From assembly GCA_028583605.1 (NCBI GenBank), contig CM053329.1, positions 17,028,080 through 17,092,079 of the forward strand: a DNA stretch of 64,000 bases, read 5' to 3'. The DNA is from Dastarcus helophoroides (lineage: Eukaryota; Arthropoda; Insecta; Coleoptera; Bothrideridae). Made by a program: the position numbers and the translations under genes. Shown one piece after another: positions 1-64,000 of the stretch (its first letter is position 1; the number at the start of each line of letters is the position of its first letter). Below the pieces are notes generated by a model. That model was not told the origin of the DNA and ran no database searches. It was given only the letters and a program-made list of their open reading frames with translations.

Positions 1-1570
1 AATAGGCGAAACTCGAATTTTCTCGAAATTTTAAAAAAGTGGAAGCTTAAGATTTTAAAAACGTATAATTTTCAAAAAAAGTTCAAAATTTTGAGAGTCG
101 AAACTTTACAAAAAAAATCGAAACTATCAAAAACGCAATTTAAAAAAAATTTCAAATTAATTGTTGTTTCCAAAAAGTAGAAATTTAAATATCCAACATT
201 TTTTGAGTCAAAGATTTCAAAAGAAAAAGTCGAATTTTTGAAAAAAAGGTGAACATTACAAAAAAAATTAAAATTTTGAAAGAAAGCCGAGATTTTTGAA
301 TAAAAGTCTGAAATTTTAAAAAATAGTCGAAATTATAATTTTTTCAACATTTTGAAAAAGTGGAAGTTAAACATTTTAAAAACGTATAATTTTCCAAAAA
401 AGATCAAAATTCTGAAGGAGTCGAAACTTCTAAAAAAAAATCTAAATTATCAAAAACATAATTTCAAAAAGATTTCAAATTAATTGTTGTTTTCAAAAGG
501 TAGATATTTAAATATTTAACATTTTTTGGCTCGAAATTTTCGAAAAAAAAGTCGAATTCTTCAATAAAGGTCGACATTACAAACAAAAAAAATCAAAATT
601 TTGATAGAAAGTCGAGATTTTTGGATAAAAGCCTAAATTTTCAAAAATTAGTCAAAATTCAAATTTTTTCGAAATTTTGAAAAAGTGGAAGCTAAAAAAA
701 AAGTATAATATTTTAAAAAAGGTCGAAATTTTGAAACGTCGAAACTTGAAAACAATCATATTTATCAAAAACATAATTTCAAAAAGATTTCAAATTAATT
801 GTGGTTTTCAAAAAATAGAAATTTAAATATTCAACATTTTTTGGGTCGAAATTTTCAAATAAAAGTCGAATTTTTGCAAAATAGTGGACATTACAAAAAA
901 ATTGAAAATTTCGATAGAAGGCCGAAATTTTTGAATAAAATTCTGAATTTTTAAAAAATAGTCTAAATTCGATTTTTTTGAAATTTTGAAAAAGTGGAAG
1001 CTAAAAAAACGTATAATATTTTAAAAAAGGTCAAAATTTTGAAAAAGTCGAAACTTCGAAAAAGAAATCGAAATTGTCAAAAACATAATTTCAAAAAGAT
1101 TTCAAATTAATTGTTGTTTTCAAATAGTAGAAACTTACATATTCAACATTTTTTGGGTCAAAAATTTTCAAATAAAAGTCGAATTTTTGAAAAAAGGTGA
1201 ACATTACAAAAAAAAATTAAAATTTTGAAAGAAAGCCGAGATATTTGAATAAAAGTCTGAAATTTTAAAAAATAGTCGAAATTCGAATTTTTTCGAAATT
1301 TTGAAAAAGTGGAAGCTAAACGTTTTAAAAACGTATAATTTTCCAAACAATATTGAAATTCTGAAGGAGTTGAAACTTCTAAAAAAAAATCTAAATTATC
1401 AAAAACATAATTTCAAAAAGATTTCAAATTAATTGTTGTTTTCACAAAGTGAAAATTCATATATTCAATATTTCTTGGGTCAAAATTTTCAAAAAAAAAG
1501 TCGAATTTTTGAAACAAGGTCGACATTACAAAAATAAATGAAAATTTCAATAGAAAGTCAGGATTTTAAG
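1..1570. repeat. AT-rich satellite block, monomer about 310-325 bp
   Basis: Five monomers can be aligned by the landmark gtggaag, which recurs at 39, 360, 685, 994 and 1309, giving spacings of 321, 325, 309 and 315 bp. Each monomer then carries a conserved cgtataattttc and later a ttaattgttgttttcaaa segment. No coding sequence is seen; short open frames here are phenylalanine/lysine-rich readings of the repeat. The left edge runs off the window, so the array may be larger. Confidence 0.85.
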
Positions 1571-2400
1571 ATTTTTGAATTTTTTAATTTTAAAAAAGTG
1601 AAAGTTTTAAAATCGTATAATTCTCCAAAAAAAGACAACATTTTGAAAAAGTTCTAATTTTCGATAAAACTCAATTTTTTTACAAAAAAAGTCGAGAATT
1701 TGAAAGGGTTGAAACTTCGAAGAAAGGTCGAAATTACCAGAATTTCAAAAAAATTTCAGATTAATTTGTGTTTCCAAAAAGTAGAAATTTTAAATATTTA
1801 ACATATTTGGATCAAAATTATCAAAAAAAAAAAGTGGTATTCTCAAAAAAGGTCGACATTGCAAAAAAAATCACAATTTCGATAGAAAGTCCAGACTTTG
1901 AAATAAAAGTCTGAATTTTTAAATATGGGTCAAAAAGGTCGAAATTTTCAAGAACTGAATTTCAAATAAAATTTAAATTAATTGATTTTTTTCACAGAGT
2001 AAAAATTTTTTGGTCAAAATTTAAAAAAAGTGAAATTTTCTAAATTCCACTAAATGTTTTAAAGACGTATACTTTTTCAAAAAAGGTCGAAATTTTGAAA
2101 GAGTTGAAACTTCGAAAAAAAAATCGAAATTATCAAAAACACAATTTAAAAAGATCTCAAAATTTCAAATTATTTGTTGTTTTTAAAAAGTAGAAATTAA
2201 AATATACAATATTTTTGAAAAAAAGATCGATATTACAAAAAAAAGTGAAAATTTCGGTAGAAAGCCGAGATTTTTTAATAAAAGTCTACTTTTTTAAAAA
2301 ATGGTCGAAATTCGAATTTCGAATCCAAATTTTGAAAAACTGAAAGCTAAATGTTTAAAAAAGGTATAATTTTCCAAAAACGGTCAACATTTTTGCGACA
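1571..2400. repeat. Degenerate continuation of the AT-rich satellite
   Basis: The same words (gtcgaaattttgaaa, tataatttttcc, cattacaaaaaaa) persist but the monomer phase is irregular and several units look internally deleted. No gene or other structure is visible. Confidence 0.6.
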
Positions 2401-3130
2401 TTCTTTGGATCGAAATTTTCGAAAAAAGGTCAAATTTTTGAAAAAACGTTGACATTACAAAAAAAAGTGAAAATTTCGATAGAAACCCGAGATTTTTGAA
2501 TAAAGGTCTAGATTTTTAAAAATGAGTCAAAATTACGATTTTTTTTAAATACTGAAAAAGTGGAAAATAAATATTTGCAAAATGTATAATTTTCAAAAAA
2601 AAAGGCGAAATTTTGAAAAAAAAACCGAAATTATTGGCTAAATTCGCAGAAATTTTGAAAAGATCAAATTTTTGAAAAAAGGTTGACATTACAAAAAAAG
2701 TGAAAATTTTGATAGAAACCCGAGATTTTTGAATGAAGGTCTAGATTTTTAAAAATGAGTCAAAATTACGATTTTTTTTAAATACTGAAAAAGTGGAAAA
2801 TAACTATTTGCAAAATGTATAATTTTCAAAAAAAAAGGCGAAATTTTGAAAAAAAAACCGAAATTATTGGCTAAATTCGCAGAAATTTTGAAAAGGTGAA
2901 ATTTTTGAAAAAACGTTGACATTACAAAAAAAGTGAAAATTTCGATAGAAACCCGAGATTTTTGAATAAAGGTCTAGATTTTTAAAAATGAGTCAAAATT
3001 ACGATTTTTTTTTAAATACTGAAAAAGTGGAAAATAAATATTTGCAAAATATATAATTTTCAAAATAAAAGGCGAAATTTTGAAAAAAAAACCGAAATTA
3101 TTGGCTAAATTCGCAGCAATTTAAAAAAAA
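2400..3130. repeat. Tandem repeat, period about 233 bp, three copies
   Basis: The landmark gttgacattacaa recurs at 2448, 2682 and 2915, spacing 234 and 233 bp. Between landmarks the copies are nearly identical, including cgagatttttgaat and ggctaaattcgcag. This sub-array is much more homogeneous than the block to its left, so it was amplified more recently. Confidence 0.85.
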
Positions 3131-3470
3131 AATTCGGAAAAATATAGACTTATATTTTAGGGAAAAAAGTCGAAATTTTCAACAAAAAAATTAAAAATTT
3201 TGAAAAACCCAAAATTAAAAAAAAGGGAAAGTTCTAATAAAATAAAAATTTTAGAAGGTACTTGGAATGAATTAATTTTTTTGGAAATTTTGAACTTAAA
3301 CAGAAATTTTCAAAATGTTTTTGAAATATCACATTCTGACTCATTTTTTAATACTTTTTCATTCTTATGGAAAGAATTTACCTCTTAAGCTATTAAGTTG
3401 AAATCAACATTTTTAAAAACCAGAATGTGGATTTTTCTTTAATTTTCGGTTTTGTTCTCAAAAATTGCAC
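3131..3470. other. AT-rich low-complexity DNA, no gene seen
   Basis: A 62-residue open frame at 3200-3388 is lysine- and phenylalanine-rich and has no domain, promoter or splice signal. It is judged fortuitous. Confidence 0.5.
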
Positions 3471-3479
3471 CATTGGTTA

Positions 3480-3690
3480 GTAACCCTCTGAAGATGATAG
3501 CTTGGCTATCGAGACACGTTAGAGCCACGTAGAGACACGTTCAGAGAGATACTCTCAGAGATATCTCTTTGAAGATGGCTGTCAAAACGTCAAAACGTGT
3601 TAGTGCAACCTTTGTTGTATTTTTTAATCTTTCTTGGTTTCAGGGGGCAAGATTTGTATTTCAATTTTTGAAGATAAACACCAGCACCAA
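3480..3690 (+). mobile_element. Foldback hammerhead-like element, copy 1 (degenerate)
   Basis: The copy starts with CTGAAGA at 3488-3494, then helix II GATAG (3496-3500), loop cttgg, CTATC (3506-3510). In the intact copies at 23.6 and 30.5 kb helix II reads GACAG/CTGTC, so this is a compensated base change. The following GAAA is mutated to GAGA. A second, more degraded motif follows (tttgaagatggctgtc), then the family's common 3' arm (aacctttgttgta, tcttggtttcaggg, gtatttcaatttttgaagat). The left arm is missing. Confidence 0.7.
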
Positions 3691-3984
3691 AAAAAAAACA
3701 ATTTTTTCAAAAACTTGACTTTTTTTAATCTTTTCAACTTGAAGTTGTCTTTAAAAAGTCAACTTTTTATTAAAAATATTTAAACGCTTTTTTGACAATT
3801 TTAACGTTCAGTTCTCAAAAATTCTCAATTCAATAGCAATATTTTGAATTGTTTTAGAAATTTTAAGTTTAAAATAGAAATTTCGTCTTTTTTCTTCAAG
3901 ATTTATGCTAAGACTTTAATGTTCAAACTTTTTCTTGTCAAAATAGGTTAGACGTAAAATTTTTTAGTATGAAAATTCAAGAAA

Positions 3985-4265
3985 CGTTTTTAATTAATCG
4001 AAAATTTTATTCTTCATTTTGGATTCTTATTGGTCCAAAACGTTATCAGTATTAAAAGAAATGTTAAATAATATTAATGTGTTTATTTATTTTATTTAAC
4101 ATTTCTGCCACCCAATTTGAAAATATTAAACATTTTAGTAAAAATTACTAAATTACTACAAATTTAAATATTTTCAAACAGACAAAAATGTTAAAGAAAA
4201 TAAATAAACATAATTTTTTTTACCAACAAGAGTCTACCATGAAGAATAAAATTAATAATGATAAT
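3985..4265. repeat. Inverted repeat related to the linker of the heptamer arrays
   Basis: The right arm (caagagtctaccatgaagaataaaat, split here at about 4225-4252) matches the reverse complement of the left arm (attttattcttcattttgg, about 4006-4024). The inner parts, ggcagaaatgttaaataaa read on the minus strand and aaatgttaaagaaaat on the plus strand, match the segment ending the hammerhead repeat at 42.8 kb and the 60-bp linkers at 44.2 and 44.9 kb. This looks like an old head-to-head copy of that repeat. Confidence 0.55.
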
Positions 4266-4269
4266 CGAA

Positions 4270-5250
4270 AATTTATTTTCCAACTCTTTACTTTTTTTTA
4301 AAGTGTTCAGGTCGAACCTAAAATATTATGTTATTAAACTCGACTTTGTACTTAAAAATAACCATTTTTCTAGAAATGTTGACGTGTTTAAGCAGAAACG
4401 CCTTCTTAAACTTAAAGTTTAAAATGAAAACTTGAGGTTTTGACTTTTCCCAGAAATTTTGCAATAAAACTGAATATTCTTGAAAGAATTTAGTTTTTTT
4501 TTAAATTCTGGATTTTTTTGTTTAAATATGTCTTTGTATTGTGACCGAAGTTAAAACTGTAGAGTTGTATAGACAGTTAACGTTTACTAGAAACTAGCAG
4601 ATACTAGGGAAATACGCAGCCGAAGAAATTACTCATAGGTTTGAGACATCTGTCGAATGTTTACAAGTAATTAGGACTATTAGGATGCATATCATAGGTA
4701 ACATATTTATGCGTTCACGACTTTGAGATAACGAATATTCTAGTATGAGTGGAATACCAATACAAGCTAGCAATCGCATCTTAACTTAGTCAGCTGTAAA
4801 TTATGGTTATACTAATAAGTTGTTAATTGTTTTGTTAAATTAAAGCGTTAAAAATACAGTGTTTAATTGCGCGAGTTAATAACATGCAATAATATTCAAA
4901 TTTTCAACTTGTTAGTACTTCCAAGTTATTCTGTTTTAATGTTGAGAGTATTTTTAAATTTTTTTGTCAAAGTTTCAAATTTAATCTTACCAATAGTTTT
5001 CCTTAAGTTTCAGTTTTAGTATAAAAATATTTCATAGAATATTGTTTTTAATATAAAAATTACGACATGTTTTATGATTTTTTTTATAAAATTACAAACA
5101 AATTTGCTTAATAAATGTTTCCTAATCAGACTAAGATGAAGCCAAACTAAGCATTCAATTTTAATAGAACACTAATATTAAATATTTTTTGTTTAGTTTT
5201 CTCGTCTTTCGTTGAAGTTTCCTTCAAGTTGAACACCACTCAGCAACAGG
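4270..5250. other. AT-rich intergenic or intronic DNA, nothing recognised
   Basis: No tandem repeat, open frame or mobile element is recognised. It lies downstream of the minus-strand first exon at 5311-5442, so it is probably that gene's first intron. No second exon could be identified in it. Confidence 0.4.
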
Positions 5251-5310
5251 TTATTATGTTAACGCAGAATTCACCACCAAAAAAACTTTAAAAAAGTGAG
5301 TAAATCTTAC

Positions 5311-5442
5311 CCTGAAGTCAGGCAAAAATGTTCCGCTTCTGACGGTGCCGAATGAAGAAATCGCCGAAGGATGTGCCGTTGCAGTCACCAATACCGAACA
5401 CAAAAGGACGATGAGCGTGGCGGCATTGACGGCGGCGGTCAT
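5311..5442 (-). CDS. First coding exon of a secreted-protein gene (partial)
   Basis: The exon encodes 44 residues starting MTAAVNAATLIVLLCSVLVT and ending GTFLPDFR. A hydrophobic core at residues 8-20 followed by TATA|HPSA is a good secretory signal peptide with a likely cleavage after residue 23. The frame ends exactly at a codon (AGG) followed by a donor GTAAGA at 5310-5305, so the intron is phase 0; reading through the donor gives an unrelated tail. This exon is GC-richer than its surroundings. A TATA box and initiator lie at the expected distance upstream. The remaining exons were not found to the left and may be beyond the window or in the 3.4-5.3 kb gap. The family is not recognised; a secreted or cuticle protein, or another Osiris-type gene, would fit the signal peptide but cannot be shown. 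Confidence 0.7.
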
Positions 5443-5522
5443 CCTAACGAACGGCGGAGGTCAAAGGCGGACCGTAACGCGACGCGAAGTGAAGCTCCGA
5501 CTACGGCCCTTCTCTTAAATAG
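5443..5522 (-). promoter_or_regulatory. Core promoter and 5' UTR of the 5442 gene
   Basis: On the minus strand TATTTAAG (5521-5514) is a TATA box. An initiator-like TTCACTT places +1 at about 5490, 31 bp downstream of the first T of the TATA box. The 5' UTR would be 48 nt. The spacing and the signal-peptide start codon downstream support each other; no transcript evidence is available. Confidence 0.6.
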
Positions 5523-6340
5523 CGTCGCTTCTTCGTATACAACAACCACCCCTATAAACGGATGCGCTTTACAGCTTCGCCACCATCCACCAGCGCACTT
5601 GTTTTTGTCCAAATTAAGTCACTATTTCACCCGGGGTACGAATTAATTAAAAAACTAAGAAAAAGTACAAGGGAACGTTTACGGAGCGATGACGCTTCCA
5701 TAAAACGTGAAATAATTGTAAAAATAATACATTGTTCAAACTATCATTGAGGGAACACGACACTAACTAAAAAATCCTCTAAATTCGGGTACCGTGAAAA
5801 GTGAAATTTTATTTTCCGTGCCGTAATTTTTCGTATGTAGCTTATTATTGAAACTCGATTTTTTTCGCTGTTCGCCAATATTATCATCTCAATTTCACTG
5901 AACTTGTCCATGTCCGAATTTCAGAGCAGCTTCATTAAAACTTTGTTTAAAAACTGCCGAGTCCTCGAGGGTGCGTGCACGTGTGCTTCAGAGATCGAAG
6001 GTTTTTCAATGTGTAATTGCTGGAAAATCTGAAAAAGAAATAGCCTCAAGGTACATTCTGATACTCGGGATTAAAAGTATGAAATAATTTGAGATCTTAG
6101 CTTATTTCTTAATAGTTGTGAGTAAAAACAACACATTTTAATTGATTCCTGAGGGTTTTAATACGAGGATGGAATTTTTTCAATTTGCTTACTTCTACAA
6201 ACTGTAGAGTAAATCTAATGCTTTTTTTTGTGTAAAACACGATGTTTCTATGGTTCAAACTCTAACGTATAAATAAGTAGAAATTTAGAGCAAGAATCTC
6301 AAATTTTTTAGGTATGTTCGTAATCTAGGTATTGGTATAA
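5523..6340. other. Upstream region of the 5442 gene, no other gene seen
   Basis: The first 200 bp are GC-richer than average and may hold regulatory sites. A 91-residue plus-strand frame at 5371-5646 overlaps the exon and promoter on the other strand and is a shadow. The rest is ordinary AT-rich DNA. Confidence 0.4.
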
Positions 6341-6342
6341 GG

Positions 6343-6420
6343 CAGGGGTCGGCGCGGCTCGCGAGCCGCATGCGGCTCTTTTAAAAGAAAAGTGCGGCTC
6401 TTTAAATTCCCTTAATAAAA
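6343..6420 (+). mobile_element. hAT-type terminal fragment (CAGGGGTCGGC end)
   Basis: The sequence begins CAGGGGTCGGC and continues with the gcggctcgcgagccgcatg-type subterminal repeats typical of hAT non-autonomous elements. The 8 bp before it are gtataagg. No matching right terminus or second copy of the 8-mer was found, so only one end survives. Confidence 0.6.
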
Positions 6421-6429
6421 TAAATAAAT

Positions 6430-6760
6430 AAAGGCTAGAGCGGACTCATTAAACAAGTGACCTACAGAAGTCGAAATTTCCAAAACCACCTTTCTAGAAA
6501 TTTTTACGTTTTACTAAAATTTTGACAAAAACTTATGATTTCAAGAAGTAATTTTCCCAAATATTTGATTGATTTGTACTAACATTTTGAAAAAACACAT
6601 GAAATTTAAAATTTCTAGAAAAGGACCAACTTGGGGAGTCGAAATTTCTAAAAAATATTTTTCTCATGATTTTTTACTTTTTTATTTGAAAATTTTCTAA
6701 AACCTTGGGATTTCGTAAAAAAAAGGTGATTTACTTTTTGTGTGAAAACAAATCTAAATT
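6430..6760. other. AT-rich spacer, nothing recognised
   Basis: Degenerate gtcgaaatttcc and aattttg words resemble the satellite to the right but no regular period is visible. Confidence 0.35.
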
Positions 6761-9700
6761 TTCAGGAAACGGCAAACATCAAAGTTTGAAATAAAAGCTG
6801 AAATTTCCAGAAAAAACCTGAATTTTCAAGAAAAGAGATTTTGAAAAAAATTGAAACAAAGAAAGAGACGTTCGAAAAAATTGAGAAAAAGCAACAGATT
6901 TCGAAAAAATTGGGAAAAAGGAATTTATCGAAGGTTCTCAATAAAAGGTAAAATTTTAGAAAAAGAAACGTAGAGTTTCGACAACAGATTGATACCCAGG
7001 ACAAATTAAGAACCTGAAATTTTTAGACAATTTTGAATTTTTGAAATATAGTAAAATTTCAAAAAGAGAAATTGTAAAAATTAACTGAAAGCTTAGAAAA
7101 AATTGTCGATCTCTAAAAAAGTTAAAGTTTTCCAGTGAAGAAGAAAAAACTTTAATTTTAGGAAGAATTTCATGGAAAAATTTAGAACAACTCGAAATTT
7201 CGATAAAAAGTTGTAATTTTCCAGAGAAAGCTAAATTTTCAAAATAAATTTGCAATTTCAAGAACAGGACGAATTAAGAAAAACTCCATATTTTTAGATA
7301 AATTTGAATTTTGAGAAAATCGGTAAAATAATTTCGAAAGAAAATTCCAAGAAACTTTTGAGGAGAGTTGAACTTTAAAAAAAGGTCAAAATTTCCCAAA
7401 AAAAAAAGCCAAATTTTGAGATAAAGGAAGATATTTCGAAAAAAACTGAGAAAAAGGAAGAGATTTTAAAAAAATTAATGTATCTAATTAGGAAAAGGGA
7501 GAAATTTCGAAAAAAATGAATTTGTCGAAAGTTCGATAAAAAATTGTAATTTTCCAGAGAAAGCTAAATTTTGAAAATAAATTGGCAATTTCAAGAACAG
7601 GACGAATTGAAAAAAACTCCATATTTTCAGATAAATTCGAATTTTGAGAAAATCGGTAAAATAATTTCGAAAGCAAATTCCAAGAAAATTTCGAGAAGAG
7701 TTGAGCTTTAAAAAAAGGTCAAAATTTCCCAGAAAAAGCCAAATTTTGAGATAAAGGAAGAGATTTCGAAAAAAACTGAGAAAAAGGAAGAGATTTTAAA
7801 AAATAAATGATATCTAATTAGGAAAAGGGAGAATTTCGAAAAAAATGAATTTGTCGAAAGTTCGATAAAAATTGTAATTTTCCAGAGAAAGCTAAATTTT
7901 GAAAATAAAATTGGCAATTTCAAGAACAGGACGAATTAGAAAAAAACTCCATATTTTCAGATAAATCGAATTTTGAAGAAAATCGGTAAATAATTTCGAA
8001 AGCAAATTCCAAGAAAATTTCGAGAAGAGTTGAACTGATAAAAAAGGTCAAAATTTCCCAGGAAAAAGCCAAATTTTGAGATAAAGGACGGAGATAAAAT
8101 AGGGAAAAAACTGGAAACTTCTAAATAAAGGTCAAAATTTCACCAAAAAGCCCAAATTTTTGAGATAAAGGAAGATATTTCGAAAAAAACTGAGAAAAAG
8201 GAAGAAATTTTAAAAAAAATTAATGTTATCTAATTAGGAAAAGGGAGAAATTTTCGAAAAAAATGAATTTGTCGAAAGTTCGATAAAAATTTGTGATTTT
8301 CCAGAGAAAGCTAAATTTTGAAATAAAATTGGCAATTTCAAGAACAGGACGAATTGAAAAAAACTCCTCATATTTCAGATCAATTCGATATTTAAGAAAA
8401 TCTGGTAAAATAATTTCGAAAGGCAAATGCCAGAAAATTTCGAGAAGAGTTGAAGCTTAAAAAAGGTCAAAATTTCCCAGAAAAAGCCAAATTTTGAGAT
8501 AAAGGAGGAGATTAACAAAAACTGGGAAAAATGAAGAGATTTAAAAAAATGAACATATCTAATTCGGAAAAAGGGAGAAATTTCGAAAAAAATGAATTTG
8601 TCGAAAGTTCGATCAAAAATTGTAATTTTTCAGAGAAAGCTAAATTTTGAAAATAAATTGGCAATTTCAAGAACAGGACGAATTAAAAAAAACTCCATAT
8701 TTTCAGATAAATTCGAATTTTGAAAAAATCGGTAAAATAATTTCGAAAGCAAATTCCAAGAAAATTTCGAGAAGAGTTGAACTTTAAAAAAAGGTCAAAA
8801 TTTCCCACAAAAAGCCAAATTTTGAGATAAAGGAGGAGATTTCAAAAAAAACTGGGAAAAATGAAGAGATTTAAAAAAATGAATTTATCTGATTCGGAAA
8901 AGGGAGAAATTTCGAAAAAAATGAATTTGTCGAAAGTTCGATAAAAAATTGTAATTTTTCAGAGAAAGCTTAATTTTGAAAATAAATTTGCAATTTCAAG
9001 AACAGGACGAATTAAAAAAACTCCATATTTTCAGATAAATTCGAATTTTGAGAAAATCGGTAAAATAATTTCGAAAACAAATTCCAAGAAAATTTAGAGA
9101 AGAGTTGAACTTTAAAAAAAGGTAAAAATTTCCCAGAAAAAGACAAATTTTGAGAAAAAAAAGAGATTCTAAAAAACTGGGAAAAATGAAAAGATTTTAA
9201 AAAATGAACTTATCTAATTCGGAAAAAGGGAGAAATTTCGAAAAAAATGAATTTGCCGAAAGTTCGATAAAAAATTGTAGTTTTCCAGAGAAAGCTAAAT
9301 TTTGAAAATAAATTTGCAATTTCAAGAACAGGACGAATTAAAAAAAACTCCAAATTTTCAGATAAATTCGAATTTTGAGAAAATCGGTAAAATAATTTCG
9401 AAAGCAAATTCCAAGAAAATTTCGAGAAGAGTTGAACTTTAAAAAAAGGTCAAAATTTTCCAGAAAAAGCCAAATTTTGAGATAAAGGACGAGATTTGAA
9501 AAAAAACTGGAAAAATGAAGAGATTTAAAGAAATGAATTTATCTAATTCGGAAAAAGGGAGAAATTTCGAAAAAAAATGAATTTATCGAAAGTTCTCAAA
9601 GAACGCAAAATTTTAGAAAAAAAAACGTCGAATTTCAACAATAGATTGACACTCAAAACAAACCTAAAAACCTGAAATTTTTAGATAATTTTGAATTTGT

Positions 9701-10560
9701 TAAAAAAATGCAAAATTTCGAAAGGAGAAATTGTAAGAATAAACTGAAAGCTTAAAAAAATTGTTGAAATTTAAAATAGCCAAAGTTTCTCAGAGAAGAA
9801 AAACAAAGTTGAATTTTAGGAAAAACTTCAAGGAAAAAGTCAAAATTTTAATAAAAGCTCGAAATTTCGACAAAAAATTTACAATTTTCCAGGGAAAGTT
9901 AAATTTTGAGAATAAATTTGTAATTTCGAAGACAAGACAAATTATAAAAACTTCAAATTTTCAGATAAATTGAATTTTAGAAAAATTGGTAAAATAATTT
10001 CGAAAGGAAAGGGAATGTTGATAAAGCCTCCAATTTCAAGAAGTGTTAAACATTAAAAAAACGTCAAAATTTCCCAGAAAAAGTCAAATTTTAAGAAAAA
10101 AATTCAAATTTTGAAATTTGAAGATAGATGAATTTCGTTTGAAATAAAAGTTGATATTTCCGGAAAAATTTTAATTTAAAAAAAAAGAAGTTTCGAAAAA
10201 TATGAATTTGTAAAAAAATCTCAAAGAAGCAAAATTTTAGAAAAAAAAAGTCAAATTTTGACATTAGATTGAATCCCAGAACAAATTTAACAACCTAAAA
10301 TTTTTAGACAAATTTGAATTTTGTGAAAAATTGTAAAAATTGTAAGAGAAATTGTAAAAAAACTCAGAGCTTAGAAAAAATTGTCGAACTTTAAAAAGTC
10401 GAAGTTTTTCAGAGAAGAAGAAAATAATGAATTTGCAATTTTCCAGAGAAAGTTAAATTTTGAGAAAAAAAAAACTTCAAATTTTCAGAAAAATTCGAAT
10501 TTTGAGGAAATTGGTAAAATAATTTCTAACTAAAAAGAAACGTGGGTAAAACTTCCAGTT
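6760..10560. repeat. Satellite array, 329-bp monomer
   Basis: The landmark acaggacgaatt recurs at 7264, 7597, 7926, 8344, 8673, 9002 and 9328. Spacings are 333, 329, 418, 329, 329 and 326 bp; the 418-bp step contains a partial duplication. Monomers share ccagagaaagctaaatttt and atcggtaaaataatttcg. Left of 7264 and right of about 9650 the units become divergent. All 60-100-residue frames here are readings of the repeat and recur in register with it. Confidence 0.9.
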
Positions 10561-10580
10561 TCGAGAAAAGTGTTGAACTC

Positions 10581-10602
10581 AACTGAACTGAACTGAACTG
10601 AA
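10581..10602. repeat. Pentanucleotide microsatellite (AACTG)
   Basis: Four perfect copies of aactg followed by aa, with a degenerate unit before them. Confidence 0.9.
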
Positions 10603-10927
10603 GTCAAAATTTCCCAGAGAAAGTCAATTTTAGGAACAAAATCAAATTTTTAGATAAAGTCAAACATTATGAAAATTGGTGAATTTCGTTGATAAAATCG
10701 CAGCTTGCAGAAACATAATAAAATGTTGAATTTTCAGTTAAAAGTTGGAATTTCGAGAAACACCTAATTTTGCGAAACAGGTCGAAATTTCCAAAAAATA
10801 AATATAAGTTTAAATATTCATTGAAAGTCAATATTTGGGGGAAATGGTGAAATTTGAAAAGAGAACGTAATTTTAAAAAAATAAAAATTTCGAGAAAAAA
10901 GTCGCAATTTAGAACAAAGTTAAGAGA

Positions 10928-11074
10928 GAGAAGTCAGTGTAGTTAACTAGTTAGTTAGTAGTTAGAAGTCAATGAGTGAGTTAATTATTTAGTTGGAGTG
11001 TTCCGAATTTCGTTTGGAAATAAAGTGGTTATAATTCACGCTTAATAATCATTTCGAAACGATAGCCCCCAACA
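10928..11074 (+). mobile_element. 3' part of a solo LTR (family L1 of this window)
   Basis: The segment aligns with the right part of the complete LTRs at 13781 and 27486: agtcagtgta, gttagtagttagaagtcaa, gtgttccga, aataaagtgg (polyadenylation signal) and the terminal gcccccaaca. The right terminus is 11074 and the next bases are atat. The left part, including the TATA box, is missing. Confidence 0.75.
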
Positions 11075-11582
11075 ATATTGACTGAAAATTTTGAGAAAAA
11101 GTCAAAGGTCAAAAAAACTTATATATTTATTTAAAAATAACATTTTTTCCTTATTGCATTTTCTCGTAATTTTTGCATTTTTCTTACAAATCAAATATTT
11201 TTGCAAAGTCTGTCTGAGTTTGAAGTTTCGATTTTAACTTTTATCTTCGTAATGTGGATTTAAACCCAAAATTTCCATTTTTTATAGAAACTTTCTTCAA
11301 GTTTTTATTATAATCTTCAGTTGTCTACATTTGTTATCGTAATTTAGGTAATAGTTTATTACAAATCCAAGTGCTTGGTTAATGCTGAATTTAATGTCGA
11401 TATTTTGGTCTGTTTCTAGAAATTTCGAGTTTACGAAAATCTTTCTTTTGTCATAAATTGATTTACAAATCTTGTTTCCTGACAGGGGACAAAATTTATA
11501 CATTAATTTTTGAAGGTATCCAAGGACCATCCATTTTTTTGTTACTTTTATAAGTTTCCAGGTTTTTTCAAAATCTAAATAC
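11075..11582. other. AT-rich spacer with a short foldback-element remnant
   Basis: About 11473-11535 reads caggggacaaaattta ... tttttgaaggtatccaaggaccat, matching the 3' arm of the foldback family. Nothing else is recognised; the 77-residue minus frame here has no family features. Confidence 0.45.
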
Positions 11583-11958
11583 TGTTACAGGCTTTATCGG
11601 TTCGAATTGATTACACGTGATGGATTACACCCACTTTATTATTGAACTCAACTGGGATCACCACAATTGAACAATTAACTCACCTATTATTAACTTCTAC
11701 TAACTCACCAATTACACTGACTCTAACTGACTTACTTGGGGGAAAGCTGACCGCCTTTTATAGTTTTGGCTTCCGGCTTCTAGAACTTTTCGGCAGATAA
11801 GGCTTATTGTTTGCCGAAATTTCTGAAACGCTTATCTGCCGTTTGTTACGTTATCGCGGCCGCTTTCCCCTTATCAGATCCTTCTAGAAACTTTTTTTAT
11901 TTACTAAATTCTACAATTCTATTCTAAATTATATTCCATCTATTTACATTGCGTTACA
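11583..11958 (-). mobile_element. Solo LTR, minus orientation
   Basis: The minus-strand element starts TGTAACGCAATG at 11958 and ends GCCTGTAACA at 11583, so it has TG...CA termini. Inside are the NotI-like gcggccgc, a TATA-type tataaaagg and the aataaagtggg polyadenylation signal shared with the other copies. Flanks are atac (11579-11582) and atat (11959-11962), an imperfect 4-bp duplication. No internal retroelement coding region adjoins it. Confidence 0.8.
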
Positions 11959-11986
11959 ATATTGACATCTTTCTAAAAATGTCAGT

Positions 11987-12197
11987 GACTCTAACTAACT
12001 GACTCGAGGAAAAGGCCACCGCCTTATATAGTTTTGGCTACCAGGTTTTAGAAAAATCCAGCAAATAAGGCTTATCGTTTGCCGAAATTTCTGGAACGCT
12101 TATCTGTAGTTTGCTTCGTTATCGCGGCCGCTTTTCCCTTATTAGATCTTTCTAGAAAATGTTCTCTAAAAAATTCTGCAATTTACATTTCGCTACA
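11987..12197 (-). mobile_element. Truncated LTR of the same family
   Basis: The 5' half (U3 through TATA box) is present in minus orientation with its terminus at 12197, followed by atat. It includes gcggccgc and cttatatagttttggc (read on plus). The 3' half is missing; it abuts the preceding solo LTR. Confidence 0.75.
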
Positions 12198-12417
12198 ATA
12201 TTATGAGGAAGTTTAGGAACTCATTTGTGCAAGTTAAAAAAAAAGCTAAATGCACCAAGTCGATCTAAAAATGCTGTTATCTAACAAAAGAAAAATCTTA
12301 AATGCATTGAAAAATAAATCAAACTCAAATATTTGACAATAAATTGATGGGATTTTTTTTAATCATGTTTTCGAATCTTTGAGTTTTAAGTCAAAATTAT
12401 ACAAAGAAATAATTTTG

Positions 12418-12645
12418 GTGAAACAAACTGGTCCTTAGTTATTTTCAAGAATTGAAATACAAAGCTTGTCCCCTGAAACCAAAAAAAGATTAAAAAACAC
12501 AACAGAGGTTGTTCTATCTCTGCTGCATCTCTCTGAAGATGATAGCTTGGCAATCGAAACGCGCTGAGCAACCTCTGTTGTGTTTTTTAATCCTTCTTGG
12601 TTTCAGGGGACAGATTTGTATTTCAATTTTTAAAAATGTCGCTTT
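12418..12645 (+). mobile_element. Foldback hammerhead-like element, copy 2
   Basis: The left arm (ctggtccttagttatttt, then cttgtcccctgaaacc) and right arm (ggtttcaggggacagattt) are inverted copies around a central hinge. On plus, CTGAAGA lies at 12533-12539, then GATAG, loop cttgg, CAATC (one helix mismatch) and GAAA at 12556-12559. The short frames on both strands here share the peptide PLLCFLI because the arms are palindromic; they are not genes. Confidence 0.75.
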
Positions 12646-12649
12646 CTTC

Positions 12650-13350
12650 AAAATTTTGAGTTTATATTTTCAATGTATTGCATCAAATAACGATTTTAAT
12701 ATCAAAATATAAACTATTCTTTTTTGAAATGTTCGTCAAGTTTTTTTTATTTATACTCATCTCAAAATTTTTCTAAATTATTTCTAATGTGACTGATGGC
12801 ATTTTTTGGAAATTTTTTTTACCAAAATTCCGATTTTTCGGTCACTTACTTTTTTTTAAGTTTGAGTTTAAACTATAAATTTAAAAAAATTGTACTCAAA
12901 ATGTTTGTTTTTTTTAGAAATATTATTCTTTTTCTAGTAATACTAAGTCTTTTTCGAATTTCGTTTCGAGCTGTTGCAGTTTATTTTTAAATTTTAGAGA
13001 CATTTTATTTTTTATGTCGATTCAATCTCAGAAGGTTGGTTTATTATCAAAGTTCTAAGATTAATCTTGGAAAGAGGGGAAAATCTGTAAGAGAAATGTT
13101 CAGAATTTTATAAAAAAAGTAAATAAAAACCGAAAGTATAAATAGGAAATGTTTGAAAATCTCTACGGAGATCCTCCTCCTCCTGCTCCTATGGCGCTGC
13201 AGCTCGATTTCAGGCCCTCCTAAGCAACATTGATTAGTACAATAAACGTTTATTAAATTAAAATTGCGTTTATTTTAACTTTAAAAAACGTTTATATACC
13301 ATTCAGTGTTGCTTGGGCTGGCCTCCTCCAGCTCCTCTTCTTCCATACTA
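12650..13350. other. AT-rich spacer
   Basis: No gene is recognised. A palindromic aataaacgtttatt occurs at about 13241-13254. A GC-richer patch at 13170-13230 probably belongs to the non-LTR relic that follows. Confidence 0.4.
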
Positions 13351-13352
13351 TT

Positions 13353-13592
13353 CTATCCAGAGGTGTTTCTCCAAAGCTCTACTTGCGCGATGTTTAGAGC
13401 GTCTTCCCTAACCCCGCCTTCCCATCTTCTTCTCTGTCTTCCTACTGTTCTTTTACCATCTATTTTTCCATTGAGAACTTTGTTTGGAGCTCTGGAGTGT
13501 TCGATCCTCGCTACATATTCTGCCCACTGCAGCCTTTTTAGTTTTGTGTAGGTCTCTATGGAGATAGTCGATTGTAAACATGGGCCAAACAT
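13353..13592 (-). pseudogene. C-terminal relic of a non-LTR retrotransposon polyprotein
   Basis: The 79-residue minus frame contains LQWAEYVARIEHSRAPNKVL, then GKIDGKRTVGRQRRRWEGG and VREDALNIAQVELWRN. This is the conserved tail downstream of the reverse transcriptase in many insect non-LTR elements (pattern LRWAGHVxRM...GKRxxGRPRxRWxDxVxxD...W). A stop follows at NTSG and the frame then continues with EEEELEEASPS, so the copy is broken. No polymerase domain is present. The plus-strand frame at 13306-13551 is its shadow. Confidence 0.8.
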
Positions 13593-13780
13593 AAAGTATC
13601 TTTTATAATCGAAAATTCACGTCTTAAACGAACAACCTGTTTTCCCAATGTACGTGGCACTACAAGAGCAGGACATTGGAGTGTTAGAGCAAAAGTTTTT
13701 CGTTAGGAAAGCGTACAGATCGTTAAGATTTTAGTGTGTTCAAATGGATGATATTCCATGGAACTGAATTTTGTACTTAT

Positions 13781-14135
13781 TGCAGCGAAATGTAAATTAT
13801 ACAATTTAGTATGTCAGAAAATGTTCTAGAAAGATCTGATAAGGGGAAAGTGGCCGCGATAACGAAGTAAACGGCAGATAAGCGATCCAGAAATTTCGGC
13901 AAACGATAAACCTTATCTGCGGGATTTTTCTAGAACCTGGGAGCCAACACTATATAAGGCGGTCGCCTTTCCCTCGAGTCAGTTAGAGTGAGTCAGTGTA
14001 ATTAGTAAGTTAGTAGTTAAAAGTCAAAAAGTGAGTTAATTATTCAGTTGTAGTGTTCCGAGTTTAGTTTAAAAATAAAGTGGGCATTATTCAGCAAGTG
14101 TTTAATAATCATTTCGAATCCATAAGCCCGTAACA
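13781..14135 (+). mobile_element. Complete solo LTR, 355 bp, TTAT target duplication
   Basis: Termini are TGCAGCGAAATG (13781) and CCCGTAACA (14135). It is flanked by TTAT at 13777-13780 and 14136-14139. Internal signals are a TATA box TATATAAG (13951-13958) and AATAAA (14074-14079), consistent with U3-R-U5 organisation. A 4-bp duplication fits Ty3/gypsy-type integration. Without an internal region the assignment rests on LTR structure only. Confidence 0.88.
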
Positions 14136-14139
14136 TTAT

Positions 14140-14698
14140 CTACGTAAAAAAGCCATCTATTTAGAATGTTTTATTAAATTATAATTTGATGGAACAAACA
14201 TTTTAATTTCAGTACAAATTGAGTTGCAAATATTTCAATAATTCTGCTGTTACTTTTGTCCCAACCTTAATTTTAATCAAAATTAAGCACAATGTGACTA
14301 AGAAGTGTAAAACTTCTTCGTACATAATCTCACAATTACGATACAAATATAATTAAAATTTCAGCGACCCATTCGCATCGACAATGAAAATTATCTTCAG
14401 TCGACGAGGATTTCTCTCTTTAATTTGTGTATCTGCAGCTCCACCTAACGTTTGCCCCGATTAAAATTCGTATAAGGTCATTGAAGCTTTCGAACTTATG
14501 TTTTTCTTGTGAGATCGTAAATTGAAAGTCTTGATTAATTTCGACAAAGTTATAAGGTGATATTCGAGAAAACCTACTTTGTGTTTTCTCCAATAATAAA
14601 GAATAATTTCCAGTATTCCTCATATTTCTTGGAAGCTTTTCCTCTTTCGCGCTTAGACAGATATTTGATGCGACTCAATCTTGTTTTATACCTTATAC
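14140..14698. other. Low-copy AT-rich DNA, no gene recognised
   Basis: Frames of 61-67 residues on both strands overlap each other and lack splice or family signals. Confidence 0.35.
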
Positions 14699-14880
14699 CA
14701 GGGGTCGGCAAACTTTTAAGCCAAAAGAGCCACCCGCAATGAAAAAATTGGTTTCGTAAATTCCAAAGAGCCACAAGTTTTTATTTTTGATTTCAGATTT
14801 TATTTCACAGTTGAATCAAATAAATCAGACAAAATATAGGACAGGGAGAGACCCCTCTAACTCATGTAGTCAAAAGAAAA
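14699..14880 (+). mobile_element. hAT-type terminal fragment, second copy
   Basis: It begins CAGGGGTCGGCAAAC and carries repeated aaagagccac words (14726, 14766) as in hAT subterminal regions. The 8 bp preceding it are ccttatac, the reverse complement of the 8 bp before the copy at 6343. The right end was not found. Confidence 0.6.
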
Positions 14881-15346
14881 CATATTCAGCCCAAAAGACC
14901 TTTCATTTTTCTTGTAAATTCGACTTTTTTAACTCTTCTCTGTATTCGTTTTTTTTATAAATATGTATTTAGACTTTTTTCCCCAAATCTTCCTCTTTTC
15001 TCAAAACTCGACAATCTGTGAAAATGTTTACTTTTTTTTAAATTCGACTTACACTGGAAGATTCGACTTATTTCTCAAAAATTCATCTTTTGTCGATTTC
15101 GTAATAAAAAAAGTAAAAATATGAAGTAACAAGAACAAAGATAAAAAAAAATATAATTTTGGAAAAAAGTCAAATTTAAGAATAAATCTAAATTTGGAAA
15201 AAAGAAAATTTGAGAAAAAGATCGAAATCTTCAAAAACTATTTCATTTAACATTAATTACGAATATTGATTAACGAATATTAGGATGGATGGTCTCGAAA
15301 ACCAAGGTGCAGCTTAGAAAAATGTACCACATGAAGACATATCCTA

Positions 15347-15373
15347 CAAATTCTACAATTACATTTCGTTACA
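15347..15373 (-). mobile_element. LTR 5'-end scrap
   Basis: The sequence acaaattctacaattac followed by atttcgttaca matches the 5' terminus of the LTR family in minus orientation; the next bases are atat. Only about 27 bp survive. Confidence 0.55.
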
Positions 15374-15389
15374 ATATATTTAGTGAAAA

Positions 15390-16715
15390 GGTCAAAATAT
15401 TAAGGTAGAAGTAGTCGTAAAACATGTTTCAACATTTTAAAATAAGGATTAAAAATTTTGAAACTAAAGCCTTTTTAAAGCAAAGTCAGAACAAGGAATC
15501 GTCGAAATTTGGAGTTAAAAGACAATTTTAGTAAAAAGGTGAAAATAGAACGTATCAAAAATACAAATCTTGCCCCCTGAAACCAAGACTTGTATTTCAA
15601 TTTTTGAAGATAAACAAGGACCAGTCCATTCCACAAAAGAAAAGAAAAGATCAACTCATACTTTGAGATAAAAGTCAACATAAAAGAGTTAAATATTCTG
15701 AGTTTCTCAATAGTTTTGATATTTCGGGTTAAACACCAAAAACCTAAAGTAAAAATCAGTGTTGTTATAAATGTGGTACGTCATGAGAGCCGCACACTAC
15801 CACAGGTAGGAGCACTTGATTTACATTCATCTATGAGGCTAAGAGAAATCGAAATATTAAAGTGAAAGTGGAAATTACAAATAAAAACTTGTCAACATTG
15901 ATAAAAAAACATCGAACAGTTGGAGCTTTTTTGAAATTAAAGTCGACATTTCCAAAAAACGTAGAAACTTTAAATTAAAAGATATTTTAGAAAAAATGCT
16001 AAAATAGAAAGAATTTAGGCAAAAAAAGTTAAGATTCGTTAAATAGTCAATATTTGTAAATTATTTAAAAAATTTTAATTTTTCGTTTCGATATTTTAAA
16101 TTTAATTAAAAGAAGTTGAAGAAACAATTTCTAAAAATTAAAATCAAATGTTGTAAATCTACGGAGGCAGAAATGTAGACTACTGGGTTATTTTGCTACA
16201 TTTATTCCTGTGAGTAAAAAAGGGTCGAAATGTTAAGGTAGAATCAGAATTTTCGAAAATCAACTTTAGAACATTTCTATAAAAATCAAATTAAAGCTAG
16301 TTCCAACATTAAAAAAAAAAGATTAGAAATTTTGAGACTGAAACCTTTTAGAAGCAAAGTCCAAACAAGGAATCGTCGAAATTTGGAACTGATAGACAAC
16401 TTTAGCAAAAAGATGAAAATTGAAAGTGTCAACTCTTATTTTGAGATAAAAGTCAACATAAAAAATATTATAATTTTGAGTTTCCCAATAGCCCTAATAT
16501 TTTGGATTTAAAATCGCAATCCTAAAGGAAAAATGTTCAAATATCGATGTTTCTATAAATGTAATATGTCATCTGAGCCGCACACCATCAAAGGTAGGAG
16601 CACGTGATTTACATTTATCCGTGAGGCTGAGAGGAATCGAAATATTGCAATGAAAGTAGAAATTACGAATAAAAACTTTTCAACTTTGCTGAAAAAGTAT
16701 CGAGCAGTTGAAGCC
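15390..16715. repeat. Direct duplication, units about 15390-15950 and 16210-16715
   Basis: Both units share aaggtagaa, tttttaaagcaaagtc or ttttagaagcaaagtc, gaatcgtcgaaatttgga, gagccgcacac, ggtaggagcac and gatttacatt, in order, at a spacing of about 790-820 bp. The left unit contains a short foldback remnant (15567-15640) in which the centre is deleted and both arm ends are fused. No coding potential is seen in either unit. Confidence 0.7.
15567..15640. mobile_element. Foldback element remnant with deleted centre
   Basis: The left arm cttgccccctgaaaccaag and right arm cttgtatttcaatttttgaag ... caaggaccagtcc are joined directly. The hammerhead-like centre is absent. Confidence 0.6.
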
Positions 16716-17225
16716 TTCTCTTCAAATCAACATCTTATGGTCTTTCTCCTGGACTTTTCCATTTGATATCCCATTTTCTCGCGAGAGATCTCTTTAGGTC
16801 GTCATCGAGGGCATCTTATCCGAGACAATGGCGATTAACGCAGGGATAAAGTTACGAATAAAAATTTTTCAACATTGCTAAAAACGCATCGAGCAGTTGG
16901 AGCCTTCTCTCCAAATCATCATCTTATGGTCTTCCTCCTGGACTTTGTCATTTGATATCCAATTTTCTCGCTGAGAGATCTCTTCAGGTCGTTGTCGATG
17001 GCATCTTATCCGAGACAATGGCGATTAATGCAGGGATGAAGTTACAAATAAAAACTTTTCAACATTGCTAAAAAAGCATCGAGCAATTGGAGCCTTCTCT
17101 TCAAATCATCATCTTATGGTCTTCCTCCTGGACTTTGTCATTTGATATCCATTTTTTTCGCTGAGAGATCTCTTCGGGTCGTCGTCGATGGCATCTCATC
17201 CGAGTCATTTACGATTAATGCAGGG
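16690..17225 (+). repeat. Triplicated segment of a reverse-transcriptase gene, period about 180 bp
   Basis: Three direct copies begin near gagccttctc (16705, 16889, 17089). Each contains atcttatggtctt, cctcctggactttg, tttgatatcc, gagagatctctt and gcgattaa(t/c)gcaggga. Translated, the units read SSYGLPPGL, AERSL(Q/R)VVVDGI and TINAGMP, the stretch just before the palm motif of Jockey/BS-like reverse transcriptases. Each copy is out of frame in places and contains stops. So a coding piece of a non-LTR element became a tandem repeat. Confidence 0.75.
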
Positions 17226-17692
17226 ATGCCTTAGAGGCCTGTCCTGTCTCCTACTCTGTTTCTGTTACACATAACGATCTCTTAGCTTCAACTTCCAATC
17301 CGATATACAGCTAGGCAGCCTGGTGTCATATTTTTTCTTCGACAAACCATTATCCATCTCTGCTTCAGATCGACTAGGGGAACAGTAGACACAGATGATT
17401 AATCGAGATCTCGAAATCATTATGGAGTGGGATAAGTAAAATCTGGTCGACTTCAATGCTTCAAAAACTTAGAGCCACGAAAGAAGAAAACATCAAGGGA
17501 TAATGCAACAAACATACTAATCAACGGTAAAATCCTCCCAATAGGAGCTAATCTGTCTACCCTAGGAGTGAATGCGAGCATTGGACGATCATGTGCGCAC
17601 CAAGTCCGCGCCTATCAGAAGCTAGGATTTATTTTTAGAGCTAAAGAGTACTTCACATCTCATCAGCTACTCACACTACAGAATGAGACATG
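17204..17692 (+). pseudogene. Broken non-LTR (Jockey-like) reverse transcriptase
   Basis: Conceptual reading across frames gives NAGMP-stop-RPVLSPTLFLLH (motif AGVPQGSVLSPTLF), then DLEIIMEWDK-stop-NLVDFNASKT, then LSTLGVNASIGRSCAHQVRA and YQKLGFIFRAKEYFTSHQLL. The first part is reverse-transcriptase palm, the last is the thumb-side segment. Stops replace conserved codons, the catalytic YADD region is destroyed, and at least one single-base shift lies near 17271. The copy ends at about 17692, where the mariner sequence starts. Confidence 0.8.
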
Positions 17693-18461
17693 TTAGGTGA
17701 AGGTATCACGTGACTTCCTGCGCTCAAGCGAATTCCGTTCTCATCATTCGTCAGTTGTAAATACAATGAGTGAGCAAGAGGTTCATCCGCACGTTGCGCA
17801 GCGCATTATTATTAAATTGCTTGCCGTTGAAGGTGTAAAGCTCGCTGAAATTCTTCGTAGACTAGAAGCACAGTTTGGAGAGTAGACTAGAAGCACAGTT
17901 TAGAGATATTTGTTTGAAGAAAACTTAAGTGTATGAATGGCCCAAACATTTTTAGAAGGACAAACTCAAGTCGAAAATGAACCCCATGCCCGTTGTCCTT
18001 AGACCAGTGTATCTGCGGACAAGATTAACGCTGTTTAACTCCTTTTGGGAGGTAATCGCCGTTTAACTGTTGCTAAAATTGCAGCTCAGATGGGGATAAG
18101 CTTTGAAAGTGCTCAATCTATCATTACAGATGAGCTGAGGTTTCGAAAAATTTCTACCAGGTGGGCACCTCGTCTTTTGACTGAAGAACAGAGACAACCA
18201 CGTTTGAAAGTTTGTCAGCGCCATCTTGAACGTTTTCAATGTAAAAGTGATAGTTTTTGCAACGTATCGTTACGTGTGATGCGACTTGGGTCCACCATTA
18301 CACCCCTGAATCTAAACAAGCAAGCATGAAGTGGAAAAGAAAGGAAGAAGGTGCACCCATCAAGGCAAAAACTCATCTCTCAGTTGGAAAGGTTCTTGCG
18401 ACAGTATTTTGGGATTTTAAAAGAGTTGTGCGCGTCGATTTTCTGCATGAACATCGTACGT
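17693..18461 (+). pseudogene. Mariner-like transposase, 5' part
   Basis: TTAGGTGAAGG at 17693 looks like a mariner terminus. Conceptual translation from 17767 gives MSEQEVHPHVAQRIIIKLLA (paired-type helix-turn-helix), then a 20-odd-bp tandem duplication (tagactagaagcacagttt, about 17861 and 17883) that creates a stop. It continues GGNRRLTVAKIAAQMGIS, WAPRLLTEEQRQPR, IVTCDATWVHHYTPESKQAS (first catalytic Asp) and LATVFWDFKRVVRVDFLHEH. Frameshifts lie near 18035 and 18255. The reading stops at RT (about 18461) and resumes only at 21335, after a satellite block. Confidence 0.85.
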
Positions 18462-21200
18462 CTTGAAAAGTTGACTTTTTTGAAATCTTTTACACGTTTT
18501 TTTAAAATTTTCCCTACAAAAATTGTTTATTTTTTTTAAGTCGTGTTTTTAGAAGCTGGGCTTTTTTCAATATTTCAACCTTTTAAAATTTGCGATTTTT
18601 TTGTAATGTTGTCCGGCACTCCCCTTTTTTCTGACTTTGTTTATTTCTAATTTAGATTTTTTGAACTTTTGACATATTTTGAAATTTTTGATTATTTTTG
18701 TGAACTACTGTTCAAAATTGGCCATTTCTTTAATATTAGGACTTTTTTGAAGAAGGTTACATTTTACAAATTCTGGATTTTTTTCAATATCGATTTTTCG
18801 AACGTCTTTATACAAACTGTAATAATTTGTCCAAATTTTCAATCTTTGAAAATTTCTTTTTGTTGAAGTGTCGAGTTTTTGGAAGATGGACTTTTTTCAA
18901 AAATTCAACTTCAAAATTTGCGATTTTTTTTACTTCGTCCTGCTCCCCCCTTTTTTCGACTTTCTTTTTTTTATGTTAAATTATTTAAAATTTTGACGTA
19001 TTTTAAAATTTTCGCTTATTTTGGCAAACTGCTTCAGAGTTGCCATTTTTCAAATATTAGGACTTTTTTGAAAAGGCTGACTTTTTACAAATTCTCGATT
19101 TATTTTAAATATCGATTTTTTGAACGTCTTGATACAACTGTAACATTTTGTCAAAATTCCAATTTTTAAAAAGTTGAAGTGTCGAATTTTGGGAAGGAGG
19201 GATTTTTTCCAGATTTCGACTTTTTAAAATTTGCAATTTTTTTAAATTTCGTTCTGCTTTCTCTTTTTTCTGACTTTTTTTATGTTAGATTATTTGAAAT
19301 TTTGACATATTTTGAAATTTTCGATTATTTTAGTAAACTGCTTTTCAAAGTTGCCATTTTTCAAATATTAGGACTTTTTTGAAAAGGCTGACTTTTTGTT
19401 AATTCTCGATTTATTTTAAATATCGATTTTTTGAACGTCTTGATACAACTGTAATATTTGGTTAAATTTTCCAATTTTTAAAAATTTCTCCTTGTTGAAG
19501 TGTCGAGTTTTGGGAAGAAGGGATTTTTTCCAGATTTCGGCTTTTTAAAATTTGCGATTTTTTTCTAAATGTTGTCCTGCTCTCCCCTTTTTTCTGACTT
19601 TCATTTTTTTATGTTAGCTTATTTGGAATTTTGACATATTTTGAAATTTTCGATTATTTTTGTGAACTACAATTTAAAGTTTGCCACTTTTCACATATTA
19701 GGACTTTTTAAAAATGCTAACTTTTTCAAATTTTCAATATTTTCAAATATCGATTTTTTGAACATCTTGATAAAAACTGTAATATTTTGTCAAAATTTCC
19801 AATTTTTCAAAATTTCTCCTTGTTGAAGTTTCGAGCTTTTGAAAGCTGAGCTTTTTTCAACATTTCAACTTTTTAAAATTGCAATTTTTTTTTAAATTTT
19901 GTCCGGCTGTCCCCTTTTTTCTGAAATTCTATTTTCTAATTTAGATTTTTTGAAATGTTGACACATTTTGAAATTTTCGAATATTTTCGTAAACTACTTT
20001 TTAAAATTTGCCCTTTTTCAAATATTAGGACCCTTTTGAAAATGCTTACTTTTTACAAATTTTCGATTTTTCAAATATTGATTTTTTAAACATTTTAATA
20101 CAAACTGTAATATTTTGTCAAAAGTTCCAATTTTTGAAAATTTCTTCTTGTTGAAGTGTCGAGTTTTTGGAAGCTGGGCTTTCTTCTAAATGTCGACTTT
20201 TCAAAATATGCGATTTTTTTTTTCAATTTTGTCCGACTCTCCCCTTTTTTTGAAATTCTTTTTTTTCTAATTTAGATTATTTGAAATGGTAACATATTTT
20301 GAAATTTTAGATTATTTTCGTGAATTACTTTTTAAAACTCGCCATTTTCCAAATGTTAGGACTTCTTTGAAAATGCTGGCTTTTTGCAAATTATCGATTT
20401 ATTTTAAATATCGATTTTTTGAACGTCTTGATACAAACTGTAATATTTTGTCAAAATTTCCAATTTATCAAAATTTATCCTTGTTGAAGTGTCGAGTTTT
20501 TGAAGCTGAGCTTTTTTCAATATTTCGACTTTCTAAAATTTGCGATTTTTTTAAAAATTTTGTCCGGCTGTCCCCTTTTTTCTGAAATTCTATTTTCTAA
20601 TTTAGATTTTTTGAAATGTTGACACATTTTGAAATTTTCGAATATTTTCGTAAATTACTTTTTAAAATTGGCCCTTTTTTAAATATTAGAACTCGTTTAA
20701 AAATGCTTACTTTTTATAAATTCTCGATTTTTTCAAATATCGAATTTTTAAACGTCTTGATACAAAATATAATATGTTGTCAAAATTTCCAATTTTTGAA
20801 CATTTCTCCTTGTTGAAGTGCCGAGTTTTTGGAGCTGAGCTTTCTTTAAAATGTCCAATTCTTAATATTTGCAATTTTTTTAAATTTTATCCGACTCCCT
20901 CCTGTTTTTTCTGACTTTCAATTTTTTTTCTAATTTCGAAATTTTGACATATTTTGAAATTTTTAATTATTTTCGTGCACTACTTTTCAAAATTGGTCAA
21001 TTTTCAAATATTAGGACTTTTTTGAAAATGTCGACTTTTGGCAAACTCTCAAATTGTTTTAAATATTGATTTTTTTGAACGTCTTGATTTTTTTTCTCAA
21101 CATTTCCAATTTGTGAAAATTTCTCCTTGTGTCGAGATTTTTGAAAGATAGACTTTCTTCAAAATTTGAATTTTCTGATGCTTTTTAATGTTATCTTTTA
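18462..21200. repeat. Satellite array inside the mariner copy, monomer about 328 bp
   Basis: The landmark gttgaagtg recurs at 18862, 19173, 19494, 19822, 20150, 20483 and 20812, spacing 311, 321, 328, 328, 333 and 329 bp. A last partial unit ends near 21150. Monomers share attaggac, gaacgtcttgatac and ccccttttttctga. The many 60-99-residue frames here are frame readings of the monomer. Confidence 0.9.
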
Positions 21201-21334
21201 GTTTTTTTTTTAAGTTTAATCCATTCGCAACAGGTGCCTTCAAGGACTACGAGTAGGATGCGGAAACAAGGATAGATGGTTTCTTTTCTTTTCTATTTTC
21301 AATACTTTTTTCTTTTTTCTTCAAAATTTTGCCT

Positions 21335-21610
21335 CTACTACTGCCAGCTATTGGATGAAGCAAAACGTGCATATCGTCGGAAGAGGCGCGAGTTTTCGAT
21401 CAGAAATGTGATTTGGCTTCACGACAATGCCGCCCGCCTTCACTTAGCCAATCTGACACATCAAATTAGAGTAAATGCATTGGGCAACATTAGAACACCC
21501 TCCGTATAGTCCCGACTTATCACCATGCGATTATCATATTCTTGGGGCACTGAAAAAAGGTCTAGGAGGTGCATGATGATGCTGCTGTTGAGACATTTGT
21601 GCGCCATTGG
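21335..21610 (+). pseudogene. Mariner-like transposase, 3' part
   Basis: The reading YYCQLLDEAKRAYRRKRREF, RNVIWLHDNAA (second catalytic Asp) and, after a shift near 21490, EHPPYSPDLSPCDYHILGAL (third Asp) is the continuation of the transposase interrupted at 18461. It ends KKGLGGA and VETFVRHWLH before decaying. All three catalytic aspartates of the D,D,D triad survive, but several shifts and the 2.87-kb interruption make the copy non-functional. Confidence 0.85.
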
Positions 21611-21654
21611 CTACACACACGCCTATCTTCTTCTTCTTATAATGTATTATATGT

Positions 21655-21750
21655 AATTTAATAAACCTGTGCTAACTCCGAAAGTATTCGTCCTAATGAA
21701 AAAAATGTAGAGAACAAATTTGAGCTGCATTCCATCCTGCGGCTAAATCA
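21655..21750 (+). repeat. Interspersed repeat shared with 50093-50186
   Basis: Common words are tttaataaac, tgtgctaactc, tattc, caaatttga, tgcattc and cggcta in the same order and spacing. It may be the 3' end of the mariner family or an element next to it. Confidence 0.55.
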
Positions 21751-22440
21751 GGTTTTGTATTTGAAAAATGGATCAAATTTAGGTCAAAAAGCCTTTGAAT
21801 ATAGGCATCTATTTTTTATAAAACTTTACTTCTCGAGAACTATTACGATATTGAAAAAAAAATGCAATTTCCCGGTAAGCTATGACCCAATATCTACTAA
21901 TTCTATTAAAATCTAAATTTTATATTTAGAAATCCAGGAGAACAGCTATTTTTAGCAGTATTTTGAAAACCATTGGACCGAAAATTATAAAAAAAATTAT
22001 TTTGGGATCCTTAGATATAACCCTTTCAAATGATATCTCACATGATATATCAAATGAAACTTTGTTTGTTTTCTTTAATTCCGAAAATGTTTTTTTTTTA
22101 AATGTTGTTTACTAATAAAAAATTTCAACTTTTTTTAGGAATAGGATCTATTTTCTCTTGAAATTTTGGGTTTAATCTTTAAATTTCGATCTTTTTTTTA
22201 TCGAAATTTGAATTTTAAATTCGAACTTGAGAATTTCAAGAATAAATTTAAAATTTCTAGAAAAATTTGAAATTTTCATTTAGAATTTTCTTTGGTCCTA
22301 CAGTACTAGTAATTTTTTAGAGAAATATCAAATTGTAAAAAAGATGGAAATTTAAAAGGTTTATTTTTTCTTGAAATTTCAATATATTTCCCAAAGTTTT
22401 CTTATTTTTATGCAGATTTGAAGTTTATTTTCCCTAAACT
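21750..22440. other. AT-rich DNA, no gene recognised
   Basis: No repeat period or reading frame is convincing. Confidence 0.35.
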
Positions 22441-23045
22441 TATGCTTAACAAAAAATGTCGACTTTTTGTAAAGACATTTTAAATTTTTTTTAAATTTCG
22501 GTAATTTTCTCTCAGAAATTTTGCTTTGTTTTCCTAATTTTTTTTTGAAATATTGACTTTTCCTGGAGATTTTGTCTTTAAAATATTTTTTCTTGTAGAA
22601 ATTTTGATTTCTCTCTCTTTGTTTTGAAAATTTAAAAGTTTTTTAATGAAATTTTAATATTTTAAAGTTCAGTTTATTTTGTAATTTTAAATTTCCAAAT
22701 CAAATTAGAGAGAAATCAAAATTTCTACAAGAAAAAATATTTTAAAGACAAAATCTCCAGCAAAAGTGGATTTTTCAAAAACAAAATTAGGAAAACAAAG
22801 CAAAATTTCTGAGAGAAAATTACCGAAATTTGAAAAAAAATTAAAATGTCTTTACAAAAATTCGACATTTTTTTTCTACAAATTTTGATTTCTCTCTAAT
22901 TTGATTTGGAAATTTAAAATTACAAAATAAACTGAACTTTAAAATATTAAAATTTTGTTAAAAAACTTTTAAATTTTCAAAACAAAGAGAGAGAAATCCA
23001 AATTTCTACAAGAAAAAATATTTTAAAGACAAAATCTCCAGGAAA
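22440..23045. repeat. Nested inverted duplications
   Basis: Segment 22455-22615 is inverted at about 22707-22870, and segment 22562-22725 is inverted again at about 22877-23042. Shared words include ctggagattttgtcttt and its complement aaagacaaaatctccag, and gatttctctct with agagagaaatc. The result is a cluster of hairpin-forming arms over 600 bp. Confidence 0.75.
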
Positions 23046-23436
23046 AGCAACAATTTTTGTGTAAAATGTTTAGAGGAAAACACAAATGTTATAAGAAAAA
23101 AAAGCAAAATTTCTTAGAGCAAAAAATCTAAATTTGAAAAAAAATTGAAATATCTTAAGAAAAAAATGAAATTTTTTTGTTTTTTCCAAAATGTTGAAAT
23201 AATTGGGGTTTTTCAAAACATTTTTTGTCAAAACTACAAAATAAAATGAACCTTAAATTATCAAAGTATCGTGAAAAAACTTGACATTTTTAAAGCAAAT
23301 TAGAGGAACATAAAGAAAAATCTGGAGAAGTTGGAATTTCTAGAAGAAATTTTAAGAACAACACTTTTTTTTTATATTTTAAAAAAAAATTTTTATTTTT
23401 AAGTATTTCTTCCTCATTGTTCCCTTTCCATGTTAT

Positions 23437-23483
23437 GCACTGCTGACGAGCTCAAATGAGAGCGAAACACCGATGTCCAGTGC
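23437..23483 (+). ncRNA. Type I hammerhead ribozyme, complete
   Basis: Helix I is GCACTG (23437-23442) with CAGTGC (23478-23483), six perfect pairs. The core CTGACGA is at 23443-23449 and GAAA at 23464-23467. Helix II is GCTC (23450-23453) with GAGC (23460-23463), loop aaatga. Helix III is ACA (23467-23469) with TGT (23474-23476), loop ccga; A23467-U23476 is the usual 15.1-16.1 pair. The cleavage triplet is GTC and predicted cleavage follows 23477. All invariant hammerhead positions are present. Type I hammerheads with short helix III occur in retrozymes, Penelope-like elements and some insect satellites; activity here is inferred. Confidence 0.87.
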
Positions 23484-23598
23484 TACAACTTTTTTTATGT
23501 ATTTTTTTATATTTTCCTAATTTATCAAAAAAACAAAATTTCTATTTTTTCCATATCTAATTTTTGGTCTCCTATTTTTCATTATTCCTATTCTATGT

Positions 23599-23863
23599 TT
23601 GATGGAACGGAGCGGTCCTTGGTTATCTTCAAAAATTGAAACACAGAACTTGTCCCCTGAAACCAAGAAAAATTAAAAAACACAACAAAGGTTGCCCTAA
23701 CGCGTTTCGACAGCCAAGCTGTCATCCTCAGAGAGAAACTCAAGTTTCATGTTTCATGTTTCTCTCTGAAGATGACAGCTTGGCTGTCGAAACGCGTTAG
23801 AGCAACCTTTGTTGTGTTTTTTAATTTTTCTTGGTTTCAGGGGACAAGTTCTGTGTTTCAATT
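23599..23863 (+). mobile_element. Foldback hammerhead-like element, copy 3, with 12-bp target duplication
   Basis: The insert is bounded by CCTATTCTATGT at 23587-23598 and 23864-23875. The paralogous repeat at 42669-42680 has one copy of this 12-mer and no insert, so it is the empty site. The 265-bp insert is largely palindromic. On plus: helix I CTCT (23762-23765) with AGAG (23799-23802), core CTGAAGA (23766-23772), helix II GACAG/CTGTC (23774-23778, 23784-23788), GAAA (23789-23792) and a two-pair helix III ending GTT. The minus-strand arm carries the same motif with CTGAGGA. One unpaired U between core and helix II departs from the hammerhead consensus. Confidence 0.85.
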
Positions 23864-24029
23864 CCTATTCTATGTAAAATAAAATAACCTCTTAATTTGT
23901 GAACTGTCATGAAGTGACGTTTTCAATAAATTTAAATATCACGCAGTCGCATTTCAAAAACTGTCAATTTCAGAAAATTGTCAACAAACCATAAAAATTT
24001 AAATATTTCCAAACTGGGCCGAAGAAATG

Positions 24030-25090
24030 TTAAATAAATTGAAAAACACTTTCAAGAAAAATGGAAATTTCGAGAAAATTTATTTTTATAAAATATTTAG
24101 GAAAAATGGAAACTTTTCAGAAAAAAATCAAAATATCCTAAAAAAATCGAAATATCTGAAAAAAAACTCAAAATTTTAATACAAAATGAGATTTGAGGTA
24201 AAAGTTCGAAGATACCGTCCTTACTGATTTTTTAGAGAAATAGTAAAATGCGAGATGAGTTGAATTTAGATTTTTTCTTGAAATTGTAATTATTTTCCCA
24301 AAATATTGACATTTTCAAAGAAATTTAAATTTTTTTCTTAACACTTTAATTTCTGCTCGAAATAATTTCTTCTTTGAAACTTTTACAAAAATTAGTTTTC
24401 GAAAATGTGATTTTGATTAAAACTAAAAATAAAATAGGTTTTTAAATATCGTAACTTCATGAAAAAAACATAAAATTTCTATAAAAAGAAATCAGAGAGG
24501 ATTTAAAATTTCTACAAAAAATTTTGTAATGAAAAATGTTCAGAAAATTTTGAGAAAAAAGCTCATAAGCTGCAGTTCCACAGTGCCTATACGCCAGCCG
24601 CCACTGGTTCCGACAAGTAAGTACTAAGGAATCAACGAAGGTCAAGCGTGTGAATCTCAGACTATCTTTAATGTTTAAATTTAAGTTGAACGAATACTAT
24701 TAACGACATTTAAGTGTGAAAAATTTAAATTTAAACGCAAATTTTCAATTAAAAATCAGCAAGTTTTAAAAACTTTATTGAAATTTAAAAAAAAATAAAA
24801 ATTTGTTTACAAAATCTAAATTTACAGTTAAAAAAAGGCATTTTCAAGTTTGCGTTGTAAGTTTTGGTAAAAGTTTAAAAATTTTACATTCAAGTCAAAA
24901 TTTTGTCAATTTAGATAGGTCAAAATTTTTGTTTGGAAAAGTTGCAATCATAATTTTAGGGAAAAAGATGAAAATAAAAAGTATGACCTTGGGACTTTGA
25001 GAAAGTACTAGAAGTTAATAAAAAAATTCTTTATATTTGGGGATTAAAGTGTAAGTAAAAATATCCTAATTTCGAGTTTAAAGTCAATAT
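24030..25090. other. AT-rich DNA, no gene recognised
   Basis: Only scattered short frames. A GC-richer patch at 24560-24640 has no recognisable product. Confidence 0.35.
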
Positions 25091-26415
25091 TACCGAAAAA
25101 AAAACCAAAATTTTTTATTTTAATAATTTTAATTGACGAAAAATTTTTTAAAATTTAAAAATGTGCTCTTGGTGGTCCATAGGTAAAATTATTTTCAGTT
25201 AAAAATTTGGTTATTTGAGGGTCATCAGTATTACAGCTGTTTTTCCATGAAATCTTCTCTAAAATTCGCAAAAGTTCTCATGGAGCATCCAAATCAAAAT
25301 AATTTTGAGCTTAAATATTGGGAATTTGACACGTTAATCAGTATTTCAATTGTTTTGCCAAAAAAACTTCTCGTCTTAGAGAATCATAGGTAAACTAATG
25401 TTATATTAAAAAGGTTGGGTTTTGATGATTGACCTGGCCATTGTTTTACCATGAAATCTTTAAAATGAGCAAATCTTTTAAGCCAAACGTTAGGCATTTA
25501 GTACTTTGCCAATATATCAATTTTTATTCACGAATAATTCTTTAAAATTCAATAATGTGCTCTTGGTGGTTCATAGCCAAAATAATTGTATGTTAAAAAG
25601 CTGGTTCTTTGATGGTCACCAGTATTACAGTTGTTCTCCCATGAAATCTCCTCTAAAATTCGCAAATGTTCTCATGGAGCATTCAAATCAAAATAATTTT
25701 GGGCTAAAATGTTGGAAATTTGATATGTCATCAGTATTTTAATGGTTTGCCAAAAAACATTCTCTTCTTGGAGAATTACAGGTAAAATATTGTTATAATA
25801 AAAAGTTTGGGTTTTGATGGTGGACCTGGCAGTTGTTTTTTCATTAAATCGCTAAAATTCGCAAATCTTTCCCATGAAATCTCCTCTAAAATTCGCAAAT
25901 GTTCTCATGGAACATTCAAATCAAAATAATGTTGAAATAAAATGTTGGAAATTTAATATGTCATCAGTATTTTAATTGTTTTGCCAAAAAACATTTTATT
26001 CTTGGAGAACCACAGGTAAAATAATATTATATTAAAAAGTTTGGGTTTTGATGGTTGACCTGGCAGTTGTTTTTCCATTAAATCACTAAAACTCGCAAAT
26101 CTTTTAAGTCAAACGTTAGGCATTTTGTAGTGTACCAATATTTCAATTGTCTATTCACGAAAAATTCTTTAAAATTCAAAAATGTGCTCTTGGACGTCCG
26201 TAGGCAAAACAATGGTATGTTAAATAGCTGCTTATTTGCTGATCATCAGTATTGCAGTTGTTTTCCCATGAAATCTTCTCAAAAATTCGCTAATGTTCAC
26301 ATGGAGCATCATAGTCAAAATAATTTGCAGCTGAAATGTTGGGAATTTGAATATGTTATCAGTATTTCATTGGTTTTGCTAAAAAACATTCTCTTCTTGA
26401 AGAATCACAGGTAAA
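25090..26415. repeat. Tandem repeat, irregular unit about 310-390 bp
   Basis: Units contain aatgtgctcttgg (25161, 25554, 26181), ccatgaaatctt(c)tc, tcgcaaatgttctcatggag, gtcatcagtattt and acattctcttcttgga. The copies vary in length through internal deletion. The 78- and 94-residue plus frames (25506, 26130) are homologous only because they lie in register in two units. Confidence 0.75.
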
Positions 26416-26422
26416 ATAATAT

Positions 26423-26744
26423 TGTTACGGGCTTTATCGGTTCGAATTGATTACACTTATCGAATAATACCCACTTTATTACCAAACTAAACTCGATTAC
26501 CAAACTACAACTTGATAATGAACTCACTTATTGACTTCTTACTAACTCACTAACTACACTAACTTTTAACCAACTGACTCGAGGGAAAGCTGAGCGCCTT
26601 TTATAGTTTTTGCCCCCGGCTTCTAGAACTTTTCGGCAGATAAAGCTTATCGTTTGCCAAAATTTCTGGAACGCTTATCTGTCATTTGTTTCGTTATCGC
26701 GGCCTTTTTTTATTTACTAAATTATACAATTTTATTCTAAATTC
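26423..26744 (-). mobile_element. LTR of the same family, minus, 5' end deleted
   Basis: Its 3' terminus is at 26423 (tgttacgggc on plus), preceded by atat. It contains the polyadenylation signal complement ccactttatt, the TATA region cttttatag and part of gcggcc. The last 40 or so bases of U3 are missing. Confidence 0.78.
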
Positions 26745-27485
26745 AGTTAAGGCCCAAAATTTTGTTAAACGTCAAGAATTTCTGTTAAAGTCACCGTTTT
26801 GAAAGGAAAGTCTAACTTTCCAAAAAAAAATTGGTGGTTTCAATTCGCAATCAAATTTATAGTGAAAAAATTGAAAGCGTAAACCCGGTAACATAAAAAA
26901 AATAATATTTTGAAAAAAAATGAAGAAAAAACCCGTAACACTATAAAATTTTCAGTGTATTTTTGGGATCTTTTAAGACTGGAAAGGTGCAATTAATATC
27001 CTTAGTCCTTATTTGCAAAGTTGTAGCAAGGGAATATCCCTAATTAGAGAATTTTTTACCCCTTTTTTTAATTAACTTTCCTATACTAATTTTTCTTATT
27101 AAAAACTTATACCTGATTGAGAATACTTTGCAGTTTTCAAAACTTTACTTGTACTTTCTGTACAATGATTACGTTCCGAGCTATTGTTAACAAAGTCAAA
27201 AACCACTTTTTTGTTTTGAATGAAAATAATTGAGCGAAAAATCACGATAGAAGCCTGAAAAATTAGTCATCTTAAAGATAATTAAATTATCTAGCAAAAC
27301 CTTGAAAGAATATTACTAGAAAAGAATGATTGAAGTTCCTGCACCTTTTTAAAAATAAAGTGAAATTTGGAAAAATCTTTGGCGCATAGTTTTCTCAAGA
27401 TTAGTCACAAATTTTTAAAGCTAAAATAGTTTCAACTCAAAACCTGAAAACTAGAAACCTGCAGCTTTAATTTGCTGCATATTAT

Positions 27486-27845
27486 TGTTGCAAAATGTAA
27501 ATTATAGAATTTAGTACGTAAGAAAATTTTCTAGAAAGATCTGATAAGGGGAAAGCGGCCGCGATAACGAAGCAAACGGCAGATGAGCGTTCCAGAAATT
27601 TCGGCAAACGATAAGCCTTATCTGCGGGATTTTTCTAGAACCTGGGAGCCAAAACTATATAAGGCAGTCGCCTTTCCCTCGGGGGACTTAGTTAGAGTCA
27701 GCCAGTGTAATTAGTGAGTTAGTAGTTAGAAGTAAATAAGTGAGTTCATTATTCAGTTGTAGTGTTCCGAGTTTAGTTTGGTAATAAAGTGGGTATTATT
27801 CAATTCACGTGTTAATAATCAATTCGAACTGATAAGCCCCCAACA
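27486..27845 (+). mobile_element. Complete solo LTR, 360 bp, TTAT target duplication
   Basis: Termini are TGTTGCAAAATG and CCCCCAACA. TTAT flanks it at 27482-27485 and 27846-27849. TATATAAG is at 27657-27664 and AATAAA at 27783-27788. It is highly similar to the copy at 13781, so both inserted relatively recently. Confidence 0.88.
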
Positions 27846-27849
27846 TTAT

Positions 27850-30115
27850 TATTCTCTGTGACTATTTCACTTTGAGTTACAACTTTTAGAAAATCACCTA
27901 AAAATTTGGAATCTTTCAATCTATTAATTTCTGTACCTAGTGCATTTATGGCCAAAATGCACCTACTTTTAACTAAATTTTAAAGTATAAATAATTAAAA
28001 TTTAATCTACGGTATCAATTAAGGCCCCAGTCGAAGTTTAAATTAAGATCCGTCACCTGGCCCCGTGCAACAAACCATCAAGTCTTTTTTGCCCAAGTAG
28101 AGCCCTTATGTCGTATTTATTGGTGTCGTGGGTCGAACTAAATCTAACTTAGGATACTTTGGAGGCGAGGAAAATGCTTCAATTTCAATTTCCACATATT
28201 TGTGCCAAACTTTTATCTGTTATATTACTCGGGCGAGATATACTGGGGACTTTGTCAGCGTTCAATTTCGATATCGAACTTTTAAAAATATTTTCCAAGT
28301 TTGGAATATGTTTAGCGAATTCGCGCACGAATTTTACAAGAAGATTTAACCAGAAATTAGATTTTTCTTACCTAGTGGGAGAAATCTGTCGGAGGTCATA
28401 ATAGGGAAATCTGGGGGCACACAATTCACTTTTTTATAGACTAGATGACTCAATTTTTAAACCACTGAAGAGAGTGAAAGTTTTATCAACGTTTTAGTAG
28501 ACGAGCCCTATGAAGACTAACGATCTATGGTTAAATCTAGTTCCTAGTTAATAATATTTGCTTAAGGGTTATAAATTCCATTGTTTGGAGTCTAAATATT
28601 TAATATTATTCTGCTAGGTGGTATTTTAATAAATTAATTCGGTTTAAACATTGTTTCTTATCATATACACACATTGGTATGTGATACTAGTGGATTAAAC
28701 TTCCTAAAATATAGTAAAGCGAGCAATCACGTTTAGAAAAAATTGCCAAGATTTAATGTATTATTAAAACTGCCACTTATCAGTTGGTAAGCTTTTAAGA
28801 AGCATTTTTGGATTTTTTTTATTTTTACGAAACGAAATAGGATTTTGAATAAGTCAAACCATCAAAATTAATTTAATCTGTGATCTAAATTGAAAAAAAT
28901 TCTCGAATTCTCCACAAATAAGTCTATTTACAACTTTGGCTTTTATGTAACATACAAGTTTCATAAATGGAATAAATAAATAGTAAACTAGAAAAGTAAA
29001 TATTTTTTCGAGTTGTAAACTAACAAATGTTGCAAATGACTCGTAATCCCAACAACTAATTAGGTCAAGGATTCCTGAATGAATGAATTAATTTATTGAT
29101 ATTGCATCAACGAATTTAGTCAAATTTATTCAAAATACATCGTCGATCGTCACTGGAAATTGAAAGGGGCTAATTTCAGATTTAACCTAGACGTTTTTAA
29201 ATTTTTTCTTGAAGTTGTCAAATAATAGTAAAAATTTCCCAATAACAGGCACAACCGACTTTTTCTCGAACTTGACCTTGAATTCAAGGTCGAAATCTCG
29301 AGAGAAGAAACTTCAAATTTTAATCGTTTTCACCTTAAGATTCTCATTGACTCGTCTTGACTCAACTTTTAGCTTCTAGCTTTTTTTGCAAGCTTTAATT
29401 TCCAATAAAAAAAGGTCAAAATCTCAAAAAAAATCGAAGCTTTCAAAAATATATGTTCTTACAAATCTCTAGATTTTAAATGTCCCCTAGAAATGTTCAC
29501 TAACGTGGAATCTAAAGGAAAGAGTTTCGTAATTTTGATATTAATCTCAAAATATCGACCATAAAAGAATAAAACTCGAAAAAATTCGAAAATTTGACGT
29601 TCAAGTGTCAGTGTTTAAAGTCGAAATTTTAGTCACAAAGTTATTCTCTTCCAAATTTTGTTATTATCTCGTCATTTCGGCTTAAAAGAAGGGAACACCA
29701 GATTGAGATTCCCACCATTTTTTTTTCAAAGATTTCCATTTTTGGTCAAATTATTGACTTCATCCAGAAACGTTGAAAAAATAATGAAATTTCATTTTAT
29801 TTTTTAGTGATTTTTCTCAAAGTTTTCACTTACAGGTAAACATATTACAAAAATTTCATAAAAAGGTAAACTATTCAAAAAGTCAAGAATTTCAAAGATG
29901 ATTTTAAATAAATAGAATAATTTATTAAATTAATTTCAAATTCGACTATGAAAATAAAAATTTCAAACTAAATTCCCAAAAATAGTTAGAATTTTTACAA
30001 AATCGAAATTTTCAAAAAGTCAGTATATTTAAAAAAGTCGAATGTAAAAATAATTGCATTTTTCATAAGTAACAAATGAGTTAAATATCAAGAAAAATGC
30101 GAAATTTTCGATAAT
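27850..30115. other. Low-copy AT-rich DNA with one candidate first exon
   Basis: No satellite period is visible and word use is more complex than around it. Frames at 28128-28401 on plus lack splice support and are probably shadows. Apart from the weak minus-strand signals listed separately, no gene is seen. Confidence 0.4.
28372..28438 (-). promoter_or_regulatory. Possible TATA promoter with a short first exon
   Basis: On minus, TATAAAA lies at 28438-28432, an initiator-like CCAGATT about 26 bp downstream (28412), then ATG at 28399 and a donor CTAG|GTAAGA with exon end at 28372. The coding part would be MTSDRFLPL plus one base. No second exon was found, and the 5' UTR would be only about 12 nt, so this is weak. 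Confidence 0.22.
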
Positions 30116-30119
30116 CACG

Positions 30120-30516
30120 TAATCCTGAATTTAAATGACCTTGGGCTTCACGTGGTCCTAATCTTAAAACAAGTCAACATTTTCTAAAAAAATTCAAAAT
30201 ACCTTGAGTTTATGCCCTTTTAAACTCTCGTCATTTTGAGCTAACGTGGCCTTAAGCACACACGACCTTACGCTGACGTAATCCTGAATTTAAATGACCT
30301 TGGGCTCACGTGGTCCTAATTATTTACGGACCTTAATGACCTTGGGCTCACGTGGTACTAATTATACACGACCATATCTGCACGTGACCTTGACACTACG
30401 TGACCTCGAACTTTTAGGTTTTTTAACATAAAATCGTAAAATATTATTTACACACACGTGACACTACGTGACCTCGAACTTTTAGGTTTTTTAAAGTAAA
30501 ATCCTAAAATATTATC
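30120..30516 (-). repeat. AGGTCA/CACGTG repeat, inverted orientation
   Basis: Read on minus, the units are cacgtgagcccaaggtcatt, caaggtcgtgtgtgct and aaggtcacgtgcagatatgg. They match 33120-33350 read on plus, so the two form arms of an inverted repeat about 3 kb apart. Motifs CAAGGTCA and CACGTG recur within it. Confidence 0.8.
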
Positions 30517-30528
30517 TACATATTTTAT

Positions 30529-30901
30529 TTTTTCTTGATGGAACGGACTGGTCCTTGGTTATCTTCAAAAATTGAAACACAGAACTTGTCCCCTGAAACC
30601 AAGAAAAATTAAAAAACACAACAAAGGTTGCTCTAACGCGTTTCGACAGCCAAGCTGTCATCTTCAGAGAGAAACTAACATCTAATCTTAAAATTTTAAG
30701 ATTAGATGTTAGTTTCTAACGCGTTTCGACAGCCAAGCTGTCATCTTCAGAGAGAAACTAACATCTAATCTTAAAATTTTAAGATTAGATGTTAGTTTCT
30801 CTCTGAAGATGACAGCTTGACTGTCGAAACGCGTTAGAGCAACCTTTGTTGTGTTTTTTAATTTTTCTTGGTTTCAGGGGACAAGTTCTGTGTTTCAATT
30901 T
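30529..30901 (+). mobile_element. Foldback hammerhead-like element, copy 4, with 12-bp target duplication
   Basis: TACATATTTTAT flanks the insert at 30517-30528 and 30902-30913. The 373-bp element holds three hammerhead-like motifs: two on minus (core complements tcttcag at 30661-30667 and 30744-30750) and one on plus (CTGAAGA 30803-30809, helix II GACAG/CTGTC, GAAA 30826-30829, cleavage triplet GTT ending 30835, helix I CTCT/AGAG). Extra half-units with attagatgttagtttc are duplicated in the hinge. The left end extends about 45 bp (ggaacggactggtccttgg) beyond the palindrome. Confidence 0.85.
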
Positions 30902-30913
30902 TACATATTTTAT

Positions 30914-31590
30914 ATTTAATCTTAAAATATGTCAAAAATTTAAAAAAAAATTCGAACCATGTAAAATATTTTTCTTTATCATTTCGAGGTTTGAAGTTCG
31001 TGTAAATCAAATTCTTCAAATAGATCTTGATAGAGAATTGTATTTTTTAAAATAAGTTAAAATTTTGAGAAACAGTATAAATTTCCAGGCGAACGAACAT
31101 TTTGAAAAAACAGGAAATTTTGAGCTGTCGATATTTTCAGAAAAATTAGAAATATTTAAAGTCAAAATTTTTAAAAAAGTAATTTCCAAAAACACTCAAG
31201 ATTTCCAAAAAAGGTCGAAATAAAAATTTCAGAAAATATTTTTAAATCAAGTCCAAATTCGAGAAAAATCCTGTCAAGTCAAAATGTGAAGCCGAAATTT
31301 TCAAAAAAGAAATATTCGATTTTCGAAAAGTGGAGATTTAAATAGAAATTCAAGAACATTTGAGAAAAAGAGCAAATTTAGTATTTTCTTTTTTTTTTTC
31401 ATTGATTTTTTGAAATTCCAGGAAAATAGTAAAAATTTTGAATAATTTCCGAATTGTGCAAAAAGTTGAAATTCTCTTATGGTATACAAAAATATTCAAA
31501 ATCAAAGTTTTGAAAAAGTCAAAATTTTCAAAAGGCCAGTATTTTCAAAAAAATCGAAATAAAAATATTCTAATTTTTTTAGATAAAGTC
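30914..31590. other. AT-rich DNA; left part belongs to the inverted arm
   Basis: 30902-31060 is the inverse of about 32990-33110 (tcgaggttt, ttcgaacca, atatgtcaaaaattt on plus here). The remainder is AT-rich without a period. Confidence 0.5.
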
Positions 31591-32540
31591 GAAATTTCTA
31601 TAATCAACATTTGAAAGAGCTGAAATTTTGGAAAAAGTTGAAATTTTTAAAAAAATTCAACGTTTTCAAAAATGTTGAGATTAAAAAAAGTAAATGGACG
31701 TTTCAAAGTAAGCACAAACTTGCAAATAATCAAAATTTCAAATATTGAATAGTTTTTAAAAATAAAATTTTCCAAAAAGACGAATTTCTATAATCAACAT
31801 TTGAAAGAGCTGAAATGTTGGAAAAAGTTGAAATTTTCAAAAAAATTCAACGTTTTCAAAAATGTTGAGATTAAAAAAAAGTAAATGGACGTTTCAAAGT
31901 AAGCACAAACTAGCAAATAATCAAAATTTCAAATATTGAATAGTTTTTAAAAACAAAATTTTCCAAAAAGACGAATTTCTATAATCAACATTTGAAAAAG
32001 CTGAAATTTTGGAAAAAGTTCAAATTTTCAAAAAACTTCAACGTTTTCAAAAATGTTGAGATTAAAAAAACGTAAATGGACGTTTCAAAGTAAGCACAAA
32101 CTTGCAAATAATCAAAATTTCAAATATAGAATAGTTTTTAGAAACAAAATTTCCCAAAAAGACGAATTTCTATAATCAACATTTGAAAAAGCTGAAATTT
32201 TGGAAAAAGTTTAAATTTTCAAAAAAATTCAACGTTTTCAAAAATGTTGAAATTAAAGAAAAGTAAATGGACGTTTCAAAGTAAGCACAAACTTGCAAAT
32301 AATCAAAATTTCAAATATTGAATAGTTTTTAAAAACAAAATTTTCCAAAAAGACGAATTTCTATAATCAACATTTGAAAGAGCTGAAATTTTGGAAAAAG
32401 TTGAAATTTTCAAAAAAATTCAACGTTTTCAAAAAAGTTGAAATTAAAAAAAAGTAAATGGACGTTTAAAAGTAAGCACAAACTTGCAAATAATCAAAAT
32501 TTCAAATATGGAATAGTTTTTAAAACCAAAATTTTCCAAA
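31590..32540. repeat. Tandem array, 191-bp monomer, five copies
   Basis: The landmark ctataatcaacatttga recurs at 31598, 31788, 31979, 32170 and 32361, spacing 190, 191, 191 and 191 bp. Copies are nearly identical and share aaatggacgttt and gtaagcacaaact. The array sits between the inverted arms of the 30.1-33.3 kb structure. Confidence 0.93.
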
Positions 32541-33120
32541 AAAAACGAAATTTTTGACAATTTAAAAAAAAATTAAAAACTTAACCTTTTAACAAAAATA
32601 CGAAACTTTAATAAAAGTGAGAATTTAAAAAAGTGAAATTTTTGAAATGTCAATTTTTCTTTTAAGTCGAAGCCTTAATTTTGATAGTCGAAATAAATTA
32701 ATATTTTGAGAAAACGTTGAATTTTTGAAAAATATTCGATTTTGAAAAAAGTGAGAACTGGTGGTGGTTTTTTACAAAATTCAAAATTACAAGAAGGTCC
32801 TAATTTAAAAAAAGTGGAAATTTTAAAATTGAAATTTTGATGAAAAGTTTAAATTTTGATAAAAAGGGGAATTTGAAAATGAAGACAAAACGTCGAGATT
32901 TAAGTCGATTAAAAATCCAATTTTGAATAAAAAATGTTAAAATTAAAATTTATTTTTTTCTTTATTTTTTAAACTCTTCAGTGTTAAAACGAAATTTTAC
33001 GAACGAAGTTTAAACCTCGAAATGATAAAGAAAACTATTTTAGATGGTTCGATTTTTTTTTGAAATTTTTGACCTATTTTAAGATTGAATATAAGACATG
33101 TAAATAATATCTTAAGATTT
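32540..33120. other. AT-rich DNA merging into the inverted arm
   Basis: 32540-32990 shows degenerate gaaatttt words only. From about 32990 it is the inverse of 30902-31060. Confidence 0.45.
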
Positions 33121-36100
33121 GACTTCAAAAAACTTAAAAGTTCGAGGTTACGTAGTGTCAAGGTCACGTGCAGATATGGTCTTGTATAATTAGGACCACG
33201 TGAGCCCAAGGTCATTAAGGTCGCGTATAATTAGGATCACGTGAGCCCAAGGTCATTTAAATTCAGGATTATGTCAGCGCAAGGTCGTGTGTGCTTAAGG
33301 CCACGTTAGCTCGAAATTACGAGAGTTTAAAAGCGCATAAACTCAAGGTGTTTGGAATTTCTTTAGAAAATGTTGACTTGTTTTAAGATTAAACATGTAA
33401 ACAATAGTTTTTCTTAACATTTCAAAATTTTACTTAAAAAAACTGAATAGTTCAAGGTTACATAGGATCAAAGTCATGTGCTTGCGTGAAATCAGGGTCA
33501 GTGCGCTCAAGGTCGTCTGAGTTTAAGATTACGTTAGTTTAAGGTCGCGTGTATTTAAGGTGATGTTAGCTCAAAATCAGGTAAATTCAAAATCGCCTAA
33601 ACCTAAGGTCACTTGAGGCCAAGGTCATGCTTGCTCGAAGTCACGTTAACTCAAGGTCACGTGTCACTAGCGATTAAGGTCACCTATCATATGAGCTAAA
33701 GATCACGTGTCATGTGAGATCAAGGTAACGTGTCATGTAATCCAAAGGTCACGTGTCATGTAAGTTCAAGGTCACGTGTCACGTGAGTTCAATGACACGT
33801 GTCACATGAGCTCAAGGTCACTGTGTACGATCGCGTGCTCTCAAGATAAATATCCAAGGTCACGTAAGCTCAAGGTCACTGTGCAGGGTCACGTGAGCGC
33901 AAGGTCACTGTGCGAGAGTTTAAAAACGCATAAACTCAAGGTGTTTCGAATTTCTTTAGAAAATTTTGACTTGTTTTAAGGTTAAACATGTAAACAATAG
34001 TTTTTTCTATCATTTCAAAATTTTACTATAAAAAAACTGAGCAGTTCAAGGTTACGTAGGGTCAAAGTCATGTGTAGACAAGCTCGCGTGAAATCAGGGT
34101 CACGTGAGCTCAAGGTCGTCTGAGTTTACGATTACGTTAGTTTAAGGTCGCGTGTATTTAAGGTGATGTTAGCTCAAAATCAGGTAAATTCAAAATCGCC
34201 TAAACCTAAGGTCACTTGAGGCCAAGGTCATGCTTGCTCGAAGTCACGTTAACTCAAGGTCACGTGTCACTTGCGTTTAAGCTCACAGATCATATGGGCT
34301 AAAGATCACGTATCATGTGAGTTCAAGGTTACGTGTCATGTAATCCAAAGGTCACGTGTTACGTAAGTTTAAGGTCACGTATCACGTGAGTTCAATGACA
34401 CGTGTCACATGAGCGCAAGGTCACTGTGTACAATCGCGTGTTCTCAAGATAAATATCCAAGGTCACGTAAGCTCAAGGTCACTGTGCAGGGTCACGCGAG
34501 CGCAAGGTCACTGTGCGAGAGTTTAAAAACGCATAAAGTCAAGGTGTTTCGAATTTCTTTAGAAAATTTTGACTTTTTTAAGATTAAACATGTAAACAAT
34601 ATTTTTTTTTAACATTTCAAAATTTTACTATAAAAAAACTGAGCAGTTCAAGGTTACGTAGGGTCAAACTCATGTGCAGACAAGCTTGCGTGAAATTAGG
34701 GTCATGTGAGCTCAAGGTCGTTTGAGTTTAAGATTATGTTAGTCTAAGGTCGCGTGTATTTAAGGTGATGTTAGCTCAAATTCAGGTAAATTCAGAATCG
34801 CCAAAACCTAAGGTCACTTGAGGCCAAGGTCATGCTTGCTCGAAGTCACGTTAACTCAAGGTCACGTGTCACCTGCGATTAAGCTCACATAACATATGGG
34901 CTAAAGATCACGTGTCACGTGAGTTCAAGGTCACGTGTCACATAAGTTCAAGGTCACGTGTCGCGTTATTTCAATATCACGTGCAAGGTCACTGTGTACG
35001 ATCGCGTGCTCTCAAGATAAATATCCAAGGTCGCGTAAGCTCAAGGACACTGTGCAGGGTCACGTGAGCGCAAGGTCACTGTGCGAGAGTTTAAAATCGC
35101 ATAAACTCAAGGTGTTTCGAATTTTTTTAGAAAATTTTGACTTGTTTTAAACTTAAACATGTAAACAATAGTTTTTCTTAACATTTCAAAATTTTACTAT
35201 AAAAAAACTGAGCAGTTCAAGGTTACGTAGGGTCAAAGTCATGTGTAGACAGGCTCGCGTGAAATCAGGGTCACGTGAGATCAAGGTCGTCTGAGTTTAA
35301 GATTACGTTAGTTTAAGGTCGCGTGTATTTAAGGTGGTGTTAGCGCAAAATCAAGTTAATTCAAAATCGCCTAAAGTTTAGGTCACTTGAGGAGAAGGCC
35401 ATGCTAGCTTGAAGACACGTAAACTCAAGGTCACGTGTCACTTGCGCTCAAGCTCACCTATCATATGAGCTAAAGATCACGTGTCATGTGAGTTCAAGGT
35501 AACGTGTCATGTAATCCAAAGGTCACGTGTCATGTAAGTTCAAGGTCACGTATCACGTGAGTTCAATGACACGTGTCACATGAGCTCAAGGTCACTGTGT
35601 ACGATCGCGTGCTCTCAAGATAAATATCCAAGGTCACGTAAGCTCAAGGTCACTGTGCAGGGTCACGTGAGCGCAAGGTCACTGTGCGAGAGTTTAAAAA
35701 CGCATAAACTCAAGGTGTTTCGAATTTCTTTAGAAAATTTTGACTTGTTTTAAGATTAAACATGTAAACAATAGTTTTTCTTAACATTTCAAAATTTTAC
35801 TATAAAAAAACTGAGCAGTTCAAGGTTACGTAGGGTCAAACTCATGTGCAGACAAGCTCGCGTGAAATTAGGGTCACGTGAGCTCAAGGTCGTCTGAGTT
35901 TAAGATTACGTTAGTTTAAGTTGTATTTAAGGTGATGTTAGCTCAAAATCAGGTAAATTCAAAATGACCTAAAGTTAAGGTCACTTGAGGCAAGGTCATG
36001 CTAGATCGGAATCACGTGAACTCAAAGTCACGTGTCACTTGCGTTTAAGCTCACAGATCATATGGGCTAAAGATCACGTGTCACGTGAGTTCAAGGTCAC

Positions 36101-36745
36101 GTGTCATGTAATCTAAAGGTCACGTGTCACGTAAGTTCAGGGTCACGTGTCACGTGAGTTAAATGTCACGTGAGGTAAATGTCACATGTCACATAAACTC
36201 AAGGTCACTGTGTACGATCACGAACTCTCAAGATAACTATCCATGAACGCGTAAGCTCAAGTTCACTATGCAGGGTCACGTGAGCGCAAGGTTACTGTGC
36301 AAGATCATGCGAACTCGGGACTATGTCAGCTCAAGGTTAGTGTCTAAGGTCACCTAGGGTCAAAGTCACTGTACAAGGTCGCGTAAGCTAAAGGTCACCG
36401 TGCAAGATCACGTGAGCGCAAGGTCACGTGAGCGCTAAGTCACGTGAATGCAACGTCACTGCATCGGCACGCGAGCTCAACGTCATGTCAGCTCAAGGTC
36501 ATTGTGCAAACTTAAATAAGATCAAGATCATTGCACAAGGTCACGCGCGTACAAGGTCACTGTCCAAAGGCCCATTAGCTCAAGGTCACTGTGCAAGGTC
36601 ACATGGGATCAAGGTCACTGCGCAAAGTCACATACGTTCAAGATCACCGTGCAAGGTTGTGTCAGCGCAAGGTCACTGTGCAAAGTCACATAGGCTCAAG
36701 ATCATGTCAGCTCAAGGTCATTCCCATTCAAGGTTACTGTGTGAA
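33120..36745 (+). repeat. AGGTCA/CACGTG satellite with a 600-bp higher-order unit
   Basis: The basic unit is about 20 bp, of the type caaggtcac followed by gtgagct or tgtgc. Higher-order copies are marked by gagagttt at 33321, 33914, 34517, 35085 and 35688, spacing 593, 603, 568 and 603 bp, each with the conserved AT-rich insert cgaatttctttagaaaattt. By eye, 33914-34516 has about nine exact AGGTCA and several CACGTG. TCAAGGTCA matches the monomer site of NR5A/FTZ-F1-type nuclear receptors (YCAAGGYCR) and CACGTG is a bHLH E-box. The frames at 33776, 34409 and 34935 are the same repeat read three times. Confidence 0.92.
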
Positions 36746-36767
36746 ATTCACTTCACACAGTAACCTT
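36730..36767. repeat. Perfect 16-bp palindrome at the orientation switch
   Basis: aaggttactgtgtgaa (36730-36745) is the exact inverse of ttcacacagtaacctt (36752-36767), with the 6-bp spacer attcac. Units left of it read caaggtcac and units right of it read gtgaccttg. Confidence 0.93.
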
Positions 36768-37150
36768 AAACGTATGTGAACTTGCGTAGTGACCTTGACC
36801 CTATGTAACTTTGCACAATGACCTTGAGATAACGTGACCTTGCACAGTGACCTTGAGCTGACATGACCTCGAGCTCGCGTGACGCTGCAGCGACCTTGCG
36901 CTAACGTGAACTTTCACGGTGAACTTGATCTTACGCGACCTTGCACAGTGACCTTGACTTTAAGTAACCTTGCACAGTGACCTAGAGTTGACATGGTAAC
37001 GAGTTCGCGTGACCTTTCACAGTGAACCTTAAATTCACAAGAATTCAAAATCATCTGAGTTCAAGATCATGTGAGCTCTAGAACATGTGATAGAGTCACG
37101 TGGGTTCAAAGTCACGTGATTTTGAAAACACAGGACCTTAAGGTCATGTA
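36752..37150 (-). repeat. AGGTCA satellite, inverted segment
   Basis: The units read gtgaccttgcac and gaccttgagctgacatgacc on plus, that is, the satellite in opposite orientation, out to about 37030. A short plus-oriented remainder (agatcatgtgagct, gtcacgtgggttc) follows. Confidence 0.85.
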
Positions 37151-38012
37151 AGTTGAAGCTAATTTCTGGTAATTTTAAGGTTTTATCTTCACAAAATTTC
37201 GACTTTAAACTCGTTACCCAAAAAAATTGGAAAGTTAGTGTAAACTTTTTTTAAAAGTTTCTCGAACCTTCGACTTAAGTATCGAATATAAAATTTTACT
37301 TCATCAATTCGAATATTATCTGGAAATGTTTCTGGAAAAATCAGAAATTCCAAATTTAAACCTAATACAGTCATCTTTCTTTTTCTTCCAAAAATTCAAA
37401 GTTTAAATGAAATTGAGATTTCAAAAATTCAAACTGCAGTCTTAAATGAAAATGTTCTAAAAATATACTCCCCGAAACTTCGACATTTTCTGAAAATTTT
37501 CTTCAAAGGTCAAGTTTACATTCAAACCTTAACTTTGCTCTGTAAATATCATATTAGGCTCAATTTTTTTGGAATTTTCCCAAATTTTTCCCTTTTTTAA
37601 TTTCAGTTTTAAAAAATGTATAAATGTTTTCCATAACAACATTTTTCCTTGAACTTAAAATTTCTTTCCAGATTTTAGTGTTAAACTTAAAATGTTTCAG
37701 TGTTAAACTTGAAATATTAGGCTCATTTTTTTTGGATTTCCCCAAATTTTTTCCCTTTTTTAATTTCAATATTTAAAAAATTTATAAGTGTTTTCCATAG
37801 CAACATTTTTCCTTGAAACTTGAACATTTGTTTCCAGATTTCAGTGTTAAACCTGAAATGTTTCAGTGTTAAACTTGAAATCTGTATTACTTTTCTTTGC
37901 CTTAAAACTTGAAATAACTACTTTATTTGACATTTTTCTGATAAATGTTTACTTTAAGAGCAATATTTTAGTTCTTAGAATTACTGAAATTCCCAAATTA
38001 TTTTAATAATAT
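37150..38012. repeat. AT-rich DNA with a 174-bp tandem duplication
   Basis: ttaggctcaattttttt at about 37555 and ttaggctcatttttttt at about 37729 begin two copies that share cccaaatttttccctttttt, ttttccata(a/g)caac and tttcagtgttaaac. Nothing else is recognised. Confidence 0.6.
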
Positions 38013-38828
38013 ACAGGGTGAACCAAATTTGATTTCCACTATGGGGATCTAATAAACTATTAGAGATACAAGGAAGTTTAAATAGGCAAAGTAGTGCAGA
38101 ATTTAATACCTAATATTATTCCGCTGAGAAAACAATTAAATTTTAATTCGTCTTGGTTTTATTTAGAAAAAACTGAAAATCGCCATTTTTAAAAATCAGC
38201 TGTAACTTGTTTATTTGAAGTCCGATTAAAAAAATTCAAAAAATGTAATCAGTTGTTTTTTGAGGCCTTTTAATTGGTGCACGTTTATTTTTTCTAAATT
38301 TAATTGCTTCCAAAAAAATTATGTCAACTTTGTTATTTCTTATGCACGCCATATTGGATTTTATCATTTTCGAATTTTGCATGTTTTCCTGATTAATTTC
38401 ATACGACATACATATACGACATGCCATACTTCAAATGTGTTAAACTGGGTTAAATAAAACTAATTTTCTATTTTTAAACAAAAAAATTATACTAGGCGAT
38501 GCGACAGTTAATAATAAAAATGCAGTACCCAATAAATAGTTGAATTTAGGAAACATTAATGTACACCAATGAAAAGGCCTCAAAAGCAACTGATCACATT
38601 TTTTAAATTTTTTAATCGGACTTCAAATAAACAAGTTACAGCTGATTTTAAAAAATGTCGATTTTCAGTTTTTTCTAAATAAAATCAAGAAGAATTGGAA
38701 TTCAATTGTTTTCTCAGCGGAATAATATTAGGTAATAAATTCTGCACTACTTTGCTCATTTAAGCTTCCTTGTATCTCTGATGGTTTACGAGATCCCTGT
38801 AGTGGAAATCAAATTTGGTTCAACCTGT
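38013..38828. mobile_element. Non-autonomous DNA element with about 240-bp terminal inverted repeats
   Basis: Left end ACAGGGTGAACCAAATTTG (38013) and right end CAAATTTGGTTCAACCTGT (38828) are inverse copies. The similarity continues inward through gatttccacta, ccttgtatctc, cctaatattattccgctgag, gtaacttgttta and gaggcctttt. AT-rich bases (tat/ata) flank both ends. The centre (38260-38570) carries no transposase; the 63-65-residue frames on both strands are unlikely genes. ACAGGGTG-type ends are common in insect MITEs. Confidence 0.85.
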
Positions 38829-38829
38829 A

Positions 38830-39949
38830 TATATTTTTTAAATAATTACATTAATAACCATATTCTTAATTTTAAAAAAAACTTGAGTTTGAAAGCATCT
38901 GTTCAGAAATTTCGCGTTTGAATTTCAAATTTAATCAAACTGGAATTTCCCATAATTTTAAAAGTTCAACTTTAAAATCGGGGGTAGCTTTTAAAGACGT
39001 GTATTTTTTTCGAAATATTAACGTTAGTCGTGAAATTCCTGAATAGTTCGAGTTAAAAGAACAAAAATAAAAATATCATCAAAGTATTTTATTTTTAAAC
39101 TCGAACATTCATGATATAAAATGGCAAAATCTTTTATCTCAATTTTTTTTGCTTATAAATCGCCCGAGCTGAAAAAATTCGACAACGGCAGGTAAAGTTT
39201 GCAAAATTAAAATTTTTTAATGAAGTTTGGGCTTTTAAACTTCGTAACCACTTGACGTAATTAAAGTCTCATTGAAAAATAAGACACGAAGTTCTCTCTC
39301 AATTTCATTTACTCGGCCAAATTTAAAAATTCTCCCTTTTATTTAGGGCTGGCGAACTCGAACGTGTTGCATTAAAGTGAGTGGGTGAGGTGAAAAGAAA
39401 TTTCGTAAAGTTATTATTACATAACTCGGCGTTTCATTCATGTAAATGTGGCTTAGTTCAGAAAGCTTTTGAAGCACTTGAACAAATTAGATAAGATTTT
39501 TTATGTTTACGTAATAACATTAAATTCGGGAAGTTTCAGGAGATTTAGTTAATTATTACCACGCTGAAACGAATAGTAAAAAATTGGTAGACAAAAAAAA
39601 TGCTTGCGATTAATAAACAAGTTAAAAAAGTGCTTTTCCTATAGATTTTCTTTAAATTTCTGTCAGATGTTGCTAACAGTGTTGCCCAACTTCCTGCAAA
39701 TAAGCCCAAAAGTTGATAAAAATGAAATTCGACATCGTATTTTATTGTTAGGTTTTGGAGAAGGCAAAGTTGATAAAATATTAAAATTTGTAGATTTTAT
39801 AAACCATCTGGACAAAATCTGCTTTTTACTTTGTTGCTTGTTTTATCTCATATTACATCCTGAAAAAGTGTTAGTCTTAATACATCTATCAACGGTGCAA
39901 GAACTTCAATTCCATGCCATTGTTAAGCAAAAATTACCAAAATATCACC
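38830..39949. other. Upstream region of the 39950 gene
   Basis: Sequence complexity rises from about 39240. No promoter element is convincing. A 128-residue frame (39604-39990) overlaps the start of the real gene in another frame and has no family signature, so it is treated as fortuitous. Confidence 0.4.
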
Positions 39950-40214
39950 ATGGATTACCTAGGCTATGTGCTAGCTCAGTTAAACGATGATTTACCAGCC
40001 GTAATGTTAGTTTATGTGGCAAACGCGACAGTTTTCTACGGGGACTGTTTAAAAGTTGAATTTGACATTATCAAAGAAATTCTTGAATGGGAAAATGGAC
40101 TGAACATCTTTTTCGTTCACCCAGTTTCAGGCGAAAATGTCATCACCATGACGTTCGACGATAATGACAAAAAGAATGAATTTCATCGAGCCGTTAAGGG
40201 CATCAATATTCCAG
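39950..40214 (+). CDS. Exon 1 of a small protein of unknown function (107 residues in total)
   Basis: The start ATG sits in a strong context (atcaccATGG); an upstream in-frame ATG 12 codons earlier has a poor context. Exon 1 encodes MDYLGYVLAQLNDDLPAVML through TMTFDDNDKKNEFHRAVKGI and INIP. There is no signal peptide. The reading is mixed and non-repetitive, unlike surrounding frames. The pattern of short beta-like stretches followed by DDNDKKNEFHRAVKGI resembles the end of a PH-like fold, but this is only a guess. The frame runs into a stop 3 codons beyond a donor CCAG|GTAAAA, so splicing is needed to reach exon 2. A polyadenylation signal AATAAA is at 40487-40492. Confidence 0.72.
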
Positions 40215-40269
40215 GTAAAAGATAAGAAAACTCGAACAATAGTTTTTTTGACAGTTGTTTCATTTTTAG
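40215..40269 (+). other. 55-nt intron of the 39950 gene
   Basis: GTAAAA at the 5' end, a pyrimidine-rich tract (tttttttgacagttgtttcattttt) broken here by a minor ag, and TAG at the 3' end. The length matches the other intron found at 49071-49017. Confidence 0.7.
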
Positions 40270-40328
40270 TGACTTCAATGGCTCAAGGTCCACTACCCCA
40301 GGCTCATCATCCCCATAGAACGGGATAG
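40270..40328 (+). CDS. Exon 2 of the 39950 gene
   Basis: Joined in phase 1, the reading continues VTSMAQGPLPQAHHPHRTG and ends with TAG at 40326-40328. The join makes a complete 107-residue protein with a short Pro/His-rich tail. The tail is low in complexity, so the assignment rests on the splice signals and frame fit. Confidence 0.65.
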
Positions 40329-40960
40329 AAATGCATCGATTAAAAAAATATTTTTTAAAACTACGTGAGTGTCATTTTTAATATATGTATGTGTTCTTTA
40401 TAATTATTATACATTTTACAATACTCCACAGAGAGCATAAATTACTAGAAGTCTATTTAATTTTTATTCTTAATATACCCTAGATGAATAAATTTCGAAT
40501 TGAAGAATGTTCTGTAAAACGAAAGTTTACGACTAAAGTTATATATAAAACAGGATCGCCTTTTTACTTTTTTCTTCTTTTATTTTTTTACATTTTTATG
40601 AAATGTATATAAGCATATAATATGATATTTAAAATTTCGCAATGACATTTCTAGATTAAAATCGAAATAAATTTGATTTTTAATTTATTCTTAAGGATTC
40701 AAATTTAAGAAAAAATTAAAGTTATTAACATTTCCGATGATGCAGTAATGCGAAACCTGGTCCGGTGTTAGCAAATATTTGTTAAAACATTCTGCAATTT
40801 TTACTATCTTTTGCTTTCGATTGTTAATAAAGATTAATAGTTATGAAGAAATTAAAGAGTTATTACATTTGTGAAATTGTTGAAACTTTTTCACAACTTT
40901 AACATTTTCAACATTTCAGCTTTCCAAAATTATTATTTTTTTAATTTCTGGAGATCCTGT
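40329..40960. other. 3' flank, with a hammerhead-like relic
   Basis: The presumed 3' UTR runs to about 40510. At 40734-40767 lies CCGATGA, helix II GC/GC, GAAA and ACC/GGT, the core of the 52-53 kb palindrome family with core U4 changed to C and the cleavage H replaced by G. The typical tail ttagcaaatatttg follows. The opposite arm is missing. Confidence 0.6.
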
Positions 40961-42190
40961 AATTTTAATCTTAAAACGACATATTTTTCAAAAATTCGAA
41001 TCCCTAGGTTTTTTTTGCAGAAATTCCAGGTTTTAATCATAAAAATTCTTTGTAGAAAATTTTGAGTTTCCAAATTTTCGATTTTATACAAATTTTGTCT
41101 TTCATTTCTCCTTTTTTTTGAATCCTTGGAATTTTTCTTCGGTCTCTTCTTTTTTTCAAAATAGAGAGTTCAAAAGTTCTACTTCTATAATGTTTCTCCA
41201 AATTTCGATTTTTTCAATATTTAAATTTATTTCAAAATTTCGATTTTTTTTCAAAATTGCGATTTTTTAAAAATAACAATTTTTTAAAAATTTCGATCTT
41301 TTAAAAAAATTTCGATTTTTTAAAAAAATTTCGATTTTTTTCAAAATTTTAATTTTCCCAAATTTTGATTTTTTTCTCAAAATTTCGATTTTTTGTCAGA
41401 ATCTTGGTTTTTCTTACTTTTTCACAATGATCACATTTGAAATAACGATTTCTTAAAATTTCAGCTTTTCAAATTTAGCTTTTCAGCTTGAGTTTTAATA
41501 AATTCTGAATTTTGTTTTGTTCTGAGTTTGTTGATATTAAAATTTTGACATTTTTCCAAAAATTAAAGTTGAGATTCCAAAGTTTTCTTAAATCTTAAAA
41601 CGACATATTCGGATCCCTAGGTTTTTTTTGCCGAAATTCCAGGTTTCAATCGTAAAAATTCTTTGTCGAAAATTTTGACTTTCCAAATTTTCGATTTTAT
41701 ACAGATTTTGTCTTTCATTTCTCCTTTTTTTTGAATCCTTGAAATTTTTCTTCGGTCTCTTCTTTTTTTCAAAATGGAGAGTTCAAAAGTTCTACTTCTA
41801 TAATGTTTCTCCAAATTTCAATTTTTTCAATATTTAATTTTTTTTTCAAAATTTCGATTTTTTAAAAATAACAATTTTTTAAAAATTTCGATCTTTTAAA
41901 AAAATTTCGATTTTTTAAAAAAATTTAGATTTTTTAAAAAAATTTCGATTTTTTTCAAAATTTTAATTTTCCCAAATTTTGATTTTTTTCTCAAAATTTC
42001 GATTTTTTTGTCAGAATCTTGGTTTTTCTTACTTTTTCACAATGATCACTTTTGAAATAACGATTTCTTAAAATTTCAGCTTTTCAAATTTAGCTTTTCA
42101 GCTTGAGTTTTAATAAATTCTGAATTTTGTTTTGTTCTGAGTTTGTTGATATTAAAATTTTGACATTTTTCCAAAAATTGAAGTTGAGAT
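40960..42190. repeat. Direct duplication, about 613 bp
   Basis: ttcggtctcttc at 41138 and 41751 marks two near-identical units running about 40965-41577 and 41578-42190. Each includes gagagttcaaaagttctac and a run of cgatttttt(t/a)aaaa words. The second unit has one extra short internal repeat. No gene is present. Confidence 0.85.
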
Positions 42191-42389
42191 TACAAAGTTT
42201 TCTAATTTCAGGATGGATTGAAATTATTTTAAAAATTTTCCCCTTTTTTCAAATTGGTAATTTATTTTTTTTCAAAATTTCAACTTTGAAGTTTTTTTTT
42301 ATTTTAACTTTTTTGACTATTTTAAAGGTTTTGGAAAATCTCATCTCTTTTTTAATAGAGTTTAAAATGTCGACTTTTTTAAAACTGTG

Positions 42390-42891
42390 ACTCAAAATTG
42401 CGACTTTCAAAATTCAGCAACAACAGTGATTTTTTTTTAATTGTTCTTTATTTGAAATTTTAGAACTTCTATAAAGTTGTGTACCTTTTTTTTGAAATTT
42501 TTAATTTTTTTCAATCATGCTTCTTTGCACTGCTGACAAGCTCAAATGAGAGCGAAACATCGATGTCCAGTGCTACAACCTTTTTTATGTATTTTTTATA
42601 TTTTCATAATTTATCAAAAAAACCAAATTTTTTCGTATCCAATTTTGGCCTTCTATTTTTAATTTTTTCCTATTCTATGTAAAATAAAGTAACCAATTAT
42701 TATGTCAACTGTCATGAGGTAACGTTTTAAATAAATTTAAATAGCACGTAGTCATTTTTCAAATGCTGTTTTCCAATATTGTCAGCAAGCAAGAAAATAT
42801 TTAAATATTTCCAAACTGGGCCTAAGAAATATTAAATAAAATTAATAAACGTGATGTTTCCGATCAATAAGAGTTCACCATGAAGAATAAA
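42390..42891 (+). repeat. Hammerhead-bearing repeat, copy 2 (empty site)
   Basis: It aligns with 23390-24030 and carries the uninterrupted target CCTATTCTATGT at 42669-42680. It continues through aaatatttccaaactgggcc into taaataaaattaataaacg and gagttcaccatgaagaataa, after which the heptamer array starts. Confidence 0.8.
42527..42573 (+). ncRNA. Type I hammerhead, core-mutated copy
   Basis: Helix I GCACTG (42527-42532) and CAGTGC (42568-42573), helix II GCTC/GAGC and helix III ACA/TGT are all intact, with loop tcga instead of ccga. The core reads CTGACAA (42533-42539): the invariant G8 is A at 42538. G8 acts in catalysis in hammerheads, so this copy should be inactive or very slow. Confidence 0.8.
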
Positions 42892-45560
42892 TCGTATTTC
42901 ATATTTCGTATTTCGTATTTCGTATCTCGTATCTCGTATTTCGTATTTCGTATTTCGTATTTCGTATTTCGTATTTCGTATCTTGCATCTTGTATTTTGT
43001 ATCTTATATCTTATATCTCGTACCTTGTATCTTGTATCTTATATCTTGTATCTTGCATCTTGCATATTGTATCTTGTATCTGGTATTTCGTATTTCGAAT
43101 TTCGTATTTCGTATTTCATATTCCGTATTTCTTATTTCGTATTTCGTATTTCATATTTCGTATTTTGTATTTCGTATTTCGCATCTTGTATTTTGTGTCT
43201 TGTATCTTCTATTTGGTATTTTGCATCTTGTATCTTTTATCTTGTGTCTTGAATCTTGTACTTTGTATTTTGTACCTTGTATCTTATATTTTATATCTTA
43301 TATCTTGTATTTTGTATCTTGTATCTTATATCTTATTTCGTATCTCGTATCTCGCATTATATTATATCTCGTATTTCATATCTTGTATCTCGTATCTTGT
43401 ATCTCGTTTCTCACTTCTCGCATCTCGCATCGCGTAACTTGTATCTTTTACCTTGTATCCTGTGTCTTGCATCTTGTATCTTATATCCTGTGTCTTGCAT
43501 CTTGTATCCTGTTTCTTGTATCTTGCATCTTGTTTCTTGTATCTTGTATCCTGTGTCTTGCATCTTGCATCTTGTATCTTGTATCCTGTGGCTTGTATCT
43601 TGTATCTTGCATCTTGCATCTTCTATCTTGTCTCTTGTATATTGAATCTTGTATCTTGCATCTTGCATCTTGTATTTTGTATCTTATATCTCGTATCTCG
43701 TATCTTGTATCTTATATCTTGTATATTATATCTTGTATCTGGTATTTCGTATTTCGTATTTCATATTTCGTATTTCATATTTCGTATTTCGTATTTCGTA
43801 TTTCATATTTCGTATTTTGTATTTCGTATTTCGCATCTTGTATTTTGTGTCTTGTATCTTCTATTTGATATTTTGCATCTTGTATCTTGCATCTTTTATC
43901 TTGTACTTTGTATTTTGTATTTTGTACCTTGTATTTTGTATCTTATGTCTTGTATTTTGCATCTTGTATCTTGTATCTTATATCTTGTATCTTGTATCTT
44001 GTATGTTGAATCTTGCATCTTGCATTTTGCAGCTTGCATCTTGCATCTTCTATCTTGTAACTTGCCTCTCGTATATTGAATCTTGTATCTTGTATCTTGC
44101 ATCTTGTATCCTGTGGCTTGTATCTTGTATCTTCTATCTTGTCTCTTGTATATTGAATCTTGTATCTTGTATCTTGCATCTTGTATCTTGTATATTGTAT
44201 CTTGTATCTTATATATTGTATCTTGTTAAATAAAATTAATAAACGTAATGTTTCCGATCAATAAGAGTTTACCATGAAAAATAAACCGTATTTCATATTT
44301 CGTTTCTCGTATCTCGTATTTCGTATCTTACACCTTGCATCTTGTATTTTGTATCTTATATCTCGTACCTCGTATCTTGTATCTTATATCTTGTATCTGG
44401 TATTTCGTATTTCGAATTTCGTATTTCTTATTTCGTATTTCATATTTCGTATTTCATATTTCGTATTTTGTATTTCGTATTTCGCATCTTGTATTTTGTA
44501 TTTTGTGTCTTGTATCTTCTATTTGGTATTTTGCATCTTGTATCTTGCATCTTTTATCTTGTACTTTGTATTTTGTATTTTGTACCTTGTATCTTGTATT
44601 TTGTATCTTATATCTTGTATTTTGTATATTGTATCTTATATCTTATATCTTGTATCTTGTATCTTGCATCTTGCATTTTGCATTTTGCATATTGCATCTT
44701 GTATCTTGTATCTTGTAACTTGTTTCTCGTATATTGAATCTTGTATCTTGTATCTTGCATCTTGTATCTTGTATCCTGTGGCTTGTATCTTGTATCTTGC
44801 ATCTTCTATCTTGTCTCTTGTATATTGATTCTTGTATCTTGTATCTTGCATCTTGTATCTTGTATATTGTATCTTGTATCTTATATATTGTATCTTGTTA
44901 AATAAAATTAATAAACGTAATGTTTCCGATCAATAAGAGTTCACCATGAAGAATAAATCGTATTTCATATTTCGTATTTCGTTTCTCGTATCTCGTATCT
45001 TGCATCTTGTATTTTGTATCTTATATCTCGTACCTCGTATCTTGAATCTTATATCTTGTATTTTTTATCTTGTATATTATATCTTGTATCTGGTATTTCG
45101 TATTTCGAATTTCGTATTTCGTATTTCATATTTCGTATTTCATATTTCGTATTTTGTATTTCGTATTTTGTGTCTTGTATCTTCTATTTGGTATTTTGCA
45201 TCTTGTATCTTGCATCTTTTATCTTGTATCTTGTACTTTGTATTTTGTACCTTGTATCTTGTATTTTGTATCTTATATCTTGTATTTTGTATCTTGTATC
45301 TTGTATCTTATATCTTATATCTTGTATCTTGTATCTTGTATCTTGCATCTTGTATCTTGTATTTTGTATCTTGCATCTTGCATCTTGCATCTTGTATCCT
45401 GTGTCTTGCATCTTGCATCTTGTATCTTGTATCCTGTGGCTTATATCTTGTATCTTGTATCTTGCATCTTGTATCTTGCCTCTCGTATATTGAATCTTGT
45501 ATCTTGTATCTTGCATCTTGTATTTTGTATCTTGTATCTTGTATTTATACCGTATATTCA
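42889..45560. repeat. Heptanucleotide array (TCGTATT / CTTGTAT type) with a 672-bp higher-order unit
   Basis: The unit is 7 bp, with domains of tcgtatt, cttgtat and cttgcat variants alternating in the same order. Linkers containing aaataaaattaataaacg and cgatcaataagagtt recur at 42827-42891, 44225-44286 and 44897-44958; the last two are 672 bp apart. Because 7 is coprime to 3, all three plus frames stay open and encode a heptapeptide periodicity (e.g. SYFVFRI, SCILYLV), and the minus frames read YKIQDTR. Frames of up to 292 residues here are artefacts of the repeat. Confidence 0.93.
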
Positions 45561-46125
45561 TCTTTTTGACGACGCTTAAAGGTAGAAAAAAAATCGCTAG
45601 GCAGCAATTGAATTATTCACTAAAGTGATAAGATAATTACACCCCAATGAATAACAGGATGTTTGTCGTCTTAAGTGCTTTTCCTTATCATGAAAAATGC
45701 AATTAGGATGGACAAAGGGTGAGTAATGTCGAGCGTGGGATAATTGGTCAAAGCTTTTGTCTCTGGGTCCATTACAGCCCGGATGTTTAGTAGACGTTTA
45801 CCATCAACTGTCCTAATTGCTTTTCATTTTAATGGAACTGTAATTGAGATAGACAAACGCCAATAATTGCATTCCTTCTAAGAATAGAATTCGTTGGGGT
45901 GGTAAACTTAACCGTAATGACAATCGCTTCCCAATAAAAGGCCTCGGTAGACAAACAAAAGGCAGTCCTGTGTTAGACACAAAAGGCCTAGCCTTTCCCG
46001 ACAGTTTTGCCTAGTGATTTTTGAACCGACGGTGAACAGCAGTGCTATAGACTTTCAGACTAAAAAAAAACTATTTCGATTTTTTTTTTTAATTTTTATT
46101 TTTACCAAATTTATGCGGCTCCGGT
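45561..46125. other. Complex non-repetitive island, possible regulatory region
   Basis: About 450 bp of balanced, non-repetitive sequence lies between two heptamer arrays. It contains gataagataattac and cttatcatg (GATA-type sites), several attagg/caattag homeodomain-type cores, and two aaaaggcct blocks about 55 bp apart (45937 and 45980). No open frame or splice signal was recognised. Confidence 0.4.
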
Positions 46126-46127
46126 AT

Positions 46128-47345
46128 CAATATCTTGCATCTTGTATCTTGCCTGGTATTTCGTATTTCATATTTTGTATTTTGAAGAATAGGCGAGTAG
46201 AAGAATTTTTAATCAAATTTATAACAAAAAAAACGAACTTTTTGAAGAATTCAAATGTTGAATAAAAGTAAAAATTATCAAAAAATTCTAATCTTTCAAA
46301 AAAACCATAAAATAAAACAAAAAATTTTGGAGAACACTTAAAATTTTGGTTATATCATATCTTTGTATCTAGTATCTTGCATCCTGCATCTTGCATCTTG
46401 CATCTTGTATCTTGTATCTTGTATCTTGTATATTGAATCTTGTATCTTGCACCTTGTATCTTGAATATTGTATCTTGTATCTTATATCTTTTATCTTATA
46501 TCTTATGTCTTATGTCTTTTATATTTTATATCTTTATCTTATATCTTATGTCTTATGTCTTGTGTCTTAAATCTTATATCTTATATCCTATATCTTATAT
46601 CTCGTACCTCTCATTTCGCATCTCACATCTCACATCTTGCATCTTGTATCCTGTGTCTTGCATCTTGTATCCTGTGTCTTGCATCTTGTATCCTGTGGCT
46701 TGTATCTTGAATCTTGTATCTTGTCTCTTGTATCTCGTATATTGTATATTGAATCTTTTATCTTGCATCTTGTATCTTATATATTGTATCTTGTATTTTG
46801 TATCTTTTAGTTTGTATCTTGAATATTGTATCTTGTATCTTATATCTTTTATCTTATATCTTATATCTTTATCTTTATCTTATGTCTTATGTCTTATGTC
46901 TTAAATCTTATATCTTATATCTCGTATCTTGCATCTCACATCTTACATCTTGCATCTTGTATCCTGTATCCGGTGTCTTGCATCTTGTATCCTGTGTCTT
47001 GCATCTTGTATCCTGTGGCTTGTATCTTGAATCTTGTATCCTGTATCTTGTCTCTTGTATCTCGTATATTGAATCTTGTATCTTATATAGTTTATCTTGT
47101 ATTTTGTATCTTGTATCTTGTACCTTGTATCTTGAATCTTGTATATTGTATGGTATTTCATATTTTGTATTTTGAAGAATAGGCGAGTAAAAGAATTTTT
47201 AATCAAATTTTCAAAAAAAAACTGAACTTTTTGAAGAACCCAAATATTGAAAAAAGTAAAATTTATTAAAAATTTTACTCTTTTAAAAAAATCATAAAAT
47301 AAAACAAAAAATTTTGGAGAACATTTAAAATTTTGGTTATTTATC
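46128..47345. repeat. Second heptamer array, flanked by a direct duplication
   Basis: Heptamers of the cttgtat, cttatat and ctcgtat type fill 46355-47165. The flanking blocks 46128-46350 and 47148-47345 are copies: tattttgaagaataggcgag, aagaatttttaatcaaat, and aaaattttggagaaca. The array and flanks therefore duplicated as about 1 kb. The long frames here are repeat readings. Confidence 0.85.
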
Positions 47346-48650
47346 ATTTTTTAAAAAAGATAATGTCACATTTTTTAAAAGCGTCAAATTTTCCATTAAA
47401 TATTTTCGAATATATTGACATTTTAAAAGATGACCAAATTTAAGAAAAATAACATTTTCAAAAAAAATTGATAAAAGTCAAGACTAAAAAAATTTGTAAT
47501 TTGCAAAACAATCAAAATTTTAAAAGCAGAGTAATTTTCGAAAAAATTTATATTTTGTAAAATAGTTCAAAATTTCAAAAATCAAAATTTTCGAATAAAT
47601 TTGAAATTTCGAAGAAATTAAAAAAAAAATCGGATGTTTGCAAAAAGGGTCCAAATTTTAAAAAAAAGGAGAAATGTTTGAAAAAGTCGAAACTCAAGAA
47701 AGGGTAAATTTTAAAAAAGTAAAAATTTTTTTAAGCAAAATTTTTAAAAATTTTCGAAGTTGTCAAGTTTTCAAAAAGTATCAAAATTTTCGAATAAAAT
47801 CTAAATTTTTAAAAGTCAAAATTAAAAACGATTTTTTAAAGATAAGAAATTTGAAGAATTTGAACTTTTGAGCTAAAGTCAAAGGTTTTAAAAAACCCAA
47901 ATATTGACAGAAAGCCAAAAATTTCTAAAAAAAAAAGTCGAAATATTGAAACAAAATCGAAATATTCAAAAAAACCTTACAAAAACCTAAACATTGTTAT
48001 AAATAGACCTTAGAACATAAAAATTGTTAAAGTTTTCGGGATCAAGCTTTCAAAGAAATTTAAAATTGTCGAAAGAGAAAAATTTTTTAAAAAGTCAAAA
48101 TTATCAGAAGGGTCTGAATTTTATAAAAAAAAATGAAAGTTTTGAAAAGAGTTAAAATTTCATAAAAAAGAGTCGAAATTCTGAATATTAAGGCCGTCAA
48201 AAAGTGGAAATTTTGATCAAAGATTCGAAATCTGGAAATAAACTTGCAATTTTGAAGGAAATCATTCAAAAAAAGTCTAAATTTTAAAACATAAAAAACA
48301 CTGAAATATCCAAAAGTCAAATTTGAAAAGAGTTAAAATTTCGAATATTAAAGCGACAGGAAAGTCGCCATTTTAATAAAAGATTCGAAATCTCGATATA
48401 AAATCGAAATTTTGGTAAAAACTCATTCAAAAAAAGTGCAAATTTTAAAAAATAAAAAACACTGAAATGGTCAAAAGTCAATTTTTTTAAAAAAGTCGGA
48501 TTTTTTGACAAGTGTCAAGAAAAAATTTGAAAAATCGAGATTTTCAGTGTAAGAAGTTTTCAAAATAAACTACAAATTTTGAAAAAATAAAAATTTTGAA
48601 AAACAAGGTCGAAAATAAAAATTTTGAAAAATTGATTTACTTAACAAGTT
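47345..48650. repeat. Degenerate AT-rich repeats
   Basis: Words such as aaaaagtcgaaat and attttgaaa recur. A 200-bp partial duplication is visible around 48110-48300 and 48320-48480 (attcgaaatct, attcaaaaaaagt). No gene is present. Confidence 0.5.
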
Positions 48651-48806
48651 AAAGAAACATGATCGTTACAAAAGTGAATGTGGTTAGGGTGACCAATCAC
48701 TTAGTAGAAGAAAACGAGAGGTAAATAAAAGGAAAAAAAATAGGAAAATGTTTTTGAAAATCATTCATTTTTGACACCAATGCGCGAAGGTAAAATTTAA
48801 AATTTG

Positions 48807-48812
48807 TTTATT
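48807..48812 (-). terminator. Polyadenylation signal of the 49102 gene
   Basis: AATAAA on minus, 47 bp beyond the stop codon at 48859. Confidence 0.55.
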
Positions 48813-48858
48813 AAATAATATGGATTTAAAATAATAAATACAGATAAATTGATACTAT

Positions 48859-49016
48859 CTACGTGGCGTAAACGTCCTTTCTCTTCAGGTAATTATGATC
48901 GATCCTCGGTCTGCTTGGATGGAGCAAATCGGTGTATTGGTCCGGCAAATTTGTGTAATATGGGTCGGCCCCCGCTCCGTAGCCGGGCTCGTACGGCCAC
49001 TGTCTGTCGTAATGCC
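48859..49016 (-). CDS. Exon 2 of a small tyrosine-rich peptide gene
   Basis: After an acceptor TTTTCAG (CAG at 49019-49017) the phase-1 reading is HYDRQWPYEPGYGAGADPYY, TNLPDQYTDLLHPSRPRIDH and NYLKRKDVYAT, ending with TAG at 48861-48859. Tyr, Pro and Gly are frequent, as in secreted or cuticular peptides, and KRK near the end could be a processing site. The unspliced frame reads through the intron and gives an unrelated Arg-rich tail, so the spliced model is preferred. The peptide family is not recognised. Confidence 0.72.
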
Positions 49017-49071
49017 CTGAAAACCCAAACAATCACAATAATTAAGCCCAGATAATGGAGACGCGTTACAC
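49017..49071 (-). other. 55-nt intron of the 49102 gene
   Basis: Donor GTGTAA (from 49071), a branch-like CTTAAT and acceptor TTTTCAG (to 49017). Confidence 0.68.
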
Positions 49072-49102
49072 CTTTTTGCCCAGACGCATAGACAGCTAGC
49101 AT
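49072..49102 (-). CDS. Exon 1 of the small tyrosine-rich peptide gene
   Basis: ATG at 49102 opens MLAVYASGQK, and the split codon G|GG gives Gly across the junction; the protein is 62 residues. The N-terminus is too short and polar for a full signal peptide. Either the peptide is cytoplasmic or a further 5' exon is missed. A weak acceptor AACAG exists just upstream, where the frame reads CIMLAVYASG. A stop in the same frame precedes that point. Confidence 0.6.
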
Positions 49103-49346
49103 TATACAGCGATTACGTCGCTCTGTTTACTGGATATCACAAATTATATCACGGTCGAGATATTCGTATTAATAGACAAATAGATTTCGTTGGTGTTCCG
49201 AGAAATCAACGGTTAGTACGCATTTCGCTATTTTTCGAGAGAGGTGCGATTTGTGTTGTCTTTTCGATAAAGCGAAGTTGACGTTAAATGATTTAGTTGC
49301 TTGGAGAAAGATGCCGAGGCGCACGTTGCTTCGAAAATAAAAAGTG

Positions 49347-49353
49347 TTATATA
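49347..49353 (-). promoter_or_regulatory. Candidate TATA box for the 49102 gene
   Basis: TATATAA on minus, about 245 bp upstream of the ATG. The leader between would hold one short upstream frame (MRTNR). No clear initiator was found at the expected position. Confidence 0.35.
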
Positions 49354-49359
49354 TGAGTC

Positions 49360-50090
49360 TTTCACAAATATTACGACGACAATAGATAAACCAAAATTTA
49401 CTTTTCCTAAAACGTTATTACCATAGTGTTGTAGAAAGTTGGTCTTTGAAATGAAAAATATTATATAACGGTTCTTTTTATCAAGTTTTATCTATTAGTC
49501 ATGGGATGATATACGTCTTAAAATTTCTTAAAAAGCAGTCATTTACCAAATTTATCCTTCATGTTTTTAAGGTAATTTTACCAATTTTAAATAGTGGAAA
49601 AAAGTAATAATATAACAAGATTTTCAGCACCTTTTATTCTATAAGTTATGTTTACAACAGATTACCAAAGTGTTTAACAATTAAGTCTTAAAACAAGATT
49701 AATGACGGCTATAACTAAGCAAAATCGTAACTATTTCACTAGGGTGATTTTAAACTGATCATATCCTCGTATTTAAATAAAATAAAATCAGACAAGAGCG
49801 GGTCAAATTAGCTTAAGTAACAATCACTACAATGAACAGTCAATAAAACAAATTAGATCATTTTTACCTACGTATCAATTTAAAATTTTATTCAAATTTT
49901 CTCGTATGAAATATATAATTGAAAAATAAAAAAATTGTCTATTTTCAAACACACACTTTTTTTACAATATTCATAGAACTGGTGACTGTATTAATAATGC
50001 CTCCGTCATTCGCAACTCGCAATGAGTCGATGACAAACACAATTTATGGGATGGCGCTAAAATGTTCGATATCAACCGCAATTACTGCAT
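49360..50090. other. Low-copy intergenic DNA
   Basis: No repeat period or gene is recognised; the 64-residue frame at 49919-50113 has no supporting signals. Confidence 0.35.
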
Positions 50091-50092
50091 TG

Positions 50093-50350
50093 CATTTAAT
50101 AAACATGTGCTAACTCTGAAAATATTCAACTAAATAATATAATGTAAAGGGCAAATTTGATTTGCATTCTATCTTTCGGCTAATTTTGGAAAAAACTACT
50201 CCAGAACCAACATCGTGCAAAATTTCAACTTCCTATGTTTCATAGTTTTTGAGGAAAACCTCTTTTTTGACAGAAGTACAGGCGGACGCAAGACTGAGAT
50301 AAAGGGTTCCGCTTTTTTCTTTTAAGGTACAGATCCCCAAGTAGAGACAA
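50093..50350 (+). repeat. Interspersed repeat, partly shared with 21655-21750
   Basis: The left part matches the sequence after the mariner relic. The right part (tttcatagtttttgaggaaaacc, written here in part, then ggcggacgcaagactgag and aaagggttccg) is of a kind common in insect interspersed repeats. No coding sequence is present. Confidence 0.5.
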
Positions 50351-50688
50351 ATTGTTTTACTTTATATGGTTAATCATTTACATTCAATTTTAGCAAAATC
50401 TAGAAATCCCCCAGGCAACATTTTTGATTTTAGAATATTTTCAATTTCTTAAGGGCCCCACATTGGGGGCAGAACTTATTCAAATCAATCTTATTTTATT
50501 CTCAAAACTTTGATCTTTTCCCATATATTTCATATGTTTTTTTTTGTTGTTTTATAAGTAAAATCTTTTTTACGATTTTTGATTCGAGGAAAACTTATGA
50601 TTTCGCATCATTATTACGCTAATTTGCTTTGCCAACATGCTCTAATGTTAACAGTATACAGCTACGAGTGGAATTCGTAATAGATTTA

Positions 50689-50943
50689 AATTAGTGTAAT
50701 GATGATGCGAATTAGCGTGATGGTTACGCGAAGTTGCGTGATAGTGACGCAAATTAGCGTGATGGTGACGTCAAATTGCGTGATGGTGATGCGAAATTAC
50801 GTGATGGTGACGCGAAATTGCGTGATGGTGACGCGAACTTGTGTGATGGTGACGCGAATTGCGTGATTGTGACGGTAAATTGCATGATGGTAACGCAAAA
50901 TTGCGTGATGGTGACTCAAAATTGCGTGATGATGACGCGAAAT
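50689..50943 (+). repeat. 21-bp minisatellite, about 12 copies
   Basis: The unit is gcgtgatggtgacgcgaaatt with point variants. Because 21 is divisible by 3, one frame reads a seven-residue repeat (RDGDAKL) for several units. There is no start context, and the frame ends within the array. Confidence 0.92.
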
Positions 50944-51300
50944 CATATGTTTTTCCTCAATCAAAAATTGCTGAACATGCCTAAATAATTCAATTCACAT
51001 CGATTGGAACCTAAAGAAGTTTTCAGTTCAAACTATTTTTTTCCTTTCTTGCTCTCAAAATCTCATCTTTTTCCAAAATTCGACTTTTTGGAAATTTCTA
51101 GTTTTATTTCAAAATTTGTAATTTTTGAAAATTTCGATATTTTTGTTAAACATTTTCTTTTTGAAATTTGCACCTTATTCTGAAATATTGACTTTCTTCC
51201 GGAAATTAAGGCATTTTTTTTTTCTTAGTCTCCATTTTATTCTCCAAATTTTGAAGTTTTATTGAAATTTCGCTCGTTTTAAAAATACATACGTCTTGTT
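50944..51300. other. AT-rich DNA, nothing recognised
   Basis: Degenerate aaatttcgac words only. Confidence 0.35.
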
Positions 51301-53880
51301 TCTTTAAAATTGCGCTAATTTCTCCAAAATTCTGCCTTCCACTTTATTTATTCGACTCAGCATGTATCTGTTTTTCAAAATTTCGACTTTCTTCAAATTT
51401 TCGACCTTTTCAAAATTTCGACTTTCTTTCAAAACTTCGTCTTTTTCAAATTTTAAATTTTTTTCCAAATTCTTTATTCGGAATTTTATCTTCAACCATT
51501 TTCTTAAAATTTAATTTCCACTGAGTAGATCGTGCTAAAAAGGAATCAACTCTCCTTTTCTTCAAATTTTCGCTATATTTTCCAAAATTGTGCTTGTTTT
51601 TGAAAATTTCCATTTTTTTTATTCGACTTTCAAGAAATTTCCACTCAGAATTTCTCTTTTTTTCAAAACTTCGACGTTTTTTCAAATTTTCCACTTTTTT
51701 AAAATTTTTGACTTTTGTCAAAATTTCGACTTATTTTCAAGATTCATCTTTTTTCGGAATGTCATCTTCAGCCTATTTCTTAAAATTTAACTTCTACCGA
51801 GTGGATCGTATTAGAAAGGAATCAACTCTCCTCGAAATTTTGAAGTTTTTCTCTCGAAATCTTGATTATTTTCTTTTTGACATTTCGAACCCTTACTTTG
51901 TTTAATTCTTCAATATTTATAACTATTAAACTTTATTAACGATTAAAACAACAACAGATATTAAAAATTTCACGATGTTTCTACAAAAATTTGCTATGAC
52001 CATACCTGGTATAACCGCCGATGATGCTGAAAGGCAAAACCAGGTCGGGCCATAGCAAATATTTATAGAAACATCGTGGAATTATTGTTTTAATCGTCTT
52101 TCTCCCGGAAACTAAGGCATTTTTTTCTTAGTCTCCACTTTATTTTCGAAATTTTAAAACTTTATTGAAATTTCCACCGTTTTAAAAATACGTCTTTTTT
52201 CTTCAAAATTTCGCTATATTTTCCAAATTTCTGCCATTTTTGAAAATTTTCGTTTTTTTTATTCGATTTTCAAGAAACTTTCACTCAAAATTTCTCTTTT
52301 TTTAAAAACTTGGACGTTTTTTCAAAGTTTCGACTTTTTTTCAAATTTTAAACTTTTTTAAAATTGTCGACTTTTTTTTTAAATTTCGATTAGAACCACA
52401 CCTGGTATAACCGCTGATGATGCTGAAAGGCGAAACCAGGTCCGGTCATAGCAAATATTTCTAGAAACATCGTGAAATTTTTAATATCTCTTGTTGTTTT
52501 AATCGTTTTTCTCCCGGAAACTAAGGCATTTTTTCCTTGGACTTAGATCTTAGACTTTATTTTCGAAATTTTAGAATTTTTTTGAAATTTCCATCGTTTT
52601 AAAAATACGTCTTTTTTCTTCAAAATTTCGCTATATTTTCCAAATTTCTGCTTTTTTTGAAAATTTCCATTTTTTTTATTCGACTTTCAAGAAATTTTCA
52701 CTCAAAGTTTCTCTTTTTTTAAAAACTTGTCAAAGTTTCGACTTTTTTTCAAATTTTGGACTTTTTTAAAATTGTCGACTTTTTTCAAAATTTCGATTTA
52801 TTTTCATAATTCATCTTTTTTTGGAATTATATCTTCAGCCTATTTCTTAAAATTTAACTTCTACCGAGTGGATCGTGCAAAGAAGGACTCAACTCTTCTC
52901 GAAATTTTGACCTTTTTCCCTCGAAATCTTGATTATTTTCTTTTTAACATTTCGAACCCTTACTTTGTTTAATTCTTCAATATCTATAACTATTAAACCT
53001 TATTAACGATTAAAACAACAACCGATATTAAAAATTCCACGATGTTTCTACAAAAATTTGCTGTAACCATACCAGGTACAATCTCCGATGTTGCTGAAAA
53101 ACGAAACCAGGTCCGGTCATAGCAAATATTTATAGAAACATCGTGGAATTTTTAACATTTGTTGTTGTTTTAATCATCTTTCTTCCGGCAATTAAGTCAT
53201 TATTTTTCTTAGTCTCCACTTTATTTTCGAAATTTTAAAATTTTATTTATATTTCGACCGTTTTAAAAATACGTCTTTTTCTTCAAAATTTCGCTATATT
53301 TTCCAAAATTCTGCTCTTTTGAAGATTTCGATTTTTTTATTTGACTTTTAAGACATTTTCACTCGGAATTTCTAATTTTTTTCAAAACTTCGCAATTTTT
53401 TCAAAATTTCGACTTTTATTTAAATTTTCGACTTTTTTAAAATATTTGACTTTTTTCAAAATTTCGATTTATTTTCAAAATTTATCTTTTTTCGGAACAT
53501 TATCTTCAACCTATTTCTTAAAATTTACTTTCTACCGAGTGGATCGTACTTAAAAAGAATCAATTGTCCTCTTAATTTTGACCTTTTTCTCTCGAAGTTT
53601 TGATTATTTTGTTTTTGACATTTCGAACCCCTACTTTGTGGAATTCTTCAATATTTATAAATATTAAACTTCATTAACGATTAAAACGACTACAGATATT
53701 AAAAATTCCACCATATTTCTATAAATATTTCCTGTGACCGGACCTGGTATAATTGCCGATGATGCTGAAAAGAGAAACCAGGTCCGGTCATAGCAAATAT
53801 TTATAGAAACATCGTAAAATTTTTAATGTCTGTTGTTATTTTAATCGTTAGCAAAGTATAGGTTCAAAATGTCAAAAAGA
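51300..53880. repeat. Tandem units of about 670 bp carrying hammerhead-like palindromes
   Basis: Each unit contains ctaccgagtggatcgt (51795, 52860, 53533), catttcgaaccc(t/c)tactttg, cgattaaaac(a/g)ac, a palindrome ending accaggt(c)cggtcatagc, and aaatcgtc-type text up to ttaaaaatacgtctt. Motif cores lie at 52018, 52414, 53085 and 53756; the last three are spaced 671 bp apart, and the first step (396 bp) is a truncated unit. The 81-105-residue frames are homologous because of this period. Confidence 0.85.
52414..52447 (+). ncRNA. Hammerhead-like motif with intact core
   Basis: CTGATGA (52414-52420), helix II GCT/GGC (52422-52424, 52429-52431) with a gaaa loop, GAAA (52432-52435), helix III ACC/GGT (52435-52437, 52444-52446) with a six-base loop, and cleavage triplet GTC ending at 52447. 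One extra U sits between A9 and helix II. The bases outside (ccg before, atagc after) do not pair as helix I, so this copy may not fold into an active ribozyme. Confidence 0.55.
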
Positions 53881-56800
53881 AAATTGTCAAAATTTCGAGA
53901 GAAAAAGGTCAAAATTTCGAGAAGAGTTGATTCTTTTGTGGCACAATCCACTCGGTAGAAGTTAACCTTTTAAAAACTCCATTTTTTTGATTTCAACTTT
54001 TTTTACCTTATCCAAAATGTCCACTTTTCTTTCAGAATTACCACATTTTTGTTAAATTTCCACATTTTCTTAAGGTTTGTACATTTTTTTCTTGATTTAA
54101 GGTTTTTTAAACTTCTTTCTTTCTTAAAAAAAAGACCTTTTTTCTAAATTTTGGAGAATTCAATTTTTTACGTAAGCATTTTTTAATATTTAAACTTGTT
54201 TAAAGATATGCTCAAAATATTGACTCTTCTGAAAATTATTTCGATTTTTTCTAAAGGATTTAAATTCATTTGGAAATACGAAAATATGAAAATTTTGACT
54301 GACTGATAATCTGGTTCGACATTTTCCAAATTTCCACTTTTTTTGAAAACTGCATCCACTTTTTTAAAAAATTTGATTTTTTTAAAAAAATTGATTTTTT
54401 TAAAAAATTTGACTTACTTAAAAACTTCGAATTTTTAAAAAACGTTGTCTAAAAAGTTCTATTTTTCTTTTGGTAATTTTGACTCCTACTAAATTTTTTA
54501 AAATTTCACTATTTCAGAATTTCTATGTATTTGAATTTGACTTACTTAAAAACTTCGAATTTTTAAAAAACGTTTTCTAAAGAGTTCTATTTTTCTTTTG
54601 GTAATTTTGACTCCTACTAAATTTTTTAAAATTTCACTATTTCAGAATTTCTATGTATTTGAAAATTTCGACAGTTTCTCAATTATAACTTTCTCTTGAA
54701 CAATTGAAAGTTGTTTTTAAGTTTAGACCCTTTTTTTCGTGTTATCTTTTTCTAAATTTTAAAAATTTGATTTTATATGAAAATTTCGACTATTTTTTAA
54801 AATTTAGGCTGTATTATATATTTCGGCTTTTTCTCGAAATCTTGACTTTTTCTTCAAATTATTTCGACTTTTTTCTGAACAATTCGACTTTATTTGGGTG
54901 TCTCGATTTTTTGAAAACTATGACTGATAATCACGAACTTTTTCAAAATTTCCACCTATTTAAAAATTCCGAATAATTTTTGAGGAATTTGATCTTTTAA
55001 AAATTTTGAATTTTGAAATACGTCGAATTTTTTTTTAAATTTTGCTTGAAGATCCTCTTTTTCTTTTGAAATTTTCGACTTTTTTTTTAATTTTTTCAAA
55101 ATTTCCTTTCAGACTTCCAATTTATTAAAAACATTTTGACGTTTTCAAAAATTCACTTTTTTATTCCGACTTTTTTACTTTTTCAAATTTTTCACTTTTC
55201 TTTCGGAATTACCACTTGTTTTCGAAATTTCGATATTTACTCAAAATTTTCACTTTTTTTATTGACCTTTTTCCAAATTTTGAATATTTCGAACTTTTTT
55301 GTACAAATTTTTCGAAATTTGAACTTGCTACATGAATTTCTCGAGATGTTAACTGTGTGTGAAAATTATTTAGATTTTTTGTGAAGGATTAAATTTTATT
55401 TGGAAAGGTGTCCCTTGTCAAAATTTTAACTGATTGATAATCTCACTGAACATTCTCCACTTTCCTAAAAATTCCGTATATTTTTTTGAAAAATACAACT
55501 TTTTTTAGTTTTAATTTTTTTTTTAAATTGTCTCGAAAATTTGTTTTTCTCTTGAAAATTTCGATTTTTTCCCAATTTTTCATAATTTTCTCTTTTATTT
55601 TACAATTTCTTATATCAAATTTGTGTTTTTTTTTTAATAATTCGATGTTTTTTGAAAATGTTGACATTTTCGAGTATTTCGAATTTTTTTTAATTTTCGA
55701 CATCTTATTCGAAAAGCTGACTGAATATTAATAATTTGGAAATATTTCAAAATTTTAACTTTTTTTAACACTCCAATCTTTTTAGAAATTCGACAATTTC
55801 GAATTAATTACAAAATTTTGACTTTTTTAAAAATTCAATTTTTTTATATTGGCATTTTTTACTGTTTTTAAATTTTGCATTTTTTTTCAAAATTACCACT
55901 GTTTTCACAATTTCGACATTTTCTAGAGGTTTTTGATTTCGGATTGAAAAGTTTGAGAACATGTTTTTCAAATTTTCGGCTTCTCTTCGGTTTTTTTTTT
56001 TGAAAACTGAGACCTTTTGTTCGTTTTATCTTTTTCTAAATTTTAAGAAATTTGATTAATGATGTATAGAAATTTTTTGAAATTTGGACTTGTTTAAAGA
56101 GTTTCTCGAAATGTTAACTTATTCGAAAATTATTTCGACTTTTTTTTTGAAGGATTATTTGGAAATATCGCCTTTTTGAACATTTTTCCTAATCGATAAG
56201 CTTGCACAACGTTCTCCACATTTTCATTTTTTTTAATCTGTCCTGTTTTTGAAGCTTCATCTTTTTAAAGTCTCGCATTTTTTAAAAAATTGACTTGAAA
56301 ATTCTATTTTTCTTTTGAAAATTTCTTTTTTTTCTACATTTTTCATAATTTTCACTTTTTTCAGAATTTTTAATTACTTTAAAATCGCCTTTTTTAAAGG
56401 TCGATATTTTTGGAAAATTTTTACAATTTTGAGTAATATTTTTAAATTTTCGTCATCCTTTTCCAAAGGTCGACTAATTAATAATCTGGACTTTCTTCAA
56501 AATTTCGACTTTTCTTAAAAAGTTTGACTTTTATAAAATTTTTGAGTTTGTTAAAAAATTTTGACTTTTTTAAAAATTATTTTTTTTGACTTTTTACAAA
56601 ATTTCCATTTTTTCAGAATGACCACTTTTTTTCAAATTTTAGACATTTTCTCAGTGTTTTTTTTTTTCATTTTTTTGAAAAATTTAAGGGTTTTCACTTT
56701 GAAAATTTTATCTTTCTTTCGTATTACTGCCTCCTTTTATTGGAAATTTTGAGTGATTGATATTCTCGCTTTTCCATGCTTTTTTTAGAAAAATTCGACC

Positions 56801-57290
56801 TTTTTGAAAATTTCAATTTTTTTAATTGTCTTGAAAGTTCTATTTTTCTGTAAAAAATCTTTGACTTTTCGTTTTTTCAAAATTTTCACTTTTTTCAAAA
56901 TTTTTAGTTATTTTAAAATTTCGACATTGTCTCAGTTTTTTTTTGAAAACTTAGATCATTTTTTCATTTCTTCTTTTCCTAAATTATTAAATATACATCA
57001 TATATTATATTTTATTTATTTATATATGTTATTATTATTTTATTTTATATATTATATTATATTATTTTCCTATATTATTAAAATTTGAACTTTTTTAAAT
57101 GTTTCAGCTTTTTCTCGAAATGTTGACTTATTTCTGGAAATTCTTTACACGTCTTTTTGAAGGATAAAACTTTATTTGAAAATTTTGACTTTTTGAAAAT
57201 TTTATCTGATTGATAATTTCAAAATTTCTACTTTTTTTAAATTCCTATAATTTTTTTGAATGAAATTTGCATTTGCTTGGTTAGTACTTT
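53880..57290. repeat. T-rich degenerate repeats, including a 127-bp tandem duplication
   Basis: gacttacttaaaaacttcg at 54411 and 54538 begins two nearly identical 127-bp units (to about 54665). Elsewhere tttttcaaaatttcgac words repeat without fixed period. 56990-57065 is almost pure AT (tatattatatt type). All frames of 60-94 residues here are Phe-rich repeat readings. Confidence 0.65.
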
Positions 57291-57298
57291 TATATTAT

Positions 57299-57614
57299 TG
57301 TAACGAAATGTAATTGTAAAATTTAGTGAGGAATTTTTTAGAAAATTTGATAAGGAGAAGCGGTGCCTATAATGAATCAAACGGCAGATAAGCGCTCCAG
57401 AAACTTCGGCAAGCGATAAGTCATCCGCTCGATATTTCTAGAACCCGAAACGGGAACTATATAAACGCGGTCGCCATTCCGTCAATTAGTCGAGTTAGTT
57501 ATAAGTCAATGAATAAATTAGTTAATTAAACAGTGTAGTGTTCCGAGTTCAGTTTTGAAATAAAGTGGTTACAATTCACAGCGTATTAATCATTCCAACC
57601 AATAACGTGCAAGA
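57299..57614 (+). mobile_element. Solo LTR, diverged, TTAT target duplication
   Basis: It begins TGTAACGAAATG and ends GTGCAAGA, where CA is expected, so the last dinucleotide is mutated. TTAT flanks it at 57295-57298 and 57615-57618. It has a TATA box (tatataaacgcgg) and aataaagtgg. It is more diverged than the copies at 13.8 and 27.5 kb, hence older. Confidence 0.82.
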
Positions 57615-57812
57615 TTATTATTTATAGATTTTTATGGAATTTTCGATTGTCTAATCTTATTCTGAGTATTATAGAATTTACGCCTAGAATACAGACTCCG
57701 GAATATTAATTTGAAGACTGATTTCAATCTTTTATTTAAGCTTTATGGAATTTTAGTTAGAAAACTGATATCAGTCTTTAAAAAATATTTAGTATTAAAT
57801 TCAATAAAGCAT

Positions 57813-57818
57813 TTTATT
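57813..57818 (-). terminator. Polyadenylation signal of the Osiris gene
   Basis: AATAAA on minus, 28 bp beyond the stop codon ending at 57846. Confidence 0.65.
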
Positions 57819-57845
57819 AATATTATGTTACCAAAAAAACATGAT

Positions 57846-58276
57846 TTAATAGTTATACTGATTGCTCTCAATATTATCGTAAACGTAAGTGTGCCCAAAA
57901 TCCCCGTAACTAGCAAAATCATCATCCAACTCCCAGGGTCTGTTAGACAAATCCTGGAAGTTCACATTCAGCGTAAAACTGCTGTCAGCCGTCTCTTTCT
58001 GAGCCAAAGGTACACAATCACTAAAATACACAAAATCCTTACACTGTCCAGTCGTGCCCCCAGCTGCCGTCGAATAAAGTCCATAATTCACGTTACTGGT
58101 GGCGATCTTCTTCAACCCTTGAATGGAAGTAAGCAGGAGAGCCATTTTGGCCAACAGCAACGCTTTACCGCCCAATACCGCCAAAAACTGGAATCCCATA
58201 GGGATCATTATCATACCCACGGCCACTATGCCGAACATCATCAGGGATAACATCATGTTTCTGTGACGTCGTCTCG
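57846..58276 (-). CDS. Last coding exon of an Osiris-family (DUF1676) protein
   Basis: After acceptor TTCTTTGCAG (58286-58277) the exon opens in phase 1 (completing a split codon) with RRRHRN, then MMLSLMMFGIVAVGMIMIPM, GFQFLAVLGGKALLLAKMAL and LLTSIQGLKKIATSNVNYGLY. Basic residues, a long hydrophobic segment, the K-A-L-L-(L/V)-x-K-x-A-L core and YGLY are the signature of the Osiris C-terminal domain. The acidic tail has two cysteines and ends with YNY. Osiris proteins are insect-specific, secreted or membrane proteins of the endosomal/cuticle-forming epithelium, usually in clusters. The 5' exons, with the signal peptide and Cys-rich part, are not in view. The plus-strand frame 57711-58250 is a shadow. 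Confidence 0.9.
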
Positions 58277-58390
58277 CTGCAAAGAAGAAAGTTGTTAACC
58301 ACCGTTGTTGGCAACGATTTTGTGACTTTTTAAAACTTCGTGGCCTAACACATTATTTACATAGTTATAGAATAATTAGATCAATAATTT
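58277..58390 (-). other. 3' end of an Osiris intron
   Basis: The acceptor lies at 58277-58286. The intron continues upstream at least to the satellite, which is therefore probably intronic. Confidence 0.6.
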
Positions 58391-61300
58391 TATTGCTTTT
58401 TGCTTATTAGTATTGACTATTCATTCAATAGTATTGAGCCAGAATTATAAGGTTAATACGTTAACAGTTTGAAGTCTAGACTATTAAGTCAATACTTTAG
58501 AACTTAGTAAGTACAGTGGCTTGAATTTCAAACCAGCAACTGTATCGAGTAAATGCTATAACTAATTCAACACTATTAAGTTTGTAAAATTAACTGAATA
58601 GTTTAATATTGAATTATTTATTGCATTACATTTATTGCTGCTGACTAGCATTGAATTATAACGATTAATTGAATATAATTGATTCAATAAAATGGATTCA
58701 GTTCTACCGATTCAATAACAAAATATTGAGTAAATAATACTGACTCAATACTATTAACTTGATGGTATTAAAAATCAATTTGGCCACAAAATCTTGTATC
58801 GATAATGCTCCTGAATTCTATTGATTTAATAAGATGAAAGTCTGTTCTACTGATTCAGTACTAAAATATTGACTCAATACCAAAATATTAAATCAATAAT
58901 ACTGACTTAATACTATTCAGTTGATAGTATTGAACATCAATTTAGCCACAAAACCTTGTATCGATGATGCCCCTGAATTTTGTTGATTTAATAAGATGAA
59001 AGTCTGTTCTACTGATTCAGTACTAAAATATTGACCCAATACGAAAATATTGAATCAGTAATACTAAATTAATACTATTCAGTTGATAGTATTGAACATC
59101 AATTTGGCCACAATACCTTGTATTATAGATGCCTCTGAATGCTATTGATTCAATAAGATGAAGTCAGGTACTACTGTATTAATACCAAAATATTGACTCA
59201 ATACCAAAATATTGGGTCAAAAATTCTGACCTAATACTATTAACTCGATAGTAAATCAAAAAATCGAAAATCAAATTGACCACAAAACCTTGTATTGATG
59301 ACGCTCCTAAATGTTATTGATTCAATTACATGGAGCCTGTATTACTGATTCAATACCAAAATATTGAGTCAAGGATAGTGACTCTATGCTATTAGCTCGA
59401 TACTATTAAAAATCAAGTTTGCCACAAAATTTTGTATTGATGATGCCCCCAAATACTATTAATTCAATAAGGTTAAGTCTGTTGACTCGATACCAAAATA
59501 TTGACTCGATACCAAAATATTGATTCGATACCAAAATGGTGAATTAATATAACTGACTCAATACTATTCACTTGATAGTATTGGCCTCGATGGTATTTGG
59601 TCACAAAACCTTGTATTGTTGCCCCTAAATACTATTAATTCAATAAGATGAAGTCTGTTCTACTGATTCAATACCAAAATATTGACCTAATATCAAAATA
59701 TTAAATCAATTGAGTCAATACTATTCACTTAATAGCGTTGAACAGCAATTTGGGCTATAAATCCTTGTATTAATGATGCCTCTGAATGCTGCTGATTCAA
59801 TAAGATAGAGTCTGTACGACTAATTCAATATCAAAATATTGAGTCAATAATACTGACTTAATACTACTGACTCGATACTGTTGAATATCAAGTTGGTCCC
59901 CTTGTATTGATGAATGCCTCTGAATGTTATTGATTCGAAAATTTGGAGTATGTACTACTGATTTAATACTAAAACATTGAGTCAACAATACTGACTCAAT
60001 ACTATTAACTCGATAGTATTGAAAATCAACTTAATCACAAAATCTTGTATTGATGATACCCCCGAATGCTATTGCTTTCAATACAGATGGAGTCTGTACG
60101 ACTGATTCAATATCAAAATATTAAGTCAATAATACTGACTCAATACTACTAACTTGATACTGTTAAAGGTCAATTTGGCCACAAAACCTTGTATTGATGA
60201 TGCCCCTGAATGTTATTGATTCGAAAATATGGAGTATGTAGTACTAATTCAGTATTAAAACATTATGTCAACAATACTGACTCAATACTATTAACTCGAT
60301 AGTATTGAAAATCAATTTAGCAACAAAATGTTATATTGATAATACCCCCGAATGCTATTGTTTCAATAAGATGGAGTCTGTACAACTGATTCAATAGTAA
60401 AATATTGAGTCAATAATACTGATTCAATACTACCAACTCAATACTATTGAAGATCAATTTGGCCACAAAACCTTGTATTGATGATGCCCCTGAATGTTAT
60501 TGATTCGAAAATATGGAGTATCTAGTACTAATTTAGTATTAAAACATTGAGTCAACAATACTGACTCAATACTATTAACTCGATAGTGTTGAAAATCAAT
60601 ATAGCAACAAAACTTTGTATTGATGATACCCCCGAATGCTATTGTTTCAATAAGATGGAGTCTGTACGACTGATTCAATATCAAAATATTAAGTCAATAA
60701 TACTGACTCAATACTACTAACTTGATAATGTTAAAAATTAATTTGACCACAAAACCTTGTACTGATGATGCTCCCAGATATTATTGATTTAATAAGATGA
60801 AGACTGTTCTACTGATTCAATACCAAAATATTGACTCAATACCAAAATATTGACTCAATATCCAAATATTAAATCAATAACACTGACTCAATACTATTTA
60901 CTCAATAGCGTTGAACAGCAATTTGGCCACAAAACCTATTAATGATGCCTCTGAATGCTACTGATTCCATAAGATGATGTCTGTACTACTGATTCAATAT
61001 CAAAATATTGAGTCAATAAAACTGACTCAATACTACTAACTCGATACTGTTTAAGGTCAATTTGGCCACAAAACCTTGTATTGATGATGCCCCTGAATGT
61101 TATTGATTCGAAAATATGGAGTATGTAGTACTAATTCAGTATTAAAACATTATGTCAACAATACTGACTCAATACTATTAACTCGATAGTATTGAAAATC
61201 AATTTAGCAACAAAATGTTGTATTGATGATACCCCCGAATGCTATTGTTTCAATAAGATGGAGTCTGTACAACTGATTCAATAGTAAAATATTGAGTCAA

Positions 61301-63400
61301 TAATACTGATTCAATACTACCAACTCAATACTATTGAAGATCAATTTGGCCACAAAACCTTGTATTGATGATGCCCCTGAATGTTATTGATTCGAAAATA
61401 TGGAGTATCTAGTACTAATTTAGTATTAAAACATTGAGTCATCAATACTGACTCAATACTATCAACTCGATAGTGTTGAAAATCAATATAGCAACAAAAC
61501 TTTGTATTGATGATACCCCCGAATGCTATTGTTTCAATAAGATGGAGTCTGTACGACTGATTCAATATCAAAATATTAAGTCAATAATACTGACTCAATA
61601 CTACTAACTTGATAATGTTAAAAATTAATTTGACCACAAAACCTTGTATTGATGATGCTCCTGAATATTATTGGTTTAATAAGATGAAGACTGTTCTGCT
61701 GATTCAATACCAAAATATTGAATCAATAATTCTAACTCATTACAATTAACTCAGTAGTGTTAAACAGCAATTTGGCCACAAAACCTTGTATTGACGAGGC
61801 CTCTGAATGCTATTAGTTCAATAAGATGAAGTCTGTACGACTAATTCAATATCAAAATATTGATCCAATAATACTGACTCAATACTACAAACTCGATACT
61901 GTTGAAAATCAATCTGGTCACAAAACCTTGTATTAATGATGCCCCTGAATGTTACTAATTCGAAAATATGGAGTATGTACTACTGATTCAATACTAAAAC
62001 ATTGAGTCAACATTACTGACTCAACACTATTAACTCGATAGTATTGAAAATCAATTAACCAACAAAACTTTGTATTGATGCTACCCCCGAATGCTATTGC
62101 TTCAATACGATGAAGTCTGTAGGACTGATTTAATATCAAAATATAATATCAATAATACTGACTCAATACTAATAATTTAATAATATTGAAAATTAATTTG
62201 GTCCCAAAACCTTGTATTGATGATGCCCCTGAATACTATTAATTCAATAAGATGAAGACTGTTCTGCTGATTCAATACCAAAATATTAAATTAATAATAC
62301 TGACTCAATACCATTCACTCAATAGTGTTTAACAGCAATTTGCCCACAAAACCTTTTATTAATGATGCCTCTGGATACTATTGATTTAATTAGATAAAGT
62401 CTGTAAGACTGATTTAATATCAAAATATTGAGTCAGTAATACTGACTCAATACTACTAACTCGATACTGTTGAAAATCAATTTGGCCACAAAATCTTGTA
62501 TTGATGATGCCCTTGAATGTTATTGATTCGAAAATATAGAGTATGCACTACTGATTCAATACTAAAACATTGGGTCAACAATACTGACTCAATACTATTA
62601 ACTCGATAGTATTAAAAATCAATTTAGCCACAAAACCTTTTATTGATGATAGCCCCGAATGCTATTACTTAATATGATGGAGTCGTAGGACTGATTCAAT
62701 ATCAAAATATTGAGTCAATAATACTGACTCAATACTACTAACTTGATACTGCTGAAAATTAATTGGGCCACAAAACTTTGTATTGAAAATGTTCCTGAAT
62801 ACTATTGATTTAATAAGATGAAGACTCTTCTGCCAATTCAATACCAAAATATTGACTCAATAGCAAAATATTGACTCAATAAAGAATATTGAATCAATAA
62901 TACTGACTCAATACTATTCACTCAACGGTGGTAAACAGCAATTTGGCCACAAAACATTCTATTAATGATGCCTCCTGAATGCTATTTATTCAATAAGATG
63001 AAGTCTGTGCGACTGATTCAATATCAAAATATTGAGTCAATAATACTGACTCAATACCACTAACTCGATACTATTGAAAATCAATTTGGCCGCAAAACCT
63101 TGTATTGATGATGCCCCTGAATGCTATTGATTAGACAATATGGAGTCTGTACTAGTTATTCAATACTAAAATATTGAGTCAACAATACTGACAATACTCG
63201 ATAGTATTGAAAATCAACTTGACCACAAAACCTTCTATTGTTAATGAGATGAAGTCAATACTACTAACTTAATACGAAAATATTGACTCAATAACAAAAT
63301 ATTGAGTCAACAATACTGACTCAATACTATTAACTAGATAGTATTAAAAATCAATTTGACCCCAAAACCTTTGTACTGATGATGCCGCTTGTTTAAAATG
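58390..63400. repeat. Satellite array with paired TGASTCA sites; 887-bp higher-order repeat
   Basis: Monomers of about 140-180 bp share ggccacaaaaccttgtattg, atgatgcccctgaatg and ttgagtcaataatactgact followed by caatac. TGAGTCA and TGACTCA face each other across the 7-bp spacer ataatac, giving an inverted pair in most monomers. gccacaaaac at 60178 and 61065 lies in two near-identical blocks 887 bp apart, six monomers each. Minus frames of 60-76 residues recur in register with this repeat and are not genes. Confidence 0.9.
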
Positions 63401-64000
63401 CCAGTCTCATTAAACAAATGTACAGAATAAAAAAATTTAAGACTTTCATGTAATTCTACAAATAAAATTAATTCCTTGTTCAGGCAACGAAGCAATAAAC
63501 CCCTTTGATGCCCTAAAAGTGTGTTCGATTGTTTGCACTTGAAATGTTCATCTGCAGCTACTTCAAAAGTGTATCGTAGCGTCAATAAAAGCGACATCCT
63601 CTAGTTTCAAGCGATGGGATCAAATTTGCTTTAGATTGCTTTATAATAAAAGACATCTGTCTCTCTACTTGTTGTTTCCTAAGACGTTTTAATCAGTTTC
63701 GATTGAGTCTTCGGATGTCGTTTTATTTCTTTACGCCAACGCGGAATATGAGTAGAAGAATGGAAACAGATGCTTTCGTTTGTAATATTAAACATAAAAT
63801 CGAAGCATTGAGGTCTTTGTAATCCATTGAAAGGGGGCAGATGTTTGTAGTGTCGAGTAATGGAACCGTAGGTTTAATAAAAAATATATTGGATATTTTA
63901 GAAAGCAAATCTGTTTATTATTTATATTAAGAGGGTTGCCAAGGATTAAACAATTTCGCCCTCGTAAGGTTGTAAGGTTTTAAGGTCGTTTCTGAGTAAA
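63400..64000. other. Low-copy DNA, no exon recognised
   Basis: Complexity is higher than in the satellite. It is probably Osiris intron or upstream DNA. The 87-residue (63334-63597) and 61-residue (63723-63908) minus frames were inspected for an Osiris 5' exon and show none. Confidence 0.4.

What the first reader, a model, noticed from the sequence alone, without database searches (positions are those of the whole stretch)
23437..23483. A complete type I hammerhead ribozyme in an insect repeat
All core bases are present (CTGACGA, GAAA, GTC). Helix I has six perfect pairs, helix II four, helix III three, in 47 nt. The odds of this by chance in AT-rich DNA are very low. It lies in a dispersed non-coding repeat, as in retrozymes, Penelope-like elements and some insect satellites, so the repeat may be made and circularised through RNA.
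Basis: partly seen in the sequence, partly recalled or inferred. Interest (0 to 1): 0.92.

Follow-up and report, generated by a model that had tools for sequence, protein, structure and literature searches.

The report
Hammerhead ribozyme in Penelope-type retroelement
A self-cutting RNA motif in an insect genome sits inside a small mobile element with well over a thousand near-identical ribozyme copies, and the sampled copies carry the fingerprint of the Penelope class of retrotransposons, which bears on the open question of what moves such ribozyme elements.

Summary
Window 23437-23483 is a complete type I hammerhead: all core bases, helices of 6, 4 and 3 pairs, cleavage expected after 23477. 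It scores 38.4 bits (E 1.1e-7) with Rfam HH9, below that family's cut-off of 52. The host genome holds 1811 matches to the family's 47-mer with up to 3 mismatches, none to the reversed control.

The carrier is not a satellite but an ORF-less retroelement with a 707-nt unit. Of 87 insertions examined, all 54 with two detected arms are head-to-head. 63 of 87 have a target-site duplication, mostly 12-13 bp; 56 of these 63 have one end with, and one without, a tail of about 36 nt. That is the signature described for Penelope-like elements (PLEs). A second, nested element inside the window copy shows it too.

The hammerhead is better conserved than its flanks. No pile-up of copy ends at the cleavage site was found (low power), so cleaved linear RNA is probably not the usual template. 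Cleavage, circular RNA and the helper protein are unproven.

Best reading: a non-autonomous, canonical-hammerhead element moved by PLE machinery, each insertion built from two reverse-transcription starts.

The parts
23437..23483 (+). Type I hammerhead ribozyme; cleavage expected between 23477 and 23478
   Evidence: read directly; HH9 38.4 bits, below cut-off 52; 1811 genomic matches to the family 47-mer with up to 3 mismatches
23443..23449 (+). catalytic core CTGACGA (C3 to A9)
   Evidence: read directly
23464..23467 (+). catalytic core GAAA (G12 to A15.1)
   Evidence: read directly
23365..24049 (+). Copy 1 of the 707-nt-unit element: 23365-23598 = unit 267-500, 23856-24049 = unit 479-669 (tail-less end); interrupted by the nested insertion
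   Evidence: possible 8-bp target duplication AACACTTT
23599..23860 (.). Nested second element with the same architecture: head-to-head arms (23634-23739 / 23758-23863 as found, the last bases shared with the duplication), about 35 extra nt (tail) on the left side only
   Evidence: 98% complementary arms; one-sided tail and duplication
23584..23598 (+). target duplication ATTCCTATTCTATGT of the nested insertion, left copy
23861..23875 (+). target duplication ATTCCTATTCTATGT of the nested insertion, right copy
23766..23802 (+). minimal-hammerhead-like motif (CTGAAGA ... GAAAC) in one arm of the nested element; assigned by eye, no Rfam support
42526..42888 (+). Copy 2 of the element (older subfamily); its hammerhead (core from 42533) carries G8 to A at 42538 and is probably inactive
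30535..30902 (.). another copy of the nested element family, 12-bp target duplication TACATATTTTAT, tail on one side

Best explanation
The ribozyme belongs to a short retroelement without an ORF (non-autonomous) that is copied and inserted by the machinery of a Penelope-like element (PLE). Shown from genomic copies: a 707-nt unit; templates at least partly tandem or circular; insertions head-to-head with variable 5' extents; one outer end tailed (unit 707), the other tail-less (about unit 668-678); target duplication mostly 12-13 bp. Inferred: a PLE protein cuts both target strands about 12-13 bp apart, each free end primes reverse transcription at one of two internal RNA sites about 36 nt apart, one site per strand, and the two cDNAs are then joined. 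Also inferred: the hammerhead cleaves multimeric transcripts between units (unit 379|380) and is kept by selection on source copies. What it does for the element is not shown: the templates that became sampled insertions were mostly uncut or re-ligated at the hammerhead.
For: All 54 two-armed insertions of 87 are in -/+ order. 63 of 87 have a duplication of at least 8 bp, 40 of them 12 or 13 bp. 56 of those 63 have one tail-less and one tailed end. The same one-sided tail with 15- and 12-bp duplications in the two duplicated copies of the nested element in the window. 22 of 144 arms read through the 707|1 junction. PLEs are described with inverted pLTRs, an optional 30-40 bp tail, 8-10 bp duplications, tandem units, two internal RT start sites and extension of both target strands (PMC11167929; PMC3846280). 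Long PLE reading frames exist in this genome. Ribozyme kept better than flanks in copy 2: 54 of 55 against 229 of 266 bases, p = 0.0099.
Against: The element has no ORF and its ends do not resemble those of the one PLE inspected (L095), so the helper is not identified; that PLE copy itself showed no inverted arm or duplication. 24 of 87 insertions gave no duplication, and among them 5 were called tail-less at both ends and 1 tailed at both. The loci were chosen for carrying the hammerhead, the C1 sample for a perfect one. End classes were defined after seeing the data. Selection on the ribozyme rests mainly on one unbiased copy.
Confidence: 0.78

Rival explanations
1. A metazoan retrozyme in the strict sense: hammerheads cut tandem transcripts, the units are ligated into circles, and the circles are the templates of reverse transcription.
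For: Canonical hammerhead as in retrozymes, not the minimal form of PLEs (PMC7229834). 22 of 144 arms cross the 707|1 junction and the longest is 1.57 units. In L062 the two units of one arm do not differ in 289 positions. Most sampled arms carry the hammerhead uncut (biased by sampling).
Against: Unit 707 nt against the published 170-400 nt; no direct tandem among the 11 close pairs listed on C1. The two units of one arm differ at 9 of 291 (L014) and 14 of 395 (L022) positions, with 3 and 1 diagnostic differences after masking. A linear partial-tandem transcript explains the junction equally well.
Confidence: 0.3
2. Inverted arms arise by self-priming: one cDNA folds back and copies itself, as proposed for rotifer PLEs.
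For: Opposite arms usually share their template sequence: median divergence 1.5% against 4.2% between insertions, 3 of 30 comparisons identical. Proposed in PMC3846280.
Against: Simple fold-back copying would give two identical outer ends; 56 of the 58 duplication-supported insertions with both ends classified have unlike ends.
Confidence: 0.1
3. A foldback or MITE-like DNA transposon in which the hammerhead is a passenger.
For: Head-to-head arms look like long terminal inverted repeats.
Against: The two outer ends are not the same, arm lengths vary, duplications range from 8 to 18 bp, and arms can hold more than one unit.
Confidence: 0.04
4. The hammerhead is a chance or dead motif without function.
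For: Below the HH9 cut-off; best computed fold is not the hammerhead; copy 2 lost G8.
Against: 1811 copies, control 0; higher conservation than flanks; full core.
Confidence: 0.07

Closest known systems
Penelope-like elements: PAc/Poseidon of Anolis (PMC11167929) and Pen2a of Adineta vaga (PMC3846280)
   Same: Partial tandem units, head-to-head arrangement, tail of 30-40 bp at one end, short target duplications, a hammerhead in the repeated part
   Different: No ORF in the 707-nt unit; hammerhead canonical, not minimal; tail asymmetry nearly strict here, called optional there; duplications longer than the 8-10 bp given for Adineta
Metazoan non-LTR retrozymes (PMC7229834, PMC7761336)
   Same: Non-coding, AT-rich, canonical type I hammerhead, thousands of copies, no autonomous functions
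   Different: 707-nt unit instead of 170-400; dispersed head-to-head copies instead of direct tandems; circular RNA not shown; PLE-type ends visible
Rfam Hammerhead_HH9 (RF02275)
   Same: Core apart from the free position 7, helix II GCUC/GAGC and the UAC on the 3' side of the stem I internal loop agree (alignment)
   Different: Helices I and III differ in sequence with pairing kept; loop II differs; 38.4 bits, below the cut-off of 52

Membership tests
Type I hammerhead ribozyme | core CUGANGA, GAAA and H17 with three helices, helix I open | tested here: met
Type I hammerhead ribozyme | score above a curated Rfam cut-off | tested here: not met
   no gathering hit; 38.4 of 52 bits with HH9, E 1.1e-7
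Type I hammerhead ribozyme | self-cleavage at the predicted site | not testable with these tools
   needs an in vitro assay
Penelope-like element | ORF with telomerase-like RT, usually with GIY-YIG endonuclease | tested here: not met
   the 707-nt unit holds no ORF of note (by reading); hence at most non-autonomous
Penelope-like element | inverted or tandem pLTR-like arms | tested here: met
   54 of 87 insertions two-armed, all head-to-head; 22 of 144 arms cross a unit junction
Penelope-like element | tail of 30-40 bp at one end | tested here: met
   56 of 63 duplication-supported insertions have one tailed and one tail-less end
Penelope-like element | short target duplications | tested here: met
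   63 of 87, 8-18 bp, mode 12
Metazoan retrozyme | canonical type I hammerhead in a non-coding repeat | tested here: met
Metazoan retrozyme | direct tandem repeats of about 170-400 bp | tested here: not met
   unit 707 nt; 0 direct tandems among 11 close pairs listed on C1; partial tandems only
Metazoan retrozyme | circular RNA made through the hammerhead | not testable with these tools
   no RNA data; indirect evidence mixed
MITE or foldback DNA transposon | both ends alike and fixed-length target duplication | tested here: not met

The most novel reading that the evidence does not exclude
Each insertion records two reverse-transcription events that started at two different fixed sites about 36 nt apart on the RNA, one on each strand of the cut target, with almost no exceptions (56 of 58 duplication-supported insertions with both ends classified). 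This implies a paired enzyme whose two subunits are committed to different start sites, and it would mean that canonical-hammerhead, retrozyme-like elements are moved by PLE proteins.
Probability: 0.55. Interest if true: 0.75.

Novelty: new variant of a known kind. Interest (0 to 1): 0.6.

Why it matters
A review states that animal retrozyme repeats show no motif that reveals which autonomous element moves them; PLEs are only candidates (PMC7761336, passages; PMC7229834). Here an ORF-less element with a canonical hammerhead carries the PLE integration signature in dozens of sampled insertions, so the link becomes testable. The nearly strict one-tailed rule gives a genomic counterpart to the two RT start sites seen in vitro for one PLE (PMC11167929) and argues against simple self-priming. 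More than a thousand similar copies in one genome are a large natural record of PLE-type integration.

Tried and rejected
Rfam microRNA matches at 23628-23869 and overlapping were set aside: they cover the palindrome of the nested insertion and are below their cut-offs. The four viral contigs matches L001-L004 are 53-55% GC contigs in which, by eye, the hammerhead helices do not pair: chance. ARAGORN on six loci: no tRNA. Ends at the cleavage site: pattern one search gave 0 matches, but its power is low (only 10 of 67 distinct local sites carry the exact 28-mer) and it misses joins with microhomology such as L062, whose arm starts at unit 379/380. A relaxed pattern and a control pattern did not complete. 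Do the two arms come from different RNAs? Mostly not by diagnostic variants; L010 has 4 diagnostic differences in 392 sites, not conclusive. A Pfam GIY-YIG search of the genome did not complete; the second open piece of the L095 PLE gave no Pfam match, so 'GIY-YIG' there is read by eye. Conservation in five other old copies (p 0.0025 to 0.039) was not used as independent evidence because those copies were chosen for a perfect ribozyme. A first reading as a DNA transposon with terminal inverted repeats was dropped once the two ends proved unlike.

Full report
Observation. The stated bases are present at 23437-23483. A strict descriptor finds this site alone in the window and one site in 300 shuffles of the window. 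Rfam gives no match at gathering level and HH9 at 38.4 bits, E 1.1e-7, cut-off 52. Core (except the free position 7) and helix II agree with HH9, while helices I and III differ but still pair. On thermodynamics alone a non-hammerhead fold is 2.5 kcal/mol better.

Host and copy number. The window lies in a 538.9-Mb assembly of 50 contigs. A reading frame at 57846-58352 (-) matches Pfam DUF1676, E 1.2e-13, which I recall as the insect Osiris family. The 47-mer written with the family's commoner loop III (TCGA; the window copy has CCGA) has 916 + 895 matches with up to 3 mismatches and none for the reversed control; only the first 100 places were listed, 92 on contig C1 and 8 on C2.

Anatomy of the element. 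Thirty loci came by similarity (one, L005, is the window copy) and 60 regions around zero-mismatch places of contig C1 were taken. They were mapped onto a 707-nt unit read from L031. The core starts at unit 345, cleavage is at 379|380, the tailed 3' end is at 707, and the tail-less end lies at about 668-678 in an A-run followed by CA. In the 89 loci L006-L094 I separated 87 insertions, after dropping two loci that repeat the same insertions and clusters under 150 bp. 54 have two detected arms, all in -/+ (head-to-head) order; 33 show one arm, 17 plus and 16 minus. 63 of 87 have a target duplication of at least 8 bp: 24 of 12 bp, 16 of 13 bp, the other 23 from 8 to 18 bp. Of those 63, 56 have one tail-less and one tailed end; 3 were unclassified/tailed, 2 unclassified/tail-less, 1 tail-less at both (L070, an 8-bp duplication, doubtful) and 1 tailed at both (L075; by eye a truncated tail-less end). 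Of the 24 without a duplication: 10 unclassified/tail-less, 6 unclassified/tailed, 5 tail-less at both, 1 tailed at both, 1 mixed, 1 unclassified at both; many are single arms whose 5' end the classifier cannot read. If ends were drawn independently at even odds, 56 or more mixed of 58 would have a probability of about 6e-15 (my arithmetic). The classes were defined after looking at the data.

Template. 22 of 144 arms run through the 707|1 junction and the longest is 1111 nt, so the RNA was at least partly tandem or circular. In L062 the two units of one arm do not differ in 289 positions; in L022 they differ at 14 of 395, while the opposite arm differs from one of them at 1 of 269; in L014 they differ at 9 of 291. 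With low-complexity sites masked, L014 keeps 3 diagnostic differences and L022 one. This speaks against a single monomer circle for L014 and weakly for L022. Opposite arms of an insertion have a median divergence of 1.5% (30 comparisons, several from one locus) against 4.2% between insertions; in 13 of 30 the partner is closer than any other insertion.

Role of the ribozyme. Among 42 sampled arms lacking the hammerhead, 5' ends are spread from 20 to 685 without a pile-up at 380. A genome-wide pattern for ends exactly at 380 gave none, with low power. The published in vitro PLE does not need cleavage for insertion either (PMC11167929). Yet the ribozyme is better kept than its surroundings: in the older copy at 42526, not chosen for its ribozyme, 54 of 55 bases agree with the unit against 229 of 266 elsewhere, Fisher p = 0.0099. 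Its one change is G8 to A.

A second case in the same window. The palindrome 23599-23860 inside copy 1 is itself such an insertion: arms 98% complementary, about 35 nt extra on one side only, a 15-bp target duplication, and a minimal-hammerhead-like motif seen by eye. A relative at 30535-30902 has a 12-bp duplication and the same one-sided tail; relatives at 12414-12637 and 3486-3680 gave no clear duplication.

A PLE of the genome. L007/L095 hold a PLE into which this element has inserted, with duplication TCTCATTCCGTTT. It has a 595-aa open piece with RVT_1, E 1.3e-11, a repeated pLTR 98% identical and a minimal-hammerhead-like motif around the first ATG of the frame. 97 matches to its RT piece were listed, 94 of 2151 candidates having been scored. 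Its ends do not resemble those of the 707-nt unit and I saw no inverted arm or duplication around that one copy, so the helper is unknown.

Comparison with what is known. PLE tails, inverted pLTRs and extension of both strands are published (PMC11167929, parts 1-2 of 4 read; PMC3846280, passages). That metazoan retrozymes may use PLEs is a published proposal (PMC7229834, parts 1-3 of 6 and passages; PMC7761336, passages). PMC12910113 was looked at by passages only and says nothing of tails or hammerheads. In seven paper searches (listings) I saw no report of a canonical-hammerhead, ORF-less element with PLE-type ends, nor of a strict one-tailed rule. The library lacks most subscription journals, so this is weak.

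Verdict. Real ribozyme motif, real mobile element, carrier identified as a non-autonomous element with Penelope-type integration. Cleavage, circularity and the helper protein remain to be shown.

Noticed in passing
42826-45544: A 7-bp (GTATCTT) satellite array holds three copies of the element's 3' end region (ending at 42888, 44282 and 44954), each followed directly by the array's first bases; copy 2 may therefore run on into a diverged next unit rather than end at 707.
   Followed up: partly
23599-23863, 30535-30902, 12414-12637, 3486-3680: Four copies of a second element family with minimal-hammerhead-like motifs; the palindromes trigger several sub-threshold Rfam microRNA matches.
   Followed up: partly
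L095 2079-6619 (G000 C10): A PLE in partial tandem with a minimal-hammerhead-like motif in each pLTR; its right end lies roughly 105 nt after the ATG, near where RT starts in the published PAc element. Related RT frames, some over 700 aa without stops, are common in the genome.
   Followed up: partly
L031 1164-1353 (unit 1-190): Less AT-rich start of the unit; with the preceding CATGAAGAAT it reads as a short frame followed by GTGAGT, possibly the remnant of an ORF start and an intron donor. By eye only.
   Followed up: no
22451-23177: AT-rich stretch just upstream of copy 1 that is about 77% identical to its own reverse complement.
   Followed up: no
57846-58352 (-): Reading frame with Pfam DUF1676 (E 1.2e-13), an insect marker as I recall.
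   Followed up: partly
33640-37090: Degenerate tandem arrays of 16-29 bp units around GGTCACGTG and similar words.
   Followed up: no
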